Assembly: GCA_030710605.1 (NCBI GenBank)
Contig: CP092886.1
Coordinates: forward strand, 52,354,394-52,418,393
From: Cordylochernes scorpioides
Lineage: Eukaryota > Arthropoda > Arachnida > Pseudoscorpiones > Chernetidae
Direction of reading: 5' to 3'
DNA length: 64,000 bases
The notes under the pieces are model-generated. The model was not told the DNA's origin. It saw nothing but the letters and a program-made list of their open reading frames with translations, and made no database searches. This document shows, piece after piece, positions 1 through 64,000 of this stretch. The first letter of the stretch is position 1, and each line of letters opens with the position of its first letter. The position numbers and the translations under genes are program-made.

Positions 1-485
1 AAATTTAACATAAATAAATACAAAGCATGTTTTAAATATATGTTCAGATATAATGAAAGCTTCATATATACTGGAATGTATTGATTCTTGTAGCAAGAGA
101 AACTTGAGTGCTTAAAATTTTTAAATTAAACTTTAGAGCGTATTTTTTAAAAAATCAAATTAGATAATATAAAGGTCGCTATATGTAGTTTAACAAAAAT
201 AAATTAATTTTTATTGATTCAATATATATATATATATATGAAAAATAGTACAAATGTGAAATTATACTTGAATATATATATAAGGTGGATAATTAAGAAA
301 AAAGCATCTCCTCATTTTGTATCTGAAGTTTGCTTGATTAATCAAGAATGGGTATTTGGCCAATACTGTAATAAATAAAAATCAAAAGAATAGTTGATAT
401 TTATGCCGAAAGATGGCGCAAACTATCAGCAACTTTCAATTGCACGATTAGGAGATGCCTTTTTCTTAATATTATTATATATATT
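1..485. other. AT-rich intergenic sequence, no gene seen
   Basis: I see no coding signal. It holds a short TA run near 220-238 and otherwise low-complexity AT-rich DNA. Confidence 0.5.
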
Positions 486-619
486 AAAAAGGCATATACT
501 AACCAGGCTCACATGAGCATTTCTAGATAACAGAGCGCCATCTAGTGGAACAATCTAAAATATAGTGGCTCTGCCATCTAGAAATGTTCATGTGAGCCTG
601 GTCAGGATATGTCATTTTT
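486..619. repeat. Short inverted-repeat element
   Basis: The left arm (486-540) and right arm (566-619) are imperfect reverse complements around a 25-bp centre. Both carry the block GGCTCACATGAGC/AGAGCGCCATCTAG. The same arm sequence recurs at the ends of the larger palindromic elements at 20351-20775 and 47309-47612, so this looks like a deleted member of that family. TA-rich DNA lies to its right. Confidence 0.6.
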
Positions 620-840
620 TGTTTTTAATATCAACACCTGACCTTTTTTTATATTTTTTATTGTCTTTTCACATTAATATATATATATATATATATAACA
701 AAAAACATTAATTATATCAAAAATAGCAATCTATAATAAATATATAGGGCTGATTCTCGATTTTCTAAATGAAGTTTTGACTTCCCGCGATATTTCAAGA
801 TAAACATAAATATATATCACTGAGGAAATAAATCACGTGT

Positions 841-888
841 GAGGAGGATATTGCGATCATACCGCTGGATAAATCCAACAGGGAGTAA
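841..888 (+). pseudogene. Possible remnant of a conventional Penelope-like RT
   Basis: One frame reads EEDIAIIPLDKSNRE before a stop. This resembles the conserved N-terminal 'DKG/DKN' block that precedes the RT fingers in Penelope-like elements. It is very short and its downstream RT motifs were not found, so the assignment is weak; a chance match is possible. Confidence 0.22.
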
Positions 889-2263
889 ATTATTTACCAA
901 TCCTATCCCAAGGTGAAGGAGTGCCGAGTTTTGAGATTATCGCCGTCCGTGATGGACTTCCATTGGTCCCCCACTCTAGCCACTTGGAATCTCTGGTAGG
1001 ATTCAATTCTCCAAAGATTATATCGGCGCTTTAGAAGATTATCCACTTTCGACCGTTTACACCACGTCTAATCATAGATTATTATATCGGGTTATTACAC
1101 CTCTATCATATCAGGAACTCTAAGGAGAACTGGCGACAAATTTTGGTGACAATATCTTAGTCTTTTTATGAATAATTTGAATTTTTTATCAATTGATTTA
1201 AATCTACTGGACATAAATCAAACTGTATGGCATCAGGTGGCGTTTTATTCGTTTATTTATGTAGAAGGGCAGAGATGCCCGAAAGCTTTAGATTTCTCTG
1301 ATAAAATGAAAAGAAACTCATCTCTAGAATCCTGTTCAATTATTTAATTCGTATTTATTTATACTATTTAGTTTCAAATAATATTTTTGTTTGTATTTCA
1401 TTTATTTTCAGATTTTGTTGATAAATTAAAAAGTGATGTCTCTTGTGGTGCACCTCTACGAGAGAAGTTATGAAATTGGTCAAATTTACTGAAAATGGTG
1501 TTTAAGTTGGTAAAGTGGTAGAACCGAATTTCAGGGTTTAATACAAGATTTCAGGAAGATAATACTCATTTACTGAAAGAATCTGCCAAAAACTGGTATT
1601 GTGGTTCATACTCTATCACCACCTTCAAGTTTTTACTCAGGCGTTGAATATATTGCATTATTTCTATGCATATTTAAGAGAAGAGATGCCTCTTTGGCAG
1701 ATGAATACCATCTTTCCGCCACTTCATGTTAAGTATTATCAATATAAATATAATTACTTGCAAAAAAAGCTTTTTATTTCTAAACTTAAAAGGTTTTCGA
1801 GATACCAGCTCTTCTAAAGGCCAACCTAATGAGACTCACAATAAAGATTGGCCTGGTGAAGAACCTGTAGCTCAAAACCATTCCAGATCATGAATCAAGC
1901 ACGAATTTTACCATTTTGAATAAAATAAACTTTCTACTGTGTTTACTGCGAAACATATATATATATTGAGTGGGCTTGTCTCTAAGTGGAGAACCTTCTT
2001 AGCAATTCTTATCAATTTCGATAATTTAATCCACCAAGACGTTTTTAAATTTCTAATACTGTATTGGGTAATTCTGCTTATATATGCTATAGGGTAAGAT
2101 GAAATCCTGGTTATTATATTCAAGCAAACTCTATATTTTCATATGGACATAATATTCTAACACAGTAGAATTACATATAAATATTTGCAACAAGCAATGA
2201 TCTAAACAATTCGTAAAAAGCCAGAGTTAGACATAATATAAATATAAAAGGAAATATAAAGTG
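889..2263. other. Intergenic, nothing recognised
   Basis: Short open frames here (for example 1599-1817 on the plus strand and 1908-2123 on the minus strand) have AT-driven composition and no family motif. I do not support them as genes. Confidence 0.5.
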
Positions 2264-3108
2264 CTATCCTTATATATATAAAAATGAAATGCGAAATCGA
2301 TGTTTGTTATCGCATCACGCAAAATCTACTGACTCAATCATTATGGAATTTCGCATGTAGGTAGCTGAAGATTTCGTTTAACATATAGGCTATTCAAAAA
2401 ACTAAAAAAGTTAATGTGCTTTTTTTTTTAATAAAAAAACCAAAAAGCGTTAGTTCCAGTCTTTTACCGCTAGGGCGCAGCACTGGTCGCGACGATAAAT
2501 GAATTTGATTTTTTTAAAGCATCGGTGGTTCAGTGGTAGAATGCTTGCCTGCCACGCGGGCGGCCAGGGTTCGATTCCCGGCCGATGCATTTTTTTTTAA
2601 CAATTTTTAAAACTCATTTATATTTATTATATCTTCTATATAAATGGAAATTTCATAAGTGATGTTCGCTAAAAACTTTCGTTACAATGCATCAATTTCG
2701 ACCAAATTTTCAACATTTATGTAAAACGAGATGGAGCAGGTTTTGCTTAACATCAAAATATTTTTCCTAACTTTAAAATACATAACTTTGCTGTTATCGA
2801 TAAAATACAAAAAATTCAACAGAGTTAATTTTATTTATATATGAATACAAAAAAATTCAGCAATTCATTCAACTCAATCTAAAATAATATTCAAAACAAG
2901 CAATTTTAAGATAACACCATATGTAAAACAGTCGGCCAAGAAAACAACAACGATATTACATCTTTCTCACATATTCACACACAATCTTGATTAATAATTA
3001 AAACTAATCTTTAGCATTGTTTATTATACTTCATAATATATAATATTCGTTAGGCAAACTTTCACTCGGATAAAACCCGGGCGAAGCCGGGTACACACAT
3101 CCTCTAGT
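2264..3108 (+). mobile_element. Non-autonomous Helentron-like (HINE-type) element
   Basis: The 5' end is a TATATATAAAAATGAAAT-type start followed by TTTGTTATCGCATCACGCAA and GAATTTCGCATGTAGGTAGC. The 3' end is a GC-rich hairpin (CCCGGGCGAAGCCGGG, about 3077-3092) followed by CTCTAGT. A second element with the same kind of start and end lies at 12371-13082. No Rep/helicase ORF is present, so it is non-autonomous. It carries a tRNA-Gly-like sequence internally. The family assignment rests on the termini only. Confidence 0.55.
2519..2589 (+). tRNA. tRNA-Gly (GCC), probably a captured copy
   Basis: A 71-nt cloverleaf with a perfect 7-bp acceptor stem (GCATCGG/CCGATGC), discriminator A, anticodon loop CTGCCAC (anticodon GCC) and a good B box (GGTTCGATTCC). 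Compared with the usual animal tRNA-Gly(GCC) the anticodon stem has a G-U pair and the T stem has an A-G mismatch (CAGGG against CCCGG). It lies inside a Helentron-like element, so it may be a slightly decayed passenger rather than a working gene. No clear poly-T terminator immediately follows, although a T8 run starts at 2590. Confidence 0.75.
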
Positions 3109-3513
3109 ATATATATATTTAGGAGATAAAATAAATAAATGGTTTTCGTTCATATTTGTTTGCTCTATTTGGAATTTAAAAAATAAAAGTCGCACGCCTA
3201 ATAGTTTTATTTATCATATATAGATTGTACGATATAAATGATAGATTAGAACCAATTTCCCTTGTAATGAGAGAGTTACATTTAGCATCAGCTATCTGAC
3301 TTATACAACATCTAGCATGTCATGACGTTTGTTGCTGAATGAATTGTTGTATAATAATTACTGTTAGAAAATGAACTGCTTGTATATAGGTTTATGCTTA
3401 GCTATTCCATTCTTATCCCCTCTTTATTTGATACACTGTAAATAACATTACTGATTACTGGTACTATTATTGTTATTCCTGTATATTCCCTACATTTTTG
3501 CTTGGAGAATCTT
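3109..3513. other. Intergenic, nothing recognised before the SINE/LINE tail
   Basis: No coding or RNA signal was seen. The last part probably belongs to the retroelement whose 3' end lies at 3514-3556. Confidence 0.4.
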
Positions 3514-3556
3514 TATAAGAACAATAGGTATTAATAAAGCCTTTTGCTGTTGTTGT
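3514..3556 (+). repeat. 3' end of a retroelement with stem-loop and (TTG)n tail
   Basis: A small stem-loop, then TTAATAAAGC and a CTG/TTG trinucleotide tail. The same order (stem-loop, TAATAAAG, (TTG)n) occurs at 8179-8222 on the minus strand and 55203-55245 on the plus strand. This is the kind of 3' terminus a LINE reverse transcriptase recognises; the body upstream is too diverged for me to classify as SINE or LINE. Confidence 0.45.
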
Positions 3557-3779
3557 ATTTCAACTCTGTCTTATGCATACGCTCCCCCCTATGAAAATCT
3601 TAACATATTTATATTTTCACAGACGTTAATAAAAATTAAGTGAGCTATATACCAATTTCAAAAATATATATTTAGATAAAGGTTCGGTTCCACGGTCCAT
3701 GAGCGTGCCCACCTGATTGAAAAAGCGTAATAGCGTTTAGAATAACATTTCAGTATTCTAGTAGATATATAAAGAATGT

Positions 3780-4868
3780 GTGATCAGAAAGCGATCCGAG
3801 TACTATTGCGCTTCTTTTGAAAAAAAAAAAAGCTAAATGCAAATATGGCCGCCAAAGTATTATTCGAAGTGAAAGGGGAATGAATAGTCAATAGAAGAAC
3901 AACTTCAAAATGGTTCAATAGATTTAGAGAAGGAGACATCAGGACAAACATCGAATGGAACGACCACATGTGATTGATATTGAGACTATACGATTTCTGG
4001 AGATGGATAACTCATAACAATCTACGTGTGAAATGTCAGCCAGACTTAGACATCCAAAGATGCGACAACCGAACTATGCACAAGCTGAACCTTGATAACA
4101 AACGCCCAAGACAAGATCCCCACGACCTGACCAGTATAGTCTAGTCCCAGAGGAGAGTTGATATCTGTACACGATTGCTAAAAGATGCGCAAGATCTTCG
4201 ATTTTGAATAGGGATTGTAACTGGGGATGAAAAGTGGATCTATCTTTGTAACTCGAAAAAAGGAGACGAAAGGTTTCCTGTGATCAAAAAACTACCCCTG
4301 CAAGTAAAAGGATCGCTTAAGCCATAAAATGATATTGTCTGTATGGTGGAACATTGATGTCATTGTATGCTACAAACTTGTTCTTGCTGGTGGTGCAGTT
4401 AATGCCGATATCTACTCAGAACAACTCAGACGAGTATATGAAGTTTGAAGACTCGATACCCTGCTTTGATCAACCAAAAAAGTACCCCTGCAACATGATA
4501 ACGCTCCAGCTCATCGAGATAGGTTAACAACGAATAGAATAAAGGATTCGGTGGGTATTGAAATTCTAGTTCTCACTGCCTATAGCCATGAATTTGCGCT
4601 ATCTGATTATGCATTATTTAGAGAGGTCAATGGCTACATCTCTAAAGGGAAAACACTTTGAGACATTCCCAAACGTCTAAATTGCCTTCAGCGATTCCAA
4701 ACCCCGAGAAATGTATCGTCAAAAATGAGAAAACTGGCGAAAAGATGGCTGGCTGTTATTGAAAATGACGGTCTCTACTTCAATGAATAAATATATTTTT
4801 GCTTATACATTATTTAATCTGCATTTTCAAAATCCTATTTATGAAAACTAACTTTTGATACAGCCCAG
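3780..4868 (+). pseudogene. Degenerate mariner transposase (DD34D type)
   Basis: Broken coding sequence on the plus strand. Recognisable blocks in order: a start MAAKVLFEVKGE near 3845, a WFNRFREGDI block of the DNA-binding region near 3925, TGDEKWIY with the first catalytic Asp near 4210, HDNAPAHR with the second Asp near 4495, and YSHEFALSDYALFRE (degenerate YSPDLAPSDYHLF, third Asp) near 4580. Several stops and frameshifts separate them. The right end, CTTTTGATACAGCCCA at about 4852-4867 followed by a TA-rich tract, looks like a mariner terminal repeat; no matching left end was found. Clearly inactive. Confidence 0.8.
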
Positions 4869-4984
4869 TATATATTTATATGATTCGTAATTAACTTTCT
4901 ATTTTGCCTGAGAGAGAGAGAGACATTTCATAATTTTATATCTCAAACTAATATAATTTTAAGCAAACTCTCAAATATTACTTC

Positions 4985-5160
4985 TTTAAATTAAAGACAC
5001 TTCGCTCAGTAAATCTTTTTTATTGTCTCGACATTTCGACAAAAAAACTTTGGTCCTCGTCAGGAACGAAAAAAATTAAAATATTTCAAGTACAAAAGAT
5101 TTTTGTCGAAACGTCGAGACAATAAAAAAGATTTACTGGCCGAAATGTCTTTAATTTGAA
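4985..5160. mobile_element. Palindromic element with hammerhead-like core
   Basis: The arms 4985-5053 and 5100-5157 are imperfect reverse complements. Each contains GTCGAAAYGTCGAGACAATA followed by AAAAAGATTTACTG. The centre (5054-5099) completes a hammerhead-like core on the minus strand (separate entry). On the minus strand it follows a coding-like block (5160-5500) that recurs at 54090-54314, so it may be the 3' region of a retroelement. Confidence 0.6.
5012..5085 (-). ncRNA. Candidate type I hammerhead ribozyme
   Basis: On the minus strand the core boxes occur in the right order: CTGACGA (5057-5063), stem II 5038-5056 (GAC/GTC, then a run of A-T pairs with one mismatch), GAAA (5034-5037), then TGTC, giving a GUC cleavage triplet (5030-5032). 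Stem III is reduced to AUGU; the opposite arm has the fully self-complementary ACGU, a form known from dimeric hammerheads of Penelope-like elements and retrozymes. Stem I is plausible: GAG...AATAAAAAAG after the site pairs with the T-rich stretch before CTGACGA, with an internal loop. Activity is untested. Confidence 0.6.
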
Positions 5161-5500
5161 GAGCTATGAATGCCAGGCAGGCAGCCTCTATCTTTACGAC
5201 AATTATTACTTGTTAAATCTATTATTTCAGTTGCATTATTCCAAATTTTGAATATTCGATCATTTTTATTTCTACTTAATTTCGGATGATCTATATTTTT
5301 GTACATTTACTTAATAATCGAGATTGAGAAGGTGCTCTAAAAGTTCTTTGCCTTTCAGGTGGTCTAGAAGTTTGTGAATATTTGATTACATGATTTGTGG
5401 GCAAGCATGAAATCAATTCATTGAAACCTTGAGAGCATTTGAAGTGGTTCCTATTCTTAGGCATGTGGAAATCAAGAATAATGATATACAAATCAAATTA
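5160..5500 (-). repeat. Dispersed repeat with coding-like block, minus strand
   Basis: The minus strand reads a short open block (HPKLSRNKNDRIFKI ... RGCLPGIHSSSN, stop). Related DNA and a related peptide order (LTNPLRLRNRTIGMKIGDI ... and the same GAAG/GGCCAG downstream boundary) occur at 54050-54314. Both are followed downstream by a GGCCGAARTGTC-type motif. It is probably the tail of a retroelement ORF; I do not recognise the family. Confidence 0.35.
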
Positions 5501-5632
5501 CTAAACTTGCGAGAATTTTCAGTAGCAGAATTGTTACACGCGATCAACTGATGATATCAGGAGTTCTAATAGCGGAGCATAAGTTGTGTATCTACATGGA
5601 TTTGTTCTGTTCTAGCGAAAATTTATATACAG

Positions 5633-5790
5633 AAAAACCTGTCTTTAGCGCCCCTTCTTGGGACTTACCAAAATAGGGTGCTATAGAGAGGAGGTGCTAT
5701 AGACAGGTTGCTTAATATTGATGTAAATCGCATCGTACTATTTTAAATCGGGCGCTATTTAGAGGGGGCGTTATAGACAGGTTTAACTAT
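5633..5790. mobile_element. MITE-like inverted-repeat element
   Basis: The ends read AACCTGTCTTTAGCGCCCC (left) and GGGGGCGTTATAGACAGGTT (right, reverse complement), with a nested copy of the same arms inside. A cleaner 90-bp relative is at 28249-28338. TIR starting CAGTTAAACC and TA flanks in the relative suggest a Tc1/mariner/pogo-type MITE. Confidence 0.55.
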
Positions 5791-5822
5791 ATATATTTAT
5801 CAAATGAAATAACTTTTTTTCC

Positions 5823-6020
5823 TACTGTCCTTACTACAATAGGAAAATTTGGGAGGGCCCTTCTTCATCAGTGGTATTTGGCAAGTTTAATAATATAATA
5901 TTGTATTGGGCTTTTTGGATTATATATATGGAATTATTTTCCAACTGAAACAAGCCCTCCCAACATTTTCCATCACAGTAAGTATTGTAGGAAGGTATTT
6001 CATTTGAAAAAATAAAAATG
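5823..6020. repeat. Imperfect inverted repeat with CTACTGTCCTTAC arms
   Basis: The left arm has CTACTGTCCTTACTACAATAG then GGGAGGGC; the right arm has GCCCTCCC then a CACAGTAAGTATTGTAGGA stretch. CTGTCCTTAC arms also occur as a hairpin at 21289-21330 and near 24790, so this is a small dispersed family. Confidence 0.4.
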
Positions 6021-8174
6021 CGGTTAAATAGTTTCGTCATAGGTCAACTATAAACTTGTAAGCTATAAAATTGCATTTAGTATGAAAGGAAGAAATTAGT
6101 GTGTTCTCCTATGTAATAGAGAAAAGTATAGGAATTCATTTAAAGCGGAAACAAGAGAGTATTTCCTAACTAAGATTGAGCTGGTCAAAAGAGATGTAGC
6201 AATCTTCCTTCGAGCGGATGAAAAAGTTGAGAACTCCCTTCGAGCGGTTGCAGAGAAAGAGTTGAAAACTCCGAGCCGATACGGGGTAAAGACGTAGTTG
6301 ATAACTCATGTCAAGCGTGGGGTTACTTAAACTGATTTCTAAATTGAATGTGGTGTATTTGAAGAGCTTCGAAACACTAATGAGAAGTTGAGAACTTTAA
6401 AGCACCATAGAGATGCGGTAGAGAAGATAATCCCCATACTTTTATGGGATCATCAGGTTTAGGAAGGAATGTGTATGTCATTATACAAATAGTCCGAATG
6501 AAGAAGAGGTTAGGTGAGAGTATTTGCTAGAGTAATTTATTAGAAGAACGGGAAAAAAGATAACAAATACGTAATTTAAAAATAGAACGAACAATTAAAT
6601 AAAGTTGTAAAATAGAAACAGGCGCTCACACTCTAACCCTATTATTTTAGAATTGAAGCGATGTGTTCATTATACGTTTATTTCTTTTTGCCAAGAAAAT
6701 TTTGAAATTTCTTGAGAAACTTCGTCCTCGGACCTTCTTCAAAATATAATCTAACTTACATTGTATTCTGAATTGTATCTTAGACCTCGGCTTTCAAATA
6801 GAGCGTTTCGAAGTCTATAAAAATGGCCTTTTTGTCCCCTGTAGATCTCTTGTCATGAGGCCCAGAAAGGGAGCTGGGATACATGAAACCTTTGAGGTGG
6901 AACAGGAAATTACACACTTTCCCGCCCGTAACCTCTGATTTAAATAGACGGAAATATATTTAAGCTAGTTTATTTGATACTTCCACTATTGACGAAGTTG
7001 ACAATCTTTGTTTATGTAAGACATGACTCCTAAAATATAACTTGCGAAACATGTTGCGCTTGGCCTCTTCTCTAGATAAGAAGATCATCCTTTCAGGCGC
7101 TCACGGTTCTGTGGGTAGCGACCATGGAGGCGGTGGCGACCAGAGAGGAGGAAACTATCATAAATCAAGACAACGAGGGTCGCCAGCGTTCGATGGTTAC
7201 GGGGTTCTTCCCATAGAATATTGAATGCATACCGAAGACACACCGCTCGAGAAAGGCATATGGCCGTACGATCCTTATTGATTAAAATGTTTTAACTCAA
7301 AGTTGGAAGCATCAGTTTTGTGCAAATATTTCGCGTGGTTCGACATATAGAAAGGGGTTGGTGGAGGAACGATACACACCACGGAATTTTGACAACCATG
7401 ACTCGGAATCCCGCATTGTGATTTTTTTATACCTCAATGCCCCCCGATTCTTGCACAAATCAAACCCCCACCAGTGAGTGTAAAATATTCAATCTTTATA
7501 GTTGTCGTATATAATGATAAATTGGCACATTTAATAGTGTAATTTCTAAAGCACTACTAAAGAAAAAATTAATTAGGAAAAAAAACACAAATTATATTAT
7601 AGAAATCTAGTTAACATCGATTTAGGGTATATATATATATTATATAATCTAAAAACTCTAATATTTCTATATTTAAAAAAATATATTTTTTATTTTATTC
7701 ATTGATAATTTACTTTGTTATCATCGTTTTTTAAAAAGACTTTCAGTTTTGTTGTATAGTGTTGTTGTAAATATGCGTAGTTAACATATCTATCCTTTTA
7801 AATCACTAATAACTAACTAATGTGTAATATTTCCTCAAGTAATTGAAAATAAAAGCTACTTGACGGTAAATAATTATCTTTTTTATCACGACTGCACCTC
7901 AACCCTTTATCTTATCGATCCTTTGTCTTATCAACTCTTTATCTAACAACAACGACAAAATTATTCATAACATATATATATATAACAGATTTTTGGATAT
8001 TTACACATGTCTGATTAAAGCCTTTGCGAGATGCCACAATTCACAGAAGTGCTTGTTTTAGAACAATGCTCGATGAAAATATTTAAATATACTTCTACTG
8101 TCTTTTCAAATAGTCCATAGTTTCCTTAAAATAATTTAAGAAATATTTATTCTAAAGTGAATATATAAGAAGAA
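6021..8174. other. Intergenic, possibly decayed coding DNA, nothing firm
   Basis: Between about 6170 and 6480 the plus strand has E/K/R-rich reading fragments with a repeated 'CTTCGAGCGG' block but many stops. The 60-codon frame at 7042-7224 has no recognisable domain. I cannot support a gene. Confidence 0.4.
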
Positions 8175-8178
8175 TATA

Positions 8179-8335
8179 CCAACAACAACATAGCTTTATT
8201 AAGACCACCGGTCTTACAGATTCACCACAGGAAGAAAGGAAGCATAGATAGAGCTCCTGTACTCCAGGCAGCGTAGCACCCAACAACAGCCTACAGGTCC
8301 GACGCATGTCCAGTGGCCACACCTAAGAAGAATGG
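8179..8335 (-). repeat. Retroelement 3' end, minus strand, (TTG)n tail
   Basis: On the minus strand a GC-richer body runs into the stem-loop AAGACCGGTGGTCTT, then AATAAAGCTATGTTGTTG. It matches the terminal organisation of the copies at 3514-3556 and 55203-55245. Confidence 0.5.
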
Positions 8336-8643
8336 ACCAATACAATATCAAAGCATTATGTGGTTAGTCGTTATCAAGTTTTGAATTGTGTTTTGATCAA
8401 AATAAATCGCCTTGACTATCTTAACATTTGCTTTTCCTTATATTCTACGTGACAAATATTTCTGTAATTGCGAGTGTAGTGTATGTCTAATGGTAATTTT
8501 AATGTGTAAAATAAGATATTTAATGGTATAACACTTGATGTTACATTTGTATTATCTATATTTCGAGATAGGTTGTAAAAATAAAAGAAAATATAACAAA
8601 GCCCCCATTTATTTTTAAACCCAAATTCAGTTCATCATAGAAA

Positions 8644-11600
8644 TTAACGTCCAAATCGTTTAGGGTTGCGGGCCTTTTGGGCTCGCTCCTCCTCCTGCTG
8701 ACGGGCTCTAAGGTCCTCCAGGATTTGTTCTTGGCGCGGGGACGGCTCACCTGGCTGTCTGGCGGGGGCAAGGAGCGGATCTCTCTGGGCGCTCCTGGCT
8801 TGTCTTCCGGCACCACTGGCTTGTCTTCCGGCACCCCTAGCTTGTTCTCCAGCGCCCCTGGCAAGTCTTCCGGCATTAATGGCTAGTCGACCGGCATCTT
8901 TGACTACTCTTCCGGCACCACTAGCTAGTCTTCCGGCAGGAGCGTGGAAAATTGGAGCTTTTCTTTCCCAATGAGCGACGTATTGAGAATCCTGTGAATC
9001 AGCGCCATTGCCTTGCATAAAGCCTGGGACTTGCTGTCTTTCGTGGGCAGGTCCAAGTCTTTTCATCGGAAGGGACTTCTTCGTTCGAATTGGATAATAT
9101 ATTCGAAACATGTCCATGATTGTCTGTTTCCTTCATATTTCCTTGATCTGGCATTGGACTTTCAGCTTCACTAGAGATTAGAACGTTATTTTCGCAACTC
9201 TCTTTATATTTATGAGATTGGTTATCTGTAACTATGGCATCTTGATTATTTTCATCGTCAATAGATGCAGCAATATCTTTATTTTTTCCTTCACGGTGAC
9301 ACATTTCAGATTCATCCAGCATTTCCTTTGTTTCTTCTTCTTCCTTCTCAACCTCTACCAAACGCTTTTGCAGGGCTGGAACTGGAGGGCTGGATGATAG
9401 AGGAGCTTGAAGCATGGGTTTGCCATTTTCAACTCTCGTTTGATCTGAACTTGGTTCTCTATAGTCAAGATTGGTAGAATTATTTGTTAATTCCGTCTTT
9501 TCTTCTGATGATTGATGAGTGTTATCATCATCGCATTTGGAAATCTCCTTTTCTGTATCCATTTTAATAAAGGCGTTTGCATTAATATCAATTATAGTTT
9601 GTTGAGTCCGTTGAGGAGAATTAATATTTCGGCTTTCAACTTCTTCAGCGAATGATGAATTTTGCTTCATACCTTGAGTTTGCAATCGTCCAAGTTGTTC
9701 AATATCATTTTGTTCTTGTCCTTTTGATACGTTTGTTAGGTACTCAAATGTATCTATCTTTTCATTAGCTGACACTTGAGCGGTAGACATATGGCTTCTA
9801 GCAAGTCTTCCAGCACTCCTTTCTAATCTTCCGTCACTCCTGGATAGCCTTCCGTCATTACTGGCTAGACTTCCGGTGCCCCTGGCTAGTCTGGCATTAC
9901 AGGCTAGTCTTCCGGCACCTTTGACTAGTCTCACATGATTTCTAGCTTGTCTTCCGGCGCCCCTGGGCAGTCTTCCGGCATTACTGTCTAGTTTTCCAGC
10001 ACCGCTGGACGGTCTTTCGGCATCACCGGCTAGTTTTCCGGCAGTCCTTGGAATATCTTCGGCATTACTGGCTAGTCTTCCGGTACCGCTGGGCATTCTT
10101 TCAGCATCGCTGGCTAGTCTTCCGGCAGTATCATTGAGAATAGGAGTTTTTATTTCCCAATGGGCGACATAATTAGAACTCTGTGATTCTATTTGTGAAT
10201 CGCCGGCATCACCTTGCATCATTTCCATCTTCTTCTGAAGAGCTGGGACTGGAGGACTTGTGGTTTGCCGAGGGAAGGTCGAAGTTCTTTCTTCGGAGGG
10301 GACGTCTTTATTCAAATTGGATATTTTTCGGCCTTGATTTATTTGACAACTTTCAGCTGGCGATTGATTTCGCTTCATGCTTTGAGTTGTCAATAGTCTA
10401 CGCTGTTCAAAATCCTTTTGTTCTTGACTTTCAGCTACGTTTGATTTAAAAGTAGAGCTATTAAAATTGTCTACTTTTTCGTTTGATGACACTTGAGCGG
10501 TAAACGTATGGTCTTTATCATTTCTTCGGGTATTCTCATTTGAATTTGAAATCCTTGAAGTACTTGCAGACCTTTGATCGTGGCTTCCAAAGCAAGATCT
10601 TCTCTCTAAATTATTCATATTTGAATTCTCACGGGTATGACAATGTCGACACTGAGTTGGAATATTTACTTCCTGATTTACATTTCGAAAAATAATTTCT
10701 TCTCCGCGTGGCAAAGGTCCCATTTGCGATCTGTGAGGACTGCAGTAATTCGTTAAATTTATTCCATGACCTTCCATTGTATTTCTACTGAATTCTCTTT
10801 TCGACAAACATCTAGATTCTGAATTCATTTGTCGTTGTCTTTCGAGTTCCAATTCTTTTATTCGCAATTTATAGTTTTCCAATTCAATCTCCAAGCGAAC
10901 TCTCTCAAGCTTAATATTTTCTATATACGCTTCACGATCTTTAAGCGCTTGTTGCTTCATTTCCAACTTATCAAAGGCCCCGATTCTCACGGATGATTCC
11001 GATCTTTCTTCTACTTCTATTTCCTCTTCTTCAGTCCTAGATGCTTCACTTTTTGTTTCAAAATCCATTCGAATATTTTTGCGTCCGGTTTCTGACGTTT
11101 TCTTTACATTGCAATATCGGTTTTGCTGATGCTCATATCTATTCTTTTGAACAACGTTTTTTGGACGTATTACTTGTTTTGGCTTAGTCGATAACTTGAC
11201 TTCTGAAGTTTTAGCGAATTTCTCCTTTTCAGCACAAGTATTTCTTTTCTTTTTATCGGCTTCTGCCTCAGCCTCGGCTTCTTTAATTGCATTGATGACT
11301 AAAAGTCTATTTTTCTCTTTTTCATCTTCTTTCTCTTTTTGGCGGCGCAGATCCATTTCAAATTCCATTCGCATCTGTTCTCTCTCAAGTTCGAGTTTTC
11401 TGTCACGTTCTGCTTCTTCTCTTGCCAGTCTTTCTTTTTCTTCTCGTTGTTTCTGCCGTTTTTCTTCCAATATTCTGGCATTTTCTCTCTGAATTTGAAG
11501 AGCTTTCATCTTTTTTGCTTCTTCTTCTTGATAGCTTCGAGGATCAATAGCTCCAAAGCCCTGAGCAATGCTATCTGAATTGAATCGAATTTTAGGAAAA

Positions 11601-11890
11601 GTTTTCCTTTGAGGAGGCGCGTCTTGAAAATAACTAGGCCCAGGTTGGTTAGATGCACCGGCTCCAGGTCTTCCCCATGGGTTCCATTCTTCATTTATCT
11701 CCGATCTCTCTTGTTGCCATTGCAGTCGCTTTTGTTCCACGCGGCTGAGACTTTGGTACCTGCGGCCCGAGTCTGATGTCCGTCCTTCTACCTTAACTTC
11801 CGGGCTTGAATATTCATGTGAAGATGCAGATCTTCTAGCGCTTTTTTGTCTCCTTGCCTTTTCAGGCTTCTTGGTATGTCGTCGATCCAT
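8644..11890 (-). CDS. CCDC66: CCDC66-like coiled-coil centrosomal/ciliary protein, frame broken near C-terminus
   Basis: One uninterrupted frame (11890 to 8999, 963 residues) has the layout of CCDC66, a microtubule-binding protein of centriolar satellites and cilia. It shows a basic Ser-rich N-terminus, a Trp-rich block (QWQQERSEINEEWNPWGRPG, about 58-76), an 'AIDPRSYQEEEAKKMK' entry into a long E/K/R coiled coil (about 114-215), a second coil (about 305-355), and SPPVPALQK motifs. A GRLAS-type heptad-like repeat block follows a YVAHWE motif. The frame then stops at 8999, but a second frame (9117-8644) continues with another YVAHWE, more GRLA repeats and RDPLL ... RQEQILEDLRARQQ, which matches the conserved C-terminal end of CCDC66. 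Compared with the upstream copy of the same module, the junction near 9020-9035 lacks a net 26 bases, which shifts the frame. The gene has no introns here, unlike vertebrate CCDC66, so a retrocopy is possible; no poly-A tract was seen. A sequencing indel or a true truncation cannot be told apart. Confidence 0.8.
8660..8965 (-). repeat. Distal GRLA-type repeat block of the CCDC66-like gene
   Basis: Tandem 21-bp-like units encode variants of AGRLASG. Together with the preceding YVAHWE module this is a second copy of the block at 9780-10135. The two blocks show an internal duplication of about 1 kb spacing within the gene. Confidence 0.6.
9780..10135 (-). repeat. Proximal GRLA-type repeat block of the CCDC66-like gene
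   Basis: Roughly fifteen degenerate units encoding GRLASNA/GRLARGA-like heptads, each centred on CTAGTCTTCCGGCA in the plus strand. Units differ at many positions, so the array is not very young. Confidence 0.6.
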
Positions 11891-12370
11891 ATATCGAAGA
11901 TAACTTCAGGTAAATTTCCAAAATGTTATTCGATCACAGAAGAAATATATAACAAAGTTAGTTTCAGCTCTTAAATAAGAAACGCTGTTGCTATTAACAA
12001 AGCAAATCAATTAATGCTACTACGCGAGCTTTATAAAATAAACGCGTGATCTCAGATTTTAAAATCTCTCCTTTTTGTTTTCTTTCGTTTAAAAAAAATA
12101 ATTTTAACTTATTATAAAGTTTCTCTATAAAATATTTAACTAGACATTAGGCAGCTTCCATTCCTCTTTAACGACCGTGCCCGAATAACGACCACTTTTC
12201 CAAATGCCCTTTCAAGTCTTGGCTTTTAAAATGATCTTTAAAAGGCGGCTCCACCTCTACTACTGATCACTGTGATTTTGTGTGGGGTTCACAAATTTAC
12301 AATTTCATTTATAAGTGTTACTAAATTCTTACCAATCTTTTTACTACTAGTTTATTGTCACAAGTCACAT
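11891..12370. promoter_or_regulatory. Upstream region of the CCDC66-like gene
   Basis: This is the 5' flank of the minus-strand gene. It is AT-rich with no clear TATA or initiator arrangement that I can defend. No upstream exon was recognised. Confidence 0.25.
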
Positions 12371-13082
12371 CTATATATATATATAAATGAATGTCTGTCT
12401 GTCTGTGTGTACTCTATGGATTCAAAAACCATACATGAAATTTTGGGATATTATTAGGTATATCCCCGGAAAGGTTTTCGAAAAATAATTTCTTGAATAT
12501 CTTGAATATCCTTAGAGTTATTTGCAGATTTGTAGCTTTAACTCGCAAGCAGCGCCACCTTGCGACGGAGATAGGCTTAGGTCTGCCCCACCCCCTGTCG
12601 AGATAAGGTAATCGTCCGGCCGCCGGCCGGATGGACAGTCCAAGTACCCACCGACCAATCAGAGGGGTCAAGAGGTCCTGGCGCGCGGGGGCAGAGTTGG
12701 TGACACAGCTGTGCCAAGTAGACAAGAAAAAAGCCTCGCGGGGGCTTGCCCAAGATGACTTCCGGGAACTTCGTCCATCTTCCATAAACGACCATGATTT
12801 TATTCAACTTATCGAGTATTTTTCAAGGGACCGGGAAAAATGTTCACTAGATAAAACGATGATTTTGTAATGTAGAAAATTAGGAAAGACAAAATTCAGG
12901 ATGACACGGCACACAGGGACTGGGAAAAAATGATCACTTTATCGAGAGATTCAAATTTACGAGTTTCAAATTATCAAAATATATCTTTTTTTATAAGTTT
13001 ATAGAGAATTGTTTTAACAAATGTTCGTTAGACAAACCTTTACTCGGGTAAAACCCTGGCAAAGCCGGGTACATCCGCTAGT
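12371..13082 (+). mobile_element. Non-autonomous Helentron-like (HINE-type) element
   Basis: It starts with CTATATATATATATAAATGA and TGTCTGTCTGTGTG, and ends with CTCGGGTAAAACCCTGGC, AAAGCCGGGTACATCC and GCTAGT. The 3' hairpin plus CTAGT end matches the element at 2264-3108. The middle (12540-12790) is GC-rich and has open frames on both strands with no recognisable protein. Confidence 0.55.
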
Positions 13083-13595
13083 TGTTTTATAAAAGGTCAA
13101 ATAATGATTAGTATTGTGAAATATGATTAGGAATTGTATCAATGGCGAGATGTTAACCTGGACCACCAATAATAATTGCTCAAATATATTAAACAGTCTT
13201 AGACAAAAAATAAACTCTAGCTTATAAGATATTTAAATATTTTGTTATGCGAAAAATGTTTTTAAATATAATAAAAGATATTACCAATAGTAAAATTTAA
13301 ATTCAAATGTGAACACGTATCATAGCACAGGGAAATATATTCCAAAATTGAAAAATGTGTATAACAACATATACATTCCACCTATACGTAGAGTTTCTGG
13401 AATAAATTAGGCTAAATGGAGCAAATAGATGGCTCCAGTGGTTCTCAAATAATGTTATTTACTGAATGTATCTAGCTTACTGGGGTGTACTGTACGATTA
13501 CCTGTTATGGCGATATATTATAGCGTTGGCCATTTAAGGTGAATAATTTTAAATTGTGAATATTTTATTTATAATACAATATAATGCGACTTATT
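13083..13595. other. Intergenic, nothing recognised
   Basis: AT-rich, no motif or open frame of note. Confidence 0.5.
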
Positions 13596-14005
13596 ATTGT
13601 AGAACGACATTTGAAATTTATCCCGCATGTGTTCTTTTAAACGAAAAATCGAAATTTATTTCAAGGAGAAAAAACGATTATTTCTAACCTTAGGTATGAG
13701 GTATGAAATGATGAATTGGGAAGAGTAATGATAATCGGAAAAATAAAAGTATATATAATATTTACGAACGGAGAAATATGTCCAGGGTAGCCTAGTGGAC
13801 ATGCATCTGCTTGTGGGTTATGTAGGTTCGATTCCCATTCCTGGAAACATTTATTTTTAGTTTATCATTACTCTTCCTAATTCATCCTTTCTTACTTCAT
13901 CCCTAAAGTTGGAAATAATCGTTATTTCTCCTTGAAATAAATTTCGATTTTTCGTTTAAAAGAAACACATGCGGGATAAATTTCAAATGTCGTTCTACAA
14001 TATTT
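13596..14005. mobile_element. Palindromic element with long terminal inverted repeats and a tRNA-like core
   Basis: The left arm 13596-13735 and right arm 13859-14005 are reverse complements over about 140 bp with scattered mismatches (for example TGTAGAACGACATTTGAAAT against its complement). The centre holds a tRNA-like sequence. Two other copies (30678-30915 and 62270-62505) keep only the tRNA-like part and the right arm. Confidence 0.7.
13781..13845 (+). tRNA. tRNA-like sequence, degenerate copy
   Basis: A box-like TAGCCTAGTGGACAT, B box GGTTCGATTCC, acceptor TCCAGGG/TCCTGGA with one mismatch. It is about 65 nt and lacks a clean anticodon arm, so it is the most decayed of three related copies. 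Confidence 0.45.
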
Positions 14006-14499
14006 AATTTGTAATCAAAACTTGATGACAAAGTTTATAAATAATTTAAAATACAGACACACACATTTGATGGAATTTTCTTTAGATGATAAAAAGGAAT
14101 ACATTGAATTGAAAAAATAGATATTGTGCCAATATATTGCTCTATAAATCAAAATTAATATCTAGCAACTAATGTCCATTTTTACGGTCATACACATAGG
14201 CTAGCTCAAGGGAAGATATTTGTCATAAATTGGTCAAACCTCCCTGGATCATTTGCACGGATTTCAGCAAAGATATCATTTCTCAACTGAAATATTTTGG
14301 CTATTTACTATACCTTGTAATTATATCAATTAACCACATCAATGATAAAGATGTCTTTTTGCCTATTTAGTATATTTTCTCAGTAATACATGAATGGTGA
14401 TAATATATAATTTTTTTGTATTAGCATATATATATATATATAACGATAAAAACGGTCTTTATTTAGTCAAAGGCAAGTACAGTCGAGGGGTAGTAACAT
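14006..14499. other. Intergenic with TA tract near 14430
   Basis: AT-rich flank. A polyadenylation-like CTAAATAAAG on the minus strand (about 14458-14467) and a TA run end the downstream LINE ORF1 unit. Confidence 0.4.
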
Positions 14500-16227
14500 T
14501 CAGGGATAAATTCCAGCCCTAATATTCGCGTAGAATTCTTTGGAGATATCCTCTTGTTCGTCCCACTTCTTCATGATCCATTCGGCCTCTTCTATTTTCT
14601 TGTCGTAGATCATCTTCAAGTCACTGTCAGGGTCTTCGAGATTCTTTCTTCTTTCCCGGAGTGTCTCGGCGAAGACTTGTATTTGATGATCCAGGGAATG
14701 ATTTTTTCTCTTCATCTCTCTTATGGTGTTGATTTGGTCGTCTGAACAGATGATGAATTCGATGATATTTTTGTAGGTATCATTTTCAGTGTCAAGGGAT
14801 ATAATCGATGTCGTGGACTTGTCTGTGATATTTTCTGTCTCTGTCTCCATATCAGTGGACAGCGGTAGGATTGTCTTCATTCCTGGGGGGGTCGACTTCT
14901 TCCTTTTTTCTTGTCTTTTTCTTTCTCGTTGATCGAGATTATCATCTTGAGACGCCTTAAAGGGTCTCTTTTTCGACGATGGTGTTTCTACGTTTCCGGT
15001 AGACAATTTGGTAAGCTCATTTAGAATTTGCTTCATTTTCCCAATTTTGATGTTAAGGGCTCTCCTCTGGTCACTTTTGAGGTCACTATAGGTCTTGGAT
15101 TTAATGTCTTCCTGTCTCTCGAGGTAGCTGGAGATCATGAACTCCAGGTCAGGATGTTGTATTAACTGCCGCTGGACCTTAATTGTTCTAGAGATACCAG
15201 CCCTCTCGTAGATCGCGGCAATTATTCTCTCAACTTCTGGATTTTCACATTTTTCGCATTCAATCAATTCTCTTTGGAGCTGGGTGGAGTCCATCGAGCC
15301 TATAGAGCATATGCTAGATGTTTCATCATCTTGGTATTCATTCTTTGCGGTGATGTTCAATGCGACAGTTTCTCTTGATGGGCCTGGTATAACGGGCAGG
15401 ACTCTGGGGTTGATTGCTTCTGGGTAAGTTCTTGAGATATTATTTCTGATTTCAGGGTTGAAAGGACATTTGGATTTAATATGTCCATGTCTCTTACATC
15501 CCAGGCAGATGGTGTCTTCGCCCACAAAGATCTTAAAGGTCCTCTGCATGTAGTCAATTGGGATGATTGCCGGCATGTCAGTTGATTCTCTTCTCTTCAG
15601 CACGACCTCTCTTCTAAGAGATGAAAGGTGTTTAAATAGTGGGTTCTCGGTGGGGAAAGGCAGGGGCCTGATGCTGAGGATCTCTCCGAATGGCGCCATG
15701 GCTTTGGTGACCTCTTCATCCGGGATGAAGGCAAGGATTCCCGATAGAATGTATTTCTTTGGGGGGTTGAATAGGGGCGTTGGGTAGATGGTGTTGCCTC
15801 TAACTGCAAAGCCGTTGTTAATAAGCAGTAAGGCTTGTTCACCGTTGGCAACCGATACAACGGCCTGGCTGTTCATTTTTCCAACCGAGTGGATGTTTTC
15901 ATGTCCTATTATTTTGGCTATTGAGGAAAGGTGCTCCTCAGCACTGCACTCTGAGAGGGCGGTGAATTGGATGGTGGAGTTTATGTTTTTACTTCTTTTT
16001 TCGTATGTTTCTTTTCGAGATTCTTCAAATTTTTTCCACTCTTGAGGCGAAAATTGTCTTCTTTGGGTATGCAAATTGTCTTGTTGTTTGTTTTTCTTTT
16101 GAGATGGTAATTCAGCGATTGATGGCTTTGATGTAAATGAGATTTCTTCATGAGGGTGAGCAACCAATGAGACTACCGCAGCAGATGACGTGTTTGATGA
16201 CGCAACGACCAACCTGGCCGTTGCCAT
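14500..16227 (-). CDS. LINE-type ORF1/gag-like protein with CCHC zinc knuckle (Tx1-like)
   Basis: An intact 575-residue frame. Residues about 85-240 resemble the two RRM-like folds of Tx1/L1-type ORF1 proteins (blocks around VGKMNSQAVVSVANGEQALL and KYILSGILAFIPDEEVTKAM). They lead into a zinc knuckle CLGCKRHGHIKSKC (241-254, CX2CX4HX4C). The C-terminal half is basic with coiled-coil potential and a nuclear-localisation-like run (KKRPF...RKRQEKRKK). ORF1 proteins bind element RNA as a particle. The start at 16227 is the first Met after a short leader; no ORF2 reverse transcriptase follows. Instead a stop, about 35 bases, AATAAAG and a TA tract close the unit. It could be an ORF1-only non-autonomous element or a captured gag-like gene. 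Confidence 0.7.
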   Translation of the reverse strand: MATARLVVASSNTSSAAVVSLVAHPHEEISFTSKPSIAELPSQKKNKQQDNLHTQRRQFSPQEWKKFEESRKETYEKRSKNINSTIQFTALSECSAEEHLSSIAKIIGHENIHSVGKMNSQAVVSVANGEQALLLINNGFAVRGNTIYPTPLFNPPKKYILSGILAFIPDEEVTKAMAPFGEILSIRPLPFPTENPLFKHLSSLRREVVLKRRESTDMPAIIPIDYMQRTFKIFVGEDTICLGCKRHGHIKSKCPFNPEIRNNISRTYPEAINPRVLPVIPGPSRETVALNITAKNEYQDDETSSICSIGSMDSTQLQRELIECEKCENPEVERIIAAIYERAGISRTIKVQRQLIQHPDLEFMISSYLERQEDIKSKTYSDLKSDQRRALNIKIGKMKQILNELTKLSTGNVETPSSKKRPFKASQDDNLDQRERKRQEKRKKSTPPGMKTILPLSTDMETETENITDKSTTSIISLDTENDTYKNIIEFIICSDDQINTIREMKRKNHSLDHQIQVFAETLRERRKNLEDPDSDLKMIYDKKIEEAEWIMKKWDEQEDISKEFYANIRAGIYP

Positions 16228-16439
16228 GGTAATGATGCAAAGCTACGACTTGTAGCTTTGCTAAATTATGAAAAACAGGAAAATATGAAACTTGATGAGA
16301 TTCTCCGAGAGATGGGTTGAAATGAAGCCTGAATTAAGGCGAACAAGGTGATATGAAATTAGTTAAATAAAAATTGATTTTACGGGATGAAAAAGGCGAA
16401 ACACGCGGAGCTCGTGCGACGCGTGGCCGCACGGTCAAC
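16228..16439 (-). promoter_or_regulatory. Probable 5' leader of the LINE ORF1 unit
   Basis: Between the ATG and a long TA tract. It contains a GC-rich stretch (ACGCGGAGCTCGTGCGACG, then GTGGCCGCACGG, about 16398-16432). A related stretch (GCGTAGCTCGCGCG ... GTAGCCGCACGG) occurs at 23052-23085. Confidence 0.4.
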
Positions 16440-16513
<74 letters not shown>

Positions 16514-16517
16514 GTGT
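16440..16517. repeat. TA microsatellite (about 32 units)
   Basis: A near-pure (TA)n run of over 60 bp with a few TG interruptions at its right end. TA tracts are the favoured neighbourhood of mobile elements across this window. Confidence 0.95.
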
Positions 16518-16689
16518 GTGTAAAATGGGGTGAAAAATAAATTTAAAAAATACAATTTTATAATTTTATCCAATCTTTTCGGTTGAATCTCCCAAAGTTA
16601 CTTTTTATTCGATTTTTTAAAGAACTATTAAAAATATATAATAAGAGATTATGCTCATTATAGATTGTATAATCTTTTCTGGCGTGCGC

Positions 16690-17070
16690 ATCTTACAATG
16701 TGGTTCGGGCCAACTAGATCATGTCTCTGTTGGCAGTAATCTCCACTCCGCCTTTGACAATGTGAACCGAGAATTCCTGGCCTGCGCCATCTTCTGCTCT
16801 CACTGGAAAGGTTCCAGTTGCTATACGTGGAGACCGATGCGACCATGAAGGTGGGCTGGAACTGCACCGGTGGATAGTGGGCTACCTAGACCGAGGTCTG
16901 TACGCCAGAGATAAAACTACAGCCGCCCGTTAAAACTGCAAGAAGAGCTTCGGCAGGGTTATGTCTTCCGCGCAGCCATTTCTCCATCACTGCTCCCCTC
17001 CTGCGCCACCTGGACATATTCTGGGAAACTAGAATTTCTTGGCTAACGCCGTCGCGATCATATTCTTTAG
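16690..17070 (+). pseudogene. Degenerate non-LTR reverse transcriptase
   Basis: Fragments of an RT in shifting frames: SAFDNVNREFL (motif A, near 16748), ELRQGYVFRAAISPSLL (motif B-like, degenerate PQGSVLSPLLF, near 16945) and YSLDDSR (YADD-like, near 17060). Stops and indels separate them. It is more GC-rich than its surroundings, so it is probably an older insertion from a different base composition. Confidence 0.5.
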
Positions 17071-17835
17071 ATGATTCGCGAGGATTGATAGTTCATGAAT
17101 ATCAAATAACTCTTTGATGAATTCCGGCGTGAATCAGCTTGAACTTCTTAAAAATCAAGGAGCTAAGGGGTGGCGCCTGAAAAAACCGTGCCGACTTTCC
17201 GCTGGGCATCTCATGATAAGCATTATCTTCCATTATGGTGCTGAGCTGCAAGATTTCATCAAGACATTGAACCTCAGCCAGGGGATTCACCTATTGAGCC
17301 AACTCCAAGTGCTTCCACATGTCCGTAGCTACTCCCTTATCGGCCGATCGAGAGCGGCCAACTCGCTGGTTTTGGCGTCGCGTTTCCGCCACCTTTACCT
17401 ACCCGACAACGCCTGGAGGTCAGATTGAGACTGTTTCCTAAGGTTCATTTTATCGCATTGCCTGGCACTCGCGTGATTTAGTGGCTCGTCCTGTGTCAGT
17501 CGGTGGCGAAGATCTGGTAGACATTAGAACACAATTCCAGCTTGCTTGCCTTTTGGGAATCAAAGCAGCACGAAGGGTTGGAAGCAAGACCGCTTAGCTA
17601 CTCATGGCTGAAGGCGGGCGAAACCTAGACCGCTCCCTTGACTTTGGAATCCTGGCTTCTGGAACTGTTGGAGCACTCTTCCTCCATTCTGAGGCTGAAC
17701 ATCCGGGTGATGCCCACTCCCACCCTACTGAACCTGCCCATCGTCAGCATATTCCTGGCCTTTGTTGCTGTCTGCATTTTTAAGCTCATTGTAAATGTGG
17801 GCGCCTTTGGGTTCAGGTCAGTTAAATAATCAAAG
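17071..17835 (+). other. GC-richer region, unidentified decayed coding DNA
   Basis: Open pieces at 17114-17428 and 17638-17829. The latter encodes a hydrophobic stretch (NLPIVSIFLAFVAVCIFKLI) just before a donor-like TTCAG/GTCAGT at about 17812-17822. It could be the tail of the neighbouring retroelement or an isolated exon; I cannot decide and do not assign a function. Confidence 0.25.
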
Positions 17836-18697
17836 ATTCAAAAGAATCATCACAAAAAATTCTGCTTTACAGCAAGCACCGGCGAACTGTGGAGGCCAAC
17901 GTTCTAGATAAGGCTGTTTTTATTTTTATTCCGTTACTGTCATGAGGATTAGTTGTTTGTCATTCGGGAATGACTTTATTTTTCGTATCAACTACACATT
18001 TTAAAATTTATCCTTTTGTATTAAAGCACACACCCTCTCATCACTGCAGTAGCATTACCTCCTGAACGGGCGATATTGAAGAGCCCATTTCACAAAGGCC
18101 GATCATTTGACCCCTTTCAGTCTCTCTTATTTTCTCAAATGAACCCTTTGTGGCCGCTAACACATAGTGATTATTAATGAACTGTTTAACGCTTATATAA
18201 AATAATATACTGTTTGCTACGCCCCTTTAGATATCTTCATATAAGCGTTTAATATGGCCAACCAGAAAACGCTACTAAGACCTAATAGACCTAACGCTCT
18301 ATAAGTTACATCTCAGGTATAGTAGGGGAAGAAGACGTATTGATGGAGCTTATCGTGGTTAATGGAAATAGCTTACGCCATAGTCTTAGAGCTATTAACT
18401 CTGTTTTTGGTAATAGAAATCCAGGAAATGTGACATTTTTCGTGTTATATATAGCAGTGAATTATTATCAACTGATGGAACTCCCACCGTGAGGCACGCG
18501 CTCTCTCCCAGATTAGTCGGTTCACCAGATGCGCACAGGTTCGCAAGCAGAAGAAAAGTTCTTTGTGACATTCTTGCGCTTCTTAAACTTTTCTTTAAAT
18601 ATCACTGAAACACACTATATATTATAATAGCTTACTAAAATATTTAATTTGAGATTAAAATATAGGTTATTTGAATTTTTTATTTAATTATATTGCC
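17836..18697. other. Intergenic, nothing recognised
   Basis: No coding or repeat signal that I can support. Confidence 0.4.
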
Positions 18698-18895
18698 ACG
18701 TGGAAAATTAGGGAAGACAAAAACTTCAGGAGGAGACAACATATTATTTCAGGCAAGGACAAACTATGAATGGTGAAAAGAGATAAGCCACGAGGGAAAT
18801 GTACAGAGTAGCAAAATATAAACAAAAAAAAATGACCACTCTGTTAATGAAAATAATAAAATTAATAAATACTTTGTTACAATATATTTGTACCA
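18698..18895 (+). repeat. Dispersed repeat with conserved ends
   Basis: It starts near GTGGAAAATTAGGGAAGACA and ends near AATAAATACTTTGTTACAAT. A second copy with the same start and end lies at 42628-42815. The start is shared with 12873-12905 and, on the minus strand, with 29111-29150 and 60790-60825. No coding capacity. Confidence 0.5.
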
Positions 18896-18935
18896 ATAAG
18901 CGATGTTCATGGTAAACGGTTTGCGGATTTCGACA

Positions 18936-19021
18936 ATTTAGAAAGAGGGAATCATATATCGCCGCAACTCTTTTTTATTTTATTAAGAGTTGCGGCGATA
19001 TATGATTCCCTCTTTCTAAAT
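18936..19021. repeat. Perfect 37-bp hairpin
   Basis: Arms 18936-18972 and 18985-19021 are exact reverse complements with a 12-bp AT loop. The word AATAAGCGATGT flanks both sides as a direct repeat. Such perfection implies a recent event. Confidence 0.9.
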
Positions 19022-20350
19022 AAGCGATGTGTCCCAACATTATTTAAGGAGGTATATTTGCAGTTACCTCTCATAGAATATATTCCCAATCAATATATAC
19101 ATATATAGTGAAGCGAATATAGTCCAAATATATAGATTCCTAATGGAAATATTGCAATTATCTTCGCAATGGGTTGTAAATTCCTTCTCAAATAGATGTA
19201 TGAATGAATATTCATATATCTGTGTCGCATAGATTATCTAGATACATATGATGCAGACACCTATCATAACTACTTACAATATTTACATATTTCTGATAAC
19301 ACTATTTACATATGATACAATGTATCAATATAAATTCATGTAAACTTCCATTAGTGTATAGAAATATATATATTAATATTTATTAGAACGGAGTATCGAT
19401 ATGGCTTAGAGACGATAACAGTCGCGATATCAAACGGCTTGCAACACGGCGCTTTTAAAACGGCTTCTCGTAAAAAAGAACTTCTCATACGGATTTTCAT
19501 CTCGATTAAATATTAAATCATTTAGTATTTTTACTTATTTTTGATTTATATAAATATATAATTTTGAATTAATTTATCGATTTTTCACGTCTTTTGCATG
19601 CAATATAGATCACTTACAACGAGATGGATAAGAAGAAACAAGATTTACCAATCTACTATTTCTAGGGTTGGAATAACAATTGGAGACTCTTAAGTTGAAT
19701 TACTTGTGTTAAATACCAACACCGTATCCTCAGGAATAAAAAAGAAACAAAAGCTGGCCAGTGTGGATTGTGTGTCTCTATTGAAGCAATATAATAATCC
19801 TATAATATACAGAGAACATATACATATTACCAGTTATGTGTCGCCATGAAATAGAGAGAAATTTATATTTTTGATATGAAAACATTTTAGTAATAACACA
19901 AGTCAATGTTAGGAGACAAAAAAAAATACTATTCTAAGTTACAGCGTTGGCTTTAACTTTGATAAAGAGTAAAATAGTTAATAAACGTGATAAAGTTTTA
20001 TGTATTTATTTTCCACATTGAGGAAGTTCTCCCAACGATAAAGAGTCTTCCTCCATGCAATCAAGAGGTCCTCACGGATGCTCCTAATTTTCAGAGACAG
20101 AAGTATCTGTAGATTCACGATTTGGCAAGACATGTTGTGGCGATGTCATAGTCATGAAGCCCAGACCCGAAGAATCATCTCTTCAGGTCCTGAGGTCTTT
20201 CTAGGTGATTACATATACAGAAAGAAGATTGTTCATCGTATAGCTATACAAAAATTTACTCCTGCAATAAATAGATAGGGAGAAGATTGGCCGTGCCATG
20301 TATATAGTGGCATAAAGATATCCATGCTATATATATACACACACACATAT
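19022..20350. other. Intergenic, nothing recognised
   Basis: AT-rich; the only open frames are short and without motifs (for example 20078-20278). Confidence 0.4.
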
Positions 20351-20775
20351 ATTAAAAATAAAGAAGGCATTTCCTGACCACGAGCACATTTGCTTTTTAG
20401 ATGGCAGAGCGCCATCTAGTTGATTAAAAATAAACTAAACGTTTATTTAGCTTGCTCCGTGATATTTAGCCAACCCAATTTCTTGATAAATCAAGAAAAG
20501 CCATCCACGAACGCGTTTCGCGCTGTTGGCGCTCGTCAGAAATCAAGAAATGGGTATTTAAGGCCAAATTTGCGTAAATACGCTTAACACACATATATAT
20601 AGCGCGAAACGCGTTCGTGGATGGCTTTTCTTGATTTATTAAGAAATTGGGTTGGCCAAATATCAGGGAACAGGTTAAATCAATGTTTAATTAATTTCTG
20701 TTCCACCAGATGGCGCTCTGCCTTCTTAAAAGCACATGTGCTTCTGGTCAGGATATGCCTTTTTATTTTTAATAT
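20351..20775. mobile_element. Palindromic element with hammerhead-like core
   Basis: Long imperfect inverted repeats run in from both ends (left ATTAAAAATAAAGAAGGCAT, right its complement). They pass through the blocks AGATGGCAGAGCGCCATCT and GCCATCCACGAACGCGTTTCG. The left half completes a hammerhead core on the minus strand; the right half keeps only the GAAA side. Relatives: 47309-47612 and the short 486-619. Confidence 0.7.
20474..20554 (-). ncRNA. Candidate hammerhead ribozyme
   Basis: Minus strand: CTGACGA (20533-20539), a clean 4-bp stem II GCGC/GCGC with loop CAACA, GAAA (20516-20519), then CGCGTT. The hexamer ACGCGT is self-complementary, so stem III could form between two molecules, placing a GUU triplet at the cleavage site. 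The distal part of stem I is supported by ATTTCTTGAT/ATCAAGAAAT; the part next to the core does not pair well. The copy at 47438-47475 has G in place of the first core C. Confidence 0.5.
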
Positions 20776-21700
20776 ATATATAGAAATAAATTTATCCGTT
20801 CTATACATATAAAGAGAGATGATTGCCTTGCTATAATTTTATAGTAAGAAGATTGGCTGTGCCATGACTATAAAGAATTAAGATGGCCCGTGCTATACAT
20901 ATAGAGCGAGAGAGAAGATTGCTACAAAGGGAACAAATTGCTCCGTAGAAGAATATTCTCTTTCTACTCCCAGATGAACAAAGACGTTTATCAACACCAC
21001 ACGCGGAGCCCATTACTGCCCCCTCTGCACCACAAAGAGAGGTAAGCCTATTAGAAGATGGATTGTGGGATCATAATGAAGAAGTCCCAATCAGATTACC
21101 TTCCCAATCAGGTGTCTACTGGGTGGCTTCCGGAATGTGGAGCCTATGCTATTTATTTCATTTCCTTACAGTCGCCTGCGCCCACATAAAGAAATATTAC
21201 TTGCTACAAATAAATTTCATGCATATCTATATATATAAAATGAAAGGGTTTAAAAGCACGAATGTTTCTTTTATACACAATACAAACTTCTACTGTCCTT
21301 ACTGAGATGAAAAATATCATCGCAGTAAGGACAGTATTATTTTATCAACCCATCATTATACTTTGATTAGAATATAATAAATACCTATGATATATTGATA
21401 GTTAGAGAGAGATACATTGTCAATTAACAACATTTATTAAATTTTGTCAACAGTCACTTAAAACTATAATAAAAATTTAAAAGATCCAAAAATGTCCGCA
21501 TATATTATTTACACTTCACTAAGAAGACGTCTGGAATTCATCAGCTGTCACAAGCCGCCTTTAAGTAGAATAGCCTCTTGCCCAGATAGCAGTTGTTGTC
21601 CCCAACACTCGCAACTGTCTAGAATTCACATAGAATAGTCTTGTACCTAGGCGTAATCTGATCGAGGACTACCACCCTGTCTGGGCAAGGAAATTCCGAT
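20776..21700. other. Intergenic with one short hairpin
   Basis: A hairpin with CTACTGTCCTTAC arms lies at 21289-21330. The remaining open frames (for example 21063-21305) have no motif. Confidence 0.4.
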
Positions 21701-22650
21701 TCTTCTATTTCTTACCATCAAACAACCTCATATAAGGGTTGTAATAAAAATCAACGTCCAGGTTGTCAAAAGGTTCCTCTATTTGACCTTAACGGTCTGA
21801 GAAGCTGTTTGTTTTAGACCTTGGAGGTAGAAAACTGATGGATGGTGCAATCCTGTTTTGTAATTCCATGGCAGAGGCCGCTGTTGGTGCATTATTGGTG
21901 AATAGAGCGTTTGTATTAACGGCAATGGACTGGCGCTCGATGCCGGTGCAAAAGGCTAGGTGGATGGAGTCCTTTGGGGAGGAAAGAACCAGTTTAGGCG
22001 AAGACGCGGCAGAGATGGAAGGTGTCAAGGGGGTCCGTCCGACAGACACAGAACGCTCCTCTGCTCAGACCGAGACTGTAGAGTTTCTGGAGGTCGCGGG
22101 CCCGAAAGGGGTAGTGTCGACACTGTGCTTTGCATGGTGTCCTGATGACGCAGTAGGTGATGCGGCGCGTGTAGAACTCTTTTGTAAATAATCACCAGCT
22201 TGGCAGGGAGTTGAAGGAATTTTACTCATTCATTCAGAAGAAGGAACACCTTACTGTTGCCGGTGGTGGTCATGGTGCAGCCGCTGCTTGGCACATTTTG
22301 ACACAACTCTCCAGTAAGGCCGCGTTCGCGTTTTAGTCCTTTTGGGCAATTGAGAGATTCGCAAATATTATATTTTTTTCTGCCAAATTTCTATATGAAA
22401 AAGCTTTCAGGAGGATGATTCCGAGATGGTGAGGCCCACTTCAAACAGGCTCTCCGCTAATTCGATGCTGGCCAGCTCGACCTGTACCTTGACCTATATC
22501 ATAATCAACTGGTACGTTCGAGGACTTGCCCAGCATCAGTTTCAATGCCTTCAAATATTTTACTGGATTGATATTCGCGCTCCATTCGGCGAAGCATCAT
22601 TGGTCAAATGCCGCTGACGACCTATCTCTGACGAGATCTTGCTGCTGTCT
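21700..22650 (-). pseudogene. Decayed ORF, unidentified, minus strand
   Basis: Minus-strand frames here are longer and more GC-rich than background but are cut by stops. A piece from about 22230 to 22090 starts MSKIPSTPCQAGDYLQ and hits a TGA. The same frame then continues to 21789 (Ser/Pro/Ala-rich), and an earlier piece near 22480-22640 reads KYLKALKLMLGKSSNVPVDY. This looks like one broken gene or retroelement ORF1. No domain is recognised. Confidence 0.35.
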
Positions 22651-24029
22651 GCTTCTCTTGACATACGTTACAGTATCTTTTTTTATATTCCTCGTGTTTG
22701 CTTAGGTGGCATGGTTACAATAGTTTCAGCCTTCGCGATTTTTTTCAGGCTGGAGTTTGGCCTTTTATTTTTGTAATTTATGGTCTTTTCCAGAATTGGA
22801 TTCCTTTCGGAAGCTTCTACTTGGTCCGCTTAATTTTCATCATCCTCATTTATTAAAAGCTTTTTACAATTGTTTGTCAGAGGGAATTTGATATTTACAT
22901 CGGAATTTTTCATCTTTTGATGAATCTCTCTCTCTCGATTACGGAATGATAATTCTAATAGAGAATTAAAGCATCTTTTACTTCAAGGACAGGGCTATTA
23001 TCTATTACCTGGAGGGGATTAGAATTTATAACATTATTGCTCTCCACATTATGGAAAAATGCGTAGCTCGCGCGCAGCGTAGCCGCACGGCTGTGAGAGA
23101 GAAAGCATTAATCAGTATTTTATTTTTAAAATATCAAAATAAATAATATAAATGAAATCTGTCAAAATGTTGTGAGAAAGACCCTTCCTAATCCTTAGGT
23201 TGAGTGTATAAACCGTTATTTCATAAGAGAGATTAAAATAAGTAAATAATCAAGAGCTAGTGCGTGTGTGTAACTTTCTTTCAGAAAAGATAATAGCTCA
23301 AGCCAAAAGAGACTTATTATGGAATTCATTGATCAAGTCAAGTCGGTAAACATCGCCGAGACAACCTTCTAATTGACGTGGTAATTGACCCAGTGCCGGG
23401 CCTCATTAGGACTTGACAGCTGAGGCGAAGCTCCTCTAATCATCCTCAAACTGCCATAACAACTGAAGGAAGAACTCGTTAGAGACGACATCCTTTAGAG
23501 AGAAGACTCTTTTTCTCTTTCTTATAAACCTAGTCATTTGCTTGTACATGGAAGTATTACTATATTCTAGCTCTAGTTTATACTTCTTTGTTTACTAATG
23601 TATTGCGAATAAAATATTCTCGATTTTTGAAGCGCCGAGCTCTTTAAAATAATCACTTTAAAATACAATCATGGCAACATTTATTTATCGAAAACATTTA
23701 TCGTTACTATTGATTTATTAAGTCAGGATTTATTGTGTGATGAGAGGAATATCAATTGATAGACATCTGGACCTATTAGGAGCGTGTTCAATATAAATCA
23801 ACCCGGATACCCTATTATCTATATTAATGCATAGAAGAAATGAATTATTAATATTTTAAGTTTGCAAGTTAAAGTTTTAGTTTGATGAATTCTGAATAGC
23901 TAGCAGTAATATATGTAATATTTTGTGATTCAGCTGGCTCTGTGTTGTAGTGAAAGGCATCGAGAGTAATGCAAGAAACAATAAGGTTTTTATTACGATC
24001 CCTAATACATCATGGTATAAGGTCATGAA
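22651..24029. other. Intergenic, nothing firm
   Basis: A GC-rich 30-bp block at 23052-23085 resembles the leader of the LINE ORF1 unit (16398-16432), and minus-strand fragments are compatible with decayed retroelement sequence. No gene is supported. Confidence 0.35.
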
Positions 24030-24180
24030 AATCATGGTGCGTAGTAAGCGGCTTCTTTTACTACAAATGCACCACGTGTCTATACATGTATACACCAGTT
24101 CGAAATTTATACTTAGATGGTGGCAAAGTTCCTTTCCTTGCTTGCACTTATTGGTGGGGTTGGACTGTTGCAAGAATCAG
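24030..24180 (-). mobile_element. Diverged SINE body fragment
   Basis: It aligns by eye with the body of the SINE at 28395-28680 (shared blocks around GCGGCTTCTTTTACT/GCGACTGCTTTTACT, GCACCACRTGTCTA, TTGCACT..TGG.TCGGGTTGGAC). The tRNA-like head is not recognisable here. Confidence 0.5.
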
Positions 24181-25133
24181 AGTCCATGAAGCAGTTTTCC
24201 ACAGAATTCCCCGGGTTGTGGTATCCGTCCGTTTATACCCCTCCTCCAAAAGAAATGGTTAAATTCGATACTGTGGCTGGTGAACAATTTTGGCACATAG
24301 AGAAAGTTTCGAAAGAATGACGGCCTCAGTTCGAACTTCCCATTATTGTCGAATATCAGGATTCATACTTTGTTACCTGGATTCAGGAATTGCGTCATCT
24401 ACATGTTAATATTAATTCTAATATTTCTCTCTTCCTTTTTCATGCTCACAATTTATCGGCATTTTATTGAATACTCTAGGATGACACGGAGGGAAGGATT
24501 AGAAATTAAAATACATTTTGGACATTTATAACCGATCTGGTATTTTGTATATTGTTCGCTTAGGAGTAATATTCTTGATGCAAGTGTATTTTTATATATT
24601 TCTGCTGTCCTCGAAGCATTGGTTTATAGTTTATTTATAAATATCTTAAATAATAATTCTTCTAATGTACCGAACTTCTAAGCAAAAGAATCCAATATTC
24701 TATATAGTGTGAAGCAATATGGTGGACTGGGTTGGCAAAGGCTCTGGGAGGATGTTTCACTGATAAATCGGGCCCTCTCAGAATTTTTTCTATCGCGGTA
24801 AGGACATTGATATGTTGTTCTATTTGAAAAGAAAAGAAATCGCGCTAAATACTATCACTGTGCGGAGATTGCCATCGCTCCTTGACATCCGCTCCAAGGG
24901 GGAGACCCTCCCAGCATTCCTCTCATACGGAGTGAAATTCACGGTATCAGAGGCAATGACGCGTAAAGCTCATTGCCCTTGAATTCAAAGAATCCTGCAG
25001 ATGACTCCGGGCAGGTGCCTTCCAACACCGAGACAGTTTCTCTTACCACTACGCCCACTGGACCTACGGCTTCCTTCAGTTAACACCACCAACTGTAGCT
25101 GCTGCCTCACCTCCTGCGGTCAACTCAGACCCC
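24181..25133. other. Intergenic; possible decayed coding DNA at 24880-25133
   Basis: The stretch 24980-25133 is GC-richer and reads Thr/Pro-rich peptides in two frames. It lies directly against the left edge of the first duplication copy. No family recognised. Confidence 0.3.
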
Positions 25134-25468
25134 AAATTCCCCTTCTTCGGTTACCCTGGCGTCATTAACATTTTTATAAGGTATAACCTTTTTTTTTCCC
25201 CTGAAATATCTTTCGTATCTGGCCAAATATTCTTTCAAATTTAAAGTCCCGGTAGGAACCAGTGTAATAGAAAATCGAGCCGTGTACTATTAATAAGAAC
25301 TAGAGCAGCTAGTGGCTGCATACCACATTACAGTGTTGGGGAATAGATCACTAAACACAATTAGTTATATACACATCACTGACGTAGTCAAAGGATCCTT
25401 ATAATTCACACAAAAAGGTTAAATCTGGAATTTAAGGTATTAAAACTCAATCTATATATATATGTGTG

Positions 25469-25673
25469 TTTTGAAAATAGAGCCATCCATATTTAATTCA
25501 TTAGATAATAAAAAGGCATATATTGGATTTAATAAAATATTTATTTTGCCAATATACAAAGATAGTGTATACAAAGATATAATGCCTCGATAAAGGTCGG
25601 CGTTTAGCCAGCCGAAATATTGGCAAAATAAATATTTTATTAAATCCAATATATGCCTTTTTTATTATCTAAT
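25469..25673 (+). mobile_element. Short palindromic Penelope-derived repeat (copy 1)
   Basis: Ends: TTTTGAAAATAGAGCCATCC, then ATTAGATAATAAAAAGGCAT; the arms (around 25495-25555 and 25615-25673) are reverse complements. The centre holds a degenerate hammerhead-like core on the plus strand: TCGATAA (25587-25593), GGTCGGC/GCCAGCC stem II with loop GTTTA, GAAA (25614-25617), TATT, and a 4-bp stem I TGCC/GGCA. Core positions 3, 4 and 8 differ from the active consensus. It sits in a TA/TG tract. Confidence 0.65.
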
Positions 25674-26329
25674 ATATATGTGTGTGTAAATATAAGCAGT
25701 TACATGTTTATTCGTATTTTATTCGTTAAGTAATATTGTGCAGTAATTTGGTATATAATGGTTTAACAATTTATTTAGTTTTTCCTTGTTTTTTTTTCTC
25801 CAAGATTTAATATAGGATCACTGTCTATAAACACACCTCTTTTTACTGCCTTGATTTATGTATAATGGCTTGTTTAATTCGTGCCTTCTCAAGCAGTGAC
25901 TGTTTATACAATAGCTCGTTTGCATATTACACCTTCGGTTGAGTGAATTTGTATCACTAAACTTGTTTATTTACAGTTACCTTGAATGTAACAGAAAGAA
26001 AGGTACAATATAAACATAGGCAGTAACATCTTTTGAAGCTACTTCCCCTCATATAATAGATACATCATCAAGCCGTGATTTGTATATCGTAGTTCGAGGG
26101 CGAACTCTCCTAGTACCTTCTAACTAATAAAATCAAAAAGCATCCAGGGCTAAGTTTCTTGCACGATTTTATTTTCTAGCTTTCGGGTTAACATGCCCTT
26201 AAAAGGAGCAACTAGTTGTAAAACATCCAATTTGAGCGTGTATAGTTAGTTGGAAGTTTATACTACTAGTTGCTCCTGCTGAAGGGCATGTTAGCCCAAA
26301 ATCTAGAAAAATAAAATAGTTCATGAAAA

Positions 26330-26648
26330 CTAGCCTGATAACGATGATAATGGCTAAGCTCAAAGGAAAGCACATGGTAAGAATGGCTAAGGTAAAAGGA
26401 AATCACAAGATAAGAATTGCTAAGTTCAAAGGAAAGCACACGATAAGAATGGCTAAGGTTAAAGGAAAGCACACGATAAGAATGGCTAAGGCCAAAGGAA
26501 AGCACACGATAAGAATGGCTAAGGTAAAAGGAAAGCACACGATAAGAATGGATAAGGTCAAAGGAAAGCACATGATAAAAATGGCTAAGATCCAAGAAAA
26601 GCACACGAACGGAGTGGCTAAGGTCAAAGGAAATGAAAATGATTATTA
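26330..26648. repeat. 33-bp minisatellite, about 9 units
   Basis: The unit reads ATGGCTAAGGTCAAAGGAAA plus GCACACGATAAGA (33 bp, 11 codons). The plus strand is open (MAKVKGKHTIR repeats) and so are minus-strand frames, because the unit has no stop. Units vary at all codon positions (GTC, GTA, GCC, TTC, CTC), which argues against protein selection. The homologous array in copy 2 has about 28-29 units. Confidence 0.9.
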
Positions 26649-27654
26649 GAATAATCAAAATATCTTAAGATATGAAGCAACTACTCGAATAAAGCAGACG
26701 TCTGGAGGACACAGGAAGTCTAAAGATTAGTGCATCAATTGGGCGCAATCTTGATGCCCCAAGATTGGTCTTGTTCAGTGCCCTTGGCGCAGCCCAATTT
26801 CTCACTTATTGACTTGGCCTTGATCTAATGAATCTTCTTAATAAGAAGATAACCGAGAATTGCTTGCCTCACCGAATTATTCTATGAGACTCAATATTAT
26901 AAATGACAGCAATTTCATGTATTTCGTAAACATTTTTTTTTTCTCTGTGAGAAATGATGTTCGCTGCCCGTTGTTTTTTTCTTCTTTACGCAATGTCTAA
27001 CTGACAGACCATAGACCTACGCCAACTTTAATCCCATTCTTTTTCAGTCTAGAGAAGGTTTAAGTCTAGGTTTCGATCGATATCCTTTTAGATTCTGGTG
27101 CTTTTAATGAAGATGATATAAATATATTTTTTAATAATTCAGTTGTGTAACTTGTAACAACCTTTTAGGTTAAAGCTAGTCAGTTTGTGTGGTTAGGTTA
27201 ATCGAAATTTCGATAGCTCGAATCAGGAATTGATTCTCATTTTTTTGCACATGCAATATATATAGAATTATAATTTGTCTCATTTTACCTTTTAAAAGAA
27301 AAATAAACAACTACTTTTTTCGGAGGGTGGGGGCGATGAAATTACTTTATATTAAAATAAATTACAATTATTTTATTTTGATGTGTAACGGCAATTCAAT
27401 AAAATAATATATTCAGCATACTTACAATCATAAGGCACTGGCGCGTCATCTTTTCAAGAAATTAAAATATTTAGCATGATTTTTTCTTTTTTTCAAATAA
27501 AAAAAACACTTCTATTGTTCTTATTGCAATGTAATAAAATCAACGATAATCAAACATAAAAATAAATACATTCAATAAACCAGAATATTATATATAAACA
27601 CTTCTATATTCTACTTAGTGCATGATCATTCCATTTAATACATATACATATAAA

Positions 27655-27735
27655 AATAAAGGTCGTCTCTCTCAGAAAAATAGACGCTAAAACGCCATCT
27701 CGTCTAGTTTTCCGGGAGAGGCGACTTTAATTTTA
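27655..27735. repeat. Hairpin MITE, AAAGGTCGYCTCTC ends
   Basis: Arms GGTCGTCTCTC...AAAATAGACG and CGTCTAGTTTTCCGGGAGAG are reverse complements. A copy is at 59527-59608. The same end sequence borders the larger element at 61524-61780. Confidence 0.6.
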
Positions 27736-28248
27736 TGAATCAATTTCCTCCCGACTATATTACCATCTCTCTTCTACATATATGCTTAATTATCAAGATA
27801 TGTGTTGAAATATTTTTGAACAATTTTATTTTGAAAATATACATATATTCTTGCCACGTCCTGGGAGGTTGGTTTCATATCAATATTTGATTGTTCAGGT
27901 CTATATTATAGGCATGCTCAGAACGGGTAATCATAAGTAAACGAATGTAATTTCACACAAGAAGGTATTTACAAACATTTCAGAATATCCCAAACAGCCA
28001 TAGAGATATCTGTAAACTAAATATTTACAGTTGAAGTTCTGACTTCACGTGTCTGATGACGATTCACCGAGTATGCCACAACAGAGTATTACTTGTCAAT
28101 ATGTATTATATGTTTTCTTTATATTTAAATACATTTTCATATAGTCATTTTTATTATCTTGTAAAATATCAGTAAAATCCTTAATTTTAACATGTTACAC
28201 TTAAAAAATATTTGTCCACATTAGGATTAGGTCGATTTTGTTTTCACA

Positions 28249-28338
28249 TACAGTTAAACCTGTCTATAGCACCCCCTCTCTATAGCACACTATTTTGGTG
28301 AGTCCCAAGAGGGGGCTCTATAGACAGGTTTAACTGTA
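28249..28338. mobile_element. 90-bp MITE with TA target and CAGTTAAACC ends
   Basis: TA flanks, then TIRs CAGTTAAACCTGTCTATAGC...CCCCTC of about 25 bp at both ends. This fits a Tc1/mariner/pogo-type MITE. Copy 2 lacks this stretch, but the surrounding sequence there is also rearranged, so it is not a clean empty site. Confidence 0.7.
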
Positions 28339-28394
28339 TAATAAAACGAAATATAAAGTGGGTTTTTAAAAATTTTTACTTATCCCTAGTACAC

Positions 28395-28680
28395 GTGGTA
28401 CAGACAATTATAATCATGGTGGGTAGAAGTTGGCGACTGCTTTTACTGTAAGTGCACCACATGTCTACACATGTGAAAATCAGTTCGACTTTGCATTTAC
28501 AAATGTGTCAGTGCCCCGTTTGGTTACTTGCACTCGCTGGTCGGGTTGGACTTTTGAAAATATCGGGGGCCATTGGAGCATTTTTTTAATCAGAAAAAAG
28601 TACCCATTGCGGGATTCGATCCCGGGTCGTAGCGGTCGAAAACCAACGGTTTAGATCACCCTTCCACCGACCCTCCCGTC
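28395..28680 (-). mobile_element. tRNA-derived SINE (copy 1)
   Basis: On the minus strand a tRNA-like head (A box-like TGGAAGGGTGATC, B box GGGATCGAATCC) is followed by a short poly-T-rich linker and a body of about 200 bp. A better preserved head is in the duplicate at 60095-60350 (B box GGTTCGAATCC). A diverged body copy is at 24030-24180. Confidence 0.65.
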
Positions 28681-29161
28681 ATTTAAACTTCTACAAGGAG
28701 GTTTTTTTCGAAATTTCGATGACCGTACATAAGTCGCCTGTGGCGGGAGCAGTCCGCTTATCAGCACTTGAGCGTAAATTTTCTTTTTTTTTTTCTATCT
28801 TGTTCTAGAGCCCCTAAAATATTTATTGATTTTTAAAGCTGCACTTCAAATATAATATCACTACTCACTCACTGCCTATTTTTTCATAGAAGACGTTGAC
28901 GGATATTTCGTAAAAAGAACGTTATTGTGTGTGTGCACACATAAACACATAAAACATATATATATATATATATTGTAGCAGATTATTATTTGTTCTATGA
29001 AAATATTTTAACAATTTCGATATTTGTATTTTGATACACAGTAAAATTTCTCATTGTCCCTCTGCTATTTTTTAGTTGTAATTTGGTTTTACATTAAATA
29101 AATTGCCGTTTAATTCTGAGATTTGTCTTTCCTAATTTTCTACGTTACAATATATATATAT

Positions 29162-29284
29162 ATTAGATAATAAAAAGGCATATATTGGATTTAATAAAAT
29201 ATTGGCAAAATAAATCTTTTATTAAATCCAATATATGCCTTTTTATTATCTAATGAATTAAATATGGATTGCTCTATTTTCAAA
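29162..29284 (-). mobile_element. Short palindromic Penelope-derived repeat, copy-1-specific insertion
   Basis: Arms ATTAGATAATAAAAAGGCAT...TTTAATAAAAT and their complement form an almost perfect hairpin. One side continues to TGGATTGCTCTATTTTCAAA, the asymmetric end of the family. Copy 2 has an uninterrupted TA tract at the matching site (60821-60846), so this is an insertion into (TA)n. Confidence 0.75.
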
Positions 29285-29467
29285 AAAAAAAAAAATATAT
29301 ATATATAATAGTTTTTTAAATATTGATTAGCGTAAGTTTTATAATAAATTGATATTGAATTATATTCTCTCTCTCTCTTGATCTAACTCAGATTCCTGTA
29401 GCGTATTAAAGTCGTAAACTATCTGGGTGGGTCTTTAGACATAATGCTTTCAGAATTATATATATAA

Positions 29468-29692
29468 TTTTGAAAATAGAGCATACCATTAATAAATCTT
29501 TATTTAAAAAGGTATATATTGGATCAAAATATCATATATTTTACCAATATATAAGTTGGCTGAACGCCAACCTTTATCAAGGTATCATATAATTAATATT
29601 TTATAACACCTTGATAAAGGTTGGCGTTCAGCCAACTGAAATATTGATAAAATAAATGATATTTTGATCCAATATATACCTTTTTAATTGAA
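29468..29692 (+). mobile_element. Palindromic Penelope-derived repeat with two hammerhead-like cores
   Basis: Starts TTTTGAAAATAGAGCATACC, ends at a TA tract. The arms carry AAAAAGGTATATATTGGATC and its complement. Each arm has a core, one per strand: plus-strand TTGATAA (29611-29617) ... GAAA (29638-29641); minus-strand TTGATAA (29574-29580). Duplicate at 61055-61280. Confidence 0.7.
29609..29647 (+). ncRNA. Hammerhead-like core with covarying C3U/G8A
   Basis: TTGATAA, one extra A, a 7-bp stem II (GGTTGGC/GCCAACT, loop GTTCA), then GAAA and TATT. Relative to CUGANGA the third and eighth positions read U and A instead of C and G. In active hammerheads C3 and G8 pair, so the change keeps a pair. 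Probably inactive or weak; may be a fossil. Confidence 0.4.
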
Positions 29693-29717
29693 TATATATA
29701 ATTATGTATATAGAGTA

Positions 29718-29846
29718 GAATTTGGATAATTGAAACGTCCCTAGAAATCGGTCCCTTTTAATCAAAACGTTTTTAATTCGAATTTTTTGATAATTCGAGA
29801 GAAGTTATTTTTATCCCTTGGGCTTCGAATTATCCATGTTCGACAG
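29718..29846. mobile_element. pogo-like MITE, 129 bp (copy 1)
   Basis: TA flanks and TIRs built on TTTGGATAATTGAAACG / TTCGAATTATCC. Same length and position as 61305-61433 in copy 2, so it predates the duplication. Confidence 0.55.
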
Positions 29847-29938
29847 TATTTATATGCATGGAATATAAAACAGAATTATATATATGAAACCAAATAGGTT
29901 TAAAGGGAAGGTTTAATAAGGTTATATTTATATATTTA

Positions 29939-30165
29939 AAGAGACAAGGGTTGCCTCTCCGTCAAAATAGACGTCAAAACTAGACGCCATCTATTGACCG
30001 TCACCGCATACTAGCGGCCTCGTGTCGGTGACAAAGCCAACAACACCGGCTTTGGAAAACTGAAAAGCGTCCACCTAGAGAACATAGTTTCGGGCTAATG
30101 GCCCTCGCCAGCCTAGAGCGGACTGTAAATGTCAATTGGTGGCGTCTAGTTTTGATGTCTATTTA
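29939..30165. mobile_element. Inverted-repeat element, right arm lost (copy 1)
   Basis: Homologue of 61524-61780, with the left arm AAGAGACAAGGGTTGCCTCT and the CGTCAAAACTAGACG block kept. The outer part of the right arm is deleted relative to copy 2. Confidence 0.5.
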
Positions 30166-30677
30166 CATCAAAATCCTCCCGGCAAAATTTCTATCTATAT
30201 TTATATATTTGTATTTTTTATATGCTTTTTTTTTAAAACATGTATGTCAAAGGTTAACAACGAAACTAAGCCTTGAAAGCGGGTGTTATATAAGGCGTCG
30301 ACACTTTCACAGATAATAGACACAATTGAGGTATAGCGAATCATATGCTCTTTAGCCAAAATTTGAAAATAATTAAGGAAGTTGTAAATTTTTTTTATAA
30401 AAAATCGTTTTTCTAAAAGAAATTAGGCTGTAAAAAATAGGTATTTTTAAAAATATATATTTGAAAATAAAAGCGCTATAAAATATATATTATTCTAATT
30501 TTCAGCGATAGAGGGCGCTGATTAAATGATTAAATATTAAAATTAATTTAAAAGTGAATATTTTGATTTTTCCTCAAATTTTTTATTTTATTTATTTTTA
30601 TTTAATATAATCAGTTTCATATCATTAAATATTATTCTCTATAAATAATATATAATATTTCCGAACGAAAAAATATG

Positions 30678-30750
30678 TCCAGGGTAGCCTAGTGGACAAT
30701 GGCATCTGCCCGGTAAGCTGAACACTGTGAGTTCGATTCCCATCCCTGGA
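30678..30750 (+). tRNA. tRNA-like sequence in mobile element (copy 1)
   Basis: Perfect 7-bp acceptor TCCAGGG/CCCTGGA, D arm GCC/GGC, anticodon-like arm around CCCGGTAAGC, B box AGTTCGATTCC. It is followed by the right arm of the palindromic element family (30751-30915). The duplicate at 62270-62341 has a better 5-bp anticodon stem (TCTGC/GCGGA) and, by position, anticodon GGU, but U33 is replaced by C. Probably tRNA-derived mobile DNA, not a decoding tRNA. Confidence 0.5.
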
Positions 30751-31390
30751 CACTTTATTATTCCGTTTATCATTACTCTTTACAATTCATCCTATCATGC
30801 TTCATCGCCTATGTTAGAAATAATCGTTATATTTCTCCTTATAATAAATTTTCGATTTTTCGTTCAAAAGAAATATTTGCGGTGTAACTTTCAAACTTCG
30901 TTCTACAATTATTCTTTATGTAAATATTTTTATATGTACTAATATCAAACAACGAAAAAATAATATTTATAAACAAAACACAAAAAGAAGTAAAACTAAA
31001 GATGGATCAATATTTGCAGGATGGAGTAGTTTGAAAAAAATAAATTTAAAACACATCTTGCATAATTTCGCCGTCACTTTGTCAGCAAAAACAATATCAA
31101 AATTGCATGGTATTTTGAAGAGATAAATAAAACTATTTAAGATCTTTCATATTCATGCGGTTTGATAATCCTATACATTATCATTTCCTTTTGCTTTCTT
31201 TTAACTATAGCAGTTTAGAAAATGAATAAATTAGAGTTTTTTAAGGTAAAAGAGAAAAAAGGTGCGTGTGTGTAAGATTAAGTAGATAAGATATTAGTAA
31301 AAAAATAAAACAAAAAGTCTTACCTTCTCATTGTAAAAAGATTGAACTTCTGATAAAAAATAGAAGAATAAATAAAAGAGAGAGAACTGA
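30751..31390. other. Right arm of tRNA-like element, then intergenic DNA of copy 1
   Basis: 30751-30915 matches the right arm of the element at 13596-14005. The rest is AT-rich and matches 62506-62985. Confidence 0.5.
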
Positions 31391-31422
31391 CATTTATGTA
31401 TATATATATATATATATATAGT

Positions 31423-31544
31423 GTAGAAACTATATAACAAAATTATAACAGTGATTCTAATTTTAAAAAATTTAAGGAGCAAACTGATAATAATGATAAC
31501 TTATATCAGTTAGATTTGATTAGATTAGCAAGCTAAATCTAAAT
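31423..31544. other. Left flank inside the insertion
   Basis: Absent from copy 2. It has a weak resemblance, inverted, to 39741-39870 on the other side (shared TTTAGCTTGCT core), so the palindrome may continue outwards at low identity. Confidence 0.35.
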
Positions 31545-34500
31545 TAATTATAATAATAAATAGTTATTTAATTTTATAGTCCAGTTTTGTATTAAAATTA
31601 TCTTCACTATTATGATCATTTAAATACAAATTATAAAATTTGTAAAATGTTATTAATTTGTAGATAGAGAGAGAAAAAAAAAAAAATCCATTACTTCTTT
31701 TACATCCTCAAGTTAATTATATATTTATAATTAATAACAATAAAAAAAATTAACAAAGTAACGTCTATTACATCGGCTTTTACACGTCATTCAGACATAC
31801 TCTAATCCTATATATAGAATAATCGAAGAGATAATATATATAATAGTTAGAAAAAAGAGAGAAAGACAGAACCATGCACTTTTAATCAAACTAATAATAA
31901 GGGAAAAAAAAAAAGAGTTTTATAAAGAAGGTAGATAAAATTGTTAGTATATATATATATATTTTTTTATGATTTTATGTTTTATCCTTTTTTTTTTTTT
32001 TTTTTTTTAAAGATTTTTAAAGGTTTTTTTTATTTTATAATATGATTATAAATAGTTGTATTTAGTAATATATCTATAGTATGAATTAACATTTGTTATA
32101 AGTTTGGATATTATGTTTTGAAACCCTAATGGTAGACCAGACATACACAAAAAACTTTAAATTGAAATAAATTGGAAAAAGAGATCTGCTGAAACGGGGA
32201 TCATCAGATAAAATTTCAGCGACATTTCAACCCCTCCTTTATTATGTCATAGATCTCTTTTAAACCGTATTTTATGTGTTAATATTAAGTTGTTTCAGTG
32301 AAATATTTAAATGAACATATAACAGATACCAGTGTTAACAAATTCAAACTATAAACCTACCTTGACCGCTGCGTCCTCCATTGTGTATATCTATTTCTGG
32401 CTTGCACATGTCGCGGGAGGGGAATGTCCCCCCACATTTCAAATTTAGACCATTTCTTCAGAATTTTTTTGAACAACAAGAAAATTAAAGAAGATAGGAA
32501 AAATAGTTAAAGGAAGAAAGCTAAGTTTTATAATCTTTACAGATAGTTATATCAAAATAACTGATTTAACACTTAATCATCTTTTAATATTCCTTTAAAA
32601 AGGCAAATTATAAGAGTTTAATAAAGCTATTAATTGTGCAAGTTCATCTTTATTTAACTTCCATTTTCCTCCCCAGAAATTGGAGATTAAACAAAAATGA
32701 AATATATACTTTAAAACTTTAAAAATCTTGTGAAAAAATCTTTTAATCAGTTATTTAATAAAAGTTTAATTAACTGTTAAAGATTATAAATTTGTTTTAG
32801 TTAATATTAAGAGAAATTATAGAAAGTTGATTTCATAAATGGATATTTCCATTTATTTTTTTTTAAATATTTTATAATTGATATACTGTTGAAATATTTT
32901 ACTTGTTTGATACTAAATTTGTTTTTAATAAATTCCATGTTTAAATTTTTAACATCTTCTATGAAATTATCTAATATATTATTTATTCTATAAAATCTTA
33001 GAAACTGACCATAATATATACCTTTACAGCAATTTAATGATATATTAGAATTCATATTACAGTATTTTATAATATTGAAATTATAATTACTCTTTTTATT
33101 ATAAACTCTAACAGCACTATTTGTAAGGTCTATATTCAAGTCTAAAAAGTTAACTTTTTTGTTTCTATAAATTTTTTCGTTGTTCTTAAGTTTCAAGTAT
33201 TTAGGATATATTTCAGGTATTAATTTTTTAAACAGTGGATTATTAAATATTATTATGTCATCTACATATCGGAATATTTGCCAATTAATATTATTTTGTA
33301 GAAAGTATTCTCTTTCGTACCAGAACAATATTAAATTTGCTAGTAACGGACTAGAAGAAGTACCCATGGGAACGCCTTCTGATTGAATATATATTTTATT
33401 TTTAAATTCTATATAGTTAAAATTTAAAAATGTTTCCAGTAGAGTTTTTGCTGTTTTAAGATCTAATTTAAATGTTTTATATTTGTTATGAATAATTTTA
33501 ATGTAGAAAGTTTTGTCATTAATTAATTCATTAAATAAATTGGTTATTTTATTATTTAGATCTCTTAAATTTATTTTAGAATATAGGTCCTCAAAGTCAA
33601 ATGTGTGTACTGTTTCAATATTTGTCCAATTGTTCATTAAATAATTAATGATTTTTTTATTTGAGTCGATAAATTTATAATTATATTTATTAGTTAATTT
33701 ATTTATAATAAATTGTAGTGTTGAGGCTAATTGTATATCAATATTTTTTATGACTGAATTTATACCAGATGTGATTGTTCTGAAAGAAATAGGTTTTTTG
33801 TGTAGTTTAGGAATTATATAGAACTTTGGTATGTTTGGATTTTTGTGGTTATTATAAATTTTTAGTGAATTTTCAACATTTTTGATGTCTTTTTTGATTT
33901 TTGTGCCTGTAGTTCTAGCAAAAGTGTATTTATGATTATTATCAATTTCTTTTTTTAGTATATCGTGGTATAGATTTTTACAAATTAAAGATAAATTATT
34001 GGGACATTTATCTATAGGAGTGATAATATAGTCCTTCTGTAAATTAATTATATTTTCTTTGAAAGAAGGAATGTCTGAATTGGGTTTTGTGTATTTAAGT
34101 GTATTATTATAATAATTTAAAATTTCCTTTTTAATATTATGTTTCCATTCCAGAAAAGTAAATTCTGGAATACTGTATTTTATACTAGTTTTATTTATGA
34201 AAATATCTATATCTTTTAATATAGATTTAATTGTATTATTATAATTGTGTTTAATTTGAGGTATATATTTATACCCTTTATTTAAAATTTCTTGATATTC
34301 TGGATTTAAAAAAGAAAAGTTGCTAGTTAATATATGACCTGAGTACTTATATTTATCAATATAGTTGTTGCAATTACATTTAATTTTTTTAAAATTTGCC
34401 AAATTATTAATAAATTGGTTATAATTGCAAACTAAATTACCTATATTTTTATTGTATCTCCAGATTGTTTTAAAATTTAAATTTTTTATAGGGAAAAGAT

Positions 34501-35582
34501 TATTGATGATTTGGTTATTAAAAATATCATTAAATTTAATATGATTAAATAAATTGTTATTAAATTTAATGATAATATTAATGTTATTAGTATTTTGTTT
34601 AATTTTTCTGTATTTAAAGATGTCGTGTGTGATATCTATTAATCTGTTAGTCAGATTATGAATTTTAATATATTCTATGAGTTTGATAAATTTATTATTA
34701 TTTAGTTTAAATAATGTTTTAATAAATTTATCGACGAAGTTGTTAGTGTACATTTGTTTTGGGTCCAGTAATTCTTCAAATTCAATGTAACCTAATTTAT
34801 TTGTAGTTTTACCTCTAGTTTTATTAGGTTTAGTTTTAAATTCATTTTTATATTTGCAACTGATTTCATAAGTTGAAATTTCTTCTGTTTGTGGTTTGTA
34901 TGTGTAGTTTAATTCGTCGTTAAGTCCATAAGGGAATAATGTGTTGTGTTTATAAATGTAGTTGTTTTCTAATAATAGTCGTTGTTTTTTGTTTTGACAT
35001 ATGTCTAGTATTTCTATCTTAAAGTTGTTAAAAGTATGTAATTGATTGTGTTCTTTCATATATATATTACCAATTGATTTTTTAGCGTGGTTTCTATGTA
35101 GGTTTATTCGTATATTTAATGGGTTACAAGTTTGTCCTATATATGATAGTTGACAAATTTGGCATGTTAATTTATAAATAGTATTCACTAATTTACAACT
35201 AGTTGTTTGAAAAGTGTCATGGTTCTTAAGAGAGGGACAAGTTTGACAATTTTTTCTTAGGCAATTCTTAGCGAGTTTAAATTAACATAAAAGAGGTGCT
35301 AACACTAATATGTTTGTAGTTTTTTTAGTTTTTTTAGTTTGTTATTCTTATGAATTTTTTAAATATATTTTACTTAATTGTTTTTGTGGTGATAAAATTT
35401 GTAATAAATTGAATAATTAATCTATAAATATATAGATATTACTGTTTGTTATCTGTTATATTTTTAAGAATAACTAATAAAAAAAACATCTTTAAACTAA
35501 CAAAAACACTGAAAAAAAACAAAAGTTCTGAAATTATTTTTTTTTTCTAGAATTACTTTTATAATTTAATTTTAAATAATCA
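31545..35582 (-). mobile_element. Naiad-type Penelope-like element, left palindrome arm
   Basis: Left arm of the giant inverted repeat. Positions pair with the right arm so that coordinates sum to 71270 (71269 on the inner side of one indel). It contains a full ORF (32807-35188) and a long 3' region of about 1.26 kb. The element reads outwards, from the centre to the left. Confidence 0.85.
32807..35188 (-). CDS. Permuted Penelope-like polyprotein: N-terminal GIY-YIG endonuclease plus reverse transcriptase
   Basis: A 793-residue frame. Residues 3-80 form a GIY-YIG nuclease: TIY (3-5), CQIC (9-12, CXXC), YIG (16-18), Arg27, and Glu74 in LLLENNYIYK. The RT follows: IDKC block (about 392), DFEDLYSKI (motif A, about 530), SEGVPMGTSSSPLLANLIL (motif B, about 604), RYVDDIII (motif C, about 640), then the KKVNFLDLNIDL block. 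Endonuclease before RT is the Naiad/Chlamys order; ordinary Penelope elements have it at the C-terminus. The codon at 35188 is GTG, not ATG. The frame stays open 31 codons further (to 35281) with an extra Cys motif (KNCLRKNCQTC) and no ATG before a TAA, so the true start is unclear. Codon use is extremely A/T-rich. The ORF is otherwise intact and would allow target cleavage and reverse transcription. Confidence 0.88.
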   Translation of the reverse strand: MNTIYKLTCQICQLSYIGQTCNPLNIRINLHRNHAKKSIGNIYMKEHNQLHTFNNFKIEILDICQNKKQRLLLENNYIYKHNTLFPYGLNDELNYTYKPQTEEISTYEISCKYKNEFKTKPNKTRGKTTNKLGYIEFEELLDPKQMYTNNFVDKFIKTLFKLNNNKFIKLIEYIKIHNLTNRLIDITHDIFKYRKIKQNTNNINIIIKFNNNLFNHIKFNDIFNNQIINNLFPIKNLNFKTIWRYNKNIGNLVCNYNQFINNLANFKKIKCNCNNYIDKYKYSGHILTSNFSFLNPEYQEILNKGYKYIPQIKHNYNNTIKSILKDIDIFINKTSIKYSIPEFTFLEWKHNIKKEILNYYNNTLKYTKPNSDIPSFKENIINLQKDYIITPIDKCPNNLSLICKNLYHDILKKEIDNNHKYTFARTTGTKIKKDIKNVENSLKIYNNHKNPNIPKFYIIPKLHKKPISFRTITSGINSVIKNIDIQLASTLQFIINKLTNKYNYKFIDSNKKIINYLMNNWTNIETVHTFDFEDLYSKINLRDLNNKITNLFNELINDKTFYIKIIHNKYKTFKLDLKTAKTLLETFLNFNYIEFKNKIYIQSEGVPMGTSSSPLLANLILFWYEREYFLQNNINWQIFRYVDDIIIFNNPLFKKLIPEIYPKYLKLKNNEKIYRNKKVNFLDLNIDLTNSAVRVYNKKSNYNFNIIKYCNMNSNISLNCCKGIYYGQFLRFYRINNILDNFIEDVKNLNMEFIKNKFSIKQVKYFNSISIIKYLKKNKWKYPFMKSTFYNFS

Positions 35583-35686
35583 AACAATGAAAGATAATTA
35601 AAATTTGTATGAAGATTTATTTATATTAGAATATCTAATATAATTTAATTTGTATATTATGTTATATATAAAAAAAAATATATCAT
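35583..35686. other. Spacer at the centre of the palindrome (104 bp)
   Basis: Non-palindromic AT-rich DNA between the arms. A unique asymmetric spacer is what a genuine inverted pair would have; a simple fold-back read would tend to have a shorter turn. Confidence 0.8.
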
Positions 35687-36080
35687 TGATTATTTAAAAT
35701 TAAATTATAAAAGTAATTCTAGAAAAAAAAATAATTTCAGAACTTTTGTTTTTTTTCAGTGTTTTTGTTAGTTTAAAGATGTTTTTTTTATTAGTTATTC
35801 TTAAAAATATAACAGATAACAAACAGTAATATCTATATATTTATAGATTAATTATTCAATTTATTACAAATTTTATCACCACAAAAACAATTAAGTAAAA
35901 TATATTTAAAAAATTCATAAGAATAACAAACTAAAAAAACTAAAAAAAACTACAAACATATTAGTGTTAGCACCTCTTTTATGTTAATTTAAACTCGCTA
36001 AGAATTGCCTAAGAAAAAATTGTCAAACTTGTCCCTCTCTTAAGAACCATGACACTTTTCAAACAACTAGTTGTAAATTA

Positions 36081-38463
36081 GTGAATACTATTTATAAATT
36101 AACATGCCAAATTTGTCAACTATCATATATAGGACAAACTTGTAACCCATTAAATATACGAATAAACCTACATAGAAACCACGCTAAAAAATCAATTGGT
36201 AATATATATATGAAAGAACACAATCAATTACATACTTTTAACAAACTTTAAGATAGAAATACTAGACATATGTCAAAACAAAAAACAACGACTATTATTA
36301 GAAAACAACTACATTTATAAACACAACACATTATTCCCTTATGGACTTAACGACGAATTAAACTACACATACAAACCACAAACAGAAGAAATTTCAACTT
36401 ATGAAATCAGTTGCAAATATAAAAATGAATTTAAAACTAAACCTAATAAAACTAGAGGTAAAACTACAAATAAATTAGGTTACATTGAATTTGAAGAATT
36501 ACTGGACCCAAAACAAATGTACACTAACAACTTCGTCGATAAATTTATTAAAACATTATTTAAACTAAATAATAATAAATTTATCAAACTCATAGAATAT
36601 ATTAAAATTCATAATCTGACTAACAGATTAATAGATATCACACACGACATCTTTAAATACAGAAAAATTAAACAAAATACTAATAACATTAATATTATCA
36701 TTAAATTTAATAACAATTTATTTAATCATATTAAATTTAATGATATTTTTAATAACCAAATCATCAATAATCTTTTCCCTATAAAAAATTTAAATTTTAA
36801 AACAATCTGGAGATACAATAAAAATATAGGTAATTTAGTTTGCAATTATAACCAATTTATTAATAATTTGGCAAATTTTAAAAAAATTAAATGTAATTGC
36901 AACAACTATATTGATAAATATAAGTACTCAGGTCATATATTAACTAGCAACTTTTCTTTTTTAAATCCAGAATATCAAGAAATTTTAAATAAAGGGTATA
37001 AATATATACCTCAAATTAAACACAATTATAATAATACAATTAAATCTATATTAAAAGATATAGATATTTTCATAAATAAAACTAGTATAAAATACAGTAT
37101 TCCAGAATTTACTTTTCTGGAATGGAAACATAATATTAAAAAGGAAATTTTAAATTATTATAATAATACACTTAAATACACAAAACCCAATTCAGACATT
37201 CCTTCTTTCAAAGAAAATATAATTAATTTACAGAAGGACTATATTATCACTCCTATAGATAAATGTCCCAATAATTTATCTTTAATTTGTAAAAATCTAT
37301 ACCACGATATACTAAAAAAAGAAATTGATAATAATCATAAATACACTTTTGCTAGAACTACAGGCACAAAAATCAAAAAAGACATCAAAAATGTTGAAAA
37401 TTCACTAAAAATTTATAATAACCACAAAAATCCAAACATACCAAAGTTCTATATAATTCCTAAACTACACAAAAAACCTATTTCTTTCAGAACAATCACA
37501 TCTGGTATAAATTCAGTCATAAAAAATATTGATATACAATTAGCCTCAACACTACAATTTATTATAAATAAATTAACTAATAAATATAATTATAAATTTA
37601 TCGACTCAAATAAAAAAATCATTAATTATTTAATGAACAATTGGACAAATATTGAAACAGTACACACATTTGACTTTGAGGACCTATATTCTAAAATAAA
37701 TTTAAGAGATCTAAATAATAAAATAACCAATTTATTTAATGAATTAATTAATGACAAAACTTTCTACATTAAAATTATTCATAACAAATATAAAACATTT
37801 AAATTAGATCTTAAAACAGCAAAAACTCTACTGGAAACATTTTTAAATTTTAACTATATAGAATTTAAAAATAAAATATATATTCAATCAGAAGGCGTTC
37901 CCATGGGTACTTCTTCTAGTCCGTTACTAGCAAATTTAATATTGTTCTGGTACGAAAGAGAATACTTTCTACAAAATAATATTAATTGGCAAATATTCCG
38001 ATATGTAGATGACATAATAATATTTAATAATCCACTGTTTAAAAAATTAATACCTGAAATATATCCTAAATACTTGAAACTTAAGAACAACGAAAAAATT
38101 TATAGAAACAAAAAAGTTAACTTTTTAGACTTGAATATAGACCTTACAAATAGTGCTGTTAGAGTTTATAATAAAAAGAGTAATTATAATTTCAATATTA
38201 TAAAATACTGTAATATGAATTCTAATATATCATTAAATTGCTGTAAAGGTATATATTATGGTCAGTTTCTAAGATTTTATAGAATAAATAATATATTAGA
38301 TAATTTCATAGAAGATGTTAAAAATTTAAACATGGAATTTATTAAAAACAAATTTAGTATCAAACAAGTAAAATATTTCAACAGTATATCAATTATAAAA
38401 TATTTAAAAAAAAATAAATGGAAATATCCATTTATGAAATCAACTTTCTATAATTTCTCTTAA
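36081..38463 (+). pseudogene. Permuted Penelope-like polyprotein, frameshifted copy
   Basis: Same protein as the left arm but with an extra A in the CTTTTAACAAACTTTAAG stretch (about 36238-36255). This separates the GIY-YIG part (36081-36243) from the RT. The RT part is open as a 648-residue frame (36517-38463) with motif A at 37672, motif B at about 37890 and YVDD at about 38002. If the indel is real the endonuclease and RT are uncoupled; it could equally be a base-calling error. Confidence 0.85.
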
Positions 38464-39008
38464 TATTAACTAAAACAAATTTATAATCTTTAACAGTTAA
38501 TTAAACTTTTATTAAATAACTGATTAAAAGATTTTTTCACAAGATTTTTAAAGTTTTAAAGTATATATTTCATTTTTGTTTAATCTCCAATTTCTGGGGA
38601 GGAAAATGGAAGTTAAATAAAGATGAACTTGCACAATTAATAGCTTTATTAAACTCTTATAATTTGCCTTTTTAAAGGAATATTAAAAGATGATTAAGTG
38701 TTAAATCAGTTATTTTGATATAACTATCTGTAAAGATTATAAAACTTAGCTTTCTTCCTTTAACTATTTTTCCTATCTTCTTTAATTTTCTTGTTGTTCA
38801 AAAAAATTCTGAAGAAATGGTCTAAATTTGAAATGTGGGGGGACATTCCCCTCCCGCGACATGTGCAAGCCAGAAATAGATATACACAATGGAGGACGCA
38901 GCGGTCAAGGTAGGTTTACAGTTTGAATTTGTTAACACTGGTATCTGTTATATGTTCATTTAAATATTTCACTGAAACAACTTAATATTAACACATAAAA
39001 TACGGTTT

Positions 39009-39093
39009 AAAAGAGATCTATGACATAATAAAGGAGGGGTTGAAATGTCGCTGAAATTTTATCTGATGATCCCCGTTTCAGCAGATCTCTTTT
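39009..39093 (+). ncRNA. 3' region hairpin with hammerhead-like boxes in Naiad arm
   Basis: An exact 11-bp stem (39009-39019 with 39083-39093, AAAAGAGATCT) encloses 63 nt. Inside, GGGG TT GAAA (39042-39045), T, GTC (39047-39049), then CTGATGA (39063-39069) and CCCC follow in the cyclic order of a hammerhead opened at stem II. But there is no room for a stem III loop and stem I is weak. The mirror copy is at 32177-32261. I treat it as a structured element of unknown function. Confidence 0.3.
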
Positions 39094-39724
39094 TCCAATT
39101 TATTTCAATTTAAAGTTTTTTGTGTATGTCTGGTCTACCATTAGGGTTTCAAAACATAATATCCAAACTTATAACAAATGTTAATTCATACTATAGATAT
39201 ATTACTAAATACAACTATTTATAATCATATTATAAAATAAAAAAAACCTTTAAAAATCTTTAAAAAAAAAAAAAAAAAAAGGATAAAACATAAAATCATA
39301 AAAAAATATATATATATATACTAACAATTTTATCTACCTTCTTTATAAAACTCTTTTTTTTTTCCCTTATTATTAGTTTGATTAAAAGTGCATGGTTCTG
39401 TCTTTCTCTCTTTTTTCTAACTATTATATATATTATCTCTTCGATTATTCTATATATAGGATTAGAGTATGTCTGAATGACGTGTAAAAGCCGATGTAAT
39501 AGACGTTACTTTGTTAATTTTTTTTATTGTTATTAATTATAAATATATAATTAACTTGAGGATGTAAAAGAAGTAATGGATTTTTTTTTTTTTTTTCTCT
39601 CTCTATCTACAAATTAATAACATTTTACAAATTTTATAATTTGTATTTAAATGATCATAATAGTGAAGATAATTTTAATACAAAACTGGACTATAAAATT
39701 AAATAACTATTTATTATTTATATA

Positions 39725-39870
39725 TATATATATATATAGTATAGTTATGATATTTGATACAGAATTAGCTTGCTGTTCAGACTCAAAGTTAATTCAAAAA
39801 ATCTGTTTTTCTTAATAGTTTAATTTTCCTCTATTTTCCTAATATAAAAAATTACTATTAATATATTTAT
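39725..39870. repeat. Right flank inside the insertion, dispersed repeat
   Basis: About 40 bp (ACAGAATTAGCTTGCTGTTC then AGACTCAAAG) match 53715-53755 in inverted orientation with few differences. Absent from copy 2 of the duplication. Confidence 0.5.
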
Positions 39871-39947
39871 ATATATGTCGTAATTTGTATAATATCCAAG
39901 AGGTATAATCTCTTTTCGCCAAAATAAGTATGTTAAACTGTAAATAT
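39871..39947. repeat. Segmental duplication, copy 1 tail
   Basis: TGTCGTAATTTGTATAATAT and the following 50 bp match 63008-63078 nearly exactly. This places the whole 31423-39870 block as an insertion within copy 1. Confidence 0.85.
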
Positions 39948-40690
39948 GTTAAGCTTGTGTTAAAGAATATTATACCCTTTGAAAATAATTATTGAAATAG
40001 AGTATTTGAATATTTTATTTTATTGATATTTTTTACTTGTAGCGCTGCGCGCATATTATAATAGAATATATTTACAATTCTCCAATAATATATTATCATT
40101 CTCAAGGGTGTCCATTGTTGAAAAATTCTTTAGAAAGGGTTGAAATATATATTTTTTAAAAAGTGTGTGTGTGTAAGTCGTTATTTATTCTGTAAATTCT
40201 TGTGACTTGTCCCGAGTAGATACCTCTCGAAAATCCATTGAGATGTTAGAATAGAAATTACACACCGAAAGAGTTATTATTTACTTAAAATTTATTTTTT
40301 TTTTCGGAAAGATATTCAAATTAGTTTCAAATCTATAAATGAGCTATTTTATCGTTTTGAATTTTCTGGTTTTTGGTAAAATTGAGGTAGTTTGAATATA
40401 TTCTGTAGGTTAATTTCTTGTAATCTTCTGTTTGGCTTTAAATTTAAATGTCTTACACATAACTGGCGAACTGGCCACAGAAAATTGTATCATGTGGAAA
40501 TATTCATGTAAATATTATGAAATTTGGTGAGCTATATAATGATAACGTGAAAAATATTTTTTAAGGGATGTAAATTTATTTAGATACACAGCTTTATCAA
40601 TATTTGATGTTTTCCTCATTTGGCACGTATACAAACAGCTACATTGTGAGGCATACTGTTATTCGTTTTTATGGCTTCGTGTGGTATGCT
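39948..40690. other. Intergenic, nothing recognised
   Basis: AT-rich with no open frame of note. Confidence 0.4.
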
Positions 40691-40699
40691 AGAACAAGG

Positions 40700-41420
40700 C
40701 ATTTCGTTTTTTTTTTCTGAACCTGTTATGCTTTACTTGGCTGTGGAGATTACTGATTTTTTTCTCTCGAACATGTCCCATATATTCTCAATTGGGGGAA
40801 GTTCTGGGGAACATGCTGGGTAAAGAAGTATATCAACATTTTGAAGAAAGGCTCGTGAGATGTTGGTTGTATGTAGTCGGGAATTATCGTTTTGGAGAAT
40901 GTTATAATTAGCCTGCTCAGGAATTCCTAACACAGCAGGTTGCTACATCTACAATATTTCGTTAGTGTATTATTTCTGTATGCCATTTCACAATACAGTC
41001 GTGATGGGATATTTTTGGAGCCTACGTCTAACATATATCCTGCCGTCATGAACCTCTAAAATGAATCTGGATTAATCAGAAAAAAATGACAGAATGCCAT
41101 TCTTGAGCCCAAAGACGTCACTCTTCACACCAGATGAGCTTGTCGCTTCTGTGTCTTGCGGAGAGTAGAATTCTTAATAACGCACGATAAAAATGCTTCG
41201 ATAAGACGATTACTATTGGTTATCCAGATTTATTCGGCATATGTAGAACTGCTTGAATCATTGGTATAGTTTTTCCTATGTCTGCTACCAACACCCTTCG
41301 AATCTTCCTATCCTCTGATTGCAACCTTATTTCATATAAAGATCTCTAGTTGAAATTCCTCCTTCTCTGAGGCCAACTATTCTATCTCTTTTTAATCAGA
41401 ATTTGCTTATATGACGCACT
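40700..41420 (-). pseudogene. Degenerate Tc1-like transposase
   Basis: The minus strand keeps LQNDNSRLHTTNISRAFLQN (second Asp), ACSPELPPIENIWDMFERK (catalytic Glu region) at 40733-40933. Upstream, near 41070, it keeps a broken FFSD-stop-SRF motif (first Asp). Stops and frameshifts throughout. Terminal repeats not found. Confidence 0.7.
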
Positions 41421-42627
41421 ATTTTCTCATTTTGATTTTGAACAGAATAAGGATGATCTTTAGAATGAAAACAACAACACAAAAACAAATTTAATTAATG
41501 ATACGCTAGGAGGCTATTTATATATAAATTTTCGTAAATGAATATATATAATGAGAAATCGGTCAATTCCAACCACGTTATATTTCGAAATAATTGTATC
41601 AGTAGAACGTACCTTTGGCGTGTTATACCAAGACCCTAGCGCCCATACACATTAAATAGCGCATCTGAGATTTCTCAGCTGATACTGGCTCCCCACAATC
41701 GATATTTAAAGAGAAGGAAGGGGTAAGTCAAAGTTATTATGTCGGAGAAATGAGCGGGAAGTAGCCGATAGCGCTCCCCTTTGTTATTAAATATTTGATT
41801 TCTTTGTTTTCTTCTCTTTCTTGTGCGCGTCTTGGAAACCGATCTGTCGGCTCCCTCTTCTTGTCAATAATTTCTCGGAGTATTTATGTTTTTTTCCTTT
41901 GTGCGCCACGCGACTTCCGCTTTAAAACAAGATAGAGGAATACATTTACTGACTCCTAGCGGTATGGGGAGAGGGATATTGAGGCGATAAAGCTTGTACT
42001 CGAGAAGGAGAAAAAGTCCATCATCCCTTACCATTCAGAGGGTTTCTCAGTAAGCTAACCGTAGATAAAGAGCTAAGTTTCCGCTGTTGTGTCTACAAGC
42101 TAGTAGTGTCGGGCTCGTCATTCTCAACAGCGTGCTTCAATAAGTACCAGTGTGCCGCTTAGTATAGAAACACAAAGTTGAAATAACATTATGTTCATAT
42201 AGACTTTGTTTAGAAGACAATTTTCTCGATACAGAAAAGTGCCGAAGACTTCTGCCTTCATTATCAGGCCGCCATTATGGTGCCAATGTCCAGATGTGGG
42301 TCTGACCTTGCATGTGTCTGTTGGAATATTTCACAGAGTAACAATGGCTATAGATGAGCTCGTGTTTGAAAAGGACCTTGTATGTATATAATAATGTTAA
42401 TTGTTTTTGATGTTTTCATGTAGGCATATATATACCAAGATTTGTTTTGTATAATTGATATTATAATAATAATTAATATGCAAAGTTAAATTGGTTACGG
42501 ATTCAACCTTCTTACTTACTTTAATTACATAACAGTGTCTAGACACTCTCCAGGCAATAGTTCCGGTTGTCTATAAACATTTTTAGCGTATATACATTCG
42601 GAGTCAAAAAGCAACATTCATAATATA
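41421..42627. other. Intergenic, nothing recognised
   Basis: A moderately GC-richer patch lies at 41650-42380. The 61-codon frame at 42206-42391 has no recognised motif. Confidence 0.35.
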
Positions 42628-42815
42628 TTAACCTAGAAAATTAGTAATGACAAACTTCGGGATGACGCAACAATTTATTTAAGACGCAGGTATAAACCAA
42701 AATTGATAAAATATAAGAGAAGCAATGAAAGAAGAGAAGAATGAATAATAATGAAATATATAAATATCAGAATTAATAATCTGTTAATAAAATAAAGAAT
42801 ACTTCGCTACAATAT
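42628..42815 (+). repeat. Dispersed repeat, second copy
   Basis: Same start (TAGAAAATTAGTAATGACAA) and end (AAAGAATACTTCGCTACAAT) as 18698-18895, with heavy divergence between. Confidence 0.5.
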
Positions 42816-43186
42816 TTTATCTTTATCGTGGTTCTGGCGAAAGACTCCACCCGCTACAAGCAATTACAACTTATTCCGTCATAGAAGATTCGTAGAGAGG
42901 TTTATAAGAACATTACCACATATATATATTATTTATTTAAGCAATTTCAAAACTATTTTTTAAATTATCAAACCTCAAAAAATACTTAATTTACTTTCAA
43001 AACATCTAATAATGAAATATTTGATGTGTTGTGTGTTATTTCTGTGAATAAATAAAGTGGCTCAATAGAATATTTAGATGGAAAATAGTGAAATAATAAG
43101 TGTCCTCCGCGATAAAGAAGCTGCGTTTCATGACAAGCAGATATAGCCAGTACTCCCAGTTAAATTCTATCTACTTACTTGGATAT
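42816..43186. other. Intergenic, nothing recognised
   Basis: AT-rich; no motif. Confidence 0.4.
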
Positions 43187-43705
43187 AAAGTGTGTGAAAC
43201 ACGGTGCATGTTACTCAATTCTTATTATAAAATATCAAAAACCTTTGAGCAATAATTTTCTTTATTAAAAACATGCGAACCTTCGAGCTCTTCAACGGGC
43301 AAAGTTACAATTAAGAGTGAAAGCTCGCTCTGTTGTTAATAAATAACTTATTGTGCAATGCCTTTTGATATTTTATAATAGTAAATCGCAATTTGCCTAT
43401 ATCTGAATATGAACTCAAATTATTGTTTACGCCCATGTCTATAAAGAGTGAAACACGGTGCACGTTACTCGAATTCTTATTATAAAATTTTAAAAAACCT
43501 TGCGTAATAATTATTTTTATTGAAAACAGGCTAATTTTCGAGATCTCGCTCTTCAATAGGCAAAGTTACAATATTGAGTGAAAGTTCGCGCTGTTGTTAA
43601 TAAAGAACGTAGTGGTAAAGGTGTTTTGATATTCTATAATAGTAAATCGCAATTCTCCTCTATCTGAATATTACTCAAACTCTTGTTTACGCCTTGTCTA
43701 TTTCT
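43187..43705. repeat. Tandem duplication of about 254 bp
   Basis: Two head-to-tail copies. GTGAAACACGGTGC at 43194 recurs at 43448; GGCAAAGTTACAAT and GATATTYTATAATAGTAAAT recur at the same spacing. Copies differ at many sites, so the event is not recent. The 81-codon frame at 43311-43556 straddles the junction and is not convincing. Confidence 0.8.
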
Positions 43706-44567
43706 TATCTTACAGGTTGATTGCCAGCATTATTAGCGCACTGTACTTTAGTGGCGATATTTCTGAAATATTTTCGGCATAATTTTTTTGTGACATTTTC
43801 TGCTGATAAATTCAGTGATACATTATTGTGACAAAACTGGTCATCGAGCAAATTCTTTGTACATTAAAAAAAAAAAGATTGTATATTAACTAACACACAA
43901 TTCTTAATTATTGTATTCAATGGTGAAAATTTGTTCAATTTATCAATGACAATTTAAAAATTATTTGATTTAGAATATAGGACCTACTTGAAAATAAAGC
44001 ACATATAGAGATGCTTTATATATATAGTTAGCACATATATATATATAAATGTGAGAATAAAAAAATGGATATAAACACTCAAACGTACAATATTTCGTAT
44101 TGAAGTGAATTTAGTAAAGGACAATTGTTGAATAATATTATGCAAGTTTTTAAACGGAGCATAAAAGTGTCTCCCACCTTTCTAAAATCAAATTTGAAAT
44201 GATCTAAAAATGTCTTCACTAAGGCTTTGGTGGTAAACATATCTCCCTCGTTGCTGGTTGTTGGTAGTTTTGACTTAATTTAGGTTAGCACATAATGAAG
44301 CCATCACTAAAACATTCAAATTACACAAATGAGTAGAAACCAATTTAGTGTTGCTCACTTAGCACTGAAGTGGATGCTAAGTATATTATAAACCAGCAGG
44401 TTCTTTATAAATTTTGGTGAAATTTTTATACACTCAAAGGGTGAGTATGTATATTTATTTTAATATTTACAACACATTGCCAAAACCTAATTTTTGCAGA
44501 TTTTATCGATAGAAGGCAATTAGATTTATAAATATAATTTGATAAATTTTATGTCTTTTCAATATAA
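43706..44567. other. Intergenic, nothing recognised
   Basis: AT-rich with a TA tract near 44036-44049. Confidence 0.4.
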
Positions 44568-44672
44568 CGGAGTCCTGTTTCTTTATAGTCTCTGTAGTGT
44601 TAACTATCCCGGAGAACGAGTTGCTGAAGATAGTAGTTAACACTATGGAAGCTATAAAGAAAAAGGACTCAG
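44568..44672. repeat. Imperfect hairpin element
   Basis: Arms ACGGAGTCCTGTTTCTTTAT...TAGTGTTAACTAT and their complement (right end TATAAAGAAAAAGGACTCAG) around a 22-bp centre. No other copy seen in this window. Confidence 0.6.
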
Positions 44673-45801
44673 TTAGTTTGAAAATAATATTTTGATAATA
44701 TTTGAATATACTTTCAAAATATATACACAAGGTTTATATATACAAATATAAAAGATATACATAAAGTATAGTGGAAAGTGTTCACAAAGTTTACATAAAG
44801 AAATTATAAAGTGTTCTAAACAGATATAATTACAAGCACAGTTATAATGTTTATAATAAAGACACATCTACCTTTTAATAAATGTATTAAAGCGATGCAT
44901 CTATTAAATGCAGTAAAATATTCATTTGTTTGATTTTTGAATCCCTACTACAAATAGGGTAGCGCAAAACCGTCCATAGGTGTCCTGACGATCTTCTTGA
45001 GAAGGTCCCTTATCTATTTGCCTTCATTCGTTGGAAAGAAAGCCGTCTTCCTCAGGTCCTCCAGATGTAGCCGAAGGTGAATTCACGGCATGACCGAAGG
45101 AGACAATTTCCGGATGATGTCCACACGCCACACATAGTGATCTTCTCAGCGTTCGTTTAATAGCGTAGAACTTTGAGAAGGACTCCCTTGATCATCAGCC
45201 CTTCCTGGCTCCTCCTCACAACACTTATCTGCCAAGAAAGCGGTTCACACGGTGATGGAATAAATAGACAAGGTCATCTTCACCAAGGTCTGTGCTTCAT
45301 TCCGCACATGCCTAGAGACTTATATCTGTTAATATAAATTGAATTGAATAAATCAAAACTACATCCATTTTAGCTACTACACTGCCAAAATTCATTTTTC
45401 AATTATTTTATATTTACTCGCAATAAATATCAGTCAAAATTCCATTGTGGTTATTCCCAATTTACCTTAAAACCCTTTTTATTTAAAATGGACAATAAAG
45501 AAATAAGGGTTTACTCTACCCTTCGCTTTCACTCTTCTATAGTCCAATTATTACTATATTCGCGAAATTATGATCAGAGTTGATTCCTTTTGAGCTAATT
45601 CGTTCATAAAAATTACATGCGGCCTTTTTCTCCCTATGGCTATTTTCAATTTTGTTGGTATGAAAGTGGAACTCTTTTGGCGCTTTAATTACATTATTAT
45701 GTAACAAAAAGATCAATCTTTTATATATATCAACATTTCATACAAAGGGAACGTTACACAAAATGGTAAATGTCACTATATTTTTTTACACGACAGTTAT
45801 A
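44673..45801. other. Intergenic, nothing recognised
   Basis: 44950-45300 is GC-richer and reads coding-like fragments without any recognisable motif. The remainder is AT-rich flank of the Tc1 element. Confidence 0.35.
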
Positions 45802-47220
45802 CCCTGCGTGACATTGAAAATGGAACACCAAGAAATAGTGGCCAGAAAGTGATGAAACTCGGCAGACAGAGAGAGACAGGGACGAACAATAAGTGATCTT
45901 TATTTCAAAATGATAGTCATAATACAGAGCGAGAACGGCGTCGGCTTAGTAGCAAGTAGGACCACCGCGGACGGCGATGCACGCAGCAACACGTCTAGGT
46001 AGAGAGTCAATCAGAGTACGGATGGCGTCCTGAGGGATGGCTCTTCATTCCCTCTCAACCACTTGCCACAGTTCGTCTTCTGAACGCGGCTGTGGCAAGG
46101 CATGCAAACGGCGTCCAATGATGTCCCAGACGTGCTCGATTGGTGAGAGATCAGGAGAGTACGGTGGCCAGGGAAGCATCTGTACATCTTGCAGAGCTTG
46201 TTGGCTAATGCGAGCAGTGTGCGGTCGGGCGTTATCCTGCTGATAAAGGGCATTGGGTACCCCCTGAAGGTAGTGGAGTGTCACCGGTCGCAGCACATCA
46301 TCAACGTATCGTTGGGCCGTCAAATTGCCCTGAATACGAAGTAAAGGTGACCTGGAATCATACGCGATTGCGCCCCAAACCATGATTCCACGTTGTCGCA
46401 CGGTGGGGCGTTCCACAATTGCTGCCGGATTGGACCTTTCTCCACGTCGACGCCACACGCGTACACGGCGACTATCACTGGACAAGCAGAAACGCGACTC
46501 ATCTGAGAACACGACCCTGTACCATTCCGTCATCCACGTCGATCTAGCCCGGCACCATTCCAAACGTTGGCGCCTATTCGGTGGGGTCAATGGCAGTCTT
46601 CTTAGCGGACGGCATGAGTGCAAGCCATTAGCAACCAATCGACGGGAAATGGTTCTGGTCGAGATGGAATGATCTAGGGTGTCTTGCACATGTTGCAGGA
46701 TGGCGGTACAAGTGGCTTGTGGGGCCGCCACTGCTTGTCGAAGGATACGCCGATCCACACGTGCTGACGTCACTCTGGTTGCACCGACATTCCTATAAAT
46801 TGCCACATTTCCTTGTTCCAACCATCTTCTCCATAGTCGGTGCACCGTGGACGCACCAAGGTGTGTATCAGCTGCGATTTGACGTATGGACCAACCTGCC
46901 CTTTTCAGTCCGATCACCATGCCCCTCGTAAAAGCGTCTGTCTGCTTGAACTGCCTCCGTTTACGATGACCTGGCATTCTCTGTTATTACACGTGTCTTT
47001 TGACACAAGAACAAAATTTCTACGATGATTTTCCTTGAAGAAATAACGACACGAACACTCTCCATTCTGCAAGTTCTTTCCCTTATATCTTACTCCATGT
47101 GCGCACGAGAGCTGCGCATTTTACATCATTTGCATAACTCGGTTAGGCGCGTCTACCCTGAAATCTGCATAATTTTCTGGCCACTATTTCTTGGTGTTCC
47201 ATTTTCAATGTCACGCAGTG
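45802..47220 (-). mobile_element. Nearly intact Tc1-like transposon
   Basis: 1419 bp, flanked by TA on both sides (45800-45801 and 47221-47222). The TIRs are about 47 bp (start CMCTGCGTGACATTGAAAAT, then GGAACACCAAGAAATAGTGG). The transposase gene fills the interior on the minus strand. Intact ends mean it could still be moved by a related transposase. Confidence 0.92.
45958..46977 (-). CDS. Tc1-like transposase, one nonsense codon
   Basis: The frame runs from MPGHRKRRQFKQTDAFTRGM (46977). It has a paired helix-turn-helix DNA-binding region (WSIRQIAADTHLGASTVHRL and RRLVANGLHSCRPLRR) and the catalytic residues in VVFSDESRFCL, YQQDNARPHT and SPIEHVWD. A TGA at 46045-46047 interrupts it after residue 310 (context VERE-stop-RAIPQDAIRTL). 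The same frame then continues cleanly to TAA at 45958-45960 (about 339 codons in all). The stop replaces the Trp usual at this place. By my count 32 residues separate the second Asp and the Glu, two fewer than classical DD34E Tc1. The truncated product keeps all catalytic residues. The transposase cuts and pastes the element at TA sites. Confidence 0.88.
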
Positions 47221-47308
47221 TATATACATATATATATATATACAGGCCAAACTTGGGTAAATACGCTTAACAATAAAAATAAATTAATTAATTAAAATAT
47301 CGGGGTGT

Positions 47309-47612
47309 TGATATTAAAAAAATAAAAAAAGGCATAACCTGACCAGGATATCCTGGTCTTAAATGCCCGTTTCTTGGTTTCTCAAGAAGCCTCTGGGACC
47401 AAAAATCTTTTTGGTCGCAGTGGTACAGCCTACTCCACGTGACGAGAGCCAACAGTGCGAAACGCTTTCGTGAATGGCTTTTCTTGATTTATCAAGTAAT
47501 TGGGTTGGCCAAATATCAGAGAACAGGCTAAATCAATGGCGCTCTGCCATCTAAAAAGCACTTATGCTCCTGGTCAGGATATGCCTTTTTTATTTTTAAT
47601 ATCAAAACCTGA
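47309..47612. mobile_element. Palindromic element, relative of 20351-20775
   Basis: Ends GATATTAAAAAAATAAAAAA and its complement, with GGCATAACCTGACCAGGAT arms. The plus strand keeps GTGACGA (47439-47445), GAGC...AACAGTGC, GAAACGC and the TTCGTGAATGGCTTTTCTTG block of the hammerhead-like core, with the first core C mutated to G. Confidence 0.6.
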
Positions 47613-47881
47613 CCTTTTTATTTATTTTTTCTATTATTTTTCAATTGCTATTGTATTTAACATATATGCCAATATTCGAAAGAAATATTCATTTTTTTAT
47701 ATTAAAAGGAATGAGTAAGGATTTTAACAAACATTACCAATATCGTTAGGTACAATATTGACTCAGTAAAACTTACTCAGAATCTATAGAAAATATTCAA
47801 TTAATTCATTCTCTTGAAATGTTCAATTTTTTTTTCTTGAAAATAATAACCCTCAAAACTAATACCTTCAAATACAAAATA
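47613..47881. other. Short intergenic stretch
   Basis: AT-rich, no motif. Confidence 0.4.
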
Positions 47882-49172
47882 TTGGGTTGTAAAGAAGGTT
47901 CGTTTGGGTTTCTATCCCTTTGTTTCATAACGGTTATTGTTGTTATACGGTAAAGTGTTTATATTCTTTAAATAGTACTCGCTCTGCTCTACAAACCAGT
48001 ATTTTTTTTTGAAAAAAAAAACGTAATATTTTGTTATTTCTAAAGGCTTGAAAATTGAATATCCAGGAGGAAAATATAAACATTTTCGAAATCTGCTTTT
48101 TTTCGCTTTTCATCGAGGTCAAAAAGCAGCCGAAGCAGCTCGGGACATATGCAACGTGTATGGAAAAGGTGTCATAGGGGAGCGAGAAGCAAATGGTTTG
48201 CAAAGTTCAAAAACGGCGACTTGGACCTTGAAGTCACGCCTCGAAACGGAAAACCATCAAAATTCGATTAGGAACATCTAAAGACCCTGTTGAAGGAAGA
48301 TGGTCGCCAAACAACCCGTGAATTGGCCGAAAAAATTAAATGTAGTGCTGTGACCACCTACAACCATCTTCAATCAATAGGGTTTTCTCAAAAACTCGAA
48401 GCTTGGGTGCTTCACGAGCTTAATGAAACCAATAAAGAAAATCGCCTTCAAATCGCTGCTTAACATCTCGCAAGCCATCAATCAACACAGGGCCATAAAC
48501 AATGATTTTTATACTGATTCGTTACGGGAGATGAAATATGGTGCCTAAACCTGAATAGGAAGCAAAGAAAAGAGTGGATGGCTCCAGGAGATACGCCGAA
48601 GCCAAGAATAAAGCAAGATCTTCACCCACAAAAGGCTATGATCTGCGTTTTTTTTGGACTGGGAAGGTGTGATTTACTGGAAAATGCTCGAAAGGAATGC
48701 CAAGGTCAACAAGGACCTCTACATTGCTCAATTTCATCACTTGAATGAGGCTATTCAACAGAAATGACCCGATCGACAAGGTCAAATCATTCTCCTTCAC
48801 GACAACGCTAGGCCGCATGTTGAACAAGTCGTCAAAGCCGCCTTTCAAGAGCTCGAATGGGATATTATACAGCACCCGCCGTACTCTCCGGACCTTGCAC
48901 CAACCGATTACCACCTTTTCCGCTCCATGTCAAACCATATGAGAGGCACTACCTTCGATGATGAAGAGGACCTCAAAACCTGGCTCAACAACTTCTTCGA
49001 CACCAGACCGGGCAATTTTTGGCAGAACGGCATCAACAAACTAGTCGAATGTTGGAAGGAGGTCGTAAATAATAACGGAAAATACATAATTGAATACCTA
49101 ATTGTTATAATTAATGTTTTTGTCTTTAAAAAATTGTCGAATAAAACCGAACGAGCCTTCTTTACAACCCGA
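47882..49172 (+). mobile_element. mariner transposon with intact ends, broken transposase
   Basis: 1291 bp between TA dinucleotides. TIRs TYGGGTTGTAAAGAAGGYTC with about 30 bp similarity. Plus-strand transposase remnants in order: an N-terminal block (EAARDICNVYGKGVIGER near 48140), TTRELAEKIKCSAVT near 48320, VTGDEIW near 48525, then HPPYSPDLAPTDYHLFRSMS near 48870 and a normal C-terminus ending NGKYIIE near 49090. Several frameshifts and stops. DD34D type by motif. Confidence 0.85.
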
Positions 49173-49689
49173 TACATAAAAATCATTTGTTAAAACACTA
49201 AAGAATTAAAAAATAATTAAAAACAATTTTATTTGAACGCTTCTGGACAAATTTGACGTTAGAATCTTAGATTCTGATCTAATTAACTCGGTAACGTAAC
49301 AATGAGCTTAATTTTTAATGCGTTTCACAATAAAAGGATTTGAAAAGTTATTTGTAATATTTGGTTAATGCATTCACAATTGGCCTCCATAAAACTTTGT
49401 TCGTCGAAAAAATAATGAATAAAAGAGCACCATTCGCATATTAAAATATAAATATGTTTTTATTATTTTCTTATTTAGTATGAATAATATACAGTTTAAG
49501 AGACTCATTTTGGTTTAGAGAATTTCACTTGAAGGCTTCAATATGTTTACCGATGTATCAATGATTTCGACTTTGTAAATTTGAACCACAACAACTCCGT
49601 TTGAATACTTGTACCCGATGTTAGACCTGTTAAGGAATCTTAAGAAAGATAGTAATTTATTTTGTAAAATTGTTTTAGCCAGATTGAAT
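49173..49689. other. Intergenic, nothing recognised
   Basis: AT-rich, no motif. Confidence 0.4.
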
Positions 49690-50095
49690 ATATATCCATA
49701 CGTTTAATAGTTATAAACCCCTTTACCTGTTATTAACCCATTTATACATTATGAACTCATTTTCTCTGATATACCTCACCCCAAGTTTAGCTGTTATGAA
49801 CATATGTAATTGTTTAATACTTGTTTCACTATTTCGAATATGCTTAAACGTTATAAATAAGTTTTTTTTTATAACTATATACTTATATAACAGTTTTTAA
49901 CTGCCATACCCCAATTTAAATGCTATTAGCTATCGTTAAACAACAGTGATAACCCGTTTCACTATTGATAAACTCGTTTAAATTTCATATATTCATTCAA
50001 TTGTTTAACCCGTTTAACTATTATATGACTGCTTAACTGTTATAAATCCTTTTAACGGTTATAAACCCGTTTAAAACGTTTTTAAAACTATTAGC
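49690..50095. repeat. Degenerate minisatellite, about 19-bp period
   Basis: Loosely repeated words of the form CCCGTTTAACTGTTATAAA with many indels. Order is clearest at 49990-50090. Confidence 0.55.
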
Positions 50096-50189
50096 GCAAT
50101 TTTTTTAAATTGAAAATGTTATTAAAATTTAGTTCACATATATATAAACAGATGAGCAAACCTTTAAAAAGCTGTACCTTTTAGGATGT

Positions 50190-50550
50190 ACACTCATGGA
50201 CAAAAAGAAGTGGAAGGTCTTAGATATTGCCGGTGGTCTGTTTTTTTTTTTTAAATGTAGACAGAGGCAATTTTGTTCACACTTGGTTATATCGTGTGTC
50301 TTCAATAAATGTCCCTGTATATAAAATATATTTCAGAGTTATTGTCTGAATCCCGATTTACATGCTAAAAAGTACAACTTCCTTAAATTTTGTTCATGAG
50401 TGCATATCGGGATTCAGATAATATCTCTGAAAGATATTTAATATACAGTGATCTTTATTGAAGACACACAAGATAACCAAATAGGAACAAAATTGCATCT
50501 GTCTCCTTCAAAAAAAAAAAAGACCGGCAACATCAAATACTTTTCTCTTT
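50190..50550. repeat. Palindromic element with arms of about 145 bp
   Basis: Left arm about 50215-50365 and right arm about 50406-50550 are diverged reverse complements (ATTGCCGGT..., GGCAATTTTGTTC, GTGTGTCTTCAATAAA, TCTGAATCCCGAT in both). An additional CTCATGGACAAAA/CTCATGAACAAAA block flanks the left arm and the centre, as in Tc1-type ends. No ORF. Confidence 0.65.
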
Positions 50551-51889
50551 CTTTAGTTTTCTCCATGAGGATACATCTCATTGTGAATTCTCTTAGTGGT
50601 ATAGCCAGTCTTATTTATCAGACCGCTCTAATATTACATTGGACTTAATTGCTTCGATGACAATGAAGAAAAAATCTTGGTTGAAGTATTTAAGCCAACT
50701 ATGGACATAGGCATTAATTTTTAAAAAATCGTTTCTATGCATCGAGCAATTCTCTTCCGCAAATATTATAATCGATTTAAAGAAAAGCTTTAACCTCTTC
50801 GTTGTGTACTAAATAGTAGGAGAATGATTACTAAAATTAACAAAGGAATGGGGCGATTACAACAAACATTTTGTGACAGATTAGAGAGAATATTTTACTA
50901 ATCGAACTCAAACAGGAAGTTTAAGAGTTGAAAATAATTCCTAATTTAAACAGATTCCATTCCCTCTATATGAATAAAGAATGTATATTATGTGGATTGC
51001 CTGTTCCCTTGAGGCATGTCTTCTCCTGTCGAGAGAGCCAGAAATTTCTCTCAATTTCCCAAATGGGAAGATTGGAACATTGTTTAATTAATTGTTTCTT
51101 TTGTGATTTTTGTCGCAAATAAAAAGTATATATATTACCTTTAATTAAAAAGGCATATATTGGATCATATATTACCCGTGTTCATATATTAGCTATAAAA
51201 TTTTCGCGGAAGACAACATGTTATTTGCATTAATGAAAAATTTGTATGTATTAAAGATATTTGAGAAGATTTTCTTCTCTTATCTAAGTTCCTGCTGATC
51301 TGTCATAGGTATGATTAAGGCCATTCATCTACCTCACATTTTCTATAAAGATTTGTAGTTAGTTGGGAAAAAAGTAGAGTTGATTGCGCTTATCTTTGGC
51401 CAATTGATACATCTTGCTATCTTAATTCTTCTAAGCCGTCTCGTGTCTGAATCGGTATCGCCTAGTACTTCGTTTGGGTCAAGTTTTCTATTTTCCTAAA
51501 AGAGCATACTGTTCTCTGATTCTAGACTCATTCATTAATTTATAATAGTATTTCATACTAAATATTGGTTTAGAGAAGTCTGTGGGGCTATCGTCAACTA
51601 CTACCAGATGAGTGACCCGTTTAGCCGATGTGGGTGTTCATATTTTACGATTCGCAGCGTGGCTATCAAAATCATATATTTAGCGTTTATCGTTAATTGA
51701 AAAATTCTTATTGTTAACTTAAAATAGTTTCGCTTCACACACATACCAACGTGACGATTAATATATGAGGATTCTATTCACATTGCTTCAACAGTCGGCT
51801 TTTGAATTTTATAAAGCTGGAGATATGTAAACTTTTATTCAAAGTTTTTTTTTTCTATTATTTTTCATATATATATATATATATATATG
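50551..51889. other. Intergenic with one repeat fragment
   Basis: 51141-51168 (TTAATTAAAAAGGCATATAT then TGGATC) is a lone piece of the Penelope-derived repeat family. Otherwise nothing is recognised. A TA tract lies at 51867-51888. Confidence 0.4.
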
Positions 51890-51962
51890 TTTGAAAATAG
51901 AGCAATCCATTTATTATATTATTTAAAAATGCCTATTTTGGATCAAAAAGTTTTATTTCCGA

Positions 51963-52000
51963 TATTTCGTGTGGCAACTCGCCAAACTTCTTCGGGGAAC
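51963..52000 (-). ncRNA. Hammerhead-like core in Penelope 3' region
   Basis: Minus strand: TTCC, CCGAAGA (51989-51995), extra A, stem II GTTTGGC/GCCACAC with one mismatch and loop GAGTT, GAAA (51965-51968), then the self-complementary ATAT, C, and GGAA, which pairs with the TTCC before the core as stem I. Only the fourth core position (U to C) departs from CUGANGA, apart from the extra A. Confidence 0.45.
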
Positions 52001-52226
52001 AAGATTGTTTTGATAAGCTCGCGTATCAATTCACGAGTATGTACAACTGCTATAAATTTTTAAAAATATCTAAAATCTACAATATGCATGTTTATAAATA
52101 TAATTATTAATAATAAAATGATATATAAAATATTAATATATAGAGAATAAATAAATATATACATTTAAAATAAAAGAATTGAAAATCAGTAATTTGTTAT
52201 ATATATATATATTGTATAGTAGTGGG

Positions 52227-52553
52227 CTACATGGTTTTAAATTGTAAGTATAATTGAGGAATGTCTATTTTTCGATTGATACTGTTTTTATCTTCTATTG
52301 AGGTCCAGCTTTCTAGAAAAAGTCTTGAATGTTTGTCCTTGATATTTTGATATACTAATTCAGTTGAGTCAAAATTTGGTATGTGATCCTGTTTTAGTGC
52401 GTGGTCTACTAAAAGGGAAAGAGGGCTATATATATTTATAATTGCAGATATGATGAATCGCCTCAGCATTGATAACTTCCAAAAGACAAATGTAGATAGA
52501 CATGGATCAGCCGTTTTTTTCTCATTTTGAAAAGAGCGACCTAACAAGCCCAC
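52227..52553 (-). pseudogene. Penelope-like element C-terminal endonuclease fragment
   Basis: A 108-residue frame whose second half carries the conserved tail of conventional Penelope proteins: LVDHALKQDHIPNF, then RLFLESW, and NSINRKIDIPQLYL. This is the region after the YIG-type nuclease core. The RT and the nuclease core upstream are missing or scrambled. Truncated, not functional alone. Confidence 0.7.
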
Positions 52554-53463
52554 GTCAAAGAGCTGGCATATCCTAATGTCCTTGCGTGAGTTTGACCAAG
52601 TTTCTGGCGTGACTTCCTGAATGCTTGGTAATTTGGCGTCGGACTTCCTTTTTGTAATTTACTCTAATTTATTTTGAAGAAGGCTAATAGAATTCCGAAG
52701 AAAAAACACATTATATATAAGTAAATTGCTTGGTGTTGACTTTTATTTCCCTATATGATGGCTATAACATCAGCTACTGCTATATCACCTGTTGGACTTT
52801 TAAAACTGCGCATCCAACACTCTTAATGATAAAATGTAAGGAACGGAACTCTCTTAAGTTAATCTCACACACTATATGTATTTATGTGGCAATATAGTGA
52901 TAATAATAATGTGGGGAAAGAGAAATAATCACACCACAAATTGGTAGAGGAATTTGGAAGGCCATCCGAGAGAGAGAGGGGGAGCGAGGGGGCTGCCACT
53001 GTTGAGCGGCCGTTCGTGTCGCACACAATCACCCAACTGTTTCCAAGGTTCCGAGGTGCCAAGTGACGGCCCCCAGGAGCCCCCTTGGAATGTCCTGATG
53101 TCTAAAGTGACACCCTTCTGCTGCCCATCCCTCTCTGGTTCGACTGTAGGTCCGTTTTATTATTCCAGGAAGAGTATATATTATGACATATATTTATATT
53201 AAAATTGAAATATAACTGTGACATACACGTAAAGGTCTTGAAACTGTTAGTTGTTTATAGAGATTTCCCTATGTTATATTGTAGTATGTTCGCTTTTTAT
53301 ACAGATTGAAATCTCTAAGCGACGATACGCGGCCGGAACAAATCGAATAAGGATGTTATGGGAGAACGAAGCACAAAATACTTCTTTGATATAATCGTCC
53401 TCTAACTGCCCCGTTGCATCACTCCTACCTAGCCTTTAGGTCATTAGTATAAATTGTATATAT
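52554..53463. other. Intergenic, nothing firm
   Basis: A GC-rich purine patch (52965-53140) has open frames on both strands (52865-53062 minus, 52954-53202 plus). They lack motifs and reflect low-complexity GAGA sequence. Confidence 0.35.
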
Positions 53464-53586
53464 ATTAGATAATAAAAAGGCATATATAATGGATTCAATA
53501 ATTGGATTGAAAAATCTTTTATTCAATCCAATATATGCATTTTTATAATTTAATGATTTAAATATGGATTGCTCTATTTTCAAAAC
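53464..53586 (-). mobile_element. Short palindromic Penelope-derived repeat
   Basis: Arms ATTAGATAATAAAAAGGCAT and its complement, right side extended to TGGATTGCTCTATTTTCAAA; same build as 29162-29284. It sits against a TA tract. Confidence 0.65.
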
Positions 53587-54049
53587 AAATTTATATAGAG
53601 AGAGTAATTTTGGAAGAAGGTATGTAGAATATAAAATAAATTGTAATTCACTAATTTTGAAAAAAAAATGCTATTTTTATTCGAAGAGTTTAATTTAGCC
53701 AAAGTATAGTTTAATCTTTGAGTCCGAACAGCAAGCTAATTCTGTATTAAATAATAACATTAGGAAATTTTGAAAAATATATATATTTGTTAGTTGATTT
53801 AAGCATAAACGGTTTGTTTTTATATATGTAAAACTGACCAATACTTCCTTGTTTAGCGGATATAATGGTTATCGGTCTATTTGTCTGCTATTTAGATTTA
53901 TATTTGAACAATTTTTATATTTCCTTTTTTTTCTGTTTTGGAGTATAGCTGTATTAATGGTGGATTAAATTAAAAATAAGATAATCGAATTTTTTTTCTG
54001 ATTCAACTTCCAATCGTTCCAATTTTTTGGTGGAAGAGGTAAGAGAGGG
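53587..54049. other. Intergenic with one shared repeat
   Basis: 53715-53755 matches the right flank of the Naiad insertion (39750-39795) in inverted orientation. Confidence 0.4.
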
Positions 54050-54330
54050 GGTTCCGGCAATAAATCTAACTGGCCGAAGTGTCTATTTTTCACAAAACTA
54101 TGAAGGCCGGCCAGGCAACCTCTATCCTCAGGATATCTGAATTAAAATATATATCTCCTATTTTCATTCCAATAGTTCTATTTCTTAGTCGAAGAGGATT
54201 GGTAAGGTAGTCATGTAAGTTAACGTAGCCGAAATTACCGCTCAGGTCATCATCTGAAGAGGCCCGACTGAGTACCATCCTCTTTTCAATTGGTCTAACC
54301 TTTATGGTTTTCATTCCTTCCTTTAATTAA
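54050..54330 (-). repeat. Dispersed repeat with coding-like block
   Basis: Relative of 5160-5500. The 74-codon minus frame (54090-54314) reads LHDYLTNPLRLRNRTIGMKI then RIEVAWPAFIVL. Downstream lies the ACTTCGGCCAGTTAGATTTA boundary also seen at 5140. Probably a retroelement tail; family unknown. Confidence 0.35.
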
Positions 54331-55202
54331 TATAATAACATTAAAACATTCATATACAATGAATTAATGAATAGTTACAAATACTTAAGGGAAAGTGAAA
54401 TTAATAGAATTTCCAGTTTGGCTCAGTATGACTCCTCGCGCTGGGCTTTCTCTTTTAAATTTTCTTATACCTAGTAATTTCTCTATTCAAATTTTAAAGA
54501 GTAAATATTTTAGGTTCATTTGATATTGGCATTTTGTTTTATATTGTATCCTACATTTTCACATTAGATGACATTAAAATCATAAACATGAATTTAAAAA
54601 ATAATTATAAAAATAAAAGGCTTATCATCTTTTTCAAGTGAGAAGATAAGGAAAAATACTTCTCTCTCTTCAGCTTAATTTTAATCATTGAAAATTATTA
54701 TTATGGTTCTGTCTTTGCTCTTTTCTATAAACCTATCTCTTCGCTTATTCCTTTTTCTACCCAGCCTATGACACGTAACGGCCGAAGTTATGATGGAGGT
54801 TTCTTTTTTGTATTCTATTATATTTCCTTCTATCTATTTATATATATTAAAAAACAAACCTCTTATGCTTAATTCAACTAACAAATAGAGTAACAAAATT
54901 GAGTGGCTATAAAATTTGGATGGAACTGTGTAGGAATTCCGTTTGAAAATATAGTGCGAATTGTATAATTAAGCGAAATTTCGGGGCAAACCCACTACAA
55001 TGTCCAACATGTATATAAAATCTTCACTACTCTCCTGCTGGATAAAACATTTTTTATAAATATTTTAAATATTTCAAGGCGATTGATAAAATGAGAGAAG
55101 AAGTGCTCAACTCCACAGACAACGGCTGATTGCTCCCCCTCCCCTCTAAATTGCTTTTCCTCCTCACTCATGTACATATATAACCGTTATGGGGAATCCC
55201 CT
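54331..55202. other. Intergenic, nothing recognised
   Basis: AT-rich. The part next to 55203 probably belongs to the retroelement ending there. Confidence 0.4.
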
Positions 55203-55247
55203 TGTAAGACAATAGTGTCTTAATAAAGGTTTTTTGTTGTTGTTGAA
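55203..55247 (+). repeat. Retroelement 3' end with stem-loop and (TTG)n tail
   Basis: Stem-loop AAGACAATAGTGTCTT, AATAAAGG, then TTTTTTGTTGTTGTTG. Same organisation as 3514-3556 and 8179-8222. Confidence 0.55.
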
Positions 55248-55564
55248 ATGTATAATTAGCAATATATATGGATTGATAATCTTATTTGATCATAATATTT
55301 TATTCTAAAAAGTGAATAATTTCTAGCTTCCCATATTTAAAATACATCGTTGAGAGATTTTTACCATGATACTACGATTAGAATAATCTTGTTAATTTCT
55401 GGATCATTATTGGTGAGCCCTCCCAGAGGTTTTACCAACTTAACACATAAAAGAGAGAAAAGAACACAAAGCCTATTATTGGGGTCATCAGCAACATACA
55501 GGGTTCTTCTTGATCATGGAATCATAGTGATAAAATAATTAATAAATAAAATAATTAAAAAAAA

Positions 55565-56060
55565 AAGTTTATTTAAATGTACTAGAAATGTAAAAATGAA
55601 ATATTTTATCTTCTGTCATTAAGCATTTAGATGTATCTGAGTGAAAATAAAAGCATCGGGGAAGGATCATCATGAATTTCGAACCTAATGTGATTTAATA
55701 TGCAGCAACTGATTAGCGATATTTTAAAAGCTATATTTTTACTTCTCTAAATATGATCGTACCCCGCCGCTTTTATGTTCACTCAGATACATCTAATTCT
55801 CTATTCATGATGTAATTTTAAAAAACATTGAAGAATACAAAAATTATTTCCCGCAATGAGCTTCCTTGTATTTCAAAATGCTAGATTTCAAGCGACAATC
55901 ACTCTTCAACGGGCTTAATAAAATTATAGATTGAAAGATAGCATTTAAAATAAAAAGAAACTCATTCTTGGAAACTATTTTTGTATTTTTATTACATCTA
56001 ATTGCTTAATGACAGAAAATATTTTTGTTCATTTTTAGTGCATTTAAATAAAAGCTTTTT
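55565..56060. repeat. Nested palindromic element
   Basis: Outer arms 55565-55635 and 55993-56055 are diverged reverse complements (TTCTGTCATTAAGCATTTAG against its complement). An extra inverted copy of the inner arm (TAGATGTATCTGAGTGAA) lies at 55780-55798. No ORF. Confidence 0.6.
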
Positions 56061-56157
56061 AAAAAGGTATTCTTATTTATTAATTATTTAGTTAATAATT
56101 ATTTAGTTACTTCTTAGTCACAAATTTACAAAACTTAGAATAAAATTTCACTGGGGA

Positions 56158-56257
56158 NNNNNNNNNNNNNNNNNNNNNNNNNNNNNNNNNNNNNNNNNNN
56201 NNNNNNNNNNNNNNNNNNNNNNNNNNNNNNNNNNNNNNNNNNNNNNNNNNNNNNNNN
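56158..56257. other. Assembly gap, exactly 100 N
   Basis: A conventional scaffold gap of unknown true size. It lies at the left edge of the second duplication copy, so that boundary cannot be read. Confidence 1.
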
Positions 56258-56438
56258 AAATTCTCCTCCTTCGGTTACCCTGGCGGCATTAACATTTTTA
56301 TAAGGTATAACCATTTTTCCCCTGAAATTTCTTTCGTATCTGGCCAAATATTCTTTCAAATTTAAAGTCCCGGTAGGAACCAGTGTAATAGAAAATCGAG
56401 CCGTGTACTATTAATAAGAACTAGAGCAGCTAGCGGCT

Positions 56439-56594
56439 ATTTATTTATGCTTATGAGGTGATACAGCAGCGTCTTTACAATTAGAGAGGAGACAAAATGA
56501 ATTAAATCTAGAAAAAAGAAGTGAGGATATATCGGTCATTAAAGTCTGAGAGGCAAGGCCTTCAGCCAGTTCAGGGCTTCCGGGGTGACAGAAT
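56439..56594 (-). mobile_element. 156-bp retroposed mRNA-like fragment with 13-bp target duplication
   Basis: Flanked by GCAGCTAGCGGCT at 56426-56438 and 56595-56607; copy 1 has a single GCAGCTAGTGGCT at this site. On the minus strand it opens with a possible C-terminus SVTPEALNWLKALPLRL and a stop (56592-56539), followed by UTR-like DNA ending in ATAAATAAAT. This fits a 5'-truncated processed retrocopy. The parent gene is not recognised. Confidence 0.65.
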
Positions 56595-56758
56595 GCAGCT
56601 AGCGGCTGCATACCACATTACAGTGTTGGGGAATAGATCACTAAACACAATAAGTTATATACACATCACTGACATAGTCATAGGATCCTTATAATTCACA
56701 CAAAAAGGTTAAATCTTGAATTTAAGGCATTAAAACTCAATCTATATATATATGTGTG

Positions 56759-56963
56759 TTTTGAAAATAGAGCCATCCATATTTAATTCATTAGATAATA
56801 AAAAGGCATATATTGGATTTAATAAAAGATTTATTTTGCCAATATACAAAGATAGTGTATACAAAGATATAATGCCTCGATAAAGGTCGGCGTTTAGCCA
56901 GCCGAAATATTGGCAAAATAAATATTTTATTAAATCCAATATATGCCTTTTTTATTATCTAAT
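56759..56963 (+). mobile_element. Short palindromic Penelope-derived repeat (copy 2)
   Basis: Duplicate of 25469-25673, nearly identical; core TCGATAA at 56877-56883 and GAAA at 56904-56907. Confidence 0.65.
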
Positions 56964-57601
56964 ATATATGTGTGTGTAAATATAAGCAGTTACATGTTTA
57001 TTCGTTAAGTAATATTGTGCAGTAATTTGGTATATAATGGTTTAACAATTTATTTAGTTTTTCCTTGTTTTTTTTTTTCTCCAAGATTTAATATAGGATC
57101 ACTGTCTTTAAACACACCTCTTTTTACTGCCTTGATTTATGTATAATGGCTTGTTTAATTCGTGCCTTCTCAAGCAGTGACTGTTTATACAATAGCTCGT
57201 TTGCATATTACACCTTCGGTTGAGTGAATTTGTATCACTAAACTTGTTTATTTACAGTTACCTTGAATGTAACAGAAAGAAAGGTACAATATAAACATAG
57301 GCAGTAACATCTTTTGAAGCTACTTCCCCTCATATAATAGATGCATCATCAAGCCGTGATTTGTATATCGTAGTTCGAGGGCGAACTCTCCTAGTAACTT
57401 CTAACTAATAAAATCAAAAAGCATCCAGGGCTAAGTTTCTTGCACGATTTTATTTTCTAGCTTTCGGGCTAACATGCCCTTAAAAGGAGCAACTAGTTGT
57501 AAAACATCCAATTTGAGCGTGTATAGTTAGTTGGAAGTTTATACTACTAGTTGCTCCTGCTGAAGGGCATGTTAGCCCGAAATCTAGAAAAATAAAATAG
57601 T

Positions 57602-58556
57602 TCATGAAAATTAGTCTGATAACAATGAGAATGGCTAAGGTCAAAGGAAAGCACACGATAAAGATGGCTAAGGTCAAAGGAAAGCACACGATAAGAATGG
57701 CTAAGGTAAAAGGAAAGCACACGATAAGAATGGCTAAGTTCAAAGGAAAGCACAAGATAAGAATGGCTAAGCTTAAAGGAAAGCACATGATAAGAATGGC
57801 TAAGGTCAAAGGAAAGCACACGATAAGAATGGTTAAGGTCAAAGGAAAGCACATGGTAAGAATGGCTAAGCTCAAAGGAAAGCACATGATAAGAATTGTT
57901 AAGTTCAAAGGAAAGCACACGATAAGAATGGCTAAGGTCAAAGGAAAGCACACGATAAGAATGGCTAAGGTAAAAGGAAAGCACACGATAAGAATGGCTA
58001 AGGCCAAAGAAAAGCACACGGTAAGAATGTCTAAGGTCAAAGAAAAGCGCACGATAAGGATGGCTAAGGTCAAAGGAGAGCACACGATAAAGATGGCTAA
58101 GGTCAAAGGAAAGCACACGATAAGAATGGCTAAGGTAAAAGGAAAGCACACGATAAGAATGGCTAAGGCCAAAGAAAAGCACACGATAAGAATGTCTAAG
58201 GTCAAAGAAAAGCACACGATAAGGATGGCTAAGGTCAAAGGAAAGTACACGATAAGAATGGATAAGGTCAAAGGAAAGCACACGATAAGAATTGCAAAAA
58301 TCAAAGGAAAGCACACGATAAAAATGGCTAAAGTCAAAGGAAAGCACACGATAAAAATGGCTAAGGTCAAAGGAAAGCACATTATAAGAATGGCTAAGAT
58401 CAAAGGAAAGCACCCGATAAGACTGGCTAAGGTCGAAGAAAAACACACGATAAGAATGGATAAAGTCAAAGGAAAGCACATGATAAAAATGGCTAAGGTC
58501 CAAGAAAAGCACACGAACGGAGTGGCTAAGGTCAAAGGAAATGAAAATGATTATTA
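57602..58556. repeat. 33-bp minisatellite, about 28-29 units
   Basis: Same unit as 26330-26648. Higher-order blocks are visible: a run with AAAGAAAAGC, AAGAATGTCT and a purine-shifted unit repeats near 58005-58075 and 58170-58225. That points to local unequal exchange or slippage of multi-unit blocks. Long frames on both strands (57604-58557 plus; 57480-58535 and 57547-58512 minus) are by-products of the stop-free unit. Confidence 0.92.
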
Positions 58557-59526
58557 GAATAAATCAAAATATCTTAAGATATGAAGCAACTACTTAAATA
58601 AAGCAGACGTCTGGAGGACACAGGAAGTCTAGAGATTAGTGCATCAATTGAGCGCAATTTTGATGCCCCAAGATTGGTCTTGTTCAGTGCCCTTGGCGCA
58701 GCCCAATTTCTCACTTATTGACTTGGCCTTGATCTAATGAATCTTCTTAATAAGAAGATAACCGAGAATTGCTTGCCTCACGGAATTATTCTATGAGACT
58801 CAATATTATGAATGACAGCAATTTCATGTACGTATTTCGTAAACATTTTTTTTTCTTTGTGAGAAATGATGTTCGCTTCCCGTTGTATTTTCTTCTCTAC
58901 GCAATGGCTAAATGACTTAACAAATACCTACTTTTGTTATTATTTTTCAGTCTAGAGAAAGTTGATGTCTAGGTTTCGCTCGATGACCTTTATTGATTCT
59001 TGTGCTTTTCATGAAGATATTTCATTTAAAAAACATAATTCAGTTGTGTAACTTGTAGCAACCTTTTAAGTTTAATCTATTCAGCTTGTGTGGTTAGATT
59101 GATCAATATTTCGTTAGCTCGAATCAGGAATTGATCTTTTCTTTAACACACAATAGAATTTAAGTTTGTCCCATTTTACCTTTTAAAAGAAAAAGAAAGT
59201 GGAGGGAGATGAAAATACTCTATATAAAAATTACAATTATTTTATTTAGATGTGTAATGGCAATTCAATAAAATAATACAAGTATATACTTGTATATTCA
59301 GCATATTTTTAAACATAAGTCACTGCGCGTCATCTTTTCAAGAAATGAAAATATTTAGCAGCCTTTTTATTTTTCAAATTAAACACTTCCTATCGTTCTT
59401 ATTGCAATATAATGAAATCAAATAAAATCAAATAGAAAAAGAAATACATTTAATAATCCAGAATTTTATATATAAACACTTCTATATTCTACTTAGTACA
59501 TGCTCATTCCATTTAATACACATAAA

Positions 59527-59608
59527 TAAAATAAAGATCGCCTCTCTCGGAAAAATAGACGCTTAAACGCCTTCTCGTCTATTTTTCCGGGAGAGGCGAC
59601 TTTAAATT
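59527..59608. repeat. Hairpin MITE (copy 2)
   Basis: Duplicate of 27655-27735. Confidence 0.55.
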
Positions 59609-60094
59609 TATGAATCAATTTCCTCCCGACTATATTACCATCAACATATATGCTTAATTTTAAAGATATGTGTATTGAACTATTTTTTAACAATTTTATT
59701 TTGAAAATATACATATATTGCTGCGACGTCCTTGGAGGTTGGATTCATTTCAATATTTGATTGTTCCAGGTCTATATTATAGGCATGATCAGAACGGGTA
59801 ATTATAAGTAAACAAATTTATCCTCACACAAGAAGGTATTTACAAACATTTCAGAATATCCCAAACAGCCATAGAGATATCTGTAAACAGAATATTTACA
59901 ATTGAAGTGCAGACGTCACGCGACTGATGATGATTCACCGAGTAGGTCACCACAGAGTATTACGTGACAATATGTGTTATATGTTTTTGAATATATTTCA
60001 TACGGTCATTTTTATTAACTTGTAAAATATCAGTAAAACCCCTTATTTTAAAAGGTTACACTTAAAATAGATAGGTTTCTCATTTAAACGTGTA

Positions 60095-60350
60095 GTACAG
60101 GCAATGATAATCATGGTGGTTAGAAGTTGGCGACTGCTTTTACTGTAAGTACACCACATGTTTACACATGTGAAAATCAGTTCGACTTTGCACTTACAAA
60201 TATGCCAGTGCCCCGTTTGGTTACTTGCAAAAATCGGGGGCCATTAGAGCATTTTTTTAATTAGAAAAAAGTACCCAATGCGGGATTCGAACCCGGGTCT
60301 TAGCGGTCGAAACCCAAAGGTTTTGACCACTCTTCCACCGACCTTCCGTC
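60095..60350 (-). mobile_element. tRNA-derived SINE (copy 2)
   Basis: Minus strand: A box-like TGGAAGAGTGGTC and canonical B box GGTTCGAATCC, then the body as in 28395-28680. The acceptor ends do not pair, as expected for a SINE head. Confidence 0.65.
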
Positions 60351-61054
60351 ATTTAAACTTCTACAAGGAGGTTTTTGTCGACATTTCGAAATCGTAGTAC
60401 ATAAGTCGCCTGTGGCGGGAGCAGTCCGCTTATCAGCACTTGAGCGGAAATTTTCTTTTTTTTTTTCTATCTTGTTCTAGAACCTCTAAAATATTTATTG
60501 ATTTTTAAAGCTGCACTTCAAATATAATATCACTACTCGCTCACTGCCTATTTTTCATAGAAGACATTGACGGATATTTTGTAAAAAAAACGTTATTGTG
60601 TGTGTGCACACATAAACACATACAACTCATAATATATATTGTGTGTAGCAGATTATTTATTGTTCTATGAAAAGATTTGAACAATTTCGATATTTGTATT
60701 TTGATACACAGTAAAATTTCTCATTGTCTCTCTGTTATTTTTTAGTTTGTAATTTGGTTTTACATTAATTAAATTGCCGTTCAATTCTGAGATTTGTCTT
60801 TCCTAATTTTCTACGTTACAATATATATATATATATATATATATAATAGTTTTTTAAATATTGATTAGCATTAGTTTTTATAATAAATTGATATTAAAAT
60901 TTAAATTCAAATGTCAGTATAGCTAGCTATAATCAGCATTATATTCTCTCTCTCTCTCTTGATCTAAACCAGATTCCTGGGGGGTATTAAAGTTGCCAAC
61001 TATCCGGGTTGGTCTTTAGACATAATGCTTTCATCATTATATACGAGTATATAA

Positions 61055-61280
61055 TTTTGAAAATAAAGCAATCCATAAATAAATATTTAAATAAAAAGGA
61101 ATATATTGGATCAAAATATCATTTATTTTACCAATATTTCAGTTGGCTGAACGCCTACCTTTATTAAGATATTATATAATTAATATTTTATAATACCTTG
61201 ATAAAGGTTGGCGTTCAGCCAACTGAAATAGTGATGAAATAAATGATATTTTGTTCCAATATTTCATTTTTTAATTAAAT
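61055..61280 (+). mobile_element. Palindromic Penelope-derived repeat (copy 2)
   Basis: Duplicate of 29468-29692. Plus-strand core TTGATAA (61198-61204), stem II as in copy 1, GAAA (61225-61228). Confidence 0.65.
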
Positions 61281-61304
61281 ATATATAATTATGTATATAG
61301 AGTA

Positions 61305-61433
61305 CAATTTGGATAATTGAAACGTCCCTAGAAATCGGTCCCTTTTAATCAAAACGTTTTTAATTCGAATTTTTTGATAATTCGAGAGAAGTTGTTTTTA
61401 TCCCTTGGGCTTCGAATTATCCAGGATCGACTG
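61305..61433. mobile_element. pogo-like MITE, 129 bp (copy 2)
   Basis: TA flanks; ends CAATTTGGATAATTGAAACG and TTCGAATTATCCAGGATCGA/CTG. Duplicate of 29718-29846. Confidence 0.55.
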
Positions 61434-61523
61434 TATTTATATGCATGGAATAAAAAATATAATTATATATATGAAACCAAATAGGTTTAAAGGGAAAGTT
61501 TAATAAGGTTTTATTTATATATT

Positions 61524-61780
61524 TAAAGAGACAAAGGTCGCCTCTCCCGTCAAAATAGACGTCAAAACTAGACGCTATCTATTGACCGTCACCGCAAACT
61601 AGCGGTCTCGGGTCGGTGACAAAGCCACAACACCAGCTTTGGAAAACTGGAAATCGTCCACCTAGAGACCATGGTTTCGGGCCAATGGCCCTTGTCAGCC
61701 TAGGGCGGACTGTCAAAGTCAATAGATGGAGTCTAGTTTTGATGTATATTTTGACGGGAGAGGCGACCTTTGTTTCTTTA
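61524..61780. mobile_element. Inverted-repeat element, complete (copy 2)
   Basis: Both arms present, about 48 bp (TAAAGAGACAAAGGTCGCCT then CTCCCGTCAAAATAGACG). The 90-codon plus frame at 61616-61888 spans its interior and is not convincing. Confidence 0.65.
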
Positions 61781-62269
61781 GATCAAAATCCTCCCGGCAA
61801 AATTTCCATCTATATTCATATATTTGTATTTTTATATGCTTTTTTAAAAACATGTATGTCAAAGGTTAACAACGAAACTAAGCCTTGAAAGCGGATCTTA
61901 TATAGGGCATCGACACTTTTACAGAGAATAGAGACAATTGAGGTATAGCGAATCTTATGCTCTTCAGCCAAAATTTGAAAATAATTAAGGGAATATTGTG
62001 AAAAAGGTTTTCAAATATTGTTTTTCAAAAAGTAATTAGGATGTAGAAATATGTTTTTTAAAAATATATATAGAAAATAAAAGCGCTATAAAACATATAT
62101 TATTTAATTTTCAGCGGTAGTAGCGAAGTAATTTAAAAGTGGTATGTTGATTTTTCCTCAAATTTTATATTTCATTTATTTTTATTCAATATAATCAGTT
62201 TCATATTATTAAATATTATACTTTATAATACAATAAATAATATATAATATTTCCGAACGGAAAAATATG

Positions 62270-62341
62270 TCTAGGGTAGCCTAGTGGACATGGCATCTGC
62301 CCGGTAAGCGGAACACTGTGAGTTCGATTCCCATCCCTGGA
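62270..62341 (+). tRNA. tRNA-like sequence in mobile element (copy 2)
   Basis: 72 nt. Acceptor TCTAGGG/CCCTGGA (one G-T), D arm GCC/GGC, anticodon stem TCTGC/GCGGA with loop CCGGTAA (anticodon GGU by position, C33 instead of U33), T arm with one mismatch, B box AGTTCGATTCC. Followed by the right arm of the 13596-14005 family. Confidence 0.5.
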
Positions 62342-63075
62342 CACTTTATCATTCCGTTTATCATTACTCTTCACAATTCATCCTATCATGCTTCATCGCT
62401 AAGGTTAGAAATAATCGTTATTTCTCCTTATAATAAATATCCTATTTTTCGTTCAAAAGAAACATTTGCGGTGTAATTTTCGAACTTCGTTCTACAATTA
62501 TTCTTTATGTAAAAATGTTTATATGTACTAATATCAAACAACGAAAAAATAATATATATAAACAAACACAAAAGGAAGTAAAACTAAAGATGAGTCAAAA
62601 TTTGCAAAGTGGAGTAGTTTGGAAAAATAATTTAAAACACGTCTTGCATAATTTCGCCGTCACTTTGTCAGCAAACACAATATGAAAATTGCATGGTATT
62701 GAAGAAGTAAATACAAACTATTTAAGATCTTTCATATTCATGCGGTTTGATAATCCTATACATTATCATTTCCTTCTGCTTTCTTTTAACTATAGCAGTT
62801 TAGAAAATGAATAAATTAGTTTTTTTTTTAGGTAAAAGAGAAAAAAGGTGCGTGTGTGTAAGATTAAGTAGATAAGATATTAGTAAAAAATAAAACAAAA
62901 AGTCGTACCTTCTCATTGTAAAAATATTGGACTCCTGATAAAAAAGAGAAGAATAAATAAAAGAGAGTGAACTGACATTTTTATATACATACATATATAT
63001 ATATATATGTCGTAATTTGTATAATATCCAAGAGGTATAATCTCTTTTCGCCAAAATAAGTATGTTAAACTGTAA

Positions 63076-64000
63076 ATATATCATAAATTAATCAGAGACA
63101 AGAGTTATACTTTTTCTAATGATAAAATCATTTATTTTGATAATATTCAAATCTGTTCAATAATTAAAAAACTTAAAAATGGCAAGGCTCCAGGAATAGA
63201 TCATATAAGCAATCAGATGATCAAAACGGCAGTTCATCATATATCTCCTGTGTTAACAAAATTGTTCAATGCTTGTATGGGACTTAATTATTATCCGGAG
63301 GCCTGGAGAAAGTCAGCAGTAATGATTATAAAAAAACCTAATAAAGAAAATTATAAAGATCCGAAAGCCTACCGCCCTATAAGCTTGTCTTCTAATTTAG
63401 GTAAAATTTTTGAAAGTCTAATTCATATTGAACTTTTAAATCATATTAATAGTAATTATGTTATGCATCCTGCTCAACATGGATTTACACAAGAAAAATC
63501 AACAATCTCTGCTTTACAAGAAATAACTAAATTAAGTCTTTTGAAAAGAGAAACAGAAAATACGGCAATAGTAACAGTGGACATCAGCGGAGCTTTCGAC
63601 AACGCATGGCATCCGGCAATTCTCCAACAATTGGACAAGGCAAATTTTCCAGCGGTACTTATAAAAATAATTAATTCTTACTTTGAAGACCGGAGTGTAG
63701 AGTTTAAATATACTAATGTAAAGTGTATAAAAAAGATAAATAAGGGATGTCCCCAGGGTGGTATTATTTCTCCTATTCTTTGGAATATATTACTTAATGA
63801 TTTCAACTTATCTTTTAACGAAAGTTTTGCTAGAGTGATTGCTTTCGCGGACGATGTGACATTTGTGGTATGGAGTTCAAACATCTATGATCTTCAGTAT
63901 AATATTACCAAATGTTTAATAAAAATCAAAGAATGGTGTGAAAAGGTAAAACTTTCACTAAGTCCAAACAAAACAGGTATACTCTATCTACATAACTATG
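63076..64000 (+). CDS. Non-LTR retrotransposon reverse transcriptase, 5'-truncated and running off the window
   Basis: Open from just after a TAA at 63073-63075 to the end (about 308 codons). RT motifs in order: KKLKNGKAPGIDHI (near 63165), KDPKAYRPISL (near 63357), HGFTQEKSTISAL, TVDISGAFDNAWHPAIL (motif A, near 63577), KGCPQGGIISPILWNILLND (motif B, near 63745), IAFADDVTFVVW (motif C, near 63840), and SLSPNKTGILYL. The GCPQGG and ADD forms and the AFDN block suggest the R1/LOA/I group. The N-terminal endonuclease is absent, as in a 5'-truncated LINE insertion. The junction with duplication copy 2 is at 63078/63079. Confidence 0.88.
   Translation, partial: MYHKLIRDKSYTFSNDKIIYFDNIQICSIIKKLKNGKAPGIDHISNQMIKTAVHHISPVLTKLFNACMGLNYYPEAWRKSAVMIIKKPNKENYKDPKAYRPISLSSNLGKIFESLIHIELLNHINSNYVMHPAQHGFTQEKSTISALQEITKLSLLKRETENTAIVTVDISGAFDNAWHPAILQQLDKANFPAVLIKIINSYFEDRSVEFKYTNVKCIKKINKGCPQGGIISPILWNILLNDFNLSFNESFARVIAFADDVTFVVWSSNIYDLQYNITKCLIKIKEWCEKVKLSLSPNKTGILYLHNY

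Follow-up and report, generated by a model that had tools for sequence, protein, structure and literature searches.

The window analysed here, a 64,000-nucleotide stretch of contig CP092886.1 of the pseudoscorpion Cordylochernes scorpioides, contains two Naiad-type copies arranged head to head (31416-39722), and this arrangement, together with the ends of related insertions elsewhere in the genome, is quite likely to reflect a recently active Naiad-type Penelope-like retrotransposon that would insert through a two-ended cycle. The placement of the nuclease before the reverse transcriptase (RT) is the Naiad order, which is already a published kind; the structure of the copies is more interesting than the domain order itself.

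The head-to-head pair

The left arm of the pair is a nearly full-length copy on the reverse strand (31416..35686), the 3' end of which points outward into (TA)n and carries a 133-bp tail (31416..31548, reverse strand) that is present on this arm only. The right arm is a second copy, on the forward strand (35686..39722), and its 3' end, which has no tail, also points outward into (TA)n. The inner head-to-head junction lies at 35686, where unit position 22 of the left arm meets position 124 of the right arm. The arms are 99% alike and differ mainly in short length changes (1 mismatch and 10 gap positions in 4041 alignment columns). The frame of the right copy is shifted near 36240, leaving an open part of 749 aa (36214..38463, forward strand), and an uninterrupted frame is therefore found in the left copy alone.

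Domain organization of the Naiad-type protein

The first-pass annotation of this DNA had described a Penelope-like element with permuted domains in a 793-aa frame at 32807-35188 on the reverse strand. This frame exists, but its true extent is wider, since it is open to 35281 and measures 824 aa from stop to stop (32807..35281, reverse strand), encoding a GIY-YIG nuclease, a linker with a CxC motif, and an RT. The motifs claimed for it (TIY, YIG, CQIC, Arg27, Glu74, motif A, GVPMG, and YVDD) were all found at the positions given. The nuclease occupies the N-terminal 131 aa of the frame (34889..35281, reverse strand), and when this part was submitted alone to Pfam, the check suggested in the annotation, aa 34-114 matched PF01541 (GIY-YIG) with an E value of 3.5e-7 and a score of 30.9 bits (cut-off 22.6). 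The CxC motif of the linker reads KCNC (aa 301-304; 34370..34381, reverse strand), and the RT region extends from aa 327 (32807..34303, reverse strand), with motif A (DFED) at aa 562, motif B (GVPMG) at aa 636, and motif C (YVDD) at aa 672.

Neither the whole 824-aa protein nor the 693 aa remaining after the N-terminal part has a Pfam family at E ≤ 1, and an NCBIfam search gave no match at the same threshold. Searching the PDB by sequence returned seven weak matches for the whole protein (the best to a group II-type RT, E 0.24; telomerase at E 0.58) and a single match, to a ribosomal protein (E 0.37), for the nuclease part. Single-sequence structure prediction gave a mean pLDDT of 38.5 for the nuclease and 34.2 for the RT. 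Viral contigs searched with six peptide patterns yielded no close relatives. Because no in-frame ATG precedes the nuclease motif in the window copy or in another unit read (L016), the GTG at 35188 is merely a mechanical start; 28 candidate joins to a spliced first exon were considered and none was convincing. Translation of the ORF would need either such an exon or a non-AUG start.

A conventional Penelope fragment had also been noted in the window, and it is real: positions 52016-52430 are 96.4% identical to a copy elsewhere in the genome that has an intact ORF. The fragment contains the C-terminal nuclease end of that ORF, and belongs to a 5'-truncated conventional copy (51850..52430, reverse strand) made up of this nuclease end and the 3' flank with its tail. 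The conventional family was reached through this fragment, and the intact 786-aa ORF that was read (L043) matches RVT_1 in Pfam with an E value of 7.8e-15. Besides the Naiad-type family, this genome harbours a conventional one with long open frames, in agreement with the suggestion that both lineages have been active. The permuted order itself is borne out by BLASTP of the window protein against the L043 ORF, which produced two strong alignments, one pairing the RTs (window aa 327-677 with L043 aa 164-495, E 3e-13) and the other pairing the N-terminal nuclease of the window protein (aa 18-106) with the C-terminal nuclease of L043 (aa 668-760, E 2e-6).

Aligned with two conventional RTs, the window RT shares 29% and 28% of its residues with them, and its motifs A and B are 74 residues apart versus 61 in the conventional proteins (+13). 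The insertion-in-fingers domain of Naiad lies between these two motifs. A profile built from the three RTs matched the bacterial protein Drt3a (E 6.3e-8) far better than telomerase (E 0.97). Drt3a as the best match is in keeping with a 2025 preprint in which Penelope RTs, telomerase RTs, and bacterial UG RTs share one clade.

Classification

Judged by domain order, motifs, and insertion habits, the element is very probably of the Naiad type. The features by which Craig and colleagues reportedly defined Naiad in 2021 comprise a CCHH nuclease, a CxC linker, the lack of a hammerhead, and a bias towards microsatellites. The window element has a GIY-YIG nuclease ahead of the RT in one ORF, CCHH residues in that nuclease as read by eye (CQIC at aa 40, LHRNH at aa 61, and KEHN at aa 76 of the 824-aa frame), and the KCNC motif at aa 301 in the linker. 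Positions 31000-40500 contain no canonical hammerhead match, as no Rfam family of any kind was matched there at E ≤ 5. Pseudo-LTR, tandem, and inverted insertions are all present, and 39 of 41 ends found by signature lie in (TA)n. Together, the domain order, the cysteines and histidines of the nuclease, the CxC linker, the absence of an Rfam hammerhead, and insertion into TA repeats support the Naiad assignment made at first pass.

Features noted here beside those of Naiad are the 133-bp tail, the nearly exclusive TA-repeat target, and the lack of an in-frame ATG before the nuclease. Selenoprotein Naiads occur in spiders and clams; unlike these, the window ORF has no in-frame TGA. Chlamys elements share the N-terminal position of the nuclease and are not known to carry the CCHH motif seen in the window element. 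Conventional Penelope/Poseidon elements (e.g., L043 of this genome and PAc of Anolis; PMC11167929) resemble the window element in RT homology, tandem units, head-to-head pairs, and AT-rich targets, and those of this genome also carry one tail per insertion. They differ in that the nuclease is C-terminal, after the RT, an arrangement that the window element does not have. In addition, Pfam recognises RVT_1 in L043, and Anolis PAc has a hammerhead and a start site that is not homologous to the DNA it cuts (PMC11167929).

A young family with tandem units

The Naiad-type family is young, multi-copy, and recently active. A first look at the 2.62-Gb genome gave 34,338 candidates; the 57 that were scored all show 100% identity across the 793-aa query, with open frames of 824 aa in 56 of them and 803 aa in the other, and a 701-bp probe found 100% identity at 40 of the 40 scored places, out of 747 candidates; the counts of identical copies (57 and 40) are lower bounds. 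Units also occur in tandem with a period of ~4,283 bp, and one C3 array contains six of them. In the same genome, 150 of 333 candidates for a cuticle domain were scored and all 150 exceeded the cut-off, as expected of an arthropod; Hemocyanin_M and Spidroin_N gave no match, but since none of the three families produced a signal in 14 control genomes, these two negatives are not evidence of absence.

Targets and 3' ends

Naiad 3' ends fall at two alternative points, 133 bp apart. A signature scan, which would miss ends lacking the signature, found 41 ends, 22 untailed and 19 tailed. At least 10 nt of (TA)n adjoin 36 of these 41 directly and three more after one extra A (L026, L052, and L056); the last two (L059 and L060) are both ends of one insertion into an imperfect TA-rich target and share flank letters. 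The window's own two ends, seen apart from the scan, are likewise in (TA)n. Flank letters were compared in 21 pairs. In seven of these (L059/60, L035, L037, L041, L067/68, L069/70, and L071/72), 12-17 letters other than pure TA are common to both sides; they may include letters of the element's own end, so that the true duplication is possibly a few nt shorter. The letters shared by 13 of the 21 pairs, the majority, are pure TA (8-32 nt) and hence uninformative as to duplication, and the remaining pair is that of the window, whose right end has a variant signature.

Every Naiad insertion readable at both outer ends has one tailed and one untailed end (13/13). These comprise the window pair, L013, the small insertion nested in L020, L015 with L045, L017 with L046, and eight of ten further pairs that were chosen by coordinate prior to inspection of their ends; two of the ten were dropped (in L061/L062 the left read continues into another unit, and in L063/L064 the right read has no element). 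The conventional family follows the same pattern, with one tail (~30 bp by eye) in each of eight insertions readable at both ends, namely five of seven loci (in L034 and L040 the two ends could not both be read) plus all three pairs added later; L033, L039, and L042 were left out of the tail count. If ends were independent and at equal odds, 13/13 would have a probability of 0.00012 and 21/21 of ~5e-7. Of the 13 Naiad pairs, 11 carry their tail on the low-coordinate side (two-sided P 0.02), as do three of the eight conventional ones.

The one-tail pattern has been partly seen before, since the rotifer study (PMC3846280) notes that one of the two inverted pLTRs may optionally bear the tail. A one-tail rule was not found stated in the portions surveyed of five papers (PMC11167929, PMC3846280, PMC8969392, PMC10941475, and PMC12632851). 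As a separate observation, RNA of the start-site region is predicted to fold more stably than shuffled sequences do (z -2.9).

Orientation and inner junctions

Among the places listed, Naiad neighbours within 15 kb are oriented (-,+) in 30 cases, (+,-) in none, and on the same strand in 41 (150 listed places of 9,048 candidates, on contigs C1-C4 only). The corresponding numbers for the conventional family are 31, 0, and 3 among its 150 listed places of 34,326 candidates. The absence of (+,-) pairs from both listed sets means that the 3' ends of opposite-strand neighbours point outward. The 5' side can be seen in 14 insertions, and 12 of these are head-to-head; in L018 and L030, both with tailed 3' ends, the truncated 5' end joins plain flank and the inverted copy is absent from the stretch seen.

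The 12 Naiad inner junctions that were read are mostly asymmetric. Counted round the unit, the breakpoints of the two arms are 353-1483 nt apart in nine junctions and close together in three (5 nt in the small L020 insertion, 102 nt in the window, and 128 nt in L019). Six of the 12 junctions have 4-15 nt common to both arms. Homology of at least 4 nt is expected by chance with a probability of 0.045 per junction (null mean 0.99), and at least six in 12 with a probability of 6e-6. Two further junctions have a 1-nt overlap, and four contain inserts (7, 9, 18, and 51 nt), which by eye repeat adjacent letters in three cases (L013, L019, and L021).

A proposed insertion cycle and its rivals

The arrangement of the ends makes it fairly probable that insertion proceeds by two-ended priming, in which two target-primed cDNAs, one per strand, are joined in the middle. 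The letters common to the flanks suggest that the element protein would nick both strands of (TA)n in a staggered manner. The nicks would leave protruding 3' ends, each priming a cDNA on element RNA. The cDNAs would start at two fixed points 133 nt apart, both of which end in UAUA and could pair with the repeat; start points ending in TATA beside (TA)n suggest that the nicked repeat pairs with the RNA. In each of the 21 insertions, from either family, that could be read at both ends, one strand used the outer point and the other the inner point. Each cDNA would be 5'-truncated or run through tandem units, and the two would be joined head to head via microhomology or short inserts, as the junctions read here indicate. 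Protruding 3' ends acting as primers would produce head-to-head copies with outward-facing 3' ends as well as a target duplication, which matches the observations wherever these can be told.

On balance, the same scheme is favoured for both domain orders, with the strands primed separately on different RNA start points, one tail per insertion, joining by microhomology, and the start points corresponding to two seats on a protein dimer instead of being alternatives. The ends directly display one start point per strand; from this we infer a dimer with two seats. In vitro, a conventional Penelope protein from Anolis cleaves both strands and extends them, with synthesis beginning at either of two sites on the RNA, and its action on both strands fits two-ended priming (PMC11167929). 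The same work found the strands alike in start site and the start site not homologous to the target, and both results count against the two-ended model (PMC11167929). So do the almost symmetric junction among the 12, the two others that come close, and the two of 14 insertions without an inverted copy. The preference of the RT profile for Drt3a over telomerase, the pure-TA targets of most pairs, and the lack of a start codon also weigh against the overall reading. The low-coordinate lean of the Naiad tails is unexplained, as the model offers no account of it and contig direction should be irrelevant.

The strongest rival, though an unlikely one, is self-priming, proposed for rotifer Penelope elements in the portion of that study consulted (PMC3846280), whereby one cDNA (or an antisense template) folds back to serve as its own template, yielding a head-to-head palindrome. 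It predicts the observed orientation, and the near-symmetric junctions of the small L020 insertion, the window, and L019 are as it would have them. By our reasoning, however, a strand that snaps back would be copied to its own start and should have outer ends that are alike; they are unlike in 21 of 21 insertions, and the widely separated breakpoints at nine of 12 junctions are also contrary to self-priming.

It is improbable that the pairs arose when insertions made separately were later inverted or recombined. The copies are long and nearly identical, and nested insertions do occur (L020), so such events could happen, but they should also generate tail-to-tail pairs, which are found in none of the 61 opposite-strand neighbours within 15 kb among the places listed, and they do not fit the 12-17 letters common to both flanks in the seven pairs with imperfect TA targets. 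There is still less to recommend an assembly fold-back artefact: the window arms match almost perfectly and their junction is near-symmetric, as a fold-back would be, but the outer ends differ (tail versus no tail) and run into different flanks, eleven other junctions have their own breakpoints, and many more pairs exist among the places listed. Least credible of all is the idea that the RT is of a conventional or other kind and that its N-terminal part resembles a nuclease by chance or derives from fusion with host sequence, a reading in line with the lack of a Pfam family for the full-length protein and with the ribosomal protein as the only PDB match of the nuclease, but opposed by a nuclease that alone exceeds the curated Pfam cut-off and aligns with the Penelope nuclease, and by the recurrence of this frame in all 57 scored copies.

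Implications

The insertion mechanism of Penelope-like elements is unsettled. The 2013 rotifer paper, in the portion consulted, favoured self-priming and called for experiments (PMC3846280), and in vitro work published in 2024 still called for validation of the later steps (PMC11167929). When one genome harbours a conventional family next to a young Naiad one, and both leave readable ends, the question of insertion becomes a counting problem. That elements of both domain orders show the one-tail pattern suggests that relocation of the nuclease left the reaction unchanged.

Surrounding repeats and reading frames

Besides its Penelope-like elements, the window contains two arrays of the same 33-bp tandem repeat (27.7 copies at 57628-58541 and 8.9 copies at 26341-26633), in which more than one reading frame is open. 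Tc1/mariner-type elements are represented by a 312-aa open transposase frame with HTH_Tnp_Tc3_2 and DDE_3 domains (Pfam; 46045-46983) and by a DDE_3 fragment scoring slightly under the Pfam cut-off (48768-49193). A single open frame of 968 aa (8999-11905) includes a CCDC66-like stretch (E 1.7e-7), which is overlapped by a degenerate, 21-bp-based tandem repeat (9804-10127). Judged from its cuticle domains, the genome as a whole looks arthropod-like, yet a search run without a positive control gave no match to Hemocyanin_M, which would cover hemocyanin, phenoloxidase and hexamerin.

Penelope-like elements

The 5'-truncated conventional Penelope copy at 51850-52430 ends with its own tail inside (TA)n, and head-to-head pairs with the one-tail pattern are seen among other copies of its family. 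Short pieces of 62-93 bp (29197-29284, 29529-29469, 25546-25465, 56836-56755, 61147-61056 and 53526-53587) match the 3'-end/tail region of conventional Penelope at 78-84%; some of them, close to small palindromes (29162-29254 and 29492-29699), may represent old solo ends. Among head-to-head pairs with both outer 3' ends readable, 11 of the 13 Naiad pairs bear their tail at the end with the lower coordinate (two-sided P 0.02), as against 3 of the 8 conventional pairs; this lean of the Naiad tails may be due to chance or to some effect of direction. Within the Naiad frame, no in-frame ATG occurs 5' of the GIY-YIG motif in either the window copy (stretch 35188-35281) or the unit at L016, a locus elsewhere in the genome. 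At a further locus, L018, the young insertion is adjoined by an older Naiad piece (L018:2298-2538; 88%), a hint of earlier subfamilies.
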